64,000 nucleotides of DNA from Zopfochytrium polystomum (lineage: Eukaryota; Chytridiomycota; Chytridiomycetes; Chytridiales; Chytridiaceae). The notes under the pieces were generated by a model. That model searched no databases and was not told the origin of the DNA. It worked only from the letters and a program-made list of their open reading frames with translations. How positions within the stretch are numbered: position 1 is the first letter of the stretch; every line of letters begins with the position of its first letter. Positions 1-64,000 of the stretch are shown here, piece by piece. The position numbers and the translations under genes are program-made. The stretch covers positions 310,001 through 374,000 of the forward strand of contig JAIVFJ010000042.1 in assembly GCA_025765615.1 (NCBI GenBank), in the 5' to 3' direction.

Positions 1-152
1 GATCCAAGAGGGGTCCGTTGTTGCGCCGCCGATCGAGCCCCGTGGCGGCGGCGTCGGCGGCGTCGTCGAAGCCGTCTTCGTCAAAGTCGAAGAAGTCGCC
101 GACGGCGTCGAGCGCGCCCCGCGCCATGCAAACTGTTTCTTTCTTTCTCCTG

Positions 153-226
<74 letters not shown>

Positions 227-270
227 GTCGATCAGTCAGTCAGTCAGTCAGTCAGTCAGTCAGTCAGTCT
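153..270. repeat. CT microsatellite followed by a CAGT tetranucleotide array
   Basis: A nearly pure CT tract runs to about 225 and is followed at 231-270 by about ten tandem CAGT units. It lies downstream of the stop codon of the minus-strand gene at 423-2955. An A-tract follows near 318-337. No coding signal is supported in 1-422. Confidence 0.9.
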
Positions 271-422
271 CCCTTCCCTCTGTCTTGCGCCGACGATGTC
301 CATAAAACAACACCACCAAAAAAAAAAAAAAAAAAAACGGCGAGCTGAAATCTTTCAACGGCGCTACATACATTTTGGCCCCCACCCACCTCCCACTCCC
401 AACCACTCAATCCCACCCCCAG

Positions 423-2955
423 CTACTCCATCGCCCCCCCCGCCGCCGCCCTCCCCGCCGCCGCCGACGCCCTGCCCGCAACCCTCGTCGACCGCCCCAT
501 CAGCTTGACAAAGTCCTTGACGCTCGTCGCAAACACGTCAACGCCGTCCTCCGCGAGCGGCGAGTACCCGGGGCGCTCAAACACGGCGCGCTCGACGCCC
601 GGGTGCTCGCGCACGTACTGCTCGACCGGCACGAACCCCAGCCGCTCCGGCACCGCCCTCAGCCGCGCGTTCTGCTCGTCGCGCCCGCGCGTCCAGCACC
701 ACACGTGCTCAAGCGGCCGCGCAGCCTCGTCCCGCCGCGCGTCCGCCTGCACTCGCTCGATCGCCCGACGCACCAGCTCGCCGTACGACTCGAGCGTCGG
801 GAGGAACACCGACCGCGGCGTCATTTGCACCATGAACAGCGCCCCACGCGCGCGGTCCCACTCGGCGACCGAAAACGCTACGTACACCCGGTCGTCCGAC
901 GGCTGCGCCCAGAGACCTGTGGAATCTCCGCCGTCGCCCCCAGTGGCGCCCAGCGACGGTAAAAGAGCACCGGGACGAACAACATTGGCCGCTGGAAGCA
1001 CCGCCGGCGCCGGCGGTGACGGAGGCGGAGGCGTCGCTGGAGGGGCCATCGACGAGGCCGACCGAGCCCCTCTAGACGAAGGCGAAGCCGCCGCCGCCGC
1101 CTCCTGCTTTACGCGCGCGCCCACCGTCGTCGCAGCAAACTCTGCAATCTCCGGGATCGGTCGCATCGGCGCCACGCCTCCCTCCAGCGCCAGTCGCATC
1201 AGCCATGGAACTTCCGGCGTCAGTGGGCCTGCCGCCGCCGCCGCTGAGCTCTTGGCCTTTCCCTTGTCGGACGACGACGACGCCGATGACAACAACGACG
1301 ACGACGATGTGGCGGCGGCGGCGGCCGCCGCCGCCGCCGCCGCAGCAGCAACGGCCGCCGCCGCCTCGGCGACAGCCGCCGCTTCCGCCGCCGCCGCCTC
1401 CGCCGCCGCCACCGCCGCCACAGAGTTCTTCCTCTCCTTGCCCTTCTTGCCGCGGTTCCGGTTCCGCTTGTCGATCCACGACACGGTCAGGTACAGCTTG
1501 CCCTCCAAACCTGGCGGCCGCGCGCCTGTGGCCCCCGCGCCCGTCGTCGGCGACACGATCGCGTCGAGGACCGCGCGGCGCCACAAATCCTCCACCTCGG
1601 CCTGAACGTTGGCCACCGACCCAGCGTAGCGCGCCAAACCCGCGGGGCTCTCAAGGACGGCGGGCAGCGCGTACAGCGAGAGGTGGCAGTCGAAAAACAC
1701 GTCGCGCACGCCCGCCAACACCGCCGGTGTCAGCTCCAGCGGCGTCTCGAGCACCCGGTGCTGCGCCGACGCGTCGCCGACCCGGATGTGCGGGAGTGAG
1801 CACGTCTTGCGCGCCCGCTCAAACAGCTCCTTGGGCCGCCACTTGCCCGTCCGCGTCTTGCCGCCCCCGCCGCACTCGGAGCAGAGCTGGTACTTTGCGT
1901 GGCATGTGCTGCATATCAGCGTCACGGCAAAGTCGGGGTCCGTCCACGTCACGCGCGCGGACCCGCCGCCGCTGCTCAGCGACGCCGGAAGCGCGGGGTG
2001 GCTCAGCGGCGACGAAGTGTCGGGGGGTGCCAACAGCCAGCGCCCCGCCCGCCGCAGCTGTCGAAGATGACGGCGCCGGAGCAGCAGCGACCCCGGAGCC
2101 GGCCGGCGGCGTGCTGGTGGCCCCGTTGGTGACGGGCGACCGGTCGGCAAGCACTGCGGGTGAGTACGCCGAGGTGGGCGAGTCCTCCTGCACCGCCTTG
2201 CGGATGGACCCGTTCGCGATGCACCGCTTGCACACCTCGCAATCCACCGTCAGCACCTCGCGGGTGCGCTTCTTTCTGCGCATGGACGCGACCGAACTCG
2301 GCGCGGCGGTACCGCCCACAGCACCGTTGATGAGAACCGTTCCGACGCTGGACGCCGTGGAAATAGTCGAATCGATCGACGCCAAGGACGCCTGCTCTTG
2401 GAGCGGATCGCCGCCGCCGCCGCCCGCGCTGCCGACGCAGACCACGCATCTGACGTCTGCCACGTACACCGCCTCGAAGCTCGCTGGGGTTCCTTTCAGC
2501 TGCCACATTCCGATCGCCGACCCGCAGACGGTGCACACGCAAAGCTCTTCAATGATCCGTTTCCGCTTCGACGCCTTGACGGCGGCCTGCATAAACACGA
2601 GAGTGGGGTTCGCGCCGGCGCCGGCCGCGGCCGCGGCCGCCTCCTCGTCGAACTCGTCTGCGCCGTCGAGAACCGGCGTCTGGACGCCGCTTTCTCGTCG
2701 GCTGGGGGATTCGGCGCGGGGATCGGCGAAAATGAAGGGCGTGACGACGTTGATGATCGGCTTGGAGACCGCGACCGAGTCTGAGTCGCCTTGCGTCAAA
2801 AACCGCTTTCGCCGTTCGCCGTGCTCGTCAAAAGGGACTGGCGTCGACGCAAGCAAGGACGAGTTGAGAAAAGACGAGAAATCTACTTCGTCTTGGTTAT
2901 CGTGGTCGGTCGTCCGGCTTGCGTTGGCCGCAGCCGGAACGCTGACGTGATCCAT
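423..2955 (-). CDS. Cysteine-rich, probably zinc-binding protein (unknown function; one frame break)
   Basis: The protein begins at the ATG ending at 2955 (MDHVSVPAAANASRT) and stops at 423, about 840 residues. Visible features, in order, are a CxxC pair (CVCTVCGSAIG), a second CxxC (RCVVC), a third cluster (CEVCKRCIANG) and a tight cluster ICSTCHAKYQLCSECGGGG. The last is followed by a basic KTRTGKWRPKELF segment, a likely zinc-binding or nucleic-acid-binding module. Then come a folded-looking stretch, a long Ala/Ser low-complexity linker and a C-terminal globular part containing RVYVAFSVAEW. I recall similar CSECGGGG..RTGKWRP proteins of unknown function from early-diverging fungi, but cannot name a family. 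The frame changes by one surplus base at the six-G run 2022-2027 (plus strand); removing one base joins both halves. A gene-regulatory role is only an inference. Confidence 0.7.
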
Positions 2956-3132
2956 CTTGGTGTTTTGCGTGTGTCGGAGTGGCGCGAGCAGCGCGTGTTG
3001 GTGTGGTGAGAATTGGTGTGGTAGTTAGTAAATTTGTGCAGCGTTCGTTGATTCATGATACAGTAACGCTGATGCCAAAGCGATTGACAGCGTGAAGGGA
3101 GCGCAACAATAGAAAAAGGGAGCAAAGAACAT

Positions 3133-4457
3133 TTATCTTACCCAGCTCAACGAGGACGAACTTGACGCGTCTCCCAAAAGCGAAGTGAAGTCGGCGAACC
3201 CGTCAAAGTGGAAGACGTCCAACAGGTTTGCAGGGTCGCTGCTTCCACGGTTGATTCCAAGGGATCCCATGGACCCATGGCCCACCGAGACGTCGGCCAT
3301 CGCCGTCTCCGAGAAGAAGTCCCCCGTTCCAGCCAAGTCCATCATCAAGTTGCCCGTTTCCTCGACACCGCCCATGCTCATTGCTGATGCGGTGGCTGAA
3401 GGTGACGCCACCGATGGTATCCGAGTAGTTGTTGTCGAGGCCGGTGCGGACGCCATGGGGCTGAAGGAATAGTCCGACACGTCGTGGTAATCGCGCTGTG
3501 CGGTGATTCGTGAAACGTCAGCCAGCAGCGCGAGAATCTCCTCCGAGGTGGCGGCGGGGGACGGTGCGTGGAACGGGGGCGTAGTCGTGGAAGCGGAGTT
3601 CAGGGCGGCGAGATCGGTCATGGACGGGAAATCGGGGACGCCTGCCAAGCTCGTCGTGGAGCTTGCGGCGGCGGAGAGGGCCGCAACGTGAGGGAGGGTG
3701 ATTGAGTCGCGCGGGGTGGAGTTTAAGGACGACAGGAGCAGATCGGTGCTGCCCCCAAAAGAGTGGAGGGACCGCGGGTAGTGGAAACCTGGAGGGGAGG
3801 TCGGTTTTTTCGAAGATTGGAATGATTTAAGGGTCAGGCGGAGAGTTGCGCGCGTGCGCTCACCGGTTGCTGCACCACCACCACCGCCACCACCGCCCTG
3901 GCTCAGCGCCTTCAGAATCTCGAGCTGGATTTCCTGCCCTCGACGCTCTTCCTCCTTGATCCTGTTTTGGCGCAAAGTGTTCCCAAGTATGCGATGTTGG
4001 TTGGCTGAAGCATTGATCGACTCGAAGCCCCACACGCAGAACAGGACGGGGCGCCTTACTTTCTGTTCTCTTCCAGAATCCGCAGGAGAATTTCGAGCTG
4101 GTCCTTCGACACTGTTGTTGGGGGTGGCGGCAGCGGCTGCGGTGGTGGTGGGGCAGCGGAGGAGTCCGCGCCAGACGTCGACGATGATGCGGACGACGGG
4201 GCATTATGGAGGGGCAGAGGCACTGCTCGCGACGAAGCCGACGCCGACGCCGACGCGCTGGCGACGATAATTTGCTCGATGAGGGCAGCGAGGTCCAGGG
4301 GTGGTGCTGCTGCGGCAGCAGCAGCTGACGGAGGCGGCGGCGGCTGCGGTGTGGAGGAGGTTGCGGCCGTCGTCGCCGTCGCCGTCGCCGTCCTCGCCTG
4401 CAGCAGCTGCTGCTGCAGGAGGTGCTGCTGTTCCGTCGGGGGAGGCCGTGGCGGCAT
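3133..4457 (-). CDS. Coiled-coil, Ser/Ala/Gly-rich protein, possible transcription regulator
   Basis: Three exons on the minus strand read 4457-4060, 3961-3864 and 3788-3133, giving about 383 residues. Intron 1 is 98 nt with a GTAAGG donor. Intron 2 is 75 nt, in frame and bounded by GTGAGC and CTCCAG. The N-terminus is Gln/Pro/Ala-rich (MPPRPPPTEQQHLLQQQ). Splicing joins KDQLEILLRILEENRK to IKEEERRGQEIQLEILKAL, making one continuous leucine- and charge-patterned helix that would not exist without intron 1. This supports the splice. The C-terminal half is low-complexity and ends in an acidic/hydrophobic segment (FHFDGFADFTSLLGD) resembling an activation domain. No basic DNA-binding region or named domain was found, so the regulator role is inference. 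It sits head-to-tail with the upstream minus-strand gene, 177 bp apart. Confidence 0.6.
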
Positions 4458-4474
4458 TTCTCCTTTTTCTTTTC

Positions 4475-4506
<32 letters not shown>

Positions 4507-5519
4507 CTTTCTTTTTCTTTGATGTTTTCCTTTTTTTTTTTTACTTTCTTTCTTTCTTTTTCCTTTTCTTATTGGATCCCTTCCGTATTTATTTTCAGTG
4601 AAAAACCTTCAGAGTAACCCCCACCTGCCCTTCTTTACCTGCCCTGACCCGCCCGCCTCCCCGCCCCCCAATACCATTACGCTGCACACACACACACACA
4701 CACAATCTCCAATGTTATGACCTGACAAACGATTGACAGGCGATGGTCCCCCCCACGCCCGTCCGAATCAGCCAGTGCCATCATCAATCACCCGGGGCTT
4801 TTCCTTGTGTTACATGACCCCCCTTGTCGCGTCGATCATGTTCGGTCTCGGCGTTATCGCCTTCTGGGCGTATTCACTGGAACCTTTGCTACCTTTGGCG
4901 TATTGCATACTACACTACTCCAATAGCCCCAGCCGCCCTTCCCAAAAAAAAACAAAAAAACAAAAAAAAAGGATGACAGCGATGGAAGGAATAGACCAGA
5001 AAAGGAAAAGAAATGAAATAATGAATGCATCAATGCAGGTGCCTTTCTCTCTTGCTTCCCGAAGGACGTTAATACATCATGCAACTCCACGTATATCATA
5101 CATCATACGCTGCAACTCATAAGACTTCCTTCATTTGAAAGCTTGGGGCAAGAAAATGAAATAAAAGTCAAACTCACGAAATTCGAGCGGAGCACCCCAC
5201 CCACACCGTTACGAACTTTCAGCTATGAACATGCATGTGGGCAAAAGAACGGGCGGACCAAACAACGATGAATTGAATAGGTACGGGGTGCTGCTGGGGT
5301 AATTTTCGTGAATAATTACCCCACAAGAAAACTGACAAATTCACGTCTCCTCACTCAAAAATTCCAATTGCAGGCTGACAACTCAACCCTCCCAACCCTC
5401 TAACTCCATCGTTGGCGACTGTAACTGCACCTTACCCTGTTCCCTTTCCCTTTAATCCATCCAAGACTCGGCGCCATCTCAAACTACTCGCTGCTTCCAC
5501 ACCCACTTTCCTTTCACGT
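4458..5519. other. Intergenic region between divergent genes
   Basis: No gene is supported. The first 100 bp, directly upstream of the minus-strand ATG, are almost pure pyrimidine on the plus strand (TTTTC and TTTCTTTC runs, 4459-4562). A (CA)n microsatellite occupies about 4685-4704, and A-runs lie at 4944-4970. The region separates divergently transcribed genes and must hold both promoters; no convincing TATA box was picked out. Confidence 0.6.
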
Positions 5520-8500
5520 ATGCGCCATACCTCCATTCTTTTGTTCTTATCGCTAGTCGTGGGCGCAACCTCTGCCCTGCCCTTTCGACGCGAAGTCCTC
5601 AACGATGATCCCGAGTATCAGGCGGCCAAAGGTGGGTGATGAAACACCAGTCCAGTCTTTTCTAATGCTCGTGTTTGGCGGAAACGACGAAACTCCAGCT
5701 GGCCCAAACATTGAAAAACGCTCTGTAGCATCGACGACCACGGTACCGCTTGGAAAGGCAGTGCAGCAAACAAGATCCTCGGTTCCTTCCATCGTCTCGC
5801 CCGCTGCCTACGGGGGGAAAACGTACCCGGCTGCCATTCAAGTCGAGTACGACGTGAAAGCCACTTCGGCGGCAAATCTCGCGACAAAGAACATGCGCGC
5901 GGTTCCAATGGCGACGGCGGTCGCGGCCTTTGATGCCGCGCTGCTCGGTGTTGCCAAAGCCGTTGTGATAACCAGTCCAACGGGAGCGACGGAGACAGAG
6001 ACAACCACTGCGACGGAAACTACGGAGTCACCAACAAGCGACACCACCACCACAGAACCTGCGACAACGACCGCGCCGAGCAGCACGGCCACGGCGGAGG
6101 AGTCCGAAACATCCGGCACGTCGCACAACACGCAAGAGGGACATCGGTACAAAGTAGCAGACGGAAGTAACCACAAACAGGAGGTGCGTCGTCGGGCATG
6201 CCACATGCCCGACTCTGACAATTTGCCCGTTGCCCACTCCCCAACTGACTGGCACCAACTGCTACGTCCTTCCCTCTTTGCATCACTTTCCTTGTGCGCA
6301 CACACCGTTCACAAATGCTAGGAGCCATTCGCTACGACGCGCAACCCCGACGAAGTTGCCTCTCAGTTCTCCATTTCCACACCGGGAAGCATCAACCCAA
6401 CGATCCAAGCAAGCCTCAACAATGCAACCGCTGGCGCCACCGCTGCCTCGACGACGCAGTCCAACCACACCGCTACGGTCCTCGAAAACACGCCCGACGT
6501 TGTAACTAACAAGCTTTTAGAGGACCACGCGTCGTCGTCCCGGACGGAAGGCTCCGCGGCGGCCGCCACGCACGCTCCAAATATCGTCGTCGTTCAAAAC
6601 TCGTTCGGAAACCTCCCTACCAACCTTCCCGAAGCCCATCGACCCAATCCCATCGGCGAAGGCGACGAAGAGCTCCTCAACCGCCGCGACGATGCCGAGA
6701 AGCCATTTGTTTCCAGCGGTCCCACTCCCACCGCCACCATTCACCTCGCGCCCCGCCGTCACCCCTCTTCGCCGAGACCCCGGTGCGCAGATCGCAGTCA
6801 TCAACCACCGCCGCGACGACGGTAAAGAAGGCTACGGCGCGGACGAACCCTTCACCTCCGCCATGAGGCCGACGTCCGCGAGCATCATCCAGCTCTCGAC
6901 CCCCATCGTGCAAGTCCGTCAAAACCCGGGCTCCGGCACCCAGCAGCTCAAAGGACGCCGCGACGGCAACGGCGAAGGCGGCGACCTCGACACCATCAGC
7001 GCGTCCAACGAACCCGCTGCAGCCGGCCACCTCGTCGCCCGCGACGACAGCCCGTCCGACCAGGACGGCAACAAGCTCCAGCCCTATGCGTCGCCGACTC
7101 CCAACCCACCCCCCGTCGTCGCCCTCGTCGACCCCGTCGTCATGTCGCGCAAGGGCGGCAGCGGCACCGCGCAGCTCAAGAGCCGCAGAGACCTCCTCGA
7201 CCACGCCGCCGCGGCCACCGCCCCGGGCGTCGGCCCTTGCGCCCGCCGACACGCCGGAACCGTGCTGACCGCCCCGCGCGCCGCGTTCACCGCCTCCGCA
7301 CGCGCAGCCTGGGCCGAGGCCGCTCTCGTCGCCGTCGTCGCCGTCGCCGCCATCGTCGGCGGCGCCTCCGGCCTCGGCGGCGCTCGCCGCGCGAACGCAG
7401 CCGCCTCCGCCGCCGCCACCAGCGCCCGTAAGGAAAAGGAAGCAATCTGGTCCGCCGCCAACGCCGCTACCCTCGTCCACGTCGCCGTCCGCACCGCCGT
7501 CGCCAGCTGGTCCGCGCTGGCCGCCGTCGTCGTCCTCGGCGGCACTGAAGGTGGCGCCGCCTGGGCCGGCAGCGTCTTTGCATTTGAAGGTGCGTTTGCC
7601 AGCTGTCCTTTTGCTTGCGTTGCTTCTTTTTAACCTGGCGTCGACGCTTAACATCTCATCCACCCACCATCCATCTGCGCCCCAGACCTCCGCGTCGTCG
7701 GCGCCTACATCATCCTGTACATCTGCAGCGTCCTCGTCCTCCAGCCCTCGACCGCCGTCGGCCTCTCCCACAGCTCGCTCGGCCGCTCCCTCCTCGTCGC
7801 TGCCCTCTGGGTCACCGCCCTCGCCCCGCCGCTGTCCTTCTCCGTCGCAAACTCGCTCCTCCGCCACATTACCTGCATGTACGACCCCAGCGGCGCTCCC
7901 GCGGCCTTCCTCGCCGCCGCCGACTCTTGCAGGACCTCGTGCTTGACTGAAAGGCACTGGATTGCCGCCGTTCCCGCCGCTACCTATCTCGTCCTGTGGG
8001 TGCCCCTCAGCATTGCAACTAGCAACGTCTGGCAAGGCACTGACGGCCAGCTGGTAAACCGCTACTTTCTTCTCATACCCCCAGTTTGCATTTCTACCGC
8101 AATTTCTAACCGTACCCTTCACCCCCCTGCCACCTCTCCTCCCACCTCAGGATCTCAAATTCGCCCGCTGGTTCAACCCCGCCGTCGCCGCACATTCCGC
8201 GCTGCTCGCCCTCGTCGCAAACTACCTTGCCCACGTCCCCATCGCCACGCCGTTGTTTGTCGCCCTCTCCAGCGCCGCACTCGCCGGCGCTACCGTCTCT
8301 CTGCGCCCGTGCCGCGTCGGCTGGGCCTCAGACCTGCTCGCGCTCGGGTTTGCCGCATCGGCCGTAGCCGGAGTCGTCGGTGCGCTGGCTGCCGCCTTCG
8401 ACGCCCAGGTCGAGCTGTGGTGGACGCTGCTGCTGATTGGGTGGATCGCTGTCGGAGCCGTCGCTACGCAGAGTTTCCGGTTCGTTCTGCTCACTTGCGC

Positions 8501-9533
8501 TTCTCCCTCTGCGACGCAACAAACCAAATAACAACTCATTACCCGCCGCCGCCTTACTAGCAACGTCATCCTCTTCCGCCCGGCTACCCGCGCTCACTGC
8601 AGCCGCCGCTTTACGTTCGACCCTCTTCCGGAAACGAGGTTTGTTGGGCCCCAGCGCCAGCGCCGCCTCTTTCATTTCCCCCTCCACCCGTTCTCTCTGC
8701 GCACCCTGCGCCTCCTCACCATCGGTGGCGGCAGCCGCAACGCACCCCGCGTCGCCGCCCACCGCGCCGTGACCGCCACCCTCCCACTAAACCTCCGCAC
8801 GACCCCACCGCCACCGCCCCGCAGCAACCTGCAGGACCGCGTCCGCGCCGCTCTCGCCACCAAATCCGCCCCGCCCCTCGCCATCGCGTCCCTCCGCCCG
8901 CCCGCCGGCGCCGCCGCCGCCGCCCCCTCCATCGCCGCACAGCTCCTCGTAGCCGCATTCAACCCCGCCGCCGCCCCGGCCCCGGTCAAAGACCACACCC
9001 GCGACGCCCTCGCAGAACGCCTCGTCGCCTGGGCCGCCGCCGGCAAACTCGACCCGCACGCCGCCGCCGCCGCCGCCGCCGCCCTCGACGCCGCCGACCC
9101 CGTCCTGCAGCTCGTCTGCGACCGCCTCGCCGCCGCCGCCGCCGACAACCACAACAACAACAACAACAACGACGACGACGACGCCCGCGTCCTCGACGCC
9201 ATCAAGGCCTGCGTCCGCGCCGGAATCCTCCTCGGCACCACCCCGCCCCCGCCGCAGACGCCGCCCGCACCGCAAAACGTCCGCGTCGTCGTCACCGCCG
9301 CCGTCGTCAAGTCCGCCCGCGTCAACGTCGTCGCCGAGGGTCTCGCCCACCCGCGCCCCGCCGCCGCCGCCGCCGCCGCCGCTCAACCCCTCCGCGCCGC
9401 CGCCCCCGCCGCACTCCTCCCGGTCGCCCCGCCGGCGGCTCCGAACCCGGCCGCGGGCGCAGAGGAGGAGTCGAGGCCGCTGCTCGGACGGCAGGAGTCC
9501 GACGCGATGGTGACGGGCGAGAACTTGCTGTGA
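5520..9533 (+). CDS. Secreted-N-terminus, multi-pass membrane protein with dibasic repeat region
   Basis: The ATG at 5520 opens a signal peptide (MRHTSILLFLSLVVGATSA) followed by LPFRREV. Phase-consistent exons are 5520-5631, 5699-6183, 6322-7589 (one frame break), 7686-8053, 8151-8479 and 8561-9533. Residues after the signal are Thr/Ser-rich and contain several KR/RR sites, including two related units, GSGTQQLKGRRD (6929-6964) and GSGTAQLKSRRD (7156-7191). From about 7310 the product becomes hydrophobic, with roughly seven or eight membrane spans up to about 8480. A long Ala-rich, probably cytosolic tail ends in SRPLLGRQESDAMV. The frame shifts by one surplus base at the C-run 6751-6754. Surface receptor, transporter or processed precursor are all possible; no family was recognised. 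Treating both halves as one gene rests on unbroken exon phase and is less certain than the exons themselves. Confidence 0.55.
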
Positions 9534-10740
9534 AGTCAAAAAGAGAGAAGCTTGGGGGGGGGGTTGCGCGGGCTCACCCTTGCGAGGGGCGTTCTTTGGG
9601 GGGGAAGGGAGGGTGCTCCTTTTTTTTTCATTTGTTATCATTAGTCCTCATTTCTGCTATCATTAGTAACCTTACCGCGTCTCTTCTCAGCTGCAGTATT
9701 ATTAACCGGGTTAGGGTTGGGCGAGATGCCACCCCTTTTCCGCGTTGCCCCGAGTTCTGTTCCTCCACCTCTATCATCTCGTACATGCTTAAACCCTCTC
9801 GTCTGTACAGTTGATCGGGTTCCTCCCCCGCATCATTCAACCACCAACGGGCCAGCGCACACACTTCGTTCTGCCAGTCTCTGCCCTCCCAAAACACCAT
9901 TGCCTTCGCATTCATACATTAGTATTAATATTAGCAATAGAAAAACGTGTAAGCCATTAACCTGCAAGACGCCCTCCTCTTTTCCCCTCGACTTTTGGTT
10001 TATCAGCTCTTGCACCCAAAAGATCAACAATTAGGGCTTGAGCGCCTTCTTGGCTGGGCGGCGTATATTTTCTCAGTTTTGTTTTTTTTTGTTTTTTTTT
10101 TTTTTTCTTCCCAACAGCCAATGGAAACTTTGAGCATTTGCCGGATTTTTTTTTTGACGTAAAGTCAAATTTTGCAAACATCGCAAATTGAAGTACAATA
10201 GAGAGTACAATAGACTTGAATGCCAGACGTGTGTTTATCCCTTTTTTTTTTAAACGTGATTATTCACAAAATCACAGCCATTTCTGTTCTTCAACTTCAA
10301 TCCATCGAAAGTACGGGCGGAAAAAATATCAGCACAATTGTTCCTCAACAAAAGTGCCATCATGCTTTGCTTCCTGCAGGGCGAATTTAGGAAGTATTTT
10401 GGGCAGGCAAACAGGTAGAAGGCTGAGAGCAATGAAGGTGGAACGAATGAAGGGGGAAGGGGAGGGCAATAAATGCTTATGTCGTAAAGGGAGAAGGGGG
10501 AGTGCCACCAGCTGTCCACGTCACACTAACTGTAGTTCTAACACCCTGCTCCCCACAGAGTGTTTGTCTTCATTCTTGTCTCTTTTTTCTCTTTTCTTTG
10601 TTTTTGTTTTTGTTAGTCCGGAACTGCCAGTGTCTTACCCCTCTTCGCTGTCGTTGACATTTTCCCTTTGCTCGCCCTGTCCAAATTCGGCGAATGCGGA
10701 ACAGTAATTTCTTTTTTTTCATATCCCTTCTTTTCTCTCT

Positions 10741-10806
<66 letters not shown>

Positions 10807-10888
10807 CTCTTTCTCTCACCCTCTCCCTTCCTCCTCTTCCTCCCTTTTTCCTCCCACACACAGTAACCTCCCTAATACACCTTCACTA
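9534..10888. other. Intergenic region with T-runs and a CT tract
   Basis: No gene is supported. It holds a short TTAGGG-like doublet (9709-9722), T-runs near 10082-10106 and 10146-10155, and a long CT microsatellite (about 10733-10826). The CT tract ends about 60 bp before the start codon of the monooxygenase and probably lies in its promoter or 5' leader. Confidence 0.6.
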
Positions 10889-12193
10889 ATGACAAAGGTC
10901 CTGATCATTGGCGGCGGCGTCGCTGGCCCGGCGCTTGCGCTGATGCTGAAGCGCAGAGGCTTCGACGTGGCGCTCTATGATCGCATCGAGGTCGCCGCCG
11001 CCGACACTGCTGGCCCTTTTGTCCCGCCCGACGTGGGCGGCGGCCTCAACCTCCAGCAGAACATGCTGCGAGTCCTCGATCGGCTCGGCATCCTGGACGA
11101 GGTGATCGCGTCGGGCACGGCTGTGCCGCGCATCGACATGCTCGCGTTCGACGGGTCCGTCATCGCGTCGTTCGACATGCACAACGACGGCAAGTACGTC
11201 ACCGTCGACGTCCTGCGCAGCTCACTGGCGCGCATCATCCACCGCGAACTCGCCGCCGCCGGCGTCCGCATGCACACCGGCAAGCACCTCGCCGACGTCA
11301 AACAGCACACCGACGTCTTCCGCGACGGCACCACCGCCTCGGGCGACATCCTCGTCGGCGCCGACGGCGTCCACTCGGCCGTCCGCCGCGCTGTGCTGCC
11401 CCCCGACGCCCAGCCGCGCCGCACCGACTACCTCGGCTACCTCGGCGTCTCATCCTACTCGCCCAAAACAATCGACTGGGACAGCGAGGGCCTCACCTTC
11501 CTGATGGACACGCACGCCGGCAAGTCCGCCTTCGCTATGCGCACGGGCCGCGACACAATCCAGTGGGCCATGTACGAGACGCGGCCCGACGAGCTCGCCG
11601 CCGAGAACGCCGACTGGCACGCCGCCGCAGACCTCGCCGCCGAACGCGCCCGCATGCGCGTCCTCGCCGACCGCTGGCGCCTCGCCCCATGGTTCAGCCA
11701 GATCGTCGACGAGTCCCTCCGCATCATCCCCGTCGCCTTCTACCGCGCCGACCTCGCCCCCACCGCCGCCGCCGCCACGCCCTGGCACGCTCACAACACC
11801 GTCCTCCTCGGCGACGCCGTCCACGCCATGGTCCCCTTCGCGGGCCAGGGCGCCGCGATGGCGATCGAGGACGCCGAAGTCCTCGCCGAGGTCCTCGCCG
11901 CCATGCCCGACCTCGCCGCGCCGGGCCAGGCCCAGCGCGCGTTCGCTCTGTACCAGGAGATCCGCTGGGACCGCGTCAAGAAGGTGTCGGCGGCCGCCGA
12001 CTCGCTTGGCAAGAGCATGAACGAGAACAGCCCGTCCACCGCGTTCGTCGGGCAGTTCGTGCTCAAGCTGTTTGCCTTTGTCGCCCGCGTTACGGGCATG
12101 AACCTCAACTCGAAGGAGATTACTAACTACGACGCGCGCGACACCGCCGTCGCGTTCCTCTCCAAGAAGGGCTACCCCGTCATCTCGAGCTGA
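10889..12193 (+). CDS. FAD-dependent aromatic-type monooxygenase (salicylate-hydroxylase-like)
   Basis: This is an intronless ORF of 434 residues, within the usual size of single-component flavin monooxygenases of the p-hydroxybenzoate-hydroxylase fold. The N-terminal Rossmann motif is VLIIGGGVAGPALALML (GxGxxG). The NAD(P)H/FAD DG motif is ILVGADGVHSAVR, and the FAD-ribityl GD motif is VLLGDAVHAMVPFAGQG followed by AMAIEDA. Such enzymes hydroxylate or decarboxylate small aromatic or terpenoid substrates using NAD(P)H and oxygen; the substrate cannot be read here. An in-frame extension upstream is encoded by the CT microsatellite and is not credible, so ATG 10889 was chosen because the GxGxxG motif then starts at the usual position. 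Codon use is strongly GC-ending, as in the neighbouring genes. A 37-T run follows 29 bp after the stop. Confidence 0.93.
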   Translation: MTKVLIIGGGVAGPALALMLKRRGFDVALYDRIEVAAADTAGPFVPPDVGGGLNLQQNMLRVLDRLGILDEVIASGTAVPRIDMLAFDGSVIASFDMHNDGKYVTVDVLRSSLARIIHRELAAAGVRMHTGKHLADVKQHTDVFRDGTTASGDILVGADGVHSAVRRAVLPPDAQPRRTDYLGYLGVSSYSPKTIDWDSEGLTFLMDTHAGKSAFAMRTGRDTIQWAMYETRPDELAAENADWHAAADLAAERARMRVLADRWRLAPWFSQIVDESLRIIPVAFYRADLAPTAAAATPWHAHNTVLLGDAVHAMVPFAGQGAAMAIEDAEVLAEVLAAMPDLAAPGQAQRAFALYQEIRWDRVKKVSAAADSLGKSMNENSPSTAFVGQFVLKLFAFVARVTGMNLNSKEITNYDARDTAVAFLSKKGYPVISS

Positions 12194-12219
12194 TGTAAGG
12201 TGTCGCGGCGGGATTTCCT

Positions 12220-12221
<2 letters not shown>

Positions 12222-12258
<37 letters not shown>
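12222..12258. repeat. Poly-T tract of about 37 nt
   Basis: An uninterrupted T-run follows the monooxygenase stop codon, with GC-rich host sequence before it and retroelement-derived sequence beginning shortly after. It could be the reverse-orientation tail of an old retrocopy or simply a 3' T-run. Confidence 0.8.
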
Positions 12259-12259
<1 letters not shown>

Positions 12260-12785
12260 TTGCTCTCTGTTCGCCGTGTCTTTCTCTGTCTCTGTCTCCT
12301 CTCCATCGGATGGACCTCATTCCCACCATTAAGAAATGAAGATGAAAATATACTTAAAAATTGCTGTTTCTGTTGGAACATTCCCTCTCGAGAAAAGTGT
12401 TAGAATCAATTTAAAAACATCGTGATCAGTCAAGCAATAGTCCGTCAAGGGATCAAACCATCACCAACCACCATGTTAAGAGTGATCAATTGCTTCACCA
12501 GTCAGCTATACAACTACTGTCAACGCTCACAATCACCACCAACTTTTACCCACCAAGTGATCTTACCCCACTGAGCTCTGAGTGATCAACCCGCCAGCTC
12601 CAGTCAAGTGCCCAGTGGATCACTCTCTGTGACAAGTCACCCAACAAATTCTTTTTCCGTTTCCTCAACCATTTCGCCGATCCTGTCCCAACGTCACTCA
12701 CCCACAAACCCACTTCGCTCATTATCTCTGTTGCAACAATTAACTACTCTCGTTCCCGTCGTTACCGTTGTTCTATCGCAATGTG

Positions 12786-14085
12786 ATGAGCAAGTCAAGT
12801 GTGAAGCTCTTGCATTGTCAGCTAGTCAACCCTGTTGACTTCTCAAGATGGATGGACTACGTGGAGGGGCTTTTTGCCAGTAAGCAAGCAAGTGCTGCCA
12901 TCTGTGTCTGACTTGTGCGCAAAGTTGCGGCTGTCCCAGCAGTCCCCACCACAGACACAACCGCCGCAATTCCTGCCGTCCCTGAGCATTTCAAGTTCTG
13001 GTCAGCAAATCCCCCAGCGGGATATGAGGAATGGGAAGTCATGCATATCACCCAAGAGTACATCCCAAAAAACCCAGAATACGTTGGCTACTGGACCTTT
13101 AGCGATGACGTAATGTCTTCCTGGGAACGTATGACCAGAATCGGGCTGGGATGCTGCACATCTACAATCACATGAGTGAGACTCTTGAACACAAAATCAG
13201 TGGCATTAAGTTTGTCTTTCAGGCACTTGAAGAACTCAAAAGGAAGATTGGACGCATCAGCGAAGCGCAGGTGTGTGCAGTGATTCTCAAGATTGCTGCC
13301 CTCAAGATTGAACCAGGGGGGAAGATTGCTGATTTTCAACCCATATTTGAGAAGCACTACAGAGACCTAGCAGAAGTCAGGAGCCTTGCCTCCAGGGGTG
13401 TCTTAGGCAAAATCAACGAAATGCTAAAGTTTGAGTCAATGGTGGATCAACTGACAGAATGTTTAGAGGACAAAGAGTACTGGCACATTCAGACTGAGAA
13501 CTACCTATCTCAAGTGGACAACAACACCATCACAGACATAACTGCACTCTTTGCCTTACTCAAGACTATGGAAGCCCATAACAAACCTAAAGGACCAACT
13601 GTCACACCACCAGCAGAGCCAGTCAATGAGGCTGCACTACTTAGCAACTTCCACGACTGCAGAGAGCAAAGGTGCTCCCACCAGGCTGAGTGACACCACC
13701 ATAACAGGGAAATCCTTGGTGGGTGCCACCATGGTCGGGGTGGCTGCGCCAGGCAACAGGGTAGAGAACGGGATGCAGAATGGCAATCTGAGTGACGTGG
13801 GCACCACACATCCCAAACTCAGAGACAAGCAGAAAATCAGGCTGCACATGGTGCAGCGCCCAAGGCCAACACCCCAGGTGCTACAGCTCAGGATCAGTGA
13901 CAAGGAGTTGCACTACTGGGGAAGTCAGTGCTGTGGCACCATTGTGGAAGGAGAATCACTTTGCAAAACACTGCATCATGAGGAAACGGGACGAGCCAGT
14001 CGCACTTAGGACCAGTGCCGTGCCATCTGTTGATGATAGCAAGACTGGCAGTAGCGACCCTGAGGAGTATTCATCAGATTTTTAG
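12786..14085 (+). pseudogene. copia gag remnant
   Basis: Three overlapping frames together read as one gag-like polypeptide. The N-terminal piece includes NPVDFSRWMDYVEGLFASKQ; the middle piece contains GYEEWEVMHITQEYIPKNPE; the third is helical and contains GKINEMLKFESMVDQL. The last frame ends in a His/Cys-containing KENHFAKHCIMRKRDEP that resembles the second half of a decayed zinc knuckle. The frames are separated by shifts and stops, so no functional product is expected. Confidence 0.6.
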
Positions 14086-14189
14086 TTGGTCCTGAAGCAC
14101 CCACCTTGGGCAAGTTGTAAGCAGACTTCTAACTTCCAACCAGCACCTCATGTCCCCAAACACCTCACCCTCTCATCATCATCATCCAC

Positions 14190-14756
14190 CATGTTCACGG
14201 AATCACCCATTGGTGTTGACTCTGGCTGTGTCAAGGCCATTCTCAAACACGCCCATCTTTTACATCCTACACCAAACGCGCCTCGTCTGTCCAAACTATT
14301 GACAAAGACTACACCCTGCTCAAAGTCAAAGGTGTCAGACCAGCAAGAATCCCTCTTCCAAACAGCATGGAGATTGTTATCAAGGAAGCCTGCTTCGCCC
14401 CAAGCACACTATACAGTCTCCTTGCCACCAATGACCTTCAAGAAGACGGAAAGTTTTTCTTTTCTAAGTTTAAAGGCCGCCCTGGTGTTATCTTGAGAAC
14501 TAGTGACGTGTCCCCCATTGGCTGCTGTGTCAAATGCTCAGGACTTCACTTCCTTGTCACCAAGAATTCAAAGCTTCATTGGCTCAGTCACACAGCTGTA
14601 GCAACCATTGAAATGGTTCATCAGGAGACCTTTCCATCACCTGACAGCCCATCACCAGTTGCTTCCAAGGCAGCACAACTTCGCATTGCTGAGGTTGAGT
14701 GGCTGCATTGCGCACTGGGTCATGTCAGCTTCCAGTGCTTCAAATTCATTACGTAT
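14190..14756 (+). pseudogene. copia protease / GAG-pre-integrase remnant
   Basis: The reading begins with an aspartic-protease-like VDSGC. It continues in a second frame with FAPSTLYSLLATNDLQEDGK and ends in WLHCALGHVSFQCFKFI, which matches the LxHxRLGHxSxxxLxxL form of the copia GAG-pre-integrase domain. The homology stops at about 14756, where a repeat shared with copia copy A begins. Confidence 0.6.
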
Positions 14757-14883
14757 GTATCAATTATTCATAACAGAGTTTTTCTCTTTCTCTCCAAGTT
14801 GGGGAGAAGGACCTCTCACAAACACACATCTCCACTTCATTCACTCCTTCCACTCACTCACTCAGAGTAGACTGTTTACAACC
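14757..14883 (+). repeat. Repeat inverted relative to 20268-20390
   Basis: About 100 bp beginning in the region of GTTTTTCTCTTTCTCTC and running through the CACTCACTCACTCAGAGTAG segment recur as the reverse complement at 20268-20390. In the second location the segment forms the outer edge of copia copy A, so this is probably an LTR-proximal fragment of that family inserted in the plus-strand element. Confidence 0.75.
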
Positions 14884-15140
14884 ACCACATACTGCAGCAC
14901 CAGAAACAGCAGTGGTCCCCAGCATTGACCCTGACCTACCACCACCAAAGAAGAAACATGGACGACTGAGAAAGAACCCAACCAATGACCAACTGGTGCA
15001 AGCAATTCTCTATATCTTTTACCTCTTCAAAACACATCAAAACAATAAACACAACCTCGTCCCCAAAACATCACACACACAGGGAGCCGAAGCACAGGGC
15101 ACCACTGGTGTGGTTAGGGACCATCCTTCTGTTGAAGTTC

Positions 15141-15230
15141 GGCTTACCTAACTTAGTGTAAGTCGCATCGGCAGCGGCGAGGAGGCCACCGTCTACATAG
15201 GAAGCTGGCTTCCTAGGCTCAAATCTCAAC
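15141..15230 (+). repeat. 90-bp dispersed repeat, copy 1 (candidate SINE-like fragment)
   Basis: This 90-bp segment matches 28552-28641 without gaps, with 11 substitutions by my count. It contains a perfect inverted repeat, GGAAGC-TG-GCTTCC, followed closely by GGCTCAAATCTC, which resembles a Pol III B box (GGTTCRANTCC). A weak A-box-like GGCAGCGGCGAGG lies upstream. It is flanked on both sides by unrelated retroelement debris. Confidence 0.65.
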
Positions 15231-15639
15231 ACCTTCCAGCAGCGCTAGGGGTGGTTGGCCCAGCAGCTTTGTAGACATGGCATCTCAGTCCAGCACAGAG
15301 GTTCCAGTGGCCATGGACGGTGAGAGCCCTGTGTGGTGGGGCGCTGCGTCTGTGTGAGCCTGGAACACTCACATCACTAGGGGTGGAAGGTCCTGTGATG
15401 CTGCGGAACCAGCCATGCTAAGTGACACACCCTGCTGCTGATAGTGCTCCTGACGTTCCAGATGTGTTATTTGCGTGCGGACCATATGAGGACTCAGACA
15501 GCAAAGACATTCAATCTGTCTCCATGTCAGACTCAGACGTCGAAGACAGACCACTCTTTGCTTTTGATGTCAACTCCAACACAGTTTGAGTGTCACCTGA
15601 CACATACAACACCATTTTCGTGGCGCTGCCAGCTGGTGT

Positions 15640-15930
15640 ATTAATCCCCTATGGAATGGTTTGTTTACTCCAGAGGGATTGTACAGACTAAAGCAATCAG
15701 GTCTGGTACCTGTGTCTTGCAGCACACCTTCAGTCGAAGGGATTCCAGCAGAGTCCGGCAGACCCTTACTTGTTCTGGCAGCAGAACCAGCATGGACTTT
15801 GCTTCATCCTCACCTACGTTGATGACATTCCCTTGTTCAGTCATACTGCTGCCATCAAGGATGCGATTGCTGACCTCAAGGGGGTGTTCTGTTCTCTCAA
15901 TGGAAGTTATCTGTGATTCGAACTGCACAA
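15640..15930 (+). pseudogene. copia reverse-transcriptase remnant (YVDD)
   Basis: The third frame reads QQSPADPYLFWQQNQHGLCF followed by LTYVDDIPLFSHTAAIKDA, the fingers-palm region of RVT_2 (copia) reverse transcriptase, with the catalytic pair at 15821-15826. Stops follow within about 100 bp. The adjoining 16105-16660 region has no recognisable coding content. Confidence 0.7.
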
Positions 15931-17289
15931 TCATTCACCAAGCTAACTTCATCCAAAACTTCCTATCTTGCTTTGAGGCTGAACACAGCGCCGTGAGGCC
16001 TCAATGGAAGACCTTTGTAAACTTCCTGGCCGACAAAAGCATGATTTTCTGTGGAAAAAACTCTTCACACTTTGTTCAATTTCTTGGGGGACGCACAACA
16101 TAGGGGAAAAGAGAAATGGAGAGGGATGGTTCAAATTCCAGTGGCGACTTCGAGACTATTCATTCTCATTTTTGGCTGCTTTGTGGTTTCAGGTTAAGAT
16201 TCACAAGCAGGCTAAGAATAGGGGGCTTCAAAGGTTGAAAAAACTGACAATTTTTTGGCAGATTAATTTTCACTGTTATCTGAATCTTGGTCTGTGAAAC
16301 CACATGGATTTGTTGCCAAAAAGCTGCTGGATTTTTGACAGTGGCAAAAGGCAGAAATTCTAAATTTGGGCTTCGCCTTCAAGAGAGTAGTCCAATTTTT
16401 CCGACTAGCCGCTGCAGTAGTGTGAGACTACAGACTACACTGAGGTCTCAGTGATAAAGTCTAGGGATTTTATTTGCAAAAACAAGTGTACCTGTCATAA
16501 AACTGCAAGGATTGGGACCCTATTATTATTCCCAGTTCTTTGGTTTCCAAGGCATTATCAAAGTGTATTTGCAGCTAACCTGTCTTTATTAGTGGGACCG
16601 CTTTTACATCTTTTGTCTTTTCAGTTTCTATTGCAGCAACATATTTTCTTTTTTGGTGACTAATGAAGACTGCTTGACTGCTATGGAGCTAGGCTCTCTT
16701 CAGGTTCCTCTTCATCTTCACCAAGGAAGACAGCAAATTAGTCAGGGTTCCAACCATAGTCATTGTTGTCATCATTGTCTTCCGTATTTTGGGGAAGAGT
16801 TGGAGATTGATCATGATGGTGGCTGTCCCCCCCCCGGAAGCCTGGTGCAGTTGCTGGCGAGTACTAGAGGAGGGAGCACCATCAGGAGGAGTGTTGGATA
16901 ATCGACGGTAAGAGTCAAGTTGTGGCTTGACAGGCTTGAAAGGAGGAGAGTTGTCAGTTTCAGGAAAATCTGTAAAATCATCAGAGAGTGAAGTTAAGAA
17001 ATCTGAATTAAGAGATTGAAGCTTAACGTCGCTGCAGACAAGGCCAGGAAAGACATGCTCATGCAAGCTATAGTGGCCCGTAAGAAGAATGGTCTGTGCA
17101 GCAAAGTCGTAGCTGAGGGCAAAAGACTCGCTGTCTGTGTCAAAACCCAAGAAGAGTCCAAGTGAGGCCCAAGGAGAGAACTTGGTCTTGTGTGAGTTTG
17201 CAGGTTCTGTATACTCATTGTTGAGTGTGACAATGAGGCAGCCAAAAATTCCAAGGTGGCGTAGGTTGAGTTTTTGGCCTTGGTAATAT

Positions 17290-19270
17290 TCAAATGGAAT
17301 TCAACCAGTGCAAGTGTGTTGCACATGATTGCACAGGAATGAAGCATGGCATATTGCGTAGGACCAGAAGAACTGTGGAAGCTGGGCTTCAATCAGGAGA
17401 CAGGAAGCAATGTAGGTGATGACCTTGATGGCATTTTCTGCAACACCATCACCCTCTTGACATAAGGACAGAAGGCTGAAAGACAATGGGGGGTTGGTGG
17501 TTGATACAGTAGGCCTCAAATTGCTGAGTATTAAGGCCAAGGTTGTCTGCCCGTACAAATAGTGTTTGATGAGTGGGGAAGAGTTGCTCTTCAAAATCAA
17601 TGCGATCAATTATACGTTGAGTGACGCCTGCTGTGCGTTGACCCAAGTGTAGCCTGTGGCATAGTCAACAATAACTTCAAAGTAGTTGAAACCATCAAGA
17701 GAACCTGTACTGATCTTGCCGGTTTGGTTGGTACACAGCATCTGCAGCAGAGCAAAATCAAAACGAGGCTTGGCCATGAGGTGTTGCCAGCACATCTTTG
17801 CCATATCGCAAATGAGGCAAGGCTCGCGTGTTGTTGGTGGTGGAGCAGGAGCACCATCGACATCACCAGGCTTGAGAGTGTTGCGTACTTGCTCTCAGTG
17901 GATGTGGCCAAAACGTCAGTGCCAAAGGTCGCATGCAGTTGCCGGTGATGTGTAGGCAATGGGCTCAACTGAAATTGTCCTGGACTCAGATGAGAGAGTA
18001 GAGGCTGTTGAGTTGTTTGCCAATCTTGATGCCGTGTTGAGATGCAAGTGTTGCAAGATCAAGAAGGAAGACAGAATCCTGAGTGAATAGCATCCCAGCA
18101 GTTGGGTCTTGGAGGACATGTGACACAGAGAGGAGCAGTTCCTTGAGTGATGGGACATGAAGCACGTTGCAGAGCACCACATCAAAACAGGAAAGGTAAG
18201 ACTGACAGATCCAATTCCTTTGACGCGGCATTCATGGTCAGCTGCTAGGTGGGCATGGTGTTCAGTTTCAAATTGTTGGTACTCAGTGAATTGCTCCTGT
18301 GGGATCATTGTGGGTACCGCTCCAGAATCAATCATGTACGGAAGAGAGGCTATGCCTGTGTGTGCTGCACTCACTGTTGCAGTATTCACAAAGAAGTAGA
18401 AGTGAGAGGGACCGTTTATTTGAGAAGAAGAAGAAACAAAAGGCCCTCCTGTAGCAGGTTGAAAGAACAAGAGTTGCTTGCTGTACAGCAGCAGTTGCTG
18501 AGGCTGAAGCATGGTTTGGTTGAGCAGGTGTGAAGTGTTGCATTTGAAGCCTGGCTGAGATGGCATTGGCTTGGCACATGTGCAGGCAGTGCTCAGACTT
18601 GTGCGTGTGTGCGTCGGTGGCCAAGCTTGGAATCTCTGCACAGAACTCGCACCCAGTGACTTCAACTCTTCCAAGACGTCGATGGATTGAGATAGCCTTT
18701 GGCTCTGGCCTATGGGTGACTCCTGGCAAGTGGCAGTCACAGCAGTCCCTTTCCATGTGGTGAACATGCGCCTTGTGGTAACCGCACCAGTAGCGGGGCC
18801 TATCCCCACAACGAGGGGAGCGAGAGCGGTTTGGTTGTTGTGGGTGTTGCAACCCCTGTTGTCGTCGTTCCTGTAGTTGCTTCCTTGGCAATTGTTTTGT
18901 TCTGCTTGCTCAAGGTCATTTTGACCTCCTTGTATGGTCACTTCAGTGGCGCCTATCATTGCAGTCATCATTGTCCTCACAGTGGTTGTTGCCCACTTGA
19001 CTCCAGTTGCAGTTGTTGCTGCAGTTCCTGCAGTCTTCCTCTTCATCTGCCTCAAGGGCAGTCAAGACAGCAGTAAGCTCATCCATGATATTCTGGAGAT
19101 CGTTGCAGTGGGTGTCCTTGTTTCGAAGTGCTGCCACAAATGGTCCAAAACGACTATGAGCTGAGCCGCACGTGAGGTCTGTGTGCAGTTTGCTCTGCAG
19201 TTTGCGCACAAACTCATCAAGTCAGTTCTGGCCATGACCTTGGATGAATAGTCGATGAAGTTGCTCAATC
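17290..19270 (-). pseudogene. copia gag-protease-integrase polyprotein, broken
   Basis: Minus-strand frames give, in order, gag helices (RFGPFVAALRNKDTHCNDLQN), a knuckle-like YWCGYHKAHVHHMERDCC, a protease (SLPYMIDSGAVPTMIP, with the DSG catalytic triplet changed only to DSGA as in many copia elements) and a pre-integrase region (VLHVPSLKELLLSVSHVL). The integrase core includes FNYFEVIVDYATGYTWVN and the distal integrase LIEAQLPQFFWSYAICHASF. The series spans at least four frames separated by stops, so it is a pseudogene. Confidence 0.75.
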
Positions 19271-20267
19271 TCGCACACGGCAGCCACAGTCTCGATAGAG
19301 GTGAATGTTGCAGCAGAACTCAAACAAGTGCGAGGTCTCTGGGAGCCTGATCATCAAAGTTGACCGAGCTGTTTCATTCTCCTTGATGAAGAAACGAGTT
19401 TAGGTTGGACGACATTGCATTGTGTGTAGTGATGATTCTGTTGCAGGAGAAAACCAGTAGCTGGAAAAATTTGGAGGAGTTGCTTGACAGTGCGGTGGTG
19501 ACAAATTGTGACTCTAGGAGTTGTTTGATGCTGTACTTGATGGAGAAAACGGTCCAGGATAGAAGATGTGTGTTGCACACAATGATTGTTGCAAGCTGAT
19601 TGATGGACGAAAAATTCTGAAATCAGAATAGCAGTTTGGCACAGTTGAAGAGCAACTGTGTGCCAAATTTCCGGCCTAGAATCAAAGTTTTGGTGGTGTT
19701 TTCCCTTGGGGAGTGTTGGAGAACAGAATAGAGAGAACTTAGAGCAATTTGGTGTGCAGCTTGGGTGACTTGTCACACAAGAAAGGACAAAATGGTGGTT
19801 GGAGGCAGTGGTAGTCCGACTTTCGGACCCCCTTATTGAAATCGCTTGTAGCTCCTGCTGTAGGCATTGTAGCGCAGCGCGTTAGATATCAATGTAAAGA
19901 GCAGAAGCAGCCAAATATAGTTGTGCAAGGGCGTCCTCTGATCGCTTCTCCCCATTGAGATGATGTCACTCAAAGCTGAGGAAGCGTTTTCGACTTCAGC
20001 GGCCATTCAGATTCTGTAGGGACAACGTAGAGAGCTCTGTTATGACTTGTTGGAAATAGGAGAATCAGAGCTTCCAAATGCACTATCGCAAGCCCAGATT
20101 GAATGGCAGAGTGGGCCAGGAGAGGGCGTCGAAAATTTTGGGCCTCCCAAACGAAATGGTTTCTAAAGTTGGGCTATGCTGATTCTGTTTGTTGGAGGTG
20201 GTAGAGAGTGGTTTTCGCCGCTGGAATCTGTGGTTGATGCAGCCAGATAGCTGGCACGCTGATGTGT

Positions 20268-20390
20268 AAACAGTCTACTCTGAGTGAGTGAGTGGAAGGA
20301 GTGAATGAAGTGGAGATGTGTGTTTGTGGGTGGTCCTTCTCCCCAACTTAGAGAGAAAGAGAAAAAACCCGTCATGAACTGAGGCCACAT
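20268..20390 (-). repeat. LTR-proximal segment of copia copy A, inverted copy at 14757
   Basis: The reverse complement carries the CT-rich CTCTTTCTCTCTAAGTTGGG followed by the CACTCACTCACTCAGAGTAG segment that also occurs at 14757-14883 on the plus strand. Confidence 0.7.
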
Positions 20391-21509
20391 GACTAATCAG
20401 TGTTGCACTGATCCTTCAGAGGAATGTCCGTCTGAATGTTCATTCTTTGTGTTTGAGACCTCTGTTAGACAGATCAGTAGGGATACTTCATGGACTAGGC
20501 AAGTAGTAGGGTTGAAACACTCCCTAGACAACAGCCCCTCCCTAGACAACAGCCCAATAAAGTTATTTTTAGCCTATTATTTGCTTTCCTTCGCTCTAGG
20601 GCCTGATCCCAGGGTCAAAGGAGTGAGTATAGTCTCACTTAGGGAAGCCAAGGCGCCTCGCAGGCTTACTCAAAAGGCACACACTCCCAGCCCGACGTGC
20701 CAAAACGGCCGTCTGGCAACATTGCGGAGCAACAAACTAGACATAAGAAACTTCGCCATTACGGAAGGAAGCTTCCACGATGCGGAGCTTATCAGTCAGT
20801 CGTGAGCGCTGTTGCCAAATTAGGGGCAAGGCTGGGGAGATCTGCTGGAGCTTGTGGTGACGGGGACGTGTCTCACTCTCACTCTCGCTCTCCCTCCCTC
20901 CCTCCCTCTCCCTCCCTCACACACTCTCTCTGTCTCTTTCTCTCTCTCTCTCTGTTAGATGCTTTTCTTTCTCTCTCTCTAACTCTCCGTCTCTCTCTGT
21001 CTACTCGTTGCTCCATTTTGGCAAGATCTAATCGTTGTTTGAATGTTGCAGAGTCGATGCTGCTGGCTGGCCGCAGTCCTTGGGGGTCTTATCAGCTGTC
21101 TTTCTCTGGGTGTCTCTCTGAGTGCGGTCTGTCGGCAGCTCTGCCAAGAACGATGCCTGTCTCCGTGCCCGCATTGCGAGGATCGAGTGGAAATCTGGCG
21201 CAATCTGAAAATTTCGATTCCGTTTTTGTTCTTGTTTTTCCTTTTGCGGCGGACCACACAATTTTTCCTTCTTTTTCTTTTTTCTTTCTCTCGTATCTAA
21301 AAACCTGGTCTTGTCTATCTCGGGAGACAACGGGTATCACGTAATCGTCGATCGACTTCCACTACTGCTGGGTCGCTCACACACACACCCACACACACTA
21401 TCACACACTCTCTCTATATCTATCTCTCACTTCTCTCTGCCTGACTTTTCTTGTTGCACACGATTGGGGCAGTTAGATATAAACGCGAGAGAGAGAGAGA
21501 GAGACAGAC

Positions 21510-21540
<31 letters not shown>

Positions 21541-21769
21541 TTGAGAGAGAATATATAGACAGCGACGACGCAAAAATGCCACCGGCGGAAAACAGTTATA
21601 ACCTGCGTCCCCTCCCCAAATCAGTAATTACTGAATACACCTCCTCCCCTTCACGCCCTTCCCACTCGCTCTTCGCAGATTGCACCCTGATTCCCAACAA
21701 AAGTCAATCTCAATCGCGACTCTCCTCTAAAAACCCTTCCTTCCCACACCCTAAGAGAGAGCAAACGCA
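20391..21769. other. Intergenic region upstream of the permease, with CT and GA microsatellites
   Basis: No gene is supported before the permease. CT/CCCT-rich tracts lie at about 20868-21000 and a GA tract at 21488-21541. A TATA-like GATATAAACG lies at about 21476. An ATG at 21576 in good context (AAAAATGCC) opens a 102-codon upstream ORF that runs past the permease start in another frame. It might be a uORF or may be removed by an unseen 5' intron. Confidence 0.5.
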
Positions 21770-23457
21770 ATGGAGACCTTCCTCTCCCTCTTCCGCCCCA
21801 AGCCCGTCGGCGACTGGGAATCCGACGACTCTGACGAGTACGACGGCCACGGCGCCGCGAAGGGTACCTACCGCAAAGCCCTGACCGCCTTTGACCTGAC
21901 CGCCCTCGGCGTCGGCGGCATCATCGGCGCTGGTATCTTCACCCTCACCGGTCAGGTCGCTCGCGAAGTCGCCGGCCCCCGCCGTCGTCATCTCGTACCT
22001 CGTCTCGGGCGTCGTCTGCGCGCTGTCTGCTCTCTGCTACGCGGAGCTCGCGGCAATGATCCCCGTGTCGGGCTCGGCCTACTCGTACACTTACGCCACA
22101 CTCGGCGAGTTTGTGGCGTGGATGATCGGATGGGACTTGGTGAGTTGTAGCACCAAAGCGTTGAGTGCTTCAGAGGATGGAACTTGCTTGCTTCCGTGTC
22201 GTCCGTTTTTACTTCCATACCCTCAATGTCTAATGCGCCAACGTCCCTTTGTGCCAACTCGGTAGATTCTCGAGTACATGGTGGGTGCCGCATCCGTTGC
22301 CGTCGGGTGGGCCGGCTACCTCGGCTTTTTCCTGAACGAGGCTTCGGGAGGCAAAATCGTTTTCGACAAGAACCTTTCAGACGCCCCCGTAGCCTGGGAC
22401 GAAGCGACGAGCTCGTTCATTACTACCGGCCACTCGTTCAACATCCCCGCCTTTGCCGGCACCATCTTGCTGACCGTCATTCTCGCGTCGGGCGTTAAAC
22501 TGACGGCAATTGTTGTGAACGTGCTCGTTGTCGTGAAGGTCATAATCACCATCATGTTCATCTTTGGCGGCATCAAGTACGCGAACAGCGCCAACTACCA
22601 GCCGTTCACTCCTTACGGCGGCGACGGCATTTTCAAGGGCGCCGTCACCGTCTTCTTCGCCTACATTGGCTTCGACGCCGTCTCAACCACCGCTCAAGAG
22701 GCCCAGAACCCGCAGCGCGACATGCCCATCGGCATCATCGGCTCCCTCGCCGTATGCACCGTCCTGTACGTCGCCGTCTGCCTCGTCCTCTCGGCCCTCC
22801 TGCCGTACCAGGACATCCCCGTCGACGCCCCCGTCGCCAACTCCATCGTCCAGGCAGGCGGACCCGCCTGGTTCGGCACAATCCTCGCCCTCGGCGCCCT
22901 CGCCGGCCTGACCTCGGTCATGATGGTCTCTCTGATCGGCCAGCCGCGCATCTTCCGCGCAATGGCCTACGACGGCCTGTTCCCCAAAGCCATCGCCTAC
23001 ATCCACCCAAAAACCAAAACCCCGATCGTCACCACCCCTCATCACCGGCGCCTTCACCGCCGTCTGCGCCGGCCTCCTCCCCATCGACGTCCTCGCAAAC
23101 CTCACCTCCATCGGCACCCTCCTCGCCTTCCTCGTCTCCGCCCTCGCCGTCATCGTCCTCCGCATCCGCGAACCCCACCGCGAGCGCCCCTTCAGGGTCC
23201 CCTTCGGCACCGTCGGCGGCTTCCTCTGGCCTGCTCTCGCCATCGCCTCCATCATCACCCTCATGGTCAAGGGCGGGACCGTCGAAACCGTCCTCCGCGT
23301 CCTGATTTGGCTCGCTATCGGCCTCGTTATCTACTTTACTTTTGGCTTTTGGAACTCCAAGCTCAGGCACCCCGAGAAGTGGGACCCCGCGGACCTGCCA
23401 CCGTCCGTCACCTCGCGCGTCGACGTTGTCGACGGTATGAAGAAGGGCGACGCGTAA
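21770..23457 (+). CDS. APC-superfamily amino-acid permease (CAT-like), two frame breaks
   Basis: Exon 1 is 21770-22139; a 126-nt intron (GTGAGT...GGTAG) ends at 22265; exon 2 is 22266-23457. The conceptual product is about 519 residues. The first span carries the APC signature ALGVGGIIGAGIFTLTGQVA; then come YAELAAMIPVSGSAYSYTYA, FFAYIGFDAVSTTAQEAQNP (TM6-7 region of cationic amino-acid transporters) and SVMMVSLIGQPRIFRAMAYD, with about 12 spans in total. It is probably a plasma-membrane or vacuolar importer of basic or neutral amino acids; substrate specificity cannot be read. Two one-base surpluses break the frame, at C-runs 21976-21980 and 23035-23038. Reading through each restores conserved sequence immediately, so I consider them assembly errors. 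Confidence 0.88.
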
Positions 23458-24088
23458 GGAGGGGGTGAAAATTGGTGTGTGGGTTCAATAATCGATGAAC
23501 GTGACGGGACATTGCGATTGCCCCTCTACCGGCCACCTAACTGCTCCTTTTGAACTTAATTTTCTGTGATTTTTCTTGCTTTCTTCTAGGTTGTTACTGG
23601 TTGGTAGTACGTTTTTTCACTTCCCAGTGTTTGTTGTACTATGTGTTTTGCCGTGTTCCTAGTTTTTCCTGGTGACCTTATATGAAAGTTTTTTTGGTGT
23701 TTGCTTCGGTTTTCTTTTTGTTCCCCCGCCCTGTGCTCGCGTAAAAGGTTTGAGTCTGCTACTTGTCTCCTCCTTTATGGTGTCAGGTCCACCCCCCCTC
23801 ACCACCACCGCGCACTCCGAATCCTCCCTTGCCCGCCAAAGAAGAGTACCGAAAAAGAATGTTCGTGCCTTTTGTGGGCAATTGAATCTCTTGTTTTGCG
23901 CCTTTCTCGTGGCGAAGGGAACCTTCTTTCGTTTCAACCTGTTCGCGGGGGGGCTTGCATCCAAGTTCCCATTTCTGTTGAGAAGATATAATGCACAAGC
24001 CCCTTCTTTGGCCAATTTCCTTCACTTCTACTTTTTCTCCCTATTCTCCAAGGTCCTTTATAATCAGTTCTTGTTTACACTCAGTGAT

Positions 24089-24203
24089 CATGGGAACTTC
24101 TTCATCCCCAATCACTGTGCAGGTATGCCTTGATTGTGTTGCACCTTCCCAAGCACATCCTTACAATACATGGGAACTTCTTCATCCCCAGTCACTGTGC
24201 AGG
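24089..24203 (+). repeat. 35-bp direct repeat pair, 80-bp period
   Basis: The two copies begin CATGGGAACTTCTTCATCCC and end CACTGTGCAGG, differing at one position. The copies are 80 bp apart start to start and occur nowhere else I noticed in the window. Confidence 0.8.
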
Positions 24204-25153
24204 GCGTCTAGATCGCCCTCAACAATTTCTTATTCAGTCAACGTTCGTTTGCGTGGTGCTGTTTCGTTTTATTCCGTGTCGTAGTACTTTCGAAGACAAT
24301 CAATCAGTCTAACAGAAGAATGTAGAATAAAACCCCTCGCCTTATCCCTCGTAATGGTATCACACGCAGCAAGAACGGGGTCATTGGCGATCGAAATTAT
24401 CGCTGAGCTCCCCTCGACTCTTCTGAATTCAGCCTTTATCACACGGGAGGACAACATCCAGGGTGAAGTCACCAAAGATGTTGGCATCGTAAGAGCCATT
24501 CAGTGTTCACAGACGCCGATTCCAGAGGCGCCCGACTGTCGTGCTATGCCCGCGAACAAGCACCTGTTTGTCTGCGCAAGCCATACTGATGGCTGAAGTA
24601 CCGCTCATCGATCCTTGTCTTATCAACGTTTACCTGGCGTCCTTGCAACGGTGGATTTACAGCCCCCAACTTCTCGTAGACAGCTAGATTGTTCAGCATG
24701 TTCGACCACAAGCTCACGGATTTGATCACTGATGCGACGTCCTTGCATCATGCAACGCGGGTGGGGAAGGCAGAGTGGAGCAAGGGGCGGGTGGCGGCAG
24801 TGGGTGCGGTGGGGCGGGTGGCTGTTGCGAGCGAGGCAACTCTGGAACATCGGCCCCGTTCATGCGTCAAAAAGAAAGTGCGAAACTGGTGCAAAATCGC
24901 ACTTGCATTTCAAGTGGAAAACGAGTGAAAAACGAAGTGAAAAAAAAAAAAGTGGAAAACAAGGTCGAAAGTGGTGAGGAAAAGGTTTTCCGTATCCGGC
25001 CCTGCCCGCCCGATCGAGCGCGGAAGAAGAAGAGAAGCTGCTGCGGTAAATGCACAAAGTGCCTTCGCCCACGCGTCGCAGGTTCGTGCGTGTGTTGGTG
25101 GACAGATCGAGAGACAGACGGGTAGCGAGGTAGAGAGAGGCAGAGAGAGAGGC

Positions 25154-25189
<36 letters not shown>

Positions 25190-25396
25190 GGAGAGACAGA
25201 GTGAGGCAGGCAGACAGGGAGTGAGAGACATTCGCTCCGTGCGGCAGAGGCTAACCCACCCGCGCGCTCGCGGAGCCGCGGGCTGAGCCCAGGAAAAAGA
25301 AAAAAAAAAAGGAAAAAGAGTAAATTTTTTTAACTAACCGCTTGCACCTTGGCAAGAAACCATGCAGCTAGTAGTAGGGTTAGTATTTGCATCGAG

Positions 25397-25405
25397 TATA
25401 AAAAG
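25397..25405 (+). promoter_or_regulatory. TATA-box-like element
   Basis: TATAAAAAG lies 173 bp upstream of the small secreted-protein start codon. The long 5' leader is consistent with a TSS near 25430. This is the clearest TATA element of any host gene in the window. Confidence 0.5.
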
Positions 25406-25569
25406 CAGGATGCCACATCAACCCTTCTAACCACTCGCAGCACCCGACACTCCTTCCTCCTCGCCTCTACTCGAGCCCTTCCCGCCCCGCCCACCTCACA
25501 ATCATCTCGCACCAAAGCCCACGCACTCTCCCCATATCGAAAAAAAAAAAAAAAATTATCACCATCATC

Positions 25570-26075
25570 ATGTCCTCCCCCTCCCTCCGCGCCTTTGTCG
25601 TCGCCCTGGCGCTCTTGCTCCTGGCCCTTGTCGCAAGTGTCGAGGCCGGCCAAGGTGATCGTCTGCAGCCACACTTCCGGAACCCGACCCCACCCTCCTC
25701 CTCCTCTTCTTCCTCATCTTTTTCTTCGTATTCTCACTGACGCACATCCTAACGCTTCTTTTCACCAATTTCGAAAACAAGGCGCGCCTGGAAAAAACGG
25801 ATTAGCCTTAAACAAAGCGACTTCCGCTGTGCGCCAGGCCGGCGTCAGAGCAGGTGCGTCAGTGTGACACGATTGTGGATTAGAAGACTCTTGATTATGA
25901 ACTGCACTGCCGTCCCTCTCTCGCTCCCTCCCTCTCTTCGCCTCGTTTTTTAACCCCCGCTGTAACCGCTGCAATAGCCTCGTCGTCGGTGGGTCGCGCA
26001 GCCTCGGCAGTCGGCACCGCAGTCACTCGCCGGCGCAACAAGTTCCGCCAGTACCGTGTCGCCAACATGGAGTAA
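25570..26075 (+). CDS. Small secreted protein, 84 residues, three exons
   Basis: Splicing by phase gives exons 25570-25654, 25782-25853 and 25978-26075, with introns of 127 and 124 nt (GTGATC...AAG and GTGCGT...TAG). The product starts with a strong signal peptide (MSSPSLRAFVVALALLLLAL, then VASVEAGQ). The mature part is short, Ala/Ser/Val/Arg-rich and contains ALNKATSAVRQAGVRAA and AVGTAVTRRRNKFRQYRV. It has no Cys. All three exons are short and would be missed by ORF scanning; the continuous phase and the stop right after exon 3 support the model. Function is unknown: a secreted peptide, effector-like factor or antimicrobial are possibilities only. The RRR site could be a kexin cleavage site. 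Confidence 0.6.
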
Positions 26076-26945
26076 AAGAATTAGACATCCCTAGTCGCGC
26101 CTTTCGTTGGGACGATTTGCCAATACGACGGTCGTCTCCATCTTGTATTACGTCTCCGATCCCCCACCATTTTACCCCTGCCCCCTTTATTCTTCGCTTG
26201 TGCTCGTCTGCATCGTTTCTCACACATTTTTTTTTTCACCCCTTGTGTTGCGGTTGCGGTTTCCTTTTTGGTGTTGGCGGGCGTCTCGGGCTGTTTAAAG
26301 TGAGAAATACAATGCACGCAGTATGTGCGCATTCCAATCATGATGGAACGAGCCCCTTGGAAGTATTTACAAACGCAGTGCAAAAGAACGTCGCTGCCTC
26401 CTTCAACACTCTCTCTTTCACTCTCTCGCTCTTCCCCCCAGCCAGCCCGCAGTGGATGTAACCGAGATACTGCCTGCACCACACTACGTCCCGACATGGG
26501 CGCCGGCAAACGCCTCTTCGATTCTTCTCATCAAAAAATTAGTTGACGTTCGGGAGCTGCGAACGGGTTGCCGAGCTAAGTACGTTTGCCTGTCTTGTCT
26601 TTCGTTTCTCTGTCTCTGACCCATCTGAATGCCGATCACCCTCATGTGCGGGTTTCAACTTTAAGCAAATGGAACTCTTTCCGCTTTGGGCGCACAGCAT
26701 CTTTGGCAGCCGGCCACCATCGGATTAAGTCGGAATTTTGCATATCATGTTGGGGGAAAAGAGAGACACAGGCTGTCAGACAGACAGACCAGCCCACTGC
26801 CGACACTGTGGTGCCAGGTACGATGATGCAGGGTTACCGCATAAGAGCACCACGCGACAGGGCCGCGGGCTAAGCCAACGCTTTTTTTTTTTTTTGGTCG
26901 AGGCAGTCACCAAACAAGCTCTCAGCCCAAACTGGAAAAAAAAAC

Positions 26946-27005
<60 letters not shown>

Positions 27006-27940
27006 CGTTACCATTCGGCGTTGGCATTTCGTTGGGTCGAGTCGCCAACGACCCGACTGTTTGTATTGGTTCACAAAATCACCACTTTATTTTCAAATCC
27101 TCAAGTCGAGGGCGAAGATTGATCGAAGCTTCAGTCGACGGGCGCGAATTACTTCGTAAGGACCTGCCGTCCCTCCCTTGCTCCCTCCCTCTCTTCGCAA
27201 GGATGTGTTGTGGATTCATCATCGTAGCTGGACCTTCTGGTCGACACGGCAAGTCATTGTTGCGTAAAAAATTGATCACTTCGAAACAAATGCGCTGTTT
27301 TACAAGCGCATACCTCTCCCGCTCTCTCACATTGCTTTGTTGGTAGATCTCTTGATCGATCGCTTTGATCCTTCCATTCAGATCCAGTTTCCATTCATTC
27401 GATCACCTCTCAATCTCTCTTGACCTCTCTCGCCCGCACTCCAGACTGTTGCTCTTAGATTTTGTGTCGTTTGATTGATTACCTTTGACAACGGTGAGAA
27501 CAACCACCAACCTTGTCAAGCCCATAATTACAGGCGCAATACCACTCCAATCGACTGGATCCCAGCAAAGGAATCAGTGGGTGAGCACTTTTGCGGCACG
27601 GCAATCGACTGACAAATGTCAGATTCAGTTTTCCATTTGGTCAGTTCCATAGTTCTTAACTTTCCATCACCAAATCTAACACACACATCATCTCATATCA
27701 CTGATCAAAAAATGGCCAGCCGCGTGACTGCAATCTTCGAGTATGGTGGCAAGGATGTGAGAAGGCGTTCAGAAATGAGAAAAGCAGCAAAAGGCAAAGA
27801 ACCTCACTTTCACTCATAGTTCTGAATAAGCAGGCTGGGCAGGTCGTCATCTTCACCAAGTACCATTATACAACCAGTTGCCTTGTCCACATACTCCAAC
27901 ACAAAATCTTCCAACAGGTTGCCACAAGCTGAAGCAAATC
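26076..27940. other. Intergenic region with a long GA microsatellite
   Basis: No gene is supported. A (GA)n tract of about 26 units lies at 26951-27003. A CTCCCTCCCTCTCTTCGC stretch at about 27180 also occurs inside intron 2 of the upstream secreted-peptide gene, near 25925. A short ORF at 27616-27819 (ending KAAKGKEPHFHS) may belong to the LINE debris that follows, but nothing proves it. Confidence 0.5.
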
Positions 27941-28296
27941 ATCCAGACCACTGGTGGCAGAAACAGAAATCCTCATGCGTCTTGGCTGCCTCAAGTGCTG
28001 CTCAGCCCATGGTGCCCCCGAAGCAATCTAAAGTTGCCTGGATCAAGAAGACTGCTGTTGAGCGGCTTGCACTGAGGAAAAGCCCTGGGGGAGGATGCTA
28101 TGTTTGGCACACTTGTGTGTATCACTCCCCACGTGGTGGATCTGGTATTGCAGTCATTCTTGTGCCGCCCACCAGGTGGTTCCCACACTATGAGTGGTCG
28201 CAAACCTTGCCCTTGTGTACAAGAACAAGGGGGCGAACACGGATGTGGCACATTACAGGCCAATTTCTCTGTGCTCGAGGCTGAGGCTGGTGTTCT

Positions 28297-28340
28297 CAGT
28301 TCCTTGTCTGCCTTGTCCTGTCCTGCCCTGTTCCTGACAC
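28297..28340 (+). repeat. Terminal fragment of a gypsy-type LTR, plus orientation
   Basis: CTCAGTTCCTTGTCTGCC and the following bases to CCTGACA match the reverse complement of the first 40-odd bases of the LTR at 28854. The fragment ends at the expected LTR terminus ACA. It lacks the self-priming PBS seen next to the full element and lies inside the LINE RT fragment. Confidence 0.65.
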
Positions 28341-28551
28341 ATTTCAAATCAATCAGTCCCTGGTTCAACATTGGTTCAGACAACAGTCAGCTGACCTGGA
28401 GCTGCTGTGAGCTGCCCTGGTTCAACATTTCTCTGAACCCATTGAGTGTGATTCTAATCACATTGTCCTCGCTGGCGAAGCCTAGGAAAGCCAAGCTAAA
28501 TCACCGCCGTCTTCACCTAACTCTTTTTGTTGGATTCAGATTAGGCCTTTT

Positions 28552-28641
28552 GGCTTACCTGACTTAGTGTAAGTCGCATTGGCAGTGGCGACGAGGCTGC
28601 TGTTGACATAGGAAGCTTGCTTCCAAGGCTCAAATCTCAAC
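28552..28641 (+). repeat. 90-bp dispersed repeat, copy 2
   Basis: This is the second copy of the 15141-15230 repeat, about 88 percent identical by my count. Here the inverted repeat is GGAAGC-TT-GCTTCC, again just before GGCTCAAATCTC. Confidence 0.65.
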
Positions 28642-28853
28642 AACGGACCAAGCATTCACTCTGCACGAGCTTCAGCAATAATACCCTGATCTGACTGTGG
28701 TGTACTTGGACATAAAGGCTGCGTGTGATTGCACAAACAGGAATTATGTGTGGGAGTCCATCTGGAATGCCGAGAATGACAAGAGTCCTGAGTTTACCAG
28801 GAGTCAGCTGCTGCTGTTTTTCAGATCCTTGTTTGACTTCAATGAGTGCCAGG

Positions 28854-29161
28854 TGTCAGGAACAGGGCAGGACAGGACAAGGCAGACAAGGAACTGAGAG
28901 GAGTGATGATTGTATTGGAAACAATAATTCACTTGAGGGATGGGACAGGTCCCCCATCCCCCTTTTATACCTTTTGAGAGTGTTCCTTGTCAAGACTCCA
29001 AGAAAGTTCCAGAAAGAGCAATTAGTAATACAATGATACCAATGATACCAATGACAACAAGACAAGTCAGGAAAGCAAAGAAGGTTCCAGAAGGTTCCAC
29101 AAGGTTCCATGAAGGAATGTTCTAGAAGGTTCCAGAGGTTTCCAGAGGGTGATTCATAACA
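28854..29161 (-). repeat. Gypsy LTR (complete, 308 bp)
   Basis: On the minus strand it begins TGTTATGAATCACC and ends TTCCTGACA, with canonical TG...CA ends. It carries TATAAAA at 28963-28969 and a predicted transcript start 33 nt further, at 28936. The end region recurs at 32392-32468 in direct orientation, and at 28297-28340 in inverse orientation. Confidence 0.85.
28963..28969 (-). promoter_or_regulatory. LTR TATA box
   Basis: TATAAAA on the minus strand starts 33 nt upstream of TCAAGTGAATTAT (28936-28924). That sequence is exactly complementary to the primer-binding site, which fixes the likely RNA 5' end. Confidence 0.6.
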
Positions 29162-29164
29162 TCA

Positions 29165-29177
29165 TCTCCCCCTTTTA
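29165..29177 (-). promoter_or_regulatory. Polypurine tract next to the gypsy 3' LTR
   Basis: On the minus strand CTAAAAGGGGGAGA lies immediately before the LTR start, the usual position of the plus-strand primer in LTR retrotransposons. A similar GAAGGGGGAGATGG sits at about 30565-30580, near the RT deletion junction. Confidence 0.7.
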
Positions 29178-29206
29178 GGCCTCTTCTGCAACTTGGTGGG
29201 GTACCT

Positions 29207-30560
29207 GGTCTAGAACTTGAGCAGAAGGTCTTGGCAGTGAGTGAGGTTTGACTCAGGTTCCCAGGTGTTGTCAGCATCTGAGTAACCTTTCCACTTGACA
29301 AGGAACTTGAGTGTCCTTCCAAACCACTTGGCATCCAGGATTTGTTCAACCTCGAATTCCTTTTCAGCTTCTACCTCAACTGGAGGAGGAACAACTCTGC
29401 CTGGAATGGAATTGGCCACAAACTTCTCCAAAAGGCTGACATGGAAAACTGGGTGGATCTTCATGGATGCAGGGAGATCCACCTTGAAGGTGACTGGATT
29501 GATTTGCTCCAAGATCCTGAAAGGTCTCAACTTGAGGTTGTCTAGCTTGGGACTTGGTCTTTTGGTCTGCAAGTTCTTCCTCAGAAGCTAAACTTGCTGA
29601 CCCACAGCAAGGTCATGGTCCATTCTGTGAGTGTTGGCGAATCTTGAGGCATCTTCTTGGGCTTGCTTCAGGGTGGAGTCCAGGAAGGTGCTGATGATCT
29701 TGAGCTTATGCAAGTGTGAAGCCACAGCAGGAGCTTGGACATTGGATAGGGTCTCTTGTCCCAGAAGATCTCCTCTTGGATTGAAGCCATAGGTTGCAAA
29801 GAAAGGAGATAGCTGGGTGCTTGAGTGGAGAGAATTGTTGAGAGCAAATTCTGCCAGTGGAAGGAGGGTGGGCCAATCATCCTGTTGATAGCTGACATAG
29901 CACCTCACATACTGCTCCAGAGTCTGGTTTGTTCTTTCTGTTTGTCCATCAGTCTGAGGGTGATAAGCAGTTGACAGTTGAGACTTGATTCCAAGGACTG
30001 CTGTGAGTGCTTTCCAAAATTGAGATCTGAACTGTGGTCCTCTGTCACTGATGATTGATTAGGCAGGCCACGGAGCCTGAATATGTGCTGCAAAAACAGG
30101 TCTGCTGTTCCTTGTGCATCTATATTCTCAGTGCAGGGGATGAAATGGGCCAACTTTGTCCTTCTGCAGATGACAACAAGGATAGAGTCAAATCCATGGG
30201 ATGGGGGCAGTTTCACAATGAAGTCCATGGATATTGATGACCAAGGGCTGATGGCAATTGGGAGGGGCTCCAGAAGCCCATAGGGCTTGTGTCTGCTGGA
30301 TTTATTTCTTTGACAGGTTTCACAGCTGCTGACATAGTTCTTGATGTACTTCCTCATGCCTGGCCAGTAGAAGTCTCTGGAAACAAGCTCATATGTCTTG
30401 TGCTCTCCTGGGTGTCCAGCTGTTGCTGCATCATGCCTTGTCTTGACTATCTCAAGTTTTTCCTCTTCTTGGCTGATTTGAATTTTGTGAGGCTTGGGGT
30501 CCTTGGAAATAGCATACGCCCACACACTGTCAGGAAGCAGTGAAAAGTGTGTCTTGGATG
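29207..30560 (-). pseudogene. gypsy integrase with chromodomain, broken frames
   Basis: Minus-strand frames give the zinc-binding H2C2 region (TRHDAATAGHPGEHKTYELV, then CETCQRNKSS), the core (WSSISMDFIVKLPPSHGFDS, LVVICRRTKLAHFIP), a distal segment (LPLAEFALNNSLHSSTQLSP), the GPF/Y-like KLRPFRILEQINPVTFKVDL and a chromodomain (EVEQILDAKWFGRTLKFLVK, then WKGYSDADNTWEPESNL). The chromodomain aromatic-cage positions look intact. One or two frame changes near 29590 and 29905 and a truncated core make it inactive. Confidence 0.85.
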
Positions 30561-30599
30561 GTGGGGTGAAACCATCTCCCCCTTCAGGTGCAAGGTCTG

Positions 30600-31364
30600 T
30601 CCTGGTCTTGGAAACACATCAGCATAAGGGAGATATTCTTTTGGTAGCTTGGATGCCAGCAAAAGGTCTGATGAGTCCAAGTTCCTGTGCTTGTCAGCAG
30701 TGGGGCATGAATTCTTGACTGGGAACTGTGATTCTTGAATCTTTGACTGAGAGTTCTGTTCTTGGTAAAGACTGTGAGCTGTGGAACTTGAATCTTGAAT
30801 GTGGACTGTGAACTGTGGTACTTGAATCTTTGACTGTGGGTTCTGTGAACTAGAGTCTTGGCCATGACTGTGAGCTCTATGAGCTCTACTTGAATCTTGA
30901 CTGTGAACTGTGATCTGTGGAACTTGAGTCTTGGCTGGCTGTGAATCTTGAATCAAGGGCTTGAGAGCATGAGACTTGGGGGCTTGACTTGAGTTTTGGG
31001 TGACTGTTCCGATTGGTGGAGGTTGGACTTGACCAGTGACCCAATCAATGGCAGGGTTCTGGGCTTGCAGCCATGGTAATCCCAGGATGACAGAGAATGT
31101 GGGTGAGCCAAGATCCAATACTTCCAGATTGACCATGGATGGTGGAAAGTCTTGGATGTGGAGGTTTAGCTTGGTTTCATGGCTGATTTCCTTGAACAGA
31201 GCATGATTGGCAAAGTAGACCTTGAGCGGTGTGGATTTCTTGATGGTGGGAATGGCACAAGACTTGGCAAGGGTGGCATCAATGATGTTGCAGGATGATC
31301 CAGAGTCGATAAGGGCCTTGGTAGTGATGGTTGACTTGGGTGAGAGTTTAATCTTGACATCCAT
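30600..31364 (-). pseudogene. gypsy protease with linker, ending at the RT deletion
   Basis: The frame contains the retropepsin motif TKALIDSGSSCNIID and the second conserved strand (FSVILGLPWLQAQNPAIDW). A Gln/Ser/His-rich repetitive linker (many QDSS and SKIQ copies) and the RT-proximal KLPKEYLPYADVF follow, after which the sequence leaves the family. In intact relatives that tail leads directly into the RT fingers, so about 1.5 kb of RT/RNase H is missing. Confidence 0.8.
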
Positions 31365-31399
31365 GGTGAGTTGGTGGGGCTTGGAATCTGAGGTGTTTG

Positions 31400-32351
31400 T
31401 GGTGCTGGTGGTGGTGATGAAACAGGGGCAGCTTGGAGGAGGGTCCAGCTAATTGCCCCTCAGTGAGCCTGGACCTGGGAGTTTGGGTGCTTCTTCCTTG
31501 GGCAGTCCTTGACAGCATGTTTCTTGGAGCCACAGTAGAAACACAGTCCCTGCTGGGCCTTCCTTGTTTGTGTCTCAACTGCATCCACTAGCATGGGTTC
31601 AGGAACTGTAAGAGCTTGAGGGACTGGGGTAGGTCTTGATGTAGTTCCTAATTGTCTTTGCTTCAGCCTCTTGGAGTAGAGTCTGTTGTCAATCTTGATG
31701 GCAAGGAGAATCTACTCTTCCAAGGTCTCAGGGATGTGCAGAGACTGGGAGAGCATGTCTTGGATGGACTCATGGAGACCATCATGGTACAGCTCCATCA
31801 GAGCTGCATCATTGTATCCAGAGTCTCTGGCTAGTTGCTTGAATTGGTTGGTGAGGCCACACAAGATTGCTTCCTTGCTTGATATGCTTGAGCTTGGATC
31901 TTGCTGTCCAAGATGCGTAGGGCTCACCAAAGGTAGCTTCCAGCCCCTCCCAGAGCTCTTGCAGGGTGGTGGGTGTACTTGGGAGAGATCTGTACCATGA
32001 TTGAGCTTGGCCAGACAGGACGGTGCTTGTGAAAAGAACCTTGACTTGCTGACTGGGAAACCTTGAAGGTTGGAGAAGGATAACATTCTCCACAGTGGCC
32101 ATAAAGTTCTTGAGGTCTTTGGCCAGCCCAGTGAACTTGTCAGGGCTGGGAACCTTGGGCTCTCTTGCTTGGTTGGCTTGGGGCAGGGGAAGAGCTTGAT
32201 GTTCTTGTTGGTGAAGTTGTTGTTGAAGCTGGTGCTGCTGGTGAAGGACTTGTTCTTGAAGTTGGTGTGTCTGTCTTGAAAGGGCTTGTAATTGGTCCAT
32301 CAAGGCTTGGAAGGCAGTTGCATCAGGGAAGGTGTTGTTTGGGTCAGACAT
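31400..32351 (-). pseudogene. gypsy gag with CCHC zinc knuckle
   Basis: Gag starts at ATG 32351 (MSDPNNTFPDATAFQALMDQ), with a Gln/His-rich coiled coil and then PDKFTGLAKDLKNFMATVEN and LSGQAQSWYRSLP, typical of gypsy capsid. It continues in other frames (ELYHDGLHESIQDMLSQSLH) to a CX2CX4HX4C knuckle (CFYCGSKKHAVKDC) near 31500-31545. The start codon lies 40 nt after the LTR. Confidence 0.8.
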
Positions 32352-32376
32352 GATGGCAGAGAGTAGTAGGAGAGGG

Positions 32377-32389
32377 TCAAGTGAATTAT
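32377..32389 (-). other. Gypsy primer-binding site with self-complementarity
   Basis: The minus-strand ATAATTCACTTGA lies 2 nt after the 5' LTR end (32392). It is a perfect complement of TCAAGTGAATTAT at the predicted RNA 5' end in the other LTR (28936-28924). No tRNA 3' end complement (ending in TGG) is present. Confidence 0.7.
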
Positions 32390-32391
32390 GA

Positions 32392-32468
32392 TGTCAGGAA
32401 CATGGCAGGACAGGGCAAGGCAGACAAGGAACTGAGAGGAGTGATGATTGTATTGGAAATAATAATTC
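32392..32468 (-). repeat. Gypsy 5' LTR remnant
   Basis: About 77 bp match the 28854-28930 end of the complete LTR. Homology stops at AATAATTC, six bases short of the predicted transcript start, so the U3 region is missing. Sequence beyond (32469-32890) is not recognised. Confidence 0.75.
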
Positions 32469-32899
32469 CCGTTCCACTTAATACTTGGAGTATTTGTCAT
32501 CAGCAGAAGCCAGTGCCCAGGTCTGCATTGGCAGTGGCTTGCTCTCCCATGGGCATTGTGGGAATGATAACTGATAGTCACAGTTGGCTCAGGTCTGTCT
32601 TGTGCCTCTTGCTGCTAACCAGTCACTTCCGCCTATCACCGTATGTCGGTAATCTCCACTAGGGAGCTGTGACAAGCAGCATGAAGCTACACAGCAATGT
32701 ACAAGTACAAAGAGTCTGACCCAATGACCAAAGGGTTGTGCCAGAGTGGAGGTTCATTCGGCAAGTGGGCCCTGGGAGCTACAGTGCAAGCAAATCTAAT
32801 TTTTTTCCGATGACATATTTGGGTGTAGCACCCATTATGCAAAGTGTGCTTAAGCGTCTGAGGTTTCAACTAAAAGGGTGTGCAAAACGTTGGAGCAGG

Positions 32900-35880
32900 G
32901 TCAGAGGCCAAGTAGTGAGGTCAGTCGCTGGTGCTGAGACGTCAAGAGTGGTTTTGTGAGAATGTCTGCGATTTGGTCACTGGTTGGTATGTAGCGTACA
33001 GTGATCTCTCCAGTGGCTACGCCCTGTTGGAGGAAGTGAGCACGTATGTCAATGTGTTTTGTGCAAGCATGTGTGAGAGGGTTGAGCACTAGTGCGATTG
33101 CAGATTGATTGTCCTTGAGGATTGGTAGTGGCCGCTGTGCAGGGAGTTGCAACTCTGATAATACGGCTAAGAGTCATTGTGCTTCTTAGAAGGCTTTAGA
33201 GAGTGAGTAGTATTCTGCTTCTGTGAAGGATAGTGATACTCAATGTTGTTTGCGTGAGACCCAAGAGACAGCAGTGTCCATGAGGAAAAGGACATATCCA
33301 GTGCGCGATGTGCAGTCTCCAGGTTCGCCCCCATAGGATGCATCAGCGTATGCAGTTGGTTCAAGGGTATCGTTTGTGAAGAGCTGTGGCAGCTTGTGGC
33401 TTTGCCTGTAGAATAATCTGTAGTCCCAGGCGTCTCGGAGGTAACAAAGCAGGCGGCGGAGAGCATTGCAGTGGCACTGGCATGGCTTCAGTTGGAAATG
33501 GGAAAGCACATTTGTTGCAAATGCGATATCTGGTCGAGTTTGTCTTGCAAGATATTGAATTTTCATGAGTGTGGATCGATACCAGCTTGAGTCGCGCTTG
33601 CTGAGTTTGATTGACGTTTCGTCATGCATAAAGGTGATAGACGTTGGAGTTGATGCAATATCCAGGTCATCCCACATTTTCTCTTGAGTGAGAATTTTCC
33701 TGGTGTATTCGTCTAGGACCATCCAAATGCCTTTGGTGTTGCACTCGAGGTGGATGCAAATTACTTGGCTGACAGTGGTTTCCTCGAGAGACCTGCTGTA
33801 CTCAGCACAAAAAGCATCCTCAATTTTTGCAACGAGAGCTGGGGTGTTGGCCATGACATTAATGTCGTCGACAAAAACAAAAATGATTTCAAATGTTTGC
33901 TGCTGAGGGCTACTTGAAAGAAGAGGCAGGGTTCAGCAAGAGATTGGTTGAAGCGGAGTTTCTCGACAATGAACTTGCAAAGGGTCAGGAACCAGTTGCG
34001 TCCAGATTGATGAAGTCCATAGAGGCCCTTGAGGAGTTTGCAGAATAGTTTCTTTCCATCTGGAGTGAATTGCTTGTGGCTTTTTGGTGGATGCATGTAG
34101 ATGACTTCTTTGAGAAAATTGCACAGGTAGGCTGTGTTGACATCCATGCTGTGGTACTTGAGGTCAAAAGCAAGGCTGATTGCAATGAGCGTCAGATGAC
34201 CTGGATCTGGACAACAGGAGAAAAGGCGTTGGGTGTTTCCACATGTGACAAGACAGGCTTTCCATCCAGCCAAAAAGGCATAAACCCACTTGCAGAACAT
34301 TGCGCATTTGCCAGGAGGAAGAACTGCCCATTCCCAGACCTTGTGCTCGTCCATGAGAGAGTGAAGTTCCTCAAGCTCAGATGCAGTCCATTCTTTGTTG
34401 TAGTATGATGCGTGGGCTTCCTTGTGGGAATGTGGCACTGGTGGAAGTTGGGATTGGTGGATTAGTTCTTCAGGGAAGTGCTTTGGGAAGTGTGGTTCTG
34501 GTTTGGCTGATGCAAGGTAGAGTTGCAAGAGATGGTGAGTGATTGTTCAATTTAGAAGTAGCTTGTGAAGTCCACTTGGTACATCTTTGATGTTGACAAT
34601 GACAGATGGTGGAAGTGGTGATTCAATTACAGGTTTTGGTTCAGTGTTGATGGATGTTGCTATGTGGTCTGCCATTGGAGCTAGGCTTTCTTCAAGTTTG
34701 TCTTCATCTTCACCCTTGTCTTCATCTTCACCCAGGATAACAGCAAATGTGTCAGGTTTCCAACCATAGTCATCATCCTCATTGTCGTCTTCGTTATTCT
34801 TGGGGAAGAGTTGGGGTTGATCTAAGGTATTTGTTGATGATGATGGCAGCTGTCCCCCCCTGGAAGCCTGGCACAGTTGCTGGTGAGTACTAGAGGAGGG
34901 AGCACCATCAGGAGGAGAGTTGGATAATCAACAGAAAGAGTCAAGTGGTGGCTCGACAGGCTTGAAAGAAGGAGAGTTGTCAGTTTCAGGAAAATCTGTA
35001 AAATCATCAGAGAGAGAAGTTAAAGAAATCAGAATTAAGAGATTGAAGTTTAGTGTCGCTGTGGACAAGGCCAGGAAAGACATGTTCATGCAAGTTATAG
35101 TGGCGTGTCCGAAGAATGGTCCATGCAGCAAATTCGTTGATTTCTGTCAGTGTCTTGCCAGTGAACATGTCATCAGAAGAGTTTAGGTTGGACGACATTG
35201 CATGCGCATAGTGATGATCTGCTGCAGGAGAAACCAGTAGCTGGAAAATTTGGAGGAGTTGCTTGACAGTGCAGTGGTGACAAATAGTGACTTTAGGAGT
35301 TGTTTGATGCTGTACTTGATGGAAAAATGGTCCAGGATAGAAGATGCGTGTTGCACACAATGCTTATTGCAAGCTGATTGACGGACGAAAAATTCTGAAA
35401 TCAGAATAGCAGGTTGGCACCATTGAAGAGCCACTGTGTGCCAAATTTCAGGCTGAGAATCGACGTTTTGGTGGTGTTGTCCCTTGAGGAGTGTTGGAGA
35501 ACGAATGGAGAGCAATTTGTGTGCAGCTGGGGTGACTTGTCACACAAGAAAGGACAAAATGTTGGTTGGAGGTAGTGGATGTCCGACTTTTGGACCCTCC
35601 TTATCAAAATCGCTTGTAGTTAGGCATCGTAGCCAACGCGCTTATAACCAATTGAAAGAGCGGAAGCAGGCAAAAAGAGCTTTGTAAGGGCGTCCTGTGA
35701 TCGCTTCTCCCTGTCAAGGCAATGTCACGCAAAGTTGAGGAAGCGTTTTCGACTTCGGAGGCCAATCAAATTCTGGAGAGACAATGTAGAGAGCTGCGTT
35801 ACAGCTTGTTTGAAAGAGGAGAATCATGACTTTCAAATGCACTATCGCAAGCCCAGATTGAATGGTCAGTGTAAGAGAGG
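32900..35880 (-). mobile_element. Ty1/copia retrotransposon copy B, minus strand (RT-RNase H; gag-PR-IN deleted)
   Basis: From 35880 downward come a leader/LTR-like region that matches copy A (35875-35165), a very short gag-side remnant, the Pro/Ser-rich integrase-RT linker (35110-34670, also matching copy A), and RT and RNase H (34528-32901). The gag, protease and integrase core present in copy A (about 19350-17110) are absent here. Copies A and B therefore have complementary deletions. Confidence 0.8.
32901..34528 (-). pseudogene. copia reverse transcriptase / RNase H
   Basis: The minus-strand ORFs contain EWTASELEELHSLMDEHKVW, DLKYHSMDVNTAYLCNFLKE (block with the first catalytic Asp), KLLKGLYGLHQSGRNWF and a VDD-containing FVDDINVMAN across a frame junction near 33850. 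Then come RPDIAFATNVLSHF, AYADASYGGEPGDCTSRTGY (RNase H) and ILKDNQSAIALV...HIDIRAHF and DILTKPL. Two to three frame changes separate the pieces. All diagnostic copia RT/RNase H blocks survive, but an intact protein would not be made. Confidence 0.85.
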
Positions 35881-36660
35881 GGAGCATCTGTGAAAGATCG
35901 GAGGTTTGGGATAAGTCAGATTAGGCAACAGCCCATGTCAAGATTGAGAAGGGCAACAGTGGCTCAGTGAACGTCGGGGGGCTCAGCAGGAGATGGGTGA
36001 CGAGTGGCTCTTGCTTGTTGGCGTGAGGGGAGTTGTATTGTGTGGTGAAGCCAGATAATGCCTGCAACAAGTTTAATGCGGCTGAGGTAGTGGTCAATCC
36101 ATCTGGAAGAAGCCTTGGTGCGCAAAAGCCAGATGCCTGGGCAAGTGTCAGTGGAGTGCCGGCGACTACACGTGGTGCAGCGAGGTTGAGAGGGTTGTGA
36201 AGAGCTGATACAAGTTCTGTGGGATGATGGAGTGGGAGGGAGGGAAGAGTTGATGTTTGGAGAAGACAGTGGGTGAGAGGCTGTGGAACGAGGGTGAGAG
36301 GCCTGGGAATTTGGTGGAGGGGATCTGCGGGGCTTGGAGCGCTTGTCAGAGGGCTTGATGGACTTTGACTTCTCCCAAGAGATAGTGTCTTCGCAACGGG
36401 GGATCCAAATAAGTCGATGGGCGTCAAGAAGGAGCTGATGGAAAGCGGTGACAAGGGTTTTAAGGACAGAGGCAGCAGGGTTATCACGTGAGAATAAGGT
36501 GTCATAAAAGGATTGAGGGATGAAGCCACGAAGGAGGGAGGAAAAATTGATACAAGATTGATGATCAAAGAGAAATTCAGGGCGGGAGAGCCAGTAAATG
36601 GGATGGGCTTGGGGAGGAGAGCGACCATGAGGTGCAGGAGGAACAGAGGAGGAAAGAGTT

Positions 36661-39600
36661 TCAGCAAACGTGTTGCGAATCATGGCAATGGCGTCGGCAG
36701 CTGCAGGGCATTGCCAGACATGAGGATAGGTGGGTATGAGCAAGGTCAGCAGGGAGGAGGGGCACGTCCATTGGTTGAAAGCAGGGATTCGTGAAGGGAG
36801 CTGGATTCAAAGTGGAGTGGCGGGAGGTGAGGAGTGGGAAAGGTGTGGGTGTGAAAACGGTGGTGGGGGAAGGTGAGTTAACAAAGAAGATGGGCTGGGA
36901 GGGTCGAGTTGCAGTAGCAGTTGTGCGGCTGCTGATGGGGACTGTGTAGGTGGAGTGTGCAAGGGAAGTTGGATTGTAGGGAGAGATGTGCTTGCTGCAG
37001 GGGTAAGAGAATGGGGGGGAGCCAATGGGGCAGCCAAGGCATTGAACCAAGTGGAAATTGTGGGAGGAAGGGTGAAGGCGTTCAGGGAGCCTGGAGTAGT
37101 GATGAGAAAGGAGTTGGGGGTTTGGGAGTGTGTGAGTCCAGTTAACAATGCAGAAGAATTCCACTTGTGGTGGGGTCATCAGACGGAAAAAACTGCCACG
37201 AGCAAGGGGGGGATGGTGAAGGGGATCCAAAGAAGATGGGTAAAAGGGATTGTAAAGAGGACCATCAGGAGGGCTGTGGTAAAAGACTGGAGAGCCAAAG
37301 GTGGGAGCAGCAAAAATAAAGGTCTTAATGATGTGGTACACTTCACAGAGTTTGTCAGGGAGAGAGCTGTCTTTGTAAGAAGGACTGATGAGGCGGAGGT
37401 CAAAAAGTTGTTCAAAAAAGAAGACTGAGTGTGAATGGAGAGTGGGAAGCACTTTGAGAAAAATATACCAAGGAACTAATGAGTTGATGGAGTGAGCATG
37501 AACAGAAAATAGGGGTGGACCAGAGTATTGGAAGGATGTTTGTTGGTTAAAAAGGAGGGGAATGAGAGACTTGGTGAAGTGTTTTTTTGGCTGGGACAAG
37601 GGTAAGGGATGTGAGAAAACTGGAGCTCCAGAGGCCAGGTCAAGTTGGAGGCGGTGCATCATGATACGGCTTATGTGGCCAATGAGAGAGGGGGAGTTCA
37701 AGCGAGAGTTGAGGTCAACAATCATGTCAGAGCAGTATTCATTGTAAAAGTCAGGGAAGTTGTGGGTCATGGGGTGATGGAGAAGGGCATTGGGAAAAGA
37801 GGTGCAGTAGCCAACCAGGCGTTTGAAGGTTTTGCGACAGAGTGTGGTGAGGTTGTTGAGGAAAGTACAGGGGAGAATGGCAGTTTTCCACAGAAAGCGG
37901 ACACGTGGGAGGAGAACGTTACGGATGAGGTAAGAAGCAATTTTGTCACCCATCTTTTTGTGTTTGATAATGTCGAGAAAATTGGTGGTGGTGGAAAGGA
38001 TTTGCTGCCGTGCTGCTGAGCTCATACCGTCTGTTGTGAAGTAGTTGCCTAGGTGTCGAAAGGTGGTGTTTGGCGGGTGGATGGGAAGGACTGTGGTGCC
38101 CCAGTTGATGGTGGTAGGTGCTGATTGCGGGGTGTTGACGGTGGAGATGAAGATTTTCTTGGTGTTAGACTCGATGTCGTTATGTGACTGGTACTCAAAG
38201 AGGAGGTCAGCCTGAAGCTGCAGATCCTCCAGGGTGCTGGAGAGGGTGTTGGTGTCGTCGACAAGGGCAAAGCCAGTAACAGAGACAGGGGGTGGGGGGT
38301 TGAAGAATTGGACAGGGAAGTTACGAGGGGTGGGAACTGAGAAAATGAAACCGGTGGTACAGCGATCAAGAACGCAAAGAACAGGGTCCCAAAAGATACG
38401 CCAATCAAGGGGTCCCTCAAGGGAGCCTTGCTGAATCATAGTGCCAATGGGGAAGGAAGGGGATGGGCCAAAAGCTGTGATGACAGAGGAACAAAAACGA
38501 CATTGGGAATTGACACGCATGCGAACATAAGAAGAGGGGAGGTGAATACGTTCCCAGGAGGCAATGAGGCCAGCAACAGGGGCGCTGTCAAAAGCTTTCT
38601 TAATGTCGTTGAGGAGAAGGTATAAGGGCTGTTTAGTGGAATGGGCAAGGTCAAGGGCGTAGCGTACAAGGTGGAGAGGCGGGTCAGGAGAAGAGCCAGG
38701 TAGGGCAGAGAAGTTGCGACCAAGGAGTACATTGTGAGAAGAGAGGATGGAAGAGATACGAGAAAGACGGATGGATTGAACAACTTTGGCAGCAAGTTCG
38801 CAGAGGCTGATTGGACGGAGGTTAGTGATGTCACCACCCCACGCAGCTTTCTTGGGTATGGGGAAGATGGAGGAAGATGCCCAAGAGTCTGGGATGTCAA
38901 GGAAGAGAAAAGAGCGAATGATGAGGGAGGAGAAGAATGCAAGAGCATCAGGACCAGCTGCGAGGAGAAGCTCTCTGGAGATTTGGGAGGGGCCAGGGGC
39001 TTTGTTTGAGGCAAGAGATGTGAGAGTGTTTTTGACGTCGTTGGCAGAAGGGGGCAGCATAACCTTGGAGAAAAGATCTGGGGGGATGTGGGGACGGGGT
39101 TGCATCTCAGAGTGAAATGGAGAGGATGGTGGGAAGGGAGTGAGGGTACGAGGGCGAAACCAGTGTTCAACCTGTTGTTGGCAGATACCAGGGACAAGGT
39201 CAGGATCGTGGGTGATTGAGGGACCTTCGGCAGTAGTATAGCGAATGTGGTCGATGCTAGAGTTGCTGCGCGTGCGGTTGAGGATGTTGTTGAGGACAGT
39301 CTTTATCTTGCCAGAAGAGAAAAGGTCGTGTCTATGTGTGAGAGCTGTGGCAATGTCCTCCATTTTGTGCTTTTCTGCTGCCTGGCGTTGGGCACGGTAG
39401 ATGGCCTGGCGATGGCGGTTGAGGGCGGGGAGTAAAACATCACGATAGTCAGTTGTGTCCAAGAAGCGGGCTTTGTACTGAGAGTGGATGTGGGACAAGA
39501 AGGAGTAAGACTGATCTGCGCCCCACTCAGATGGGGTCAAAGGAATGGAAGGGAAGATGTTAGCCAGATCATGCGCAGGGTCTTTGGCAAGTGCCCACAG

Positions 39601-40766
39601 TTTCTCTACTTTCCAACGTGCAACAAGGAATGGTTTGGCACGGCAATCTATCTTTGGCGCTACTGAGGAGGTTCCCTTGTGAGGAAGGAACTTTTTGCCA
39701 AGCCGAAGCAGTAACTCGTGAAATGATGTGGAGAGTGTGTCAAGGTGGCTGACGAGGAGTGATGCACGTTCTGGGGAGGGGTATTGAAAGGGTAGGGATG
39801 GAGAATGGAGGAACTCAAGCTCGGAGGGGAGAAGAATGCTGTCCAAGGCTGCAAGGGCTGCTGAGAGGGGGGCAAGCTCAACTGAGACGGCTGAAGTGTA
39901 ATTGTCGAGTTGCTCCTCTGAAGCTTCCAGGGGTTTGATGACCTGCCGGCGCAGAGGGGAGAAGGGAAAAGTGTGGAAGGGGGAGGAAGCAAGAATTATG
40001 TTGAAGGGGAGGTGGTCTGAAGTGTCAGTGAGATGGGGCTCTTCAAGTGGAGAAGAAATGTTAGCTTCAGTGACGTAGTCAAGAGCAGGGGGTGAGAGCC
40101 AAATGCTGCCAAACGAGAGGAGTAGGAGCCAGCAGTGTGTGTTTAAGAGGGTAAGTCTGGGTGCAGGTGTCGAAAGGAATCAACAAAGCCTTTCAGGGAG
40201 AGGGTGGGGAGGAACCCATGGCGGGAAGTAGGTGTGGGGGCTCTGGTGGAGTGGTCAAGGGGGTCAGTGATGGCATTCCAGTCACCAAACCAGTAGGCTT
40301 GGTGGGGTGAGGTGGAGTCAGATGAGGCAAGAGAGTTGCACCATTTTTGCAAGTCAGGGAGTTCCTCAGATTGGGGGTCAGCAGGCCAGTAAATATTTCG
40401 CAGGAGGATGGAGCGTCGAGCAAAAGATAAGGTGAGGGCAATGGCACGAGTTCCAAAGTGCGAGACGTCAGTGATGTGTGGTGCCAGGGAAGATGAAATG
40501 ATGAAACCAACGCCAGCGTGACGGGAGGGGGTGGAGGATATGAAGAAACCTTTGTAATTCCTAGTGATGTGACGAATGGAGTGGGTGGCCTCTGTGTCAG
40601 AGCAGCCAGTTTCTTGAATGGCAAGGATGGTGGTTTTGGTGTGATCGAGCCAGTGGAAGATAGATGCAGCCTTGGTGGGGAAGGCACGACGGATGTTCCA
40701 AGTGGCAAAGCGAGGGAGGGGTGGTGGTGTTGGGGGTGGTGTGCTAGACACAGGGCTAGTTGACAT
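36661..40766 (-). pseudogene. LINE ORF2: APE endonuclease and reverse transcriptase, one frameshift
   Basis: The endonuclease part (40766-40143) has RFATWNIRRAFP, AIQETG (catalytic Glu), GVGFIISSSL, FGDWNAITDPLDHSTR and GFVDSFRHLHP. It stops at 40143; the next frame supplies IWLSPPALDYV and SDHLPFNIIL (the catalytic SDH) and runs without stop through the RT to 36661. RT blocks are SNKAPGPSQIS, NLRPISLCELAAKVVQ, LLNDIKKAFDSAPVAGLI, QQGSLEGPLDWRIFW and FALVDDTNTLSS (catalytic DD), followed by the thumb. A Cys/His motif (HVWQCPAAADA) continues past 36661 in another frame to about 35960. A single missing base near 40145 is the only break in the catalytic part. Confidence 0.88.
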
Positions 40767-40789
40767 AGTTGACTAAGGGGTGCAGGAAG

Positions 40790-40808
40790 TCCTGCTAATA
40801 ATGTCTCT

Positions 40809-40845
<37 letters not shown>

Positions 40846-42058
40846 GAGAAATAAGAGTGATATCAATAGCAAAGGGGCTTTCACAAAAAAAAGAATAAGA
40901 ATATTGGTCAGTTGAGGCAGTGTTCCTGGTTTTTGAGGCAGTTTTTGGGGCAGGTTTGGGGGCAGGTTTGGGGGCAGTTCTGTTGGGAGGAGTTGAAGAG
41001 GAACTGGAGCTTGAGTGTGTGGTGACAGCTGATCGAGCTGGGACAGTAGTAGTAGAAGAAGGTTCAGCGGAGGAACGGTCGTCAAGGTCCTCACCAATCG
41101 GGTCATTGTATTTCAACCATTCTTCAATTGTCCGGAGGCGAGAGCTTAGGAGCTGGGTGGTTGTGTCCACTGTGGTGAGGCGGCTGTCCAATTGTGCAGT
41201 GAGTGGCTCCAGTGTGGTGACTCGCTGATTTAGGTTGTGGATGGCGCCAGCATGGTTTTTGAGTGAAGTGTCCACGTTGGCTGCAGCAGCTGCAAGTCTC
41301 TGAATGTCGTGGTCCACCTTTGCTAAGCCGTGTTCCAGTGCTGCAGGGATTGGCTCAAGTTGGGAAAGCTGAGTGGTGAGTTTTTGGATGTCAGTGTGTA
41401 CTGTTGTCTGATGCTCTTTCAGCTCTGTGCGCAAGGAGGTCTGTTGTGCGAGAAGCTGTTGCTGGATGTTTTCAAGGACCTTCAAAATTGATTGCAGCTG
41501 TGGAGGAGGGACAGAAGGGGGAGCAGGCAGGACAGGTGGGGGAGTTGTGGTGTCAGGAGGGGCCTGAGCTGTCTGGCTGTTGTCGTTGGAATCTGCTGAA
41601 GTGGCTTGGTTAAGGAGGGAGCCAGAGGGGCGGCCAGTTTTGCAAGATTGAGAGGTATGGTTGGAGTTTCCACAACGGCGACAGCAGGGGAAGGGAGTGA
41701 AATCTTCCTTTTGGAGTGGGTGAAATGGGAGTGCACGGCCATTGAAGACAACTGATTGGTTAGTTTTTTGCAACATCAATGCGCGGGTTGTAAAAAGAAA
41801 ATGGGCAGATGACGAAAGGCCAGCAGTGCCCTTTGCTGAGTTGAAGAATCCTGGAATACAAACTGACGTGCACCCAAGCTCATATTGGATGGCCTCACGG
41901 TCATAGATACTTGTGGAGCGACGGATGTTATAAAGGTGGGGTGGAAGTGGGCGGCCCCGATACTTTCGTAAGAACACCCCACAATATCCAACGCGCGCTT
42001 CGCGACGGTTTTTCTGTTTCTTCCTTCCTTTCCTTTCTTTCTTCTTGTTCCACCCCAT
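40790..42058 (-). CDS. LINE ORF1 protein (nucleic-acid binding, CCHC, coiled coil)
   Basis: ORF1 begins MGWNKKKERKGRKKQKNRRE and carries a CX2CX4HX4C knuckle, CRRCGNSNHTSQSC, at about 41645-41690. A long heptad-patterned coiled coil (HTDIQKLTTQLSQLEPI ... RLTTVDTTTQLLSSRLRTI) follows, then Ser/Thr/Pro-rich sequence. Such proteins coat element RNA. The open frame runs through a 35-A tract (plus-strand T-run 40811-40845) read as poly-Lys and then overlaps the endonuclease ORF out of frame to 40193. The true stop is probably just after the A tract; its length decides the frame. Confidence 0.75.
40811..40845. repeat. Poly-T (minus-strand poly-A) tract inside the LINE
   Basis: About 35 consecutive T lie between LINE ORF1 and ORF2. 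Internal A-tracts of this length are unusual in LINE coding DNA. Confidence 0.8.
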
Positions 42059-43717
42059 CGCAACTCGACTTTAGCAAAAGCCCCCTCACCCATTGCAAAA
42101 AAAGAAAAGAAAAAAAGGGCGGCACGTACCGGTGATACTTCGAAGTAAAAGTAACTCGAAATTGGATCATCAATCGCAACGTTTCTGCCATGTGATGGGT
42201 TTTCTGCGCGCACACACAGGTTTGTGGGCGGGGGGGCTCGGCCGGGTGGGAAGTTTCCCCAGCGCAACTGAAGCAACACATACAGAACACGACACGCGAA
42301 GCAATTAAATATGACAAGAAAGCAAGAACAGGGAAAATTATGCTGAATGAAATCCGCCCACTTCTGTCCGTCGGCTTCGACCTTGGCTCCGTCTGTCCAG
42401 TCGAGGCGGGGCGAAGGCGGGGGCTTTTATCTCTCTCTTTCTTTCTCTCTCCAACGAGCGCGAAAATGCGGGGCACGTGAGCGTGGGTGTGTGTGTGCAA
42501 ATAAAGCATCTGCTCTTCACGGGCCGCCACACAGGCGGGCAGGCGGGTGTGGCAAGTGAAAAGCGGCGCAGCCACAACAGCAACAACAACGGCCGGGGGG
42601 GGGGTCGTGGACTGTCCAGCGAGGCTCGACGCCGACCCCCGCCGACACCGAATTCGACTGCCAAGCGGCAAGCGACGCAGGCGTGCCTGTGCCTGGGTAG
42701 GATGCCGATCGCGCGCGGCAGCCCACAGGGACGCTGAGAGAAAGCCAGACAAGGAGAGATATCTTCGAAGCGTGTGTGTGTGTTTGTGTTCTGTGTCTGG
42801 TTGGAAAAAAAGGAGAAAACGACAAAAAACAAGATTTTCGTCGACAAGGTCAGTGCAGAGACGAGATCGATCCGAACGCAGCCCCTCCGTCCCTCGCCCA
42901 GATCCATCCCATCCATCCAGCGATCGCCCTCCGCCCCGCATCCCTCCCTCCTTTTAGAGGCTCGCCGGCACCATGGACACATTGCTCAGATGGATCAGGC
43001 GACGTCTGGATCAGGTCGGATCAGGCCTGTGAGCGAAGTACGAAATTCTTGTGCCCAACCAACCGCCGAGAGACAAACGACTTGCCGTCGATCCATCCAT
43101 CCACCCACACAGCCGCCCTCCGACCCTCTCTCCCTGCAAGAGCACCGGACCACTCCAGACGCATCGATGCTCAGATGGATTCAACCATGAGGGCAACAAC
43201 TTCGATACAACAACAACACAGTGAGCGAGCAAACCTCTGTCCCTTGTTTGAAGTCAACGCCACTAACCAGCTGACTGTACCGCACCCCTTTCAACAAACA
43301 GCGTCCCCTCTCTTTGCAAGAATCAAGATTTCGTTTCTTGTTGACGAGGATCAAAAGCGGTAAGCAATCTTGGGGGCGGGGGGCCAATGTGATAATCAGC
43401 ACTCATCTTTAATTGTTTCATTTGCTCTCCTATAAACTCTTGAACACCCAACAGTCCCATCAAATGAATATCTCAGGCTCACTCCCCACAACTGCATCCC
43501 TATTTGCTCTTTTTCCCCCCTCGTTTTGTTGCACTAATCAGGTTCTGCAAACTGACTAGCCAACTCCTTCTAAACTAACACTGAGTGCTTCTGAAATCCC
43601 TCTTCCTCTATGAAAATCTCCCTTCAAAAACTCTTTCTCATACATTTCAAATTTCACCAAATCTAACATTCAAATCTTCTTTGCAGAGCCCATCACCAAT
43701 TGTGCTTTTGTAGGAGA
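42059..43717. other. Region upstream of the LINE and of the NLR gene; no gene recognised
   Basis: The first part may include the LINE 5' leader. GC-rich, CATC-rich DNA follows (42890-43110), then a drop to AT-rich sequence at about 43400. A candidate splice acceptor (TTCTTTGCAG, ending 43686) lies 31 bp before the NLR start codon and may end a 5'-UTR intron. ORFs of up to 337 codons on either strand have no protein-like character that I can support. Confidence 0.5.
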
Positions 43718-46700
43718 ATGACCAGCCAAACAACTGCGTGGATTGTGGCATTTGTTTACAATGACCTTGGACGGAAGATCCACGTTCCAACCAACACGAG
43801 TTTTGATGGCTTGCGTCAGCTTGTGGCTGCAAGGTTCCAGATCTCTCCTGCCATTGAATTGGTGTATGTGGACTCTGCCACCAGCGATGCAATGGTCCTT
43901 GACAACAGTGATGATCTGCCCAGTCTGCTTTCTCAGAATTACAAGTGGAAAGTAAGGTTCTTCCTTTTTTTTGTCCTTGTTTCTGGCTTTGTTCCAGTGT
44001 GAATTGAACCTCTCAAAATTCAAGGTGCTCGCTGTGGGCTCTGGTGCCACTAGAAATGTCGCCCCTGCTGCTGCCGGCACAAGCAACCCAAGTGTCATGG
44101 CTGCTCCTGCTGCTCTTGCTGCTCCTGCAGACACTGCTGCCCATGCTGCTCCTGCTGCTCCTGCTGTAGCTTCTGGTGGGAACTCAACTGTGGCTGCTAC
44201 TGTCGGTGACAGCTACGATAAGAGGCTTCCACTGAAGAAAGGTGAGGAATCTGATTCAATTCGTTGCCTCAATGGCTCATGGCCCACTCTTTGGCATGTT
44301 TTCTTTACTCTCCCAGATAAATGGATTGAGCTGATTCCAGATGACTGGGAATGCAAAAGCAGTGTTCAAAAACACCCCTTTTTCATCAGGTTTGTTCCTC
44401 ATTGCGCTTCTCCCTGTGGCTTTCTCTCAAATCCTTGTCAGCTACCAGCAAGCTTCTGAGGCAGGTTTTGCGAGGAACCTGTTTGACAGAATGAAGATCG
44501 CCCTGTTGGAAGCTTACACTGGATCTGTACTCACTGAGGAGTCCAGGATGGCTGGAAGACATGCTTTTTGGGATGCAGAGTGCCTGGCCTATGCCCAGGA
44601 TTGGGGAATCAACTTCATGTCTGGACTGTTTCACTCCTCACTCATCATTCTCCTGTGTTCTGATGCAAGCATGATGAGAATGCAAAAGGCTGACAAAGAG
44701 CCTGACAACTGCTTGTTGGAAGTAAGTTTGTTATCCCCATCAGTATTCCCCTCTGACAATACGTTTAGTGGGAGCTTGCACTTCAGATGAAGAAAGAAAG
44801 AGGCCATGACATCCTTCCTGTTCTTCTTTCATGCCGAGATGAGGCAACCTTGGCATCTGGCAAAAAGGCAAAGGTCATGGTGGACTTCAGCACCTTTGAT
44901 CTCAAGAAGTTTCCTGACCACCCCCATGCCCACCCTTTAAGTCCTGGCCTCCAATCTGTGTCTCAAACAATCAAGATGATTTTAGAGCTGAATGGGCCAA
45001 AGGCAAATCCTGAGAATGATGTTATGAAGTGCGTGCCAACACTTTTTTTTTTAAATTACCTCTTTTATTACTTACACATGCCCTTCTTTAACCTTCACAG
45101 GGTTGTGACTGAAGCCAGAGAAGTGTACAGTCGCCGTAAGGCTGAATTGAAAACTCCCAGTCCAAGCCAAGATATTTCACTTTCCAGATCTAGTTTGGCT
45201 GAATTGGAGAACTGGTTGTCTCCCCTGTCTGAATTCATGTATCTCGAGAGGGAGGCTCTCCTGAAGAATGTGCTTTCTGGATCGAGGCATTGGTTGCTCA
45301 AGAGAGTGTTCAAGTTTCTTTCTCCAGTTGATCCCTCTGCTGCCAGCGCCAACAGGGTGATGTGGTTGAAAGGAGTGGCTGGAGTGGGCAAGACTGTGAT
45401 GGCAGCCATGGTCTCCAGGGAGCTGCAGGCCCAGGGAATGCTTGGTGGCTTGTTCTTCTGCAAACATGATGACGATCGTCGCAGCAGCGCTCGGAACCTG
45501 GTCTTGACTCTTGTGTTTGGTCTTGCAAAGTTCAGTCTTCAGTATGGAGAGATTCTGCTTCAAGTCAAGCAAGACAATCCAGATATTCTGTTCAGATCTG
45601 TGTTTGAGATGATGAAAGTATTGCTTGTTCTGCCATTGCAGAAGGTTGTTGAAGGCAGGAAGCTGAATGTACCTGTGGTCCTGGTTGTGGATGCCCTGGA
45701 TGAGTGTGGAGCCATTGGAAAGAGGAATGAGATTCTGTCTGTGTTTCAAGAGCTGGACAGGCTGCTTCCTGATCATGTGAAGATGTTGGTGACAGGACGC
45801 CCTGAAGTAGATATTGTGAAAGCCTTTGAGAAGATTCCTTTTGAGGAGATTGAGCCAACTGCTGAAGAGAACACACAGGACCAGATTGATTTCACAAAGA
45901 ATTATCTCAGAACCCTGAGTATGAAGCAATATGTGATTGATGGGGGGTCTGAGATTCTGGTGTCAAAGTCTGCTGGAATTTTTGTCTGGCTTGTGACTGC
46001 TTGCACTTATTTGCAGAAATTAGAGACTGAAGAAATCACTCTTGAGCAAATTCAAGACCTTACCGAGGGTGACAAGATGGATGGAAGCATTGACTTGATG
46101 TATGACAGAATATTCAATGGCATCCTTCAGTCCATCAAAGAGAGTTCTATGGAAAATCTTCTCGGTGCTGTGTTGTCCATCATTGTTCTTGCCTATGAAC
46201 CTCTGACTGCAGCAGCCATTGTCTCACTGCTGGACAAGGAGAAACCTGAAAATGTGATGAGGTGCATCCGGATGATTGATCCTATCCTTGTGCTCGATGG
46301 TTCCACCAAGAAGATAAGGATTTTCCACAAGTCTGTTAAAGACTACCTGATTACTCCTGAAAGATGCAAGTTGCCTCTTCAGATTGACCTGAAAAGTAGC
46401 CACTCTGAATTTGCAAGGCTGTGCATCAGTGCACTGGACGAAAACCTGAAATTTAATATGTGTGATCTGCCATTCTCAGAATTCCATTCTGAGATTCCTG
46501 ATTTTGATGAGAAAGTGCAGAAAGGAATGCCTGAGCATGTCAGATACGGAGTGAAGCATTTCTGGGAGCACTGCTTTGACTCAGGAGACAATGGGCTACC
46601 CAAACACAGCTCAAATAATGAGAGGAATGTCCAAGAAGATGGTGATAGTGATGGTGATAGTGATAAAAGGTTGTTTGATGCTGAGGAAGACACTCAGGAC

Positions 46701-49201
46701 AGCAGTCTGCGTCAGCCCGGAAACATGAAACTTCCTCCACAAAATTTTGAAGAGGCCACTAAAGATTTGCAAGGACATGCATTTGAGAAGCCTGTGTCAA
46801 CCACTCCATCGTTTTCACTTGATCAGTCTCTCTTTGCTGAATTGCAAAAATTTCTTGTGCAACACGGACATCACTACTTGGAAGCATGCAGCCTGCTAGA
46901 CTTTCTCCATTTGGTGATTCCTGCCATGACAAAACTCCAGTGTCTTGCCCCTATTCCTGAAAAGAAACAACTGTACACCCTGATGGAAGACATGAAAAGG
47001 GTTTTGCAAAAGTTTCTCATTCCACTCAGGGCATCTGCGTTGCACTTTACTTCACTGCTGTTCCGTTCTCCCCAAGTGACTCTGAATTTTTTAAAACATT
47101 TGTTCAGAATGTGCCTGGAAGTGTGTCATGCCCCAAAGTTGTAAAGGGGCAATCACAATCTTGGCCTTCCTGTTTGAATATTCTTGAGGGACACACTGAT
47201 TTTGTCAAGTCTGCAGCATTCAGTCCTGATGGGCAGTTTGTTGTGTCTGGAAGTGGGGACAAGACAGTCAGGATTTGGAATGCTTCCACTGGTCAGGAGC
47301 TGCATAAAATGGAGGGACACACTTCTGCTGTCTCCTCTGCAGCATTCAGTCCTGATGGGCAGTTTGTTGTGTCTTCTGGAAGTTATGACATGACAGTCAG
47401 GATTTGGAATGCTTCCACTGGTCAGGAGCTGCATAAGCTGGAGGGACACACTCATTATGTCTCCTCTGCAGCATTCAGTCCAGATGGGCAGTTTGTTGTG
47501 TCTGGAAGTTATGACAAGACAGTCAGGATTTGGAATGCTTCCACTGGTCAGGAGCTGCATAAGCTGGAGGGACACACTGATTTTGTCGAGTCTGCAGCAT
47601 TCAGTCCTGATGGGCAGTTTGTTGTGTCTGGAAGTGGGGACAAGACAGTCAGGATTTGGAATGCTTCCACTGGTCAGGAGCTGCATAAAATGGAGGGACA
47701 CACTGATTGTGTCAAGTCTGCAGCATTCAGTCCTGATGGGCAGTTTGTTGTGTCTTCTGGAAGTTATGACAAGGCAGTCAGGATTTGGAATGCTTCCACT
47801 GGCCAGGAGCTGCATAAGCTGGAGGGACACACTTCTGGTGTGTCCTCAGCAGCATTCAGTCCAGATGGGCAGTTTTTTGTGTTTGGAAGTGGTGACAAGA
47901 CAGTCAGGATTTGGAATGCTTCCACTGGTCAGGAGCTGCATAAAATGGAGGGACACACTCATTATGTCTCCTCTGCAGCATTCAGTCCAGATGGGCAGTT
48001 TGTTGTGTCTTCTGGAAGTTATGACAAGACAGTCAGGATTTGGAATGCTTTCACTGGCCAGCAGCTGCATAAGCCGGAGGGACACACTCATGACGTCACC
48101 TCTGCAGCATTCAGTCCTGATGGGCAGTTTGTTGTATCTGGAAGTTATGACATGACAGTCAGGATTTGGAATGCTTCCACTGGTCAGGAGCTGCATAAGC
48201 TGGAGGGACACACTCATTATGTCTCCTCTGCAGCATTCAGTCCAGATGGGCAGTTTGTTGTGTCTGGAAGTGATGACATGACAGTCAGGATTTGGAATGC
48301 TTCCACTGGTCAGGAGCTGCATAAGCTGGAGGGACACACTCATTATGTCTCCTCTGCAGCATTCAGTCCAGATGGGCAGTTTGTTGTGTCTGGAAGTGAT
48401 GACATGACAGTCAGGATTTGGAATGCTTCCACTGGTCAGGAGCTGCATAAAATGGAGGGACACACTCATTCTGTCTCCTCTGCAGCATTCAGTCCAGATG
48501 GGCAGTTTGTTGTGTCTTCTGGAAGTGATGACATGACAGTCAGGATTTGGAATGCTTCCACTGGTCAGGAGCTGCATAAGCTGGAGGGACACACTGATTG
48601 TGTCTCCTCTGCAGCATTCAGTCCAGATGGGCAGTTTGTTGTGTCTGGAAGTTGGGACCAGACAGTCAGGACTTGGAATGCTTCCACTGGTCAGGAGCTG
48701 CATAAGCTGGAGGGACACACTGATTGTGTCAAGTCTGCAGCATTCAGTCCTGATGGGCAGTTTGTTGTGTCTGGAAGTTGGGACAAGACAGTCATGATCT
48801 GGAATGCTTCCACTGGCCAGGAGCTGCATGAGCTGGATGGTTATCAATTCACAATGTCTTCTGGATTTAGTGCCGATGGGCAATATATTGTTTTGAAGGA
48901 CATAAATGACAAAAGAATGTTCGTCAGGCTTGGAACAGCATTGCCGGTGGGCAGAAGTGATATCACACTCACAGGTCCAAGCCTGGCACACAATTTTAGT
49001 TCACGTAATTCGTCAGGACAGCGACTGCAGAGTGAGAAAGGGGCTCTTGAATCTGTGATTTGTGATGGTGTTTGGTTCAACTTCAATGTCACAAAAGTCT
49101 GTTTCTGGCTTCCACCCGAGTTTCGTGGTAGATTCCAGCTCCTCTCAAGACAAAATATGTTCACTTTGGGTCCAGGCTTTTCTTCTGCCATACATTTTTG
49201 A
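43718..49201 (+). CDS. NLR-type receptor: PB1-like, TIR, NACHT, 14 WD40 repeats
   Basis: Exons: 43718-43951, 43998-44389, 44442-44721, 44787-45028, 45101 to about 47075, and 47108-49201; introns are 46, 52, 65 and 72 nt, the last junction unresolved. About 1,740 residues. Domains: PB1/ubiquitin-like fold (residues 1-90, KIHVPTNTSFDGLRQLVAAR); Ala/Pro linker; TIR (about 205-330: FFISYQQASE, FWDAECLAYAQDWG, DNCLLEMKKERG, ILPVLLS); NACHT (about 470-600: Walker A GVAGVGKT, Walker B VVLVVDALDECG); helical region with an acidic DGDSDGDSD stretch; and 13 near-identical WD40 blades plus one degenerate blade. By family knowledge NACHT is the oligomerisation switch, WD40 the sensor and TIR an NAD-cleaving effector, so a cell-death or self/non-self role is inferred. 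Alternative for 47076-47107: a 32-nt intron, a longer intron from about 47001, or a frameshift. Confidence 0.88.
47184..48830 (+). repeat. WD40-encoding tandem repeats, 126/129 bp units
   Basis: Thirteen consecutive units encode EGHTxxVxSAAFSPDGQFVV, then SGSxDxTVRIWNASTGQELHKx, with near-identity at the DNA level. Units 2, 5, 7 and 11 carry one extra Ser codon (SSGS). A fourteenth unit starting DGYQFTMSSGFSADGQ is degenerate. Fourteen blades would form two seven-blade propellers. Confidence 0.93.
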
Positions 49202-49266
49202 TCAGATAATGTCTCAGTCTCTTTGATTTTCTGTGTTTCTATATTTTTTTTTGTGCAAGTGAAGAC

Positions 49267-49272
49267 AATAAA
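49267..49272 (+). terminator. Poly(A) signal AATAAA of the NLR gene
   Basis: AATAAA lies 66 bp after the stop codon, in an AT-rich 3' region. Confidence 0.6.
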
Positions 49273-49829
49273 GAAAAAGATTCACTCCATAAATATTCCT
49301 AAAATATTATTAAAATCAATTACATTTTCGAATCTTATCATCATGTAATGTTAACAACAACCCATGCTGAATGTCATCTGCTTGTTTGCTTCTGTTGTAT
49401 TGTTTTTTTTTCCTCAGGGACATCATGAAGCAAGTTTACTTTGAATATTTCACTCAACTTATCCAACTTAGCTTGTCCATCTCCCTTTTTAACTTTCAGT
49501 TTTCTGTTTTATTTTGTATTTTACTGACTAATTCAAAGTTATCTTCTTTTAGCCACATCAATAATGTTCCTACTTTTGCAATATTCGTTGATTTGCCTTT
49601 TTCAAACATGTCCAGTCACTTTCATGTGATATTTCATTATATTTTTTGCTCTCCTTTGAATATTCCTTAAATATGTGTTCTACTTCTGCACATCTTGTTA
49701 GGAAGTATCCTATTCTAATCCAACTATCTCAGTTATTCCATCTATCCTGAGATAGTCCATCTACATACTAGTTCACCATTATCAAATTCAAACTCATTTT
49801 CATTACCAACTTCTGTTTCAGAGTCATTG

Positions 49830-50340
49830 TCAGTTTCTTATCTTTTTTTTAAAGTCCATTCGTACTTTGTCTGTATCCCATTCTAGTTCTAATTTACTCA
49901 GCTCATTTCCAGTCACAGATCTAATTTCTTTGTCTGCATATACATCATAACCCTGTCCTTCAAATATTATTTGATCTTCACCTTCAAAGTCAATGTAAAG
50001 TGATGCGTTATTGACACCTTTAGGAAACCAGTTGTCATACCTGAAATAAATGTGATAGCTTTGTCTTTGTAACAAGCGTGTTTATTTCTTCTATTTTACA
50101 AAGATGCTCTTCAAACCATGTTTTTGCACTGAACACTTCATCTTTATTGTCAAGATCAACAACAACTAAAATGCGTTTCATTTCGGAATAAATGCCAAAG
50201 TTTTTGGAGATATTTTTGTCAAAATATTTTATGGATCCATTTTTTCTTCATTCTTGTTCATGATACGATTTTTTACCATTTATTACTTTAATTTCTGTCA
50301 AGCCAAACTTATGGAATGCAAATTGTCTTTGTAACCATTG
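49830..50340 (-). pseudogene. Broken ORF of unknown origin in the AT-rich island
   Basis: Two minus-strand frames read as one protein-like sequence. The first, from about 50335 to 50070, contains FDKNISKNFGIYSEMKRILV, VVDLDNKDEVFSAKTWFEEH and INTLVTKTKLSHLFQ, with at least one stop near its start. The second, 50075-49830, contains YDNWFPKGVNNASLYIDFEG and SVTGNELSKLELEWDTDKVR. The amino-acid composition is sensible (charged, few repeats), and it uses AT-ending codons. No family was recognised; the homology source is unknown. Confidence 0.4.
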
Positions 50341-50400
50341 TAGTTCAAATTAGTTTCTAGAAGAAAAGGTCATTTCTTAACGATCTATATTCAACAACAA

Positions 50401-50960
50401 GAAGTGGCCGGAGGTGGCAGTGGCAGCGGTGGCGGCGGTGGGGGCAGCAGGTCGGTCAAGGCAGTCGTCGTTAGCAGCGATGGCAACAACAACGGCAGAG
50501 CCGCAGTGGCGTTGTTGTCGAACAGCAGCATCAGAGCGTCGACCTTCTTCGTTTTATTTTTTTTCCTCCTTGCTCTTTCATCGTTGAGGCAGTCACTACC
50601 CTGCTCAACCCGCTCAGCCCACTCTACCCACACTACCCGCTCTACCTGCTCTTCCGCTCCTGCAAGTCGCGCTCGTTCATTTGCCAGCCAGCACACCGTC
50701 TCTGTCTCTCGCTCCCTCCCTCCCTCCCCGCTTGCACACCTGGCGTCCTGCCTGCCCTGGACCGCTCGCCCAACCGCTGTCCTTTCGCCCCATGACTCAC
50801 CACTCTCTGACGCCGTCCTTGCGCCACACAGGGCAGGCAGGCAGGCGGGTGGGCTGTCCAGGTGTCACACAGCGCAATGCAAAAATCACACACCTGCTCT
50901 TGAGCGGAAGGAAATACATACAAAGAAGACCTTGAAAACAACCACAATCATTCATGTTGG
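50401..50960. other. GC-rich upstream region of the TPR gene
   Basis: It begins with GGC/GGT-rich low-complexity sequence and contains CCCTCCCTCC tracts at about 50705-50730. ORFs across it are low-complexity and not supported as genes. Confidence 0.5.
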
Positions 50961-52259
50961 ATGATGGAGGATCAGCAGACAGGAGCTGATGTCGCCGTGC
51001 GTCTCCCTGTCGCCAGCAACGCAGCACTGCAGGGCGGGCTGCCTCGACAATGCCATCGGCTGCTACTCCGCCGCCGCCGTTCGCGCCCGCCCAGACAACC
51101 ACCTCCTCTATGGTAACAGGTCAGCCGCGCACTTTGAGGCCAGACGGAACAAGGACGCCCTCCGCGACTGCATCGACGGTCTCGCTGCGTGCAATAGCAG
51201 TGCTGACACCGACGTCTTTTGCAAAACGATCACAGCGCGGCTGGTCAACATAGCGTGCCTGCAAGGCCGCCCCTCCGCGCTCATCGCCGACGTTGCTGTT
51301 GCCCTGCTGCTCTCGCCGCTTTCAGACGCGCAGCAGCGCCTGCTTGTGGCAGCGGCAGACGACGGACCGCCGGCGGGGAGCGGGGTCGCTGGCCGTCAAC
51401 GCGCTGACCCGGTCGATCCTTGACTTCCGCTTGTCGTTCGAGTACAACCCAATCAGGTAAGAGCGACCCGTCCATAGACGCCCAACTTCACATCACCATG
51501 AGCGACGTCAACAACACCGTCTTGGCCCGCCTCGTCGTCATTTTCCTCGATTTTGAACAGACTCGCCTGATTCGACAATTCCGAACTGCAGAGCCCGCAC
51601 TTTGTGTTCTGCCTCGCGTCACTGACCTACCGCTAACCCTTCCGTCGCCATGCTGCCCGCCTTTTTTGACTACCGCAGGGGGACCCTTCGCTCTTGCATC
51701 AGGACCGGCGACTGGATCGCCTTGGTGCCTTTTCTGTGTTTTGCCGATTCCGCGTCTCTCGAAGCAGTCAAGGCCGTGTTCAAGCTGTGGAACGACGTCA
51801 TCGACAGCCTTCCCTTCACGACAATTTTGAGCTGGCAAACGCCCAGCGGCGCAGACCTCTCCCAACTTGGGAGCAAGCAACAGCAGGTGGAAATGTTGGA
51901 CGGCCTCCTCAGCACCATGCCGCGCTCCAAGCTTATCAAGCAGGCATCCTCTCTCGTCGACGAGCTGAGGGAATTCGTTTCTTGGGTGGCGACCTGTGGC
52001 AGATCACATCAAAGGTTTCGTTCGAGGCCAAGTATGCCATTACAGCCAAGCCCAGCTGCTGGACTCGCGGCGGCGGCTGTACGCCTCCGTCTGCTATCCG
52101 GCTAAGCGCGACATCTTGCAGAAAGTCCACACTGCGTTTTCCCTGTCGACCACGAGCTCTTTCTTCCTCGTCCTAGAGTACCTCCTCACCCACGTGTTGT
52201 CCCGGCTTCGCGACCACCTCTGTGGGGCGAGCACCGACTGGCACGTGCACGTGTTCTAA
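50961..52259 (+). CDS. TPR-domain protein (three frame breaks, intron structure partly unresolved)
   Basis: ATG 50961 (MMEDQQTGADVAVRLPVASN) leads, after one surplus G at 51032-51034, into AGCLDNAIGCYSAAAVRARP, then DNHLLYGNRSAAHFEARRNK and DALRDCIDGLAAC. This is a canonical TPR pair of the STI1/TTC type, which binds peptide tails of chaperones or assembles complexes. Further surplus bases sit in G-runs 51382-51385 and 51984-51986. Exon 1 ends at 51456 before GTAAGAG; the next clear exon starts after CTACCGCAG near 51678 (GTLRSCIRTGDWIALVPFLC). The last part (LDSRRRLYASVCYPAKRDIL) ends at TAA 52259. The region between exons, about 51457-51677, may contain a short exon. No second domain was recognised. 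The three breaks share sign and context with those in other genes, so decay is not assumed. Confidence 0.6.
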
Positions 52260-53157
52260 GTAACAGTTGCAGCGACGGGTGCGGTCGCAGAAGCGTGGCG
52301 CGGAGGAAGGGCTCGACGACGAGCGAGGTTTTGTTTTCGGAATGTTTGTCGGGTTTCTTTTTTTCCCCCGTGTTTTCCGATCTATCTGTGACACGGAAAA
52401 GGGCTTAAATGGCACTAATGGCGAAGGAGGAATGATCGGAGTGCAGACAAACACATGGCGGCGGAGAGAGAAACGTCCGTCGTCCCGTCCCACCACACAA
52501 AACTCTCAGCCCGCCGCCTGCGGTCGGAAAAAAGCGATGCGCAAGTGTTTCAGTGGCTTTTGCTTTCTCTTGGTTTCTTCTTCGACTTCTTCTTGTTCCC
52601 TCTCAACTCCCTCTTGATCCCCAACTCCCAGCCTCTGCGATGCTATTCAGGGACTTTTTCTCTCTTTCTTGTTTTCCCCCACTGCTAATCTTTGAATGCG
52701 CTCTCTATTGTTTGGAAGGAGGGTATGGGAGGGTAAGATGCTGGCAAGGGGCAAGACAATGAGAGGTCGGTACTATGGGTTTCGTGTCCCGCCTCTCCCC
52801 TCTCCAACTTCGGTCCTTTGCCTTTTTTTTTTTTTTTTTTTTTTTAATCCCTGGAAAGTCATGGTCCTGTTCTTTGGGGCTCTTCTTAAGGGCTGCAGGA
52901 GGGGAATGCAGCTGGCCCCACCACCGACAGTGTGACGCTGCTGGCTCTGTGTTGGAGTGAGGATCACAGGCGCTTGCCTGCTGCGGAGGTGACGGCGGTG
53001 GCGTCGTCGACCCTGCGAGGATGTTGGTGGCCACGCCCTGCGCAGTCCCTGACGACCTGAGAGTTCAATCTACGAGTGCCTGCCTCAGTCCTATTGCTGT
53101 GAGAGTGAGATGTGTGAGTACGAGTGCGATGCAAAAAAGCCCGTTGGTTGAGTGACC
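52260..53157. other. Intergenic region with a T-run
   Basis: No gene is supported. A pure T-run of about 20 nt lies near 52827-52846. Short overlapping ORFs on both strands are low-complexity. Confidence 0.5.
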
Positions 53158-53373
53158 ATGCAGACGCAGCCTGGTGGGGTGTGTGTACAATCGCAGGTGT
53201 TCTGCATGCAAGTTCCCTGCTGGCGATCTTCCTACCCCTACATAGTCGACTCCCTTCTCTCTCTCCCCCCCGTCACCTGCGACGACAAGGGCTCCTGCAG
53301 CACCATCTGCAACAAGGGCGCTAGGCTGCACCCTGACCGTCCTGTTGCTGTTAACTGCTCCTGTTGTATTTGA
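53158..53373 (+). CDS. Candidate small cysteine-rich protein (71 residues)
   Basis: The ORF from ATG 53158 has ten Cys in 71 residues, most of them in the second half (CDDKGSCSTICNKGARLHPD, then VNCSCC). The Cys density suggests a disulfide-rich or metal-binding peptide. No signal peptide is visible at this start, so it may be the last exon of a larger secreted protein. GC content is high in this area, so a chance ORF cannot be excluded. Confidence 0.3.
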   Translation: MQTQPGGVCVQSQVFCMQVPCWRSSYPYIVDSLLSLPPVTCDDKGSCSTICNKGARLHPDRPVAVNCSCCI

Positions 53374-53428
53374 GATTATGTTCCTGAGATAAAAACCCCC
53401 ATTGCCCTAGACATATCCATCTGGCGGG

Positions 53429-53940
53429 CCGATTAGTACAAACGAAGCCGATTAGTACAAACGAAGCTGCACTGCGTCCCACAGAGGGTCCGGTCATCAG
53501 CGTTCCCACAGAGGGTGCCTCCACTGCGTCCCACAGAGCGCCCTCTCATCAGCGTTCCCACAGAGGGTGCCTCGCATCAGCCTTCCCACAGAGTCTGCCA
53601 ATTGCAGAAATTGATTTTTTTTGTCAATTTTTTCATTTTGTTATGGTTTTATGTGAGGGCAAAAAAAACTATGTCCTCACTGCGTCCCACAGAGGGCGTC
53701 GAAGCCGCACAGCATCCCACAGAGTCCCCTCTCCACAGCGTTCCGACAGACTCCCAAACCCCAGACTGCGTCCCACACAGAGTGCGCCAACAGCATTCCC
53801 ACAGAGTTGCAATTAATTTTTTTGTCACTTTTTTCATTTTGTTATGGTTTTATTTCACCACAGCGTCCCCACAGAGTCCCCACAGAGTAATTGATTTTTT
53901 GTAAATTTTTTTCGTTTTGTTATAGTTTTACGTGAGGCCT
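53429..53940 (+). repeat. Irregular array of CCCACAGAG minisatellite units alternating with an AT-rich block
   Basis: The array starts with a tandem duplication of CCGATTAGTACAAACGAAG (about 53429-53467). About twelve copies of a core CGTCCCACAGAG or GTTCCCACAGAG follow at irregular 20-40 bp spacing. They are interrupted by three copies of an AT-rich block ending TTTCATTTTGTTATGGTTTT (near 53620-53650, 53820-53850 and 53900-53930). No coding potential. The composite, higher-order arrangement is unusual. Confidence 0.8.
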
Positions 53941-54497
53941 ACCACCTCCACCGCCGGCTGAGGCTCGCCGACCACCTACCCACGCTGAATGGCCGCGCAC
54001 AGCGGTGCAACAGAAGGCCTGGTCGAGGACGATGACGCGGCAAGCCACCAGCTGCACCACAATGCCACGGATGACGACGACAACACAGTCGTTGTCGCCA
54101 CCACCGCATCAGCAGCTGCTGAGAGCGAGCTCGTCGCCACCCAGAGCGTTTGCGGCCGAAAACTCCATCGAACCGTCGAGATTGTCCAGCAGCAGCAGTA
54201 GCAGCAGCAGCATTAGCACCGCACATGGATCACGCTCCCGTCGGATCACCAGTCGACGACGAGATGCCATCCGTGTCACTGCCGCTGCCAGCAGCCTCTG
54301 CTGGCGGCAGCAGGTCAATCTGCGCTGGACAGAGATCCCGCGGGTCCGACCGCAGACGATGACGTTTCGTGGGGAAGAACACACGGTCTCGTTGAGGCTG
54401 GAGCAGTCTTCACGGATTTTTGAAAGTATTACGGTGCTTGTTCCCCTGGCCACTCCCTCACCGACCAACTGACCAACCCCACCGAAAAACTCGCACG

Positions 54498-54532
<35 letters not shown>

Positions 54533-54779
54533 TCACTCACGAATTCACGCGAATGCTCACGTCATTTCAAATCGCCACAGCTCGAACGTTCGCCAGCCTT
54601 AAGTGGGGTTGGGTGGGGTCAACAGAGCCTGTCAGTGCAACTGGGACAAGCCGCCAACAAACCCTCTCAGTTATGTATTTCCGCCGAAAGTCACTCGCTC
54701 CCTCCCTCTCTCTTTCCCTCTCTCTGTCGCTCTGTGCGGCTGGCCGAACGGACCCGCGCCGACGACTTGTGGCGGGCCC
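53941..54779. other. Region with CA microsatellite; no gene recognised
   Basis: CAG-rich sequence near 54185-54215 and a (CA)n/(CACT)n microsatellite at about 54497-54540. Open frames are Ser/Ala-rich low-complexity and not supported. Confidence 0.5.
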
Positions 54780-55265
54780 CTTCCTCGCCGCGCCTTCCCC
54801 CTCCTCCGCCACATTGACGTCGCTGGCGGCACCCTCGACGGCACTGTGCTCCTGTGGGAGAACGTCGTCACCGGCGGGACCAACTGCGTCGAGACCACGT
54901 CAGTCCTCAGGGCCTACGCGCCGGGCAAGTGAGGGTTAGGTTACTGCGCTGGGTGCGGCTCTGCGGGCCGTTCATTGCCTCCTGCGCCGTCAACGGGTTT
55001 GTCATCGTGTGGGACCGCGCGACCGGAGAGCCTGAAGCTCAGCGCGGACAACGGGTTCGGGTTGGCGGGCCATGGGGGTTGGGTCGTGCACGGCGGCGTG
55101 ATCGGGGAGATGACCATTTGGGATTTGCGGACGTGAAACGTTTGTGGGCCACGTCGAGTCGGTGACACACCCGACGGCGCACGCGTCGTCTCAGGCTCGC
55201 AGGACGAGACCGCGCGTGTGCGGGACGCGGCGACAGCAGGATTGCGACCGGGGACTGCGCCGGCG
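54780..55265 (+). pseudogene. Degenerate WD40-repeat gene remnant
   Basis: Frames on the plus strand give at least three WD40-like blades: AGGTLDGTVLLWENVVTGG, FIASCAVNGFVIVWDRATGE, a shifted IGEMTIWDLRT, and DGARVVSGSQDETARVRDAA. The blades are divergent from each other and from the NLR repeats and have GC-ending codons. Stops and frame changes separate them. It could be a decayed host WD40 gene, or a real multi-exon gene with sequence errors. Confidence 0.4.
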
Positions 55266-57387
55266 TCGTGAAGGAGTAAGGGCTTAGAGCTGCGAGGATC
55301 GTGGTGAGGCGTTCTGGGCAGTCTGCAAATGGATAGTGAGGGCGGAGAGGTTTTTGAGTTAATCAAGGGGGCGTCTGCAGCAAGGCAGACAAGAATCGTT
55401 CATTGGTCCTCTCTCTTCTCTCTCTCTCATGTGCGATTGCAATTTCTGTGAATGATGGAGACAGAGAGAGAGAGAGACAGACAAACAACTGAGCTACTGA
55501 GCTGTCTGTCTGCCTGTTTGTCTGGAAACCAAACAGCGGTTGCGGACTGCCGCAAAAACTCCAATCATTCTGGAAGCTATGAAGGTAGGTTCCTTCTTCT
55601 CCCCAAGCAGGTCAAGTTAGGGTGGTGGCGGCAGCGGCCTCTACACGCTCAGCGAGGCAAGGAAGTCGAAGAAGATGGTAGCATCCCAGTTTCGCCAACA
55701 GACGAGGGCGTCCCGGGGGCACAACTCTCAAAACGTCTGCAGCAGACAGCGCCTCCAGCAGCCGCACAAGTAACAGCTTGGGCAGCATCAACCGCAGCGA
55801 CCAACGGGTTAAAACCAGGCGCTCTGATCAGAAAGAGTCTTTGTTGACGTTGTTACTGGTCTTGCGGCAGCCACCACGTTGTCATTGAGTGGGAGTCAGA
55901 GTCGGACAGCCACGACGCAACAGCAGCCACAATGCAACAGCAGCAGGCACAGCGCCAAGATCACTTGGATCACTGTCGTTGTTGGATCTGATGGCCTTGC
56001 ATGGGGGACAACGTCAGCGGCGTCGAGCTCCCAGATGGCTTCTGACTCTGCTTGTCTACCAGGCTGTCGTCATTGTTGTCCAGGAGCAGTAGTGAAGGGT
56101 CCTTGCCTCATTTACGCAGCAACCTCCACGTGGGAAAGGCTGGGGGTCTTGCGGGATGTGGACAACAACGACGACAACAACGACGACAATGGAAGACGAG
56201 CCCTATCTTGATCAGACTCTTCCTCACTGGGACAACCGCCATGATGGCAGCAGCAGAAGGCAGTGGCGAGGGCCACGACACCAAACAAAAAGCGACGTGG
56301 ACGGGCAGGATTCGGTGGCATCGTCGGTCCACAGTCGGCGTTATTGGTGCCTGAGCTGCCTGGGGGTTGGCGTGGACACTGCTACCATTTGGGGCGATGC
56401 AGAGCCAGAGTTTCAGGCTTGAGCGGTGGGAGCCGGGTGGGTGGCGGCTGCTTTGTTGGCAGGTTGTGGGAGAGTCTGTTCATTTGAGGTGCGTTGGGGG
56501 CCGGCACACGTGCGGCCAGGGCACAGCATGGTGTCTCAGCTGAGCGTGGAGACGTCTCTGGACTTGATGGGCTCGTCAGTTGCTGAGTCTGCGGCTTTGG
56601 GGAGACTGGCAGCGACAGGGGTAGATAGGGTTCGTTTTTTAAACCCTAACCCGTGGAGGTGCCCTACGGCAGGCAAAGAGCAGTAGCAGCAGCATATTTG
56701 GCGAGCTTGCTGGACAGCTGGACTGCAGGCATGACCAACTTGTGCCAGGGAACGGGAACACGAACAGCTTCGGCGGAATAGAACTTCTGGGTTGCGGCTA
56801 GCAAGCATCAGTGACAAGGACGGTGACAACGGCGGTGGTGTAGCAGCGCTGCTGGAGTCTGTGAAGTCGCTGTCACAGCTGCTGTACCTGATTTGCAGGA
56901 GAAGTACGGGAGCCGCAAAGGGTTGGTGGAGGCACGGCATGGTGTATTTGGGCATACGATTAGAAAAACATTGGACACGGGTGACTGAGATTTTATCATT
57001 TCTTCGCTATTTCATTTTCCTTTTGTTTTTTTCCATCCACCTTCTTGTCCATCTAACACCTTCTTTCTCCCCTAGCAACAACATCATCGTATCTACTGGG
57101 CCGCTTTCAGCACTTTCACAATTCTGCTCCCTGAGACAGTCTGTGTGGCATGGTGGCTGCTGTGCTTTTGGGTTCCTCACATTGCAGTTGAGCGTGTGAC
57201 TGCTAGAGCTGTGCTGTGTTCAGAGGCGGAGCTGGACCCAGCTGGTGCACCATCTTAATGACTTTCTCATTCTCTTGTCTTGCTACTCACTCCTGTGCTT
57301 CCTTGACCTGTCTTTGATTCTGTACCACCAAAGCAAGCTAAGATTTTTTCCTCAATATGCAGAAAAGAGTGAAAGTTGAGTACAAAG
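55266..57387. other. Region without recognisable genes
   Basis: It contains CT/GA-rich stretches (55405-55480), CAG/GAC triplet-rich segments (55915-56195) and a short AAACCCTAACCC motif at about 56639. ORFs up to 135 codons lack protein-like character. At about 57200-57400 the composition drops to that of the downstream gene. Confidence 0.4.
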
Positions 57388-60300
57388 ATGGAAGTAGAAG
57401 CAATCTGTGTCGCCTGTCTGGATCTGGAGGAGAGCGCACATGAGCATTTGCTTTGATTATTTCTTACTAATCCTTCAAAAGAGTTTCGTTGTGTCTGTTG
57501 TTTTCAGTTCTCACACAGAAGCCCAGACGAGATTGTTTCGCACTGTGCATCATGTGACGGTCCCAAAGCAATTGGTGCAGCCAGTTTGTCAAGAGAGCTT
57601 GAAAGTGAAGATTTGGACTCAGATTCAAGTTTGGTTGCAGCTCTGCAGATCCCTCTTTCAGACAAGACCTCAAGTGTGCTTTCAAATTCAGATCCTGTTG
57701 TGTCCAGTTGCTTAGCTGATAAAGTAATTGGAGCGAATTTGGTTGAGAGTGGTTAGTAAACCGTGGGTTGTCTGTATTTGTGCTTGATCATTCAACTGAA
57801 AATTTCTGTTTCAACTTCTCTTTCACTTTTTTCTCTGTTGTTCCATGTTTTTTGCAGGGATGACACTTGCACATTGCTCAAGGATTCAAGATTCAGAGGG
57901 TGATGGTGTTTTTGAAGTGGATGAAAATGCTCATGATCTGGAAGCCATGGATACTGATGGACCTGGTTCTGTCACATCAGTATGTGTTAGTAGTGGTAAG
58001 TTTAATTAATTCTCAGTTTGCTTGCCTTAGTCTGACACATTTTGTAGAAACAGCCCTGTTGGAATCATCCCAAGTTCACCCAAGTTCAGATTCAGCTGTG
58101 AGCATTGGCTCTGGTGATTCCAGAATGGCTGGCAATGATGATTTGCTTGCTGTTGAACATAGTGCTGATTCCAACCAAGATGGTGGGTGTTGTGATTTAA
58201 TCGCTTGAATTTCAAGCTGTTCTTCTGTACTCACACATTTTTCATACACATCTGCCCTGGTTTCCTACCCCCCATTGACAGATGTGAGGGAGCATGCAGC
58301 GTACAATTTCAAGTACAGGGCCCTGTTGTGCAAGCACTGCAAGGCTGCAGTGAGCCCAGTTGATGTCAGAAAGCATGCTCGCAATGTTCATTCAAACTTG
58401 AACCCAGAGATCCTATCAGAGCTTGTTGTTCAGCTGGTGACTTTAGCCACTGAGCATTCAGCCTTGCACCCTGCTGAGCTTGCTGTTCCTCTCTCCACTG
58501 AGTTGAGAGTGCCTGTTTTAGATGTGCGTCCAGGCTTCAAGTGCACTGGATGTTCTGCTTTGTTTTTGACCAAGACTAGATTCCGGCGGCAAGAATATCA
58601 TCTCAACTCCAGATGCATTTGCACAGTGGACTCTATGGTTCCTGTGAAGGCTGCTCAGCGCTGGGCACGCTTTTGTGGGTTGTTTGAAGTGGAGTCTGGT
58701 TGTGTCAACTCTGTGCACAATCCGTCTGATAATGACAATGTGCTGGATGTAGCTGCAAGGGAGAGGGATTCTGGTCTACTGAGTATGCTGAATGAAAGCG
58801 TTAAGAATGTCAGGAATCTCTTTGCAAGTGATCTGGAAAGTTTGACGGGGCTCCCCAAATGGTATCATCCAACCCTCAAACTGGGCAGAAATGCACCAAT
58901 GGCAACGGCTACTCTCTGGTTGTGATCTAAGTTTGATATCTTCCTTGGCGCAGCAAGCAGAGAAGAAGGCCATAAGCACCTCTGACGCTGAAACGTCTCT
59001 TGTGCTGAAGGAAAATCTGTTTGTCAAGTTTCTGCTTGAGGCACATGTTGAAGCAAAGGATGCGCCTGATGTTGTGAGATATGCACTCAATCATGATCGG
59101 CCAGACAATGAGGCTGCTGGTCGCCGGAAATTTGGTGTTATGGACAAAACTGCCCGCGATTATGCAGTGCCCTTTGTTGGTATGATCAGGATATTTCTGC
59201 GAGCCTACAGGCTTGAGCCCGAAGAGCTTGCAAGGATACCTGCAGTACAGATTGCTTTTTTCAAGCACAAGGAAAGAATTGAGAGGCTTGTAAATGCTGA
59301 AGCTTTGAACCAAGTACGCACAGCATTCTTTCAGTTTTGTGCTGCCCTCATCACAGAATTTGATGGTGGTGCAAGAAAACCATGCGCCGCAAAAATTGCT
59401 ATTGCTTGTTTGGGTGTGGATCCAAGAAGGAAGCTTGCATGGTGCGAGCCGTGGAATTTTAGCAAACCCCTCTCTGCGCTGATATACCACTTCAGAAGTG
59501 TGGGGTACTTTTGCCTCAAAAAGGCCCATGTCACTGTGGCTGGAATGGCTCAAATCGGCGACAATAGGAGTGTGATGGGCAAACAGGATGATCCAGCCAA
59601 TGTACCAGCTCCATATGATGATGATGACCTGGAAGGGCTTGTGATTGATTTTATGGAGTTTCGCTCAAAGTTTCTGGTGCTGTCCTGTCAGCCATGTGTG
59701 CGACTATTTGCACAGAGCACGAGCTTACTGCTTCAAGACAAAGAATCCTTCCATAAGCCAGTTTCACACAGACACTGAAGGCTTCCATTTTGCAGGGAAG
59801 CATATCTTCTTCAACTCCTTCAGGCCTGTTGCCAGAGCTATGGTGGAGGAATTGCTGGAGGACTACTTGAAAATTAGCCTGCACAAGGAGACGGGCACCA
59901 AGCCCTGGAGTGTGGATGTGTCTGCTTTGAAGGATAATCTGTGGGACTCCACCAATGGATTTTCATTTGTCTCTCATCCTGATAATTGCAATGCTGTCAG
60001 CAGCTGGACCTGATTTGAAGAAAAGGGCTGTTGGATATTTTTTTGATGAGTCTAAATTGAGGAATGAGGGGCTGGCTGCTGAAATTGGACAAACCTTCCC
60101 AAAGGGATTGAAGATGGAAACGTCATTGGATTGGCTTTCAGATGTGCGTCAGTTCAAAAAGAGTTTGGCCACATGTATCATGTTCACTGCAGGCGCTTCA
60201 AACAGGGCCACAGAGCTACTGGCTGCCCTGGTGCAGAATGACACTGATTGGCCTCGAACTCTGCGCCTGTTCAATGGCCGGGTTTTCCTGCAGCAAGGCT

Positions 60301-63300
60301 ACAGTAAAAGCATGGCAAAGAGGGAATCAGTTGTCCTGCACTTTTTGCCAAAAGCTGTGGGCCAAATTCTTGTAGACTGGCTTGTGCAGGGGCATCCTCT
60401 GCACATGATGATTGAGACTGTTGTGTTTCAGCAGGAGTGTCCCCCCTTGCTGTTTTGGGCCAAGGGAGGGGTTGTGAAGCCTGATGATCTGTCGCAAGAC
60501 ATGTCACTCAAGACTGCAGCATATGGCCTTGGCGCTGCCACTGGAATACGCATGTTCCGGCAAGTGCAGGCCTTTGTGATAAGTGCGAAACTTGGCTCAC
60601 GTGAGGCAATGCACCTGGGATCTGCTGGACCTGATATCAACGAGGAGGAAAACTGATGTATTGGCATATGAGGCTGAGCTTCTCCATGAGCTTGAAAGCA
60701 CAGAGCAGCTTTCCCAAGTGGGTGTGGCACTCACCTTGCAAGCAGGCCACTCTGTCAAGACTGCCCTCAAGTCCTATGGGCTGACACAAGAGGATGTTGT
60801 TGGTGTCAACGAGTCAGTCATGGGGGCCATTCTTGCTGCTTCAAACAAGTGGCACCAATTCTTGGGGCTTGGGGAAGACAGTATTGTGTCCAAGTCCGCT
60901 GATGGGGATGATGATGCTGCTGTGGTTGTCAGTGCAATGAATTTTGAGTCATTGAAGGTCAAAGCTTATTCAGACAAGGATCACCTCAGGGAACCCTCTT
61001 GCATAGTGCACCCAGTTTTGAAGACTGGCCCAGTTCCAAGCTCTGTGCTTACTGCATTACGCTCAATTCACAGTGGAAAAGATATTGTCCTCAGGGCAAA
61101 TGGTGGTCAAGCGAAGGCCATTTTCTTTGCAAGCACCAGCAGCAGCAGCACGCCCAAGCATTTGCTTGCAGCTATCCCGACAGGGACTGGAAAAACAGAA
61201 ATATGGCTTGGTCCACTCAAGGCAGAAAGAGAGCGTGGCAAGCCACTCTGTGTTTTGTTTTTGACGCCTTTTGTTGCACTGGGAAAGGATATAGTGCGGA
61301 GGGTTGAAAAGGCTGGGCTTGAAGCGCAGTATGTGAGCCACACATCCCTGAACCTTGTCACTATGTCCACTGCTGTGATTGTTATGACTGTGGATGCCGC
61401 TCTAAACGCAGAGTGCATCAAGTATGCCCTGACATTGATTGAATCTAGTAGACTTCAAAGACTTGTCATTGATGAAGCCCATGTGGCACTCTTTGACTCT
61501 TGGCGCACGATATTCCAGGATGTGAACAACCTTGGACAGTTGGCTGCCAAGGTACCTTTTCTCTTGACAACTGCAACTCTGCCTCCAAGGCAGGAGGCCA
61601 CTTTGGGTGCAATTTATGGGTTGCAACAGCTGCATGTTGTGAGAGCCCCAGTTCAGAGAGCAAATGTTAGATTGGAAGTGTGCAGAGTCACTGGCGGTCA
61701 TGCTGGGATTGAGTCGCATCTGAAGCCTCTAGTGAGAGGAGTACTTGATCGTGGTCAGTCTGTGATGGTCTTTGTTACCAGCATGAAGGATGCTGTTTTG
61801 TGGGCCGGAGCCTTGAACTGTGGCGTAAGTGTTGAAAGTTCCCATTTGTTCAATTATTCTTGAAGTAAGTAAAGCTGACTGTTTTTCTCAGTATTATGTG
61901 TCTAGAGACGGACAAGGAGATGAGATATTGGACACTCATCTTTGCAATTTTTTGAGTGCAAGATCGAAAATCATTGTTGGCACAACTGCCTTGTGTGCTG
62001 GAGTGGATTGCCCCGATGTTGGGCTTGTACTGCACATTGGTCATCCCTTCTCCCTGACTCAGTGGGTTCAAGCTGCAGGAAGAGCAGGAAGAGCTAGGAG
62101 AGATGGTTCAGTGGCTTGTGCTCAGATTGTTTTGCATGATGATGGACAATCACGGCCTGAGGAGGAGCCCTATGAAGGCATTTTGTTTAGAGATGATGCA
62201 GTTAGCTCGGATCGAGATGCAATCAGACAGTTTATTTCCAGAAACCAGTGCAGGAGGATGACTATATCCAGCTTTTTTGACACCAACACTTTTTCGTGCA
62301 GTGAATATGGCCAAGATGCAGGCTGTGACGTTTGTGACGCTGCCAATCACTGGGAACCCAGCCTGCTGGTTCCTTTGGAGGCCAGCAGCAGAACCAATGC
62401 CGGTGCAGATTCCACGATTAGGGATCTTTTTTCGGCAACTGCAGAGAATGCTCCTCCTGCTTCTTCTTTTGGAACGGCAGACAGCAGGAGCAAGGGGAAA
62501 GCAGCTTCTTCAGAAGACCAAATCTCTTCTACTGGACCCTTTGATCTGTCAAGGCCTGGCCCCCCCATCGCTCCTTCTCAAGTTGGAGGAGTCAAGTTGC
62601 TCAGAAGCCAGCAGGAAATCTCTGGAGTGGGCACTCTTTTTCCTGCCCCAGAGTTCAATCGTTCCCTTGGGCCAAAGAGACCAAGATTTTTCTTGGAAGC
62701 AAACAAAATACAAGACGAAGATGGAGCCATAGCAAGTCAAGTTGAAGGGGAGCTCATTCCTGCAACAAGCCAAGCATCTGACTTTGTTCCACCAAAACAC
62801 CCTGTGCTTCCAATGGGCATCAGGTCTGGTGACACATTGTTTCCAAGATTTATGTCAGCCACCGCCCCAGAGGCAGGAACATTGAATAGTGTTGAGATGG
62901 GTTCTGCTTATGATGGTGTTGGGGGGTATGGCAGTGCTGCTCCTGGGACATATCTTCCATTTGATTTGCCCTCTTTGGTTGGAGCATCACCACTGCCAGC
63001 AAGTGCTGAAGGCCCAAGTGCTCTTCCTTCCTTTGGAGAAATCGGCTCTAGATTTGATTTCAGTGCCATCAGCCACAACACACAAAGGTTTATTCCAGCA
63101 ACTGGAAGTGGGTTTGTAAAGCAAAGGCAAGCACCAGCTGCAGCTCCTCCTCAAGTTGGAGTGATTGGAAACCCTCAGATGAAGGCCAGGACCATCCTTT
63201 GTATCCAACAAGCATATCGCTCACATGAAGGTGATTGTGGAGTTTGCCTTGCGTTGGGCGTTGCACCAGGGCCAGCACGAATGCATAAAGGTTGGAGGAG

Positions 63301-63670
63301 TTGCCCTAACTCTGATGCCACCAAAGAATCAAACGTGTGGGCTAAATTTGATGATTCTGCCAGCTGCTATTTCTGCTACCTTCCTCAAGATGTCTGTGGT
63401 GGACAAGGAGTCAAAGGAAAGTGCAGATTTCAGAGCAAGTTTTTCATTTTGGATATTCTCAAAGTGCTTGCAACACACCGACATGCTCTTGACAGAGCTC
63501 AACAACTGATGACTTCACCAAAGGCACTGCCTGGAATGAGCCAGCTGCATATTTTGTACCCAGAAAAAACTGGCTCTGCTCCAGCCAGCTGGTTTAAATT
63601 GATGCGGTGGAATGGCCTTCAGGTCTACCCTGCATTTGTTATTGTAGCTGCAGTGATGTTTGCGCCATAA
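57388..63670 (+). CDS. Zinc-finger / tyrosine-recombinase-like / RecQ-type helicase fusion (four frame breaks)
   Basis: Clear exons start at 57508 (57508-57751, 57858-57995, 58048-58182, then from 58282); the first exon, perhaps ATG 57388 (MEVEAICVACLDLEE), is uncertain. An intron at 61825-61891 precedes the final exon, 61892-63670. Order: CxxC/acidic N-terminus; two C2H2-like fingers (LLCKHCKAAVSPVDVRKHAR, FKCTGCSALFL...HLNSRC) resembling the OrsD/DUF3505 module; a tyrosine-recombinase-like core (ASNRATELLAAL, IRMFRQVQAF, QAGHSVKTALKSYG); superfamily-2 helicase (IPTGTGKTEIW, VIDEAHVALFDSW, LLTTATLPP, GTTALCAGVDCP, QAAGRAGRARRDG); a Cys pair (GCDVCDAANHW); and a C-terminal Cys-rich domain (CGVCLALGV...CYFCYLPQDVC). 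Four one-base surpluses occur, near 58883, 59640-59690, 59960 and 60645. Related fungal RecQ-type genes are often subtelomeric and multicopy. The recombinase assignment is my inference from motif spacing; the first His of HxxR is Met. Confidence 0.75.
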
Positions 63671-64000
63671 GACATGGGCCTGGACCCTCTCCATTCGAAT
63701 CCATTCTGTTTCTTGTCTTCTCTTCTATTGCTGATGTTTGATGGTCGTATTGTTGGAATCCCTTCCTTTGGTTTGTCTCTCAGCCTGTTTTCTTTGTATT
63801 CATTTTCAGTTCCTGTCTTGTTGCAAGGAGGCGCAGGGGTTTTTTTTGTAGGTGACATCCAGACCTTGGATATAAAAACCTTTTTTTTCCCCTCGCTTCA
63901 ATGGTAGGGATGCTAGAACACCCAGCCTCCTTTACCTCTTTTTTTTTTGCCTGAAATGATGTTTCTTTCTTCCAAAGCTACTTCTGTCTCCTTGAAGTAA
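63671..64000. other. Downstream flank of the helicase gene
   Basis: No gene is visible up to the window end. T-runs at 63840-63847, 63882-63889 and 63939-63948 are the only features. Confidence 0.6.

Follow-up and report, generated by a model that had tools for sequence, protein, structure and literature searches.

A frame-broken copy of a large PB1-TIR-NACHT-WD40 receptor family in the chytrid Zopfochytrium polystomum

The HNWD receptors of Podospora (HET-E, HET-D and HET-R), for which five paralogues are given in the accessible text of PMC12881547, combine a NACHT with a WD40 array of near-identical repeats and carry an effector-like N-terminus. The gene family described here has the same layout, but its N-terminus is a TIR_2 domain preceded by a PB1 domain, whereas that of the HNWD receptors is HET. 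The plant TIR-NB-ARC-LRR receptors (TNLs) are comparable in that a TIR effector is mounted on a STAND switch and in that they form a large family. In contrast to TNLs, the chytrid family has NACHT/NPHP3_N in place of NB-ARC, WD40 in place of LRR, and an extra PB1. The PB1 domains of NBR1/p62 and the MEKKs resemble the chytrid domain in their match to Pfam PB1 and, as it appears, in a basic Lys conserved in strand 1 and an acidic stretch, but in the chytrid the PB1 domain is fused to TIR and NACHT.

TIR domains on fungal NLRs have been mentioned before. According to the accessible part of PMC9815663, TIR-containing NLRs occur in Chytridiomycota and NLRs with TIR-like N-termini in Pezizomycotina; like the present family, both are fungal NLRs whose effector is TIR or resembles TIR, but the Pezizomycotina N-termini are SEFIR-like, unlike those of the chytrid family. 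The term PB1 is absent from that part of PMC9815663, and neither NACHT nor chytrids occur in the accessible text of PMC7075850, which PMC9815663 cites for TIR in NLRs. A 2014 survey describes chytrids as being without NLRs (PMC4986451, as far as its text was accessible). The earlier note on this DNA had called TIR effectors rare in fungi, in agreement with the accessible text of a 2026 preprint that has TIR in a single fungal species of its set and no fungi in the InterPro STIR clan (PMC13142454). In open-access text, we found no report of a PB1-TIR-NACHT-WD40 family.

The window analysed here is a stretch of 64,000 nucleotides from Z. polystomum, a chytrid, in keeping with the earlier note's assignment to a fungal genome. 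It contains one copy, with a broken frame, from a large family of fungal NLRs (STAND receptors) in which the order is PB1, Ala/Pro linker, TIR, NACHT, WD40 array and C-terminal block. On the forward strand, six exons between 43718 and 47144 are joined by five GT-AG introns into an open frame encoding a PB1-TIR-NACHT protein of 1,044 residues. Exon 1 (43718..43951) runs from the ATG to a GT donor and encodes the PB1 domain (residues 1-78). Exon 2 (43998..44241) encodes a linker rich in Ala and Pro; in the public gene model for the paralogue P0003, the acceptor lies further downstream, which would make the exon begin at 44025 in the window. According to the splice model, the TIR domain begins in exon 3 (44317..44389; HPFFI..). 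It continues through exon 4 (44442..44721), which ends with DNCLLE and its presumed catalytic Glu, into exon 5 (44769..45028; WELALQM..ILPVLL), which also encodes the following segment. Exon 6 (45101..47144) encodes the NACHT and a downstream segment, with the stop codon at 47142-47144. The motifs quoted in the earlier note (FFISYQQASE, FWDAECL...WG and DNCLLE) are all present in the translation.

Profile searches, which the earlier note had suggested, gave matches above the Pfam cut-off for TIR_2 and NPHP3_N, but not for PB1 or the narrower NACHT model. TIR_2 matched residues 181-321 with 31.1 bits (cut-off 28), and it matched nine of nine family members at E <= 0.01. The model PF01582 matched at only one place in the genome, outside the family. 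The Glu of the DNxLLE motif, which we take to be the catalytic Glu, is conserved across 35 of 36 loci and is replaced by Asp in the remaining locus. In a MAFFT alignment it shares a column with the Glu of two classic TIRs; this alignment was forced and is weak evidence. None of the solved TIR chains was matched by sequence profiles of the family TIR, and hhalign, run between the family profile and a classic Z. polystomum TIR, returned nothing (probability 1.1%). Among NCBIfam models, weak FxsC TIR-like matches were obtained for six of ten members (best 0.0012), with a score far below the NCBIfam cut-off in the one member displayed.

The NACHT was recovered as NPHP3_N at residues 427-597 (45288..45800; genome match C42:355285-355800) with 84.5 bits against a cut-off of 24.8. 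Both Walker boxes lie inside it, A at 45372-45395 and B at 45675-45710, as had been claimed. The narrower NACHT model scored 24.0 bits (cut-off 26.7) and NB-ARC 11.9 bits (cut-off 23.5). Of the 50 records in which a NACHT stretch was aligned, 46 carry Walker A; some loci figure double in this count because 14 were entered twice. NPHP3_N also matched 9 of 14 control genomes, five of them above the cut-off, and is therefore not specific alone. Downstream, a TANC1-like winged-helix segment (46167..46418) scored 21.6 bits with HTH_TANC1, below the cut-off of 27. For the window protein, the list of 11 families with E up to 1 has TIR_2 instead of a HET domain, and no LRR appeared among its listed families (for the WD40 part, the best 25 of 73).

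The PB1 domain of the window copy is borderline, with 19.2 bits in the whole protein and 23.5 bits in the exon alone against a cut-off of 23.6. The PB1-like domain proposed earlier is clear across the family, but the window copy itself falls just short. PB1 was present in 35 of 37 family loci examined (none was seen in L029 and L030). The genome has 35 Pfam PB1 matches, and 20 of them are situated no more than 2 kb upstream of a TIR exon belonging to the family. These 20 paralogue exons score above the Pfam cut-off; the PB1 of P0003, at 15.6 bits, does not. In an alignment of 20 rows, Lys20 is at least 90% conserved, an acidic DDDL-like stretch is present and the OPCA consensus is partial. The Lys and the acidic stretch may represent a type II Lys and a type I acidic OPCA, respectively. 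The Z. polystomum genome also encodes an NBR1-like PB1 protein.

The earlier note had one reading span PB1, TIR, NACHT and WD40. This is not so in the window, where the NACHT frame ends at the stop codon of exon 6 and the WD40 array lies in a separate frame (46961-49201). We compared the junction between NACHT and WD40 (47030..47080) with 20 long paralogue loci, of which 15 were alignable over this region. All 15 showed a net one-base difference from the window, which rules out a single continuous reading frame there. In 16 of the 20 long loci, a common frame runs from NACHT through the adjoining downstream segment into WD40; the exceptions were L036 and L047 (frame change), L042 (break within NACHT) and L038 (no WD40). 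Because of the break, the repeat sensor and the NACHT are not part of one protein in the window copy. If the break is real, its product would be a sensor-less PB1-TIR-NACHT protein, or none.

In the second frame, WD40 was matched above its Pfam cut-off, with 13 repeats in tandem (47186..48835), each 41-43 residues long. The 14 blades counted previously are thus 13 Pfam repeats plus a degenerate one recognised by reading the sequence. The repeats share a mean pairwise DNA identity of 92%. Across 150 repeats, with one codon dropped from 43-residue repeats for alignment, positions 3, 4, 5, 7, 23 and 25 were hypervariable; the repeat finder misses diverged repeats (none found in L038, one in L049). 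The accessible text of PMC12222747 gives high dN/dS at positions 10, 11, 12, 14, 30, 32 and 39 of the WD40 repeats of Podospora het-d/het-e. The spacing of our six positions fits six of these seven under a numbering shift that was fitted rather than taken from an alignment, and only 1 of 20000 random sets fitted as well at any shift. The likeness to HNWD hence extends to hypervariable sites at the same spacing. A C-terminal block (48836..49198) follows the array and has a tblastn match in all 20 long loci, only partial in several of them.

In the genome, 125 distinct places carry a TIR exon of the family, weak and partial ones included, compared with the five HNWD paralogues of Podospora; some of them may be alleles, fragments or assembly duplicates. 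A single unique gene is thereby ruled out. A TIR match lies at most 2.5 kb upstream of 130 of the 150 scored NACHT places. All 20 long loci, which were chosen for their TIR match, have PB1, TIR and a complete or partial NACHT, and 19 have WD40. In the public gene model P0003, a single protein comprises PB1-TIR and the beginning of NACHT. The four-part architecture of the earlier note therefore holds at the family level. Splice models with odd introns are doubtful for L002/L032, L025, L026, L028, L029, L030 and L040. A subtelomeric location was not supported across 37 loci (KS p 0.61); of the 18 loci on contigs longer than 200 kb, eight lay within 35 kb of an end against 3.4 expected (KS p 0.17).

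Pairwise distances of PB1, TIR and NACHT were correlated across 34 loci (r 0.82-0.89; none of 2000 permutations as high). Median dN/dS among paralogues was 0.20-0.28 for the three domains, which are under purifying selection. A close source among bacteria, archaea or viruses was not supported: peptide-pattern scans, which detect close relatives only, gave 23 matches in genome contigs and 25 in viral contigs, none of them a confirmed relative. None of ten members matched a PADLOC defence family. Protein searches found no other species among the 8000 candidates sharing most words; some search words, we think, came from the low-complexity Ala/Pro linker, and this word-limited negative is weak. 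With the TIR alone as query, a search of 597 candidates yielded one protein of Z. polystomum.

Domain content and conservation suggest that the family probably consists of ligand-gated NLRs with a TIR effector, a presumed catalytic Glu, and a PB1 domain for assembly or partners. The WD40 propellers would bind a changing ligand, which may be a pathogen-derived product, a self protein in modified form or the non-self protein of another allele. The NACHT would bind nucleotide and oligomerise. Through the conserved Glu, the clustered TIRs could consume or convert NAD+, and the outcome would be either cell death or a nucleotide signal. The PB1 domain may link receptors head to tail or recruit PB1 partners, for example the NBR1-like protein; partner recruitment was also put forward in the earlier note.

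Alternatively, the TIR might be devoid of NADase activity and act only as a scaffold that clusters on activation and recruits a further TIR or PB1 protein. Its sequence is distant from solved TIRs, the adjoining PB1 suggests an assembly role, and 84 of the 85 TIR_2 matches in the genome lie outside the family exon set and are possible partners. We nevertheless consider a mere scaffold unlikely, given the near-invariant Glu and, for what the forced alignment is worth, its counterpart in the two classic TIRs. Another ubiquitin-like fold (RA or similar) at the N-terminus is very improbable. It would accord with the low scores of the window copy and P0003 and with weak alternative matches of the PB1 exons to Ufm1 (two members), RA (one) and TUG-UBL (one), but 18 of 20 exons matched PB1 at E <= 0.1 (best 1.6e-9). 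The closest solved relative was moreover an NBR1 homologue (E 7.6e-4), followed more weakly by MEKK3 PB1 structures (E 0.08 and up). The internal identity of the WD40 repeats and the het-like spacing of their variable positions could also indicate a family that serves mainly allorecognition within the species, as het-d/het-e do, instead of pathogen defence. With more than 100 places, far above the few NLRs used in incompatibility, this seems rather improbable.

For the window copy alone, the break relative to the paralogues implies a pseudogene, a truncated gene that lacks the sensor, or an assembly error. We consider it likely that this copy has decayed into a pseudogene, with a break that is functionally meaningless, or that the break is an assembly error, because all 15 alignable paralogues hold the other frame. 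Its dN/dS against paralogues is still low (medians 0.21-0.34 over six N-terminal segments), so that any decay would be recent or artefactual. The truncated protein of 1,044 residues could, however, still function without a sensor.

For the family, the 125 places and the TIR matches upstream of 130 of 150 NACHT places put an expansion of TIR-NLRs in an early-diverging fungus. With the natural PB1-TIR fusion, one can study the way in which clustered receptors drive TIR enzymes, and the function of fungal TIRs becomes testable. A mycovirus survey used dsRNA from strain WB228 of Z. polystomum (PMC7482067, accessible text), so a virus-related test system may exist. Tentatively, a non-Dikarya fungus might possess a TIR-receptor immune system on the scale of that of plants, in which most NACHT receptors carry a TIR, the PB1 of the largest branch polymerises receptors or passes activated ones into PB1-based, NBR1-like autophagy, and the WD40 repeats diversify at the het sites.

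The window copy of the receptor gene (43718–49201, forward strand) was modelled with six exons and five short GT-AG introns of 46, 75, 52, 47 and 72 bases. This splice model yields an open protein of 1,044 residues that starts at 43718 and stops at 47144, so that the PB1, TIR and NACHT exons join in one open frame as the earlier note had proposed. The intron phases (0, 1, 2, 0, 2) are common to the window copy and its close paralogues at all five positions. The profile check of this protein upheld the earlier domain calls in part. TIR_2 (residues 181–321; 31.1 bits, Pfam cut-off 28) and NPHP3_N (residues 427–597; 84.5 bits, cut-off 24.8) scored above their cut-offs. PB1 (residues 14–73; 19.2 bits, or 23.5 with the exon alone, cut-off 23.6), the narrower NACHT model (24.0 bits, cut-off 26.7) and a TANC1-like winged helix (21.6 bits, cut-off 27) scored below theirs. 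The WD40 array comprises 13 Pfam stretches within the open frame 46961–49201 (+), which differs from the NACHT frame. Hence, the single reading through PB1, TIR, NACHT and WD40 claimed earlier does not hold for the window copy.

We compared the window copy with 20 long paralogue loci, chosen by their TIR match. In 16 of the 20, a single frame runs across the NACHT, the post-NACHT segment and the WD40 array; frame changes were found in loci L036 and L047, L042 is broken within the NACHT, and L038 has lost the WD40 array. All 15 of the 20 loci that could be aligned at 47030–47080 differ there from the window by a net one base, which implies that the window copy is broken between switch and sensor. 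Since the PB1, TIR and NACHT segments of the window still show median dN/dS values of 0.21–0.34 against the paralogues, the frame break is either recent or an assembly error. A conserved block after the WD40 array (48836–49198; CWLPPEFRG..FQLLS..) ends 9 of the 11 paralogues that we modelled. In these models, which are our own and have no transcript basis, the nine are 1,552–2,164 residues long, and L049 and L051 do not reach the block. Judging from the models, copies without such a frame break exist among the paralogues.

Searching the genome with one TIR exon gave 128 matches (all 140 candidates were scored) at 125 distinct places on 98 contigs, of which 110 places were at least 225 bases long. 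Counted by hand, 89 of these matches exceeded 100 bits, and the weakest scored 25.6 bits. Some places had equal scores (e.g. on contigs C66, C191, C171 and C285) and could represent alleles or duplicates, the latter either recent or created by the assembly; 125 is therefore a number of places, not of genes. PB1 was present in 35 of the 37 unique loci fetched, including the window, and absent from L029 and L030. Pfam matched PB1 at 35 places in the genome, 20 of which precede a family TIR exon by no more than 2 kb. NPHP3_N, a model that is not family-specific and has matches in 9 of the 14 control genomes as well, was scored at 150 places from 231 candidates: 92 within 2.5 kb after a family TIR exon, 38 after another TIR_2 match and 20 after neither. 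Conversely, 92 of the 125 family TIR places have an NPHP3_N NACHT within 2.5 kb downstream. Distances between loci were correlated among PB1, TIR and NACHT (r = 0.82–0.89 for 34 loci; none of 2000 permutations as high), which indicates that these parts mostly travelled together. Median dN/dS was 0.20–0.28 for the six segments tested in paralogue pairs with dS of 0.03–0.6. In the public gene model P0003, PB1 and TIR are likewise fused to the first part of the NACHT, with a PB1 score of 15.6 bits, below the cut-off; P0002 begins downstream of the TIR, which is present upstream in its locus (L049).

Pfam TIR_2 matched all nine family members tested. Of 36 loci, 35 retain the Glu of DN[CV]LLE and the other carries Asp; in a MAFFT alignment, this Glu falls on that of two classic TIRs from within the genome. 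The family domain is thus probably a TIR, a membership that rests on Pfam TIR_2 and these motifs because a profile comparison with one classic TIR of the genome found no similarity and a sequence-profile search matched no solved TIR chain. Across the genome, TIR_2 reached at least 66 bits at 23 places. Locus L001 on contig C52 carries a classic TIR (85.6 bits) followed, in our reading, by Sel1-like repeats in another frame. A second TIR-NACHT set (e.g. C18:430426–431567) has a NACHT within 1.5 kb downstream of 37 of 85 TIR_2 places, with NACHT frames often of about 405 residues; inspection of the genome's PB1 match list found no PB1 nearby. In the Z. polystomum protein P0008 (1370 aa), an N-terminal family-type TIR (42% identity) is combined with NPHP3_N and a second, classic TIR, and another P-loop lies close to the end of the protein.

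The PB1 assignment is firmer than the TIR assignment. PB1 matched at E ≤ 0.1 in 18 of 20 exons (best 1.6e-9). Among solved structures, an NBR1 homologue has the closest PB1 domain (E = 7.6e-4), and weak MEKK3 matches come next. The genome also contains an NBR1-like PB1 gene (L055, contig C115), whose NBR1 likeness and ZZ finger are our reading; its product is a possible partner of the family PB1. Two further PB1 genes outside the family, L056 and L057, encode proteins with what we read as a C-terminal hydrophobic stretch.

The 13 WD40 repeats of the window have a mean DNA identity of 92%, and six codons (5, 6, 8, 24, 26 and 42 in window-repeat numbering) each encode at least three residues. 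The window and 19 paralogues together supplied 150 repeats, which form 638 within-gene pairs. With positions numbered from the G of GH, amino-acid differences occurred in 48–84% of these pairs at positions 3, 4, 5, 7, 23 and 25, and in at most 33% at any other position. Purely synonymous differences occurred in at most 21% of pairs at any position. This focus of amino-acid variation on six positions fits diversifying selection. For the Podospora het-d/het-e genes, PMC12222747 lists high dN/dS at WD40 positions 10, 11, 12, 14, 30, 32 and 39, and diversifying selection at four positions. Six of these seven high-dN/dS positions coincide with the six variable ones of the family after a shift of seven, a shift that was fitted rather than aligned; 1 in 20000 random six-site sets matched equally well at any shift.

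Just before the receptor gene lies a LINE-like element (36664–42070, reverse strand) with a reverse transcriptase ORF of 1,172 aa (RVT_1, 44.3 bits) and a second long ORF upstream of it, and a copia-type RVT_2 is located at 33764–34546 (−). Further along, roughly 10 kb before the end of the contig, 58209–63670 (+) encodes an OrsD domain (37.4 bits) and, after it, a helicase with DEAD and Helicase_C parts that we read as RecQ-like.

HET-E of Podospora and the plant and bacterial TIR receptors provide established models for activation. By analogy, binding of a ligand by the WD40 array would free the NACHT to oligomerise, oligomerisation would bring the TIRs together, and the clustered TIRs might then act on NAD+. 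The role of the PB1 might be to polymerise the complex or to tether partners with a PB1 of their own. Beyond the architecture, we infer all of these steps.

Zopfochytrium polystomum is placed in the Chytridiaceae, Chytridiomycota (NCBI taxonomy), and its protein P0001 aligns with contig C118 of the genome at 100% identity, split over two pieces. In the literature consulted, one source mentions TIR-NLRs of Chytridiomycota in a single sentence (PMC9815663), another found no NLRs in chytrids (PMC4986451), and a third found fungal TIRs almost absent from its set, with Rhizoclosmatium globosum, also a chytrid, as their only source (PMC13142454). A survey of open-access PMC text, mostly at listing level, found no description of a PB1-TIR-NACHT-WD40 family, and none of the Zopfochytrium papers there concerned NLRs by title. 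Protein searches yielded no relatives outside Z. polystomum. Two of them scored the 8000 candidates with the most shared words, some of which probably stem from the low-complexity Ala/Pro linker, so that this lack is a weak result; a TIR-only query scored 597 candidates. The receptor family, which the window represents by a broken copy, is real and striking. It belongs to the fungal NLRs as a variant and does not constitute a new type of system.
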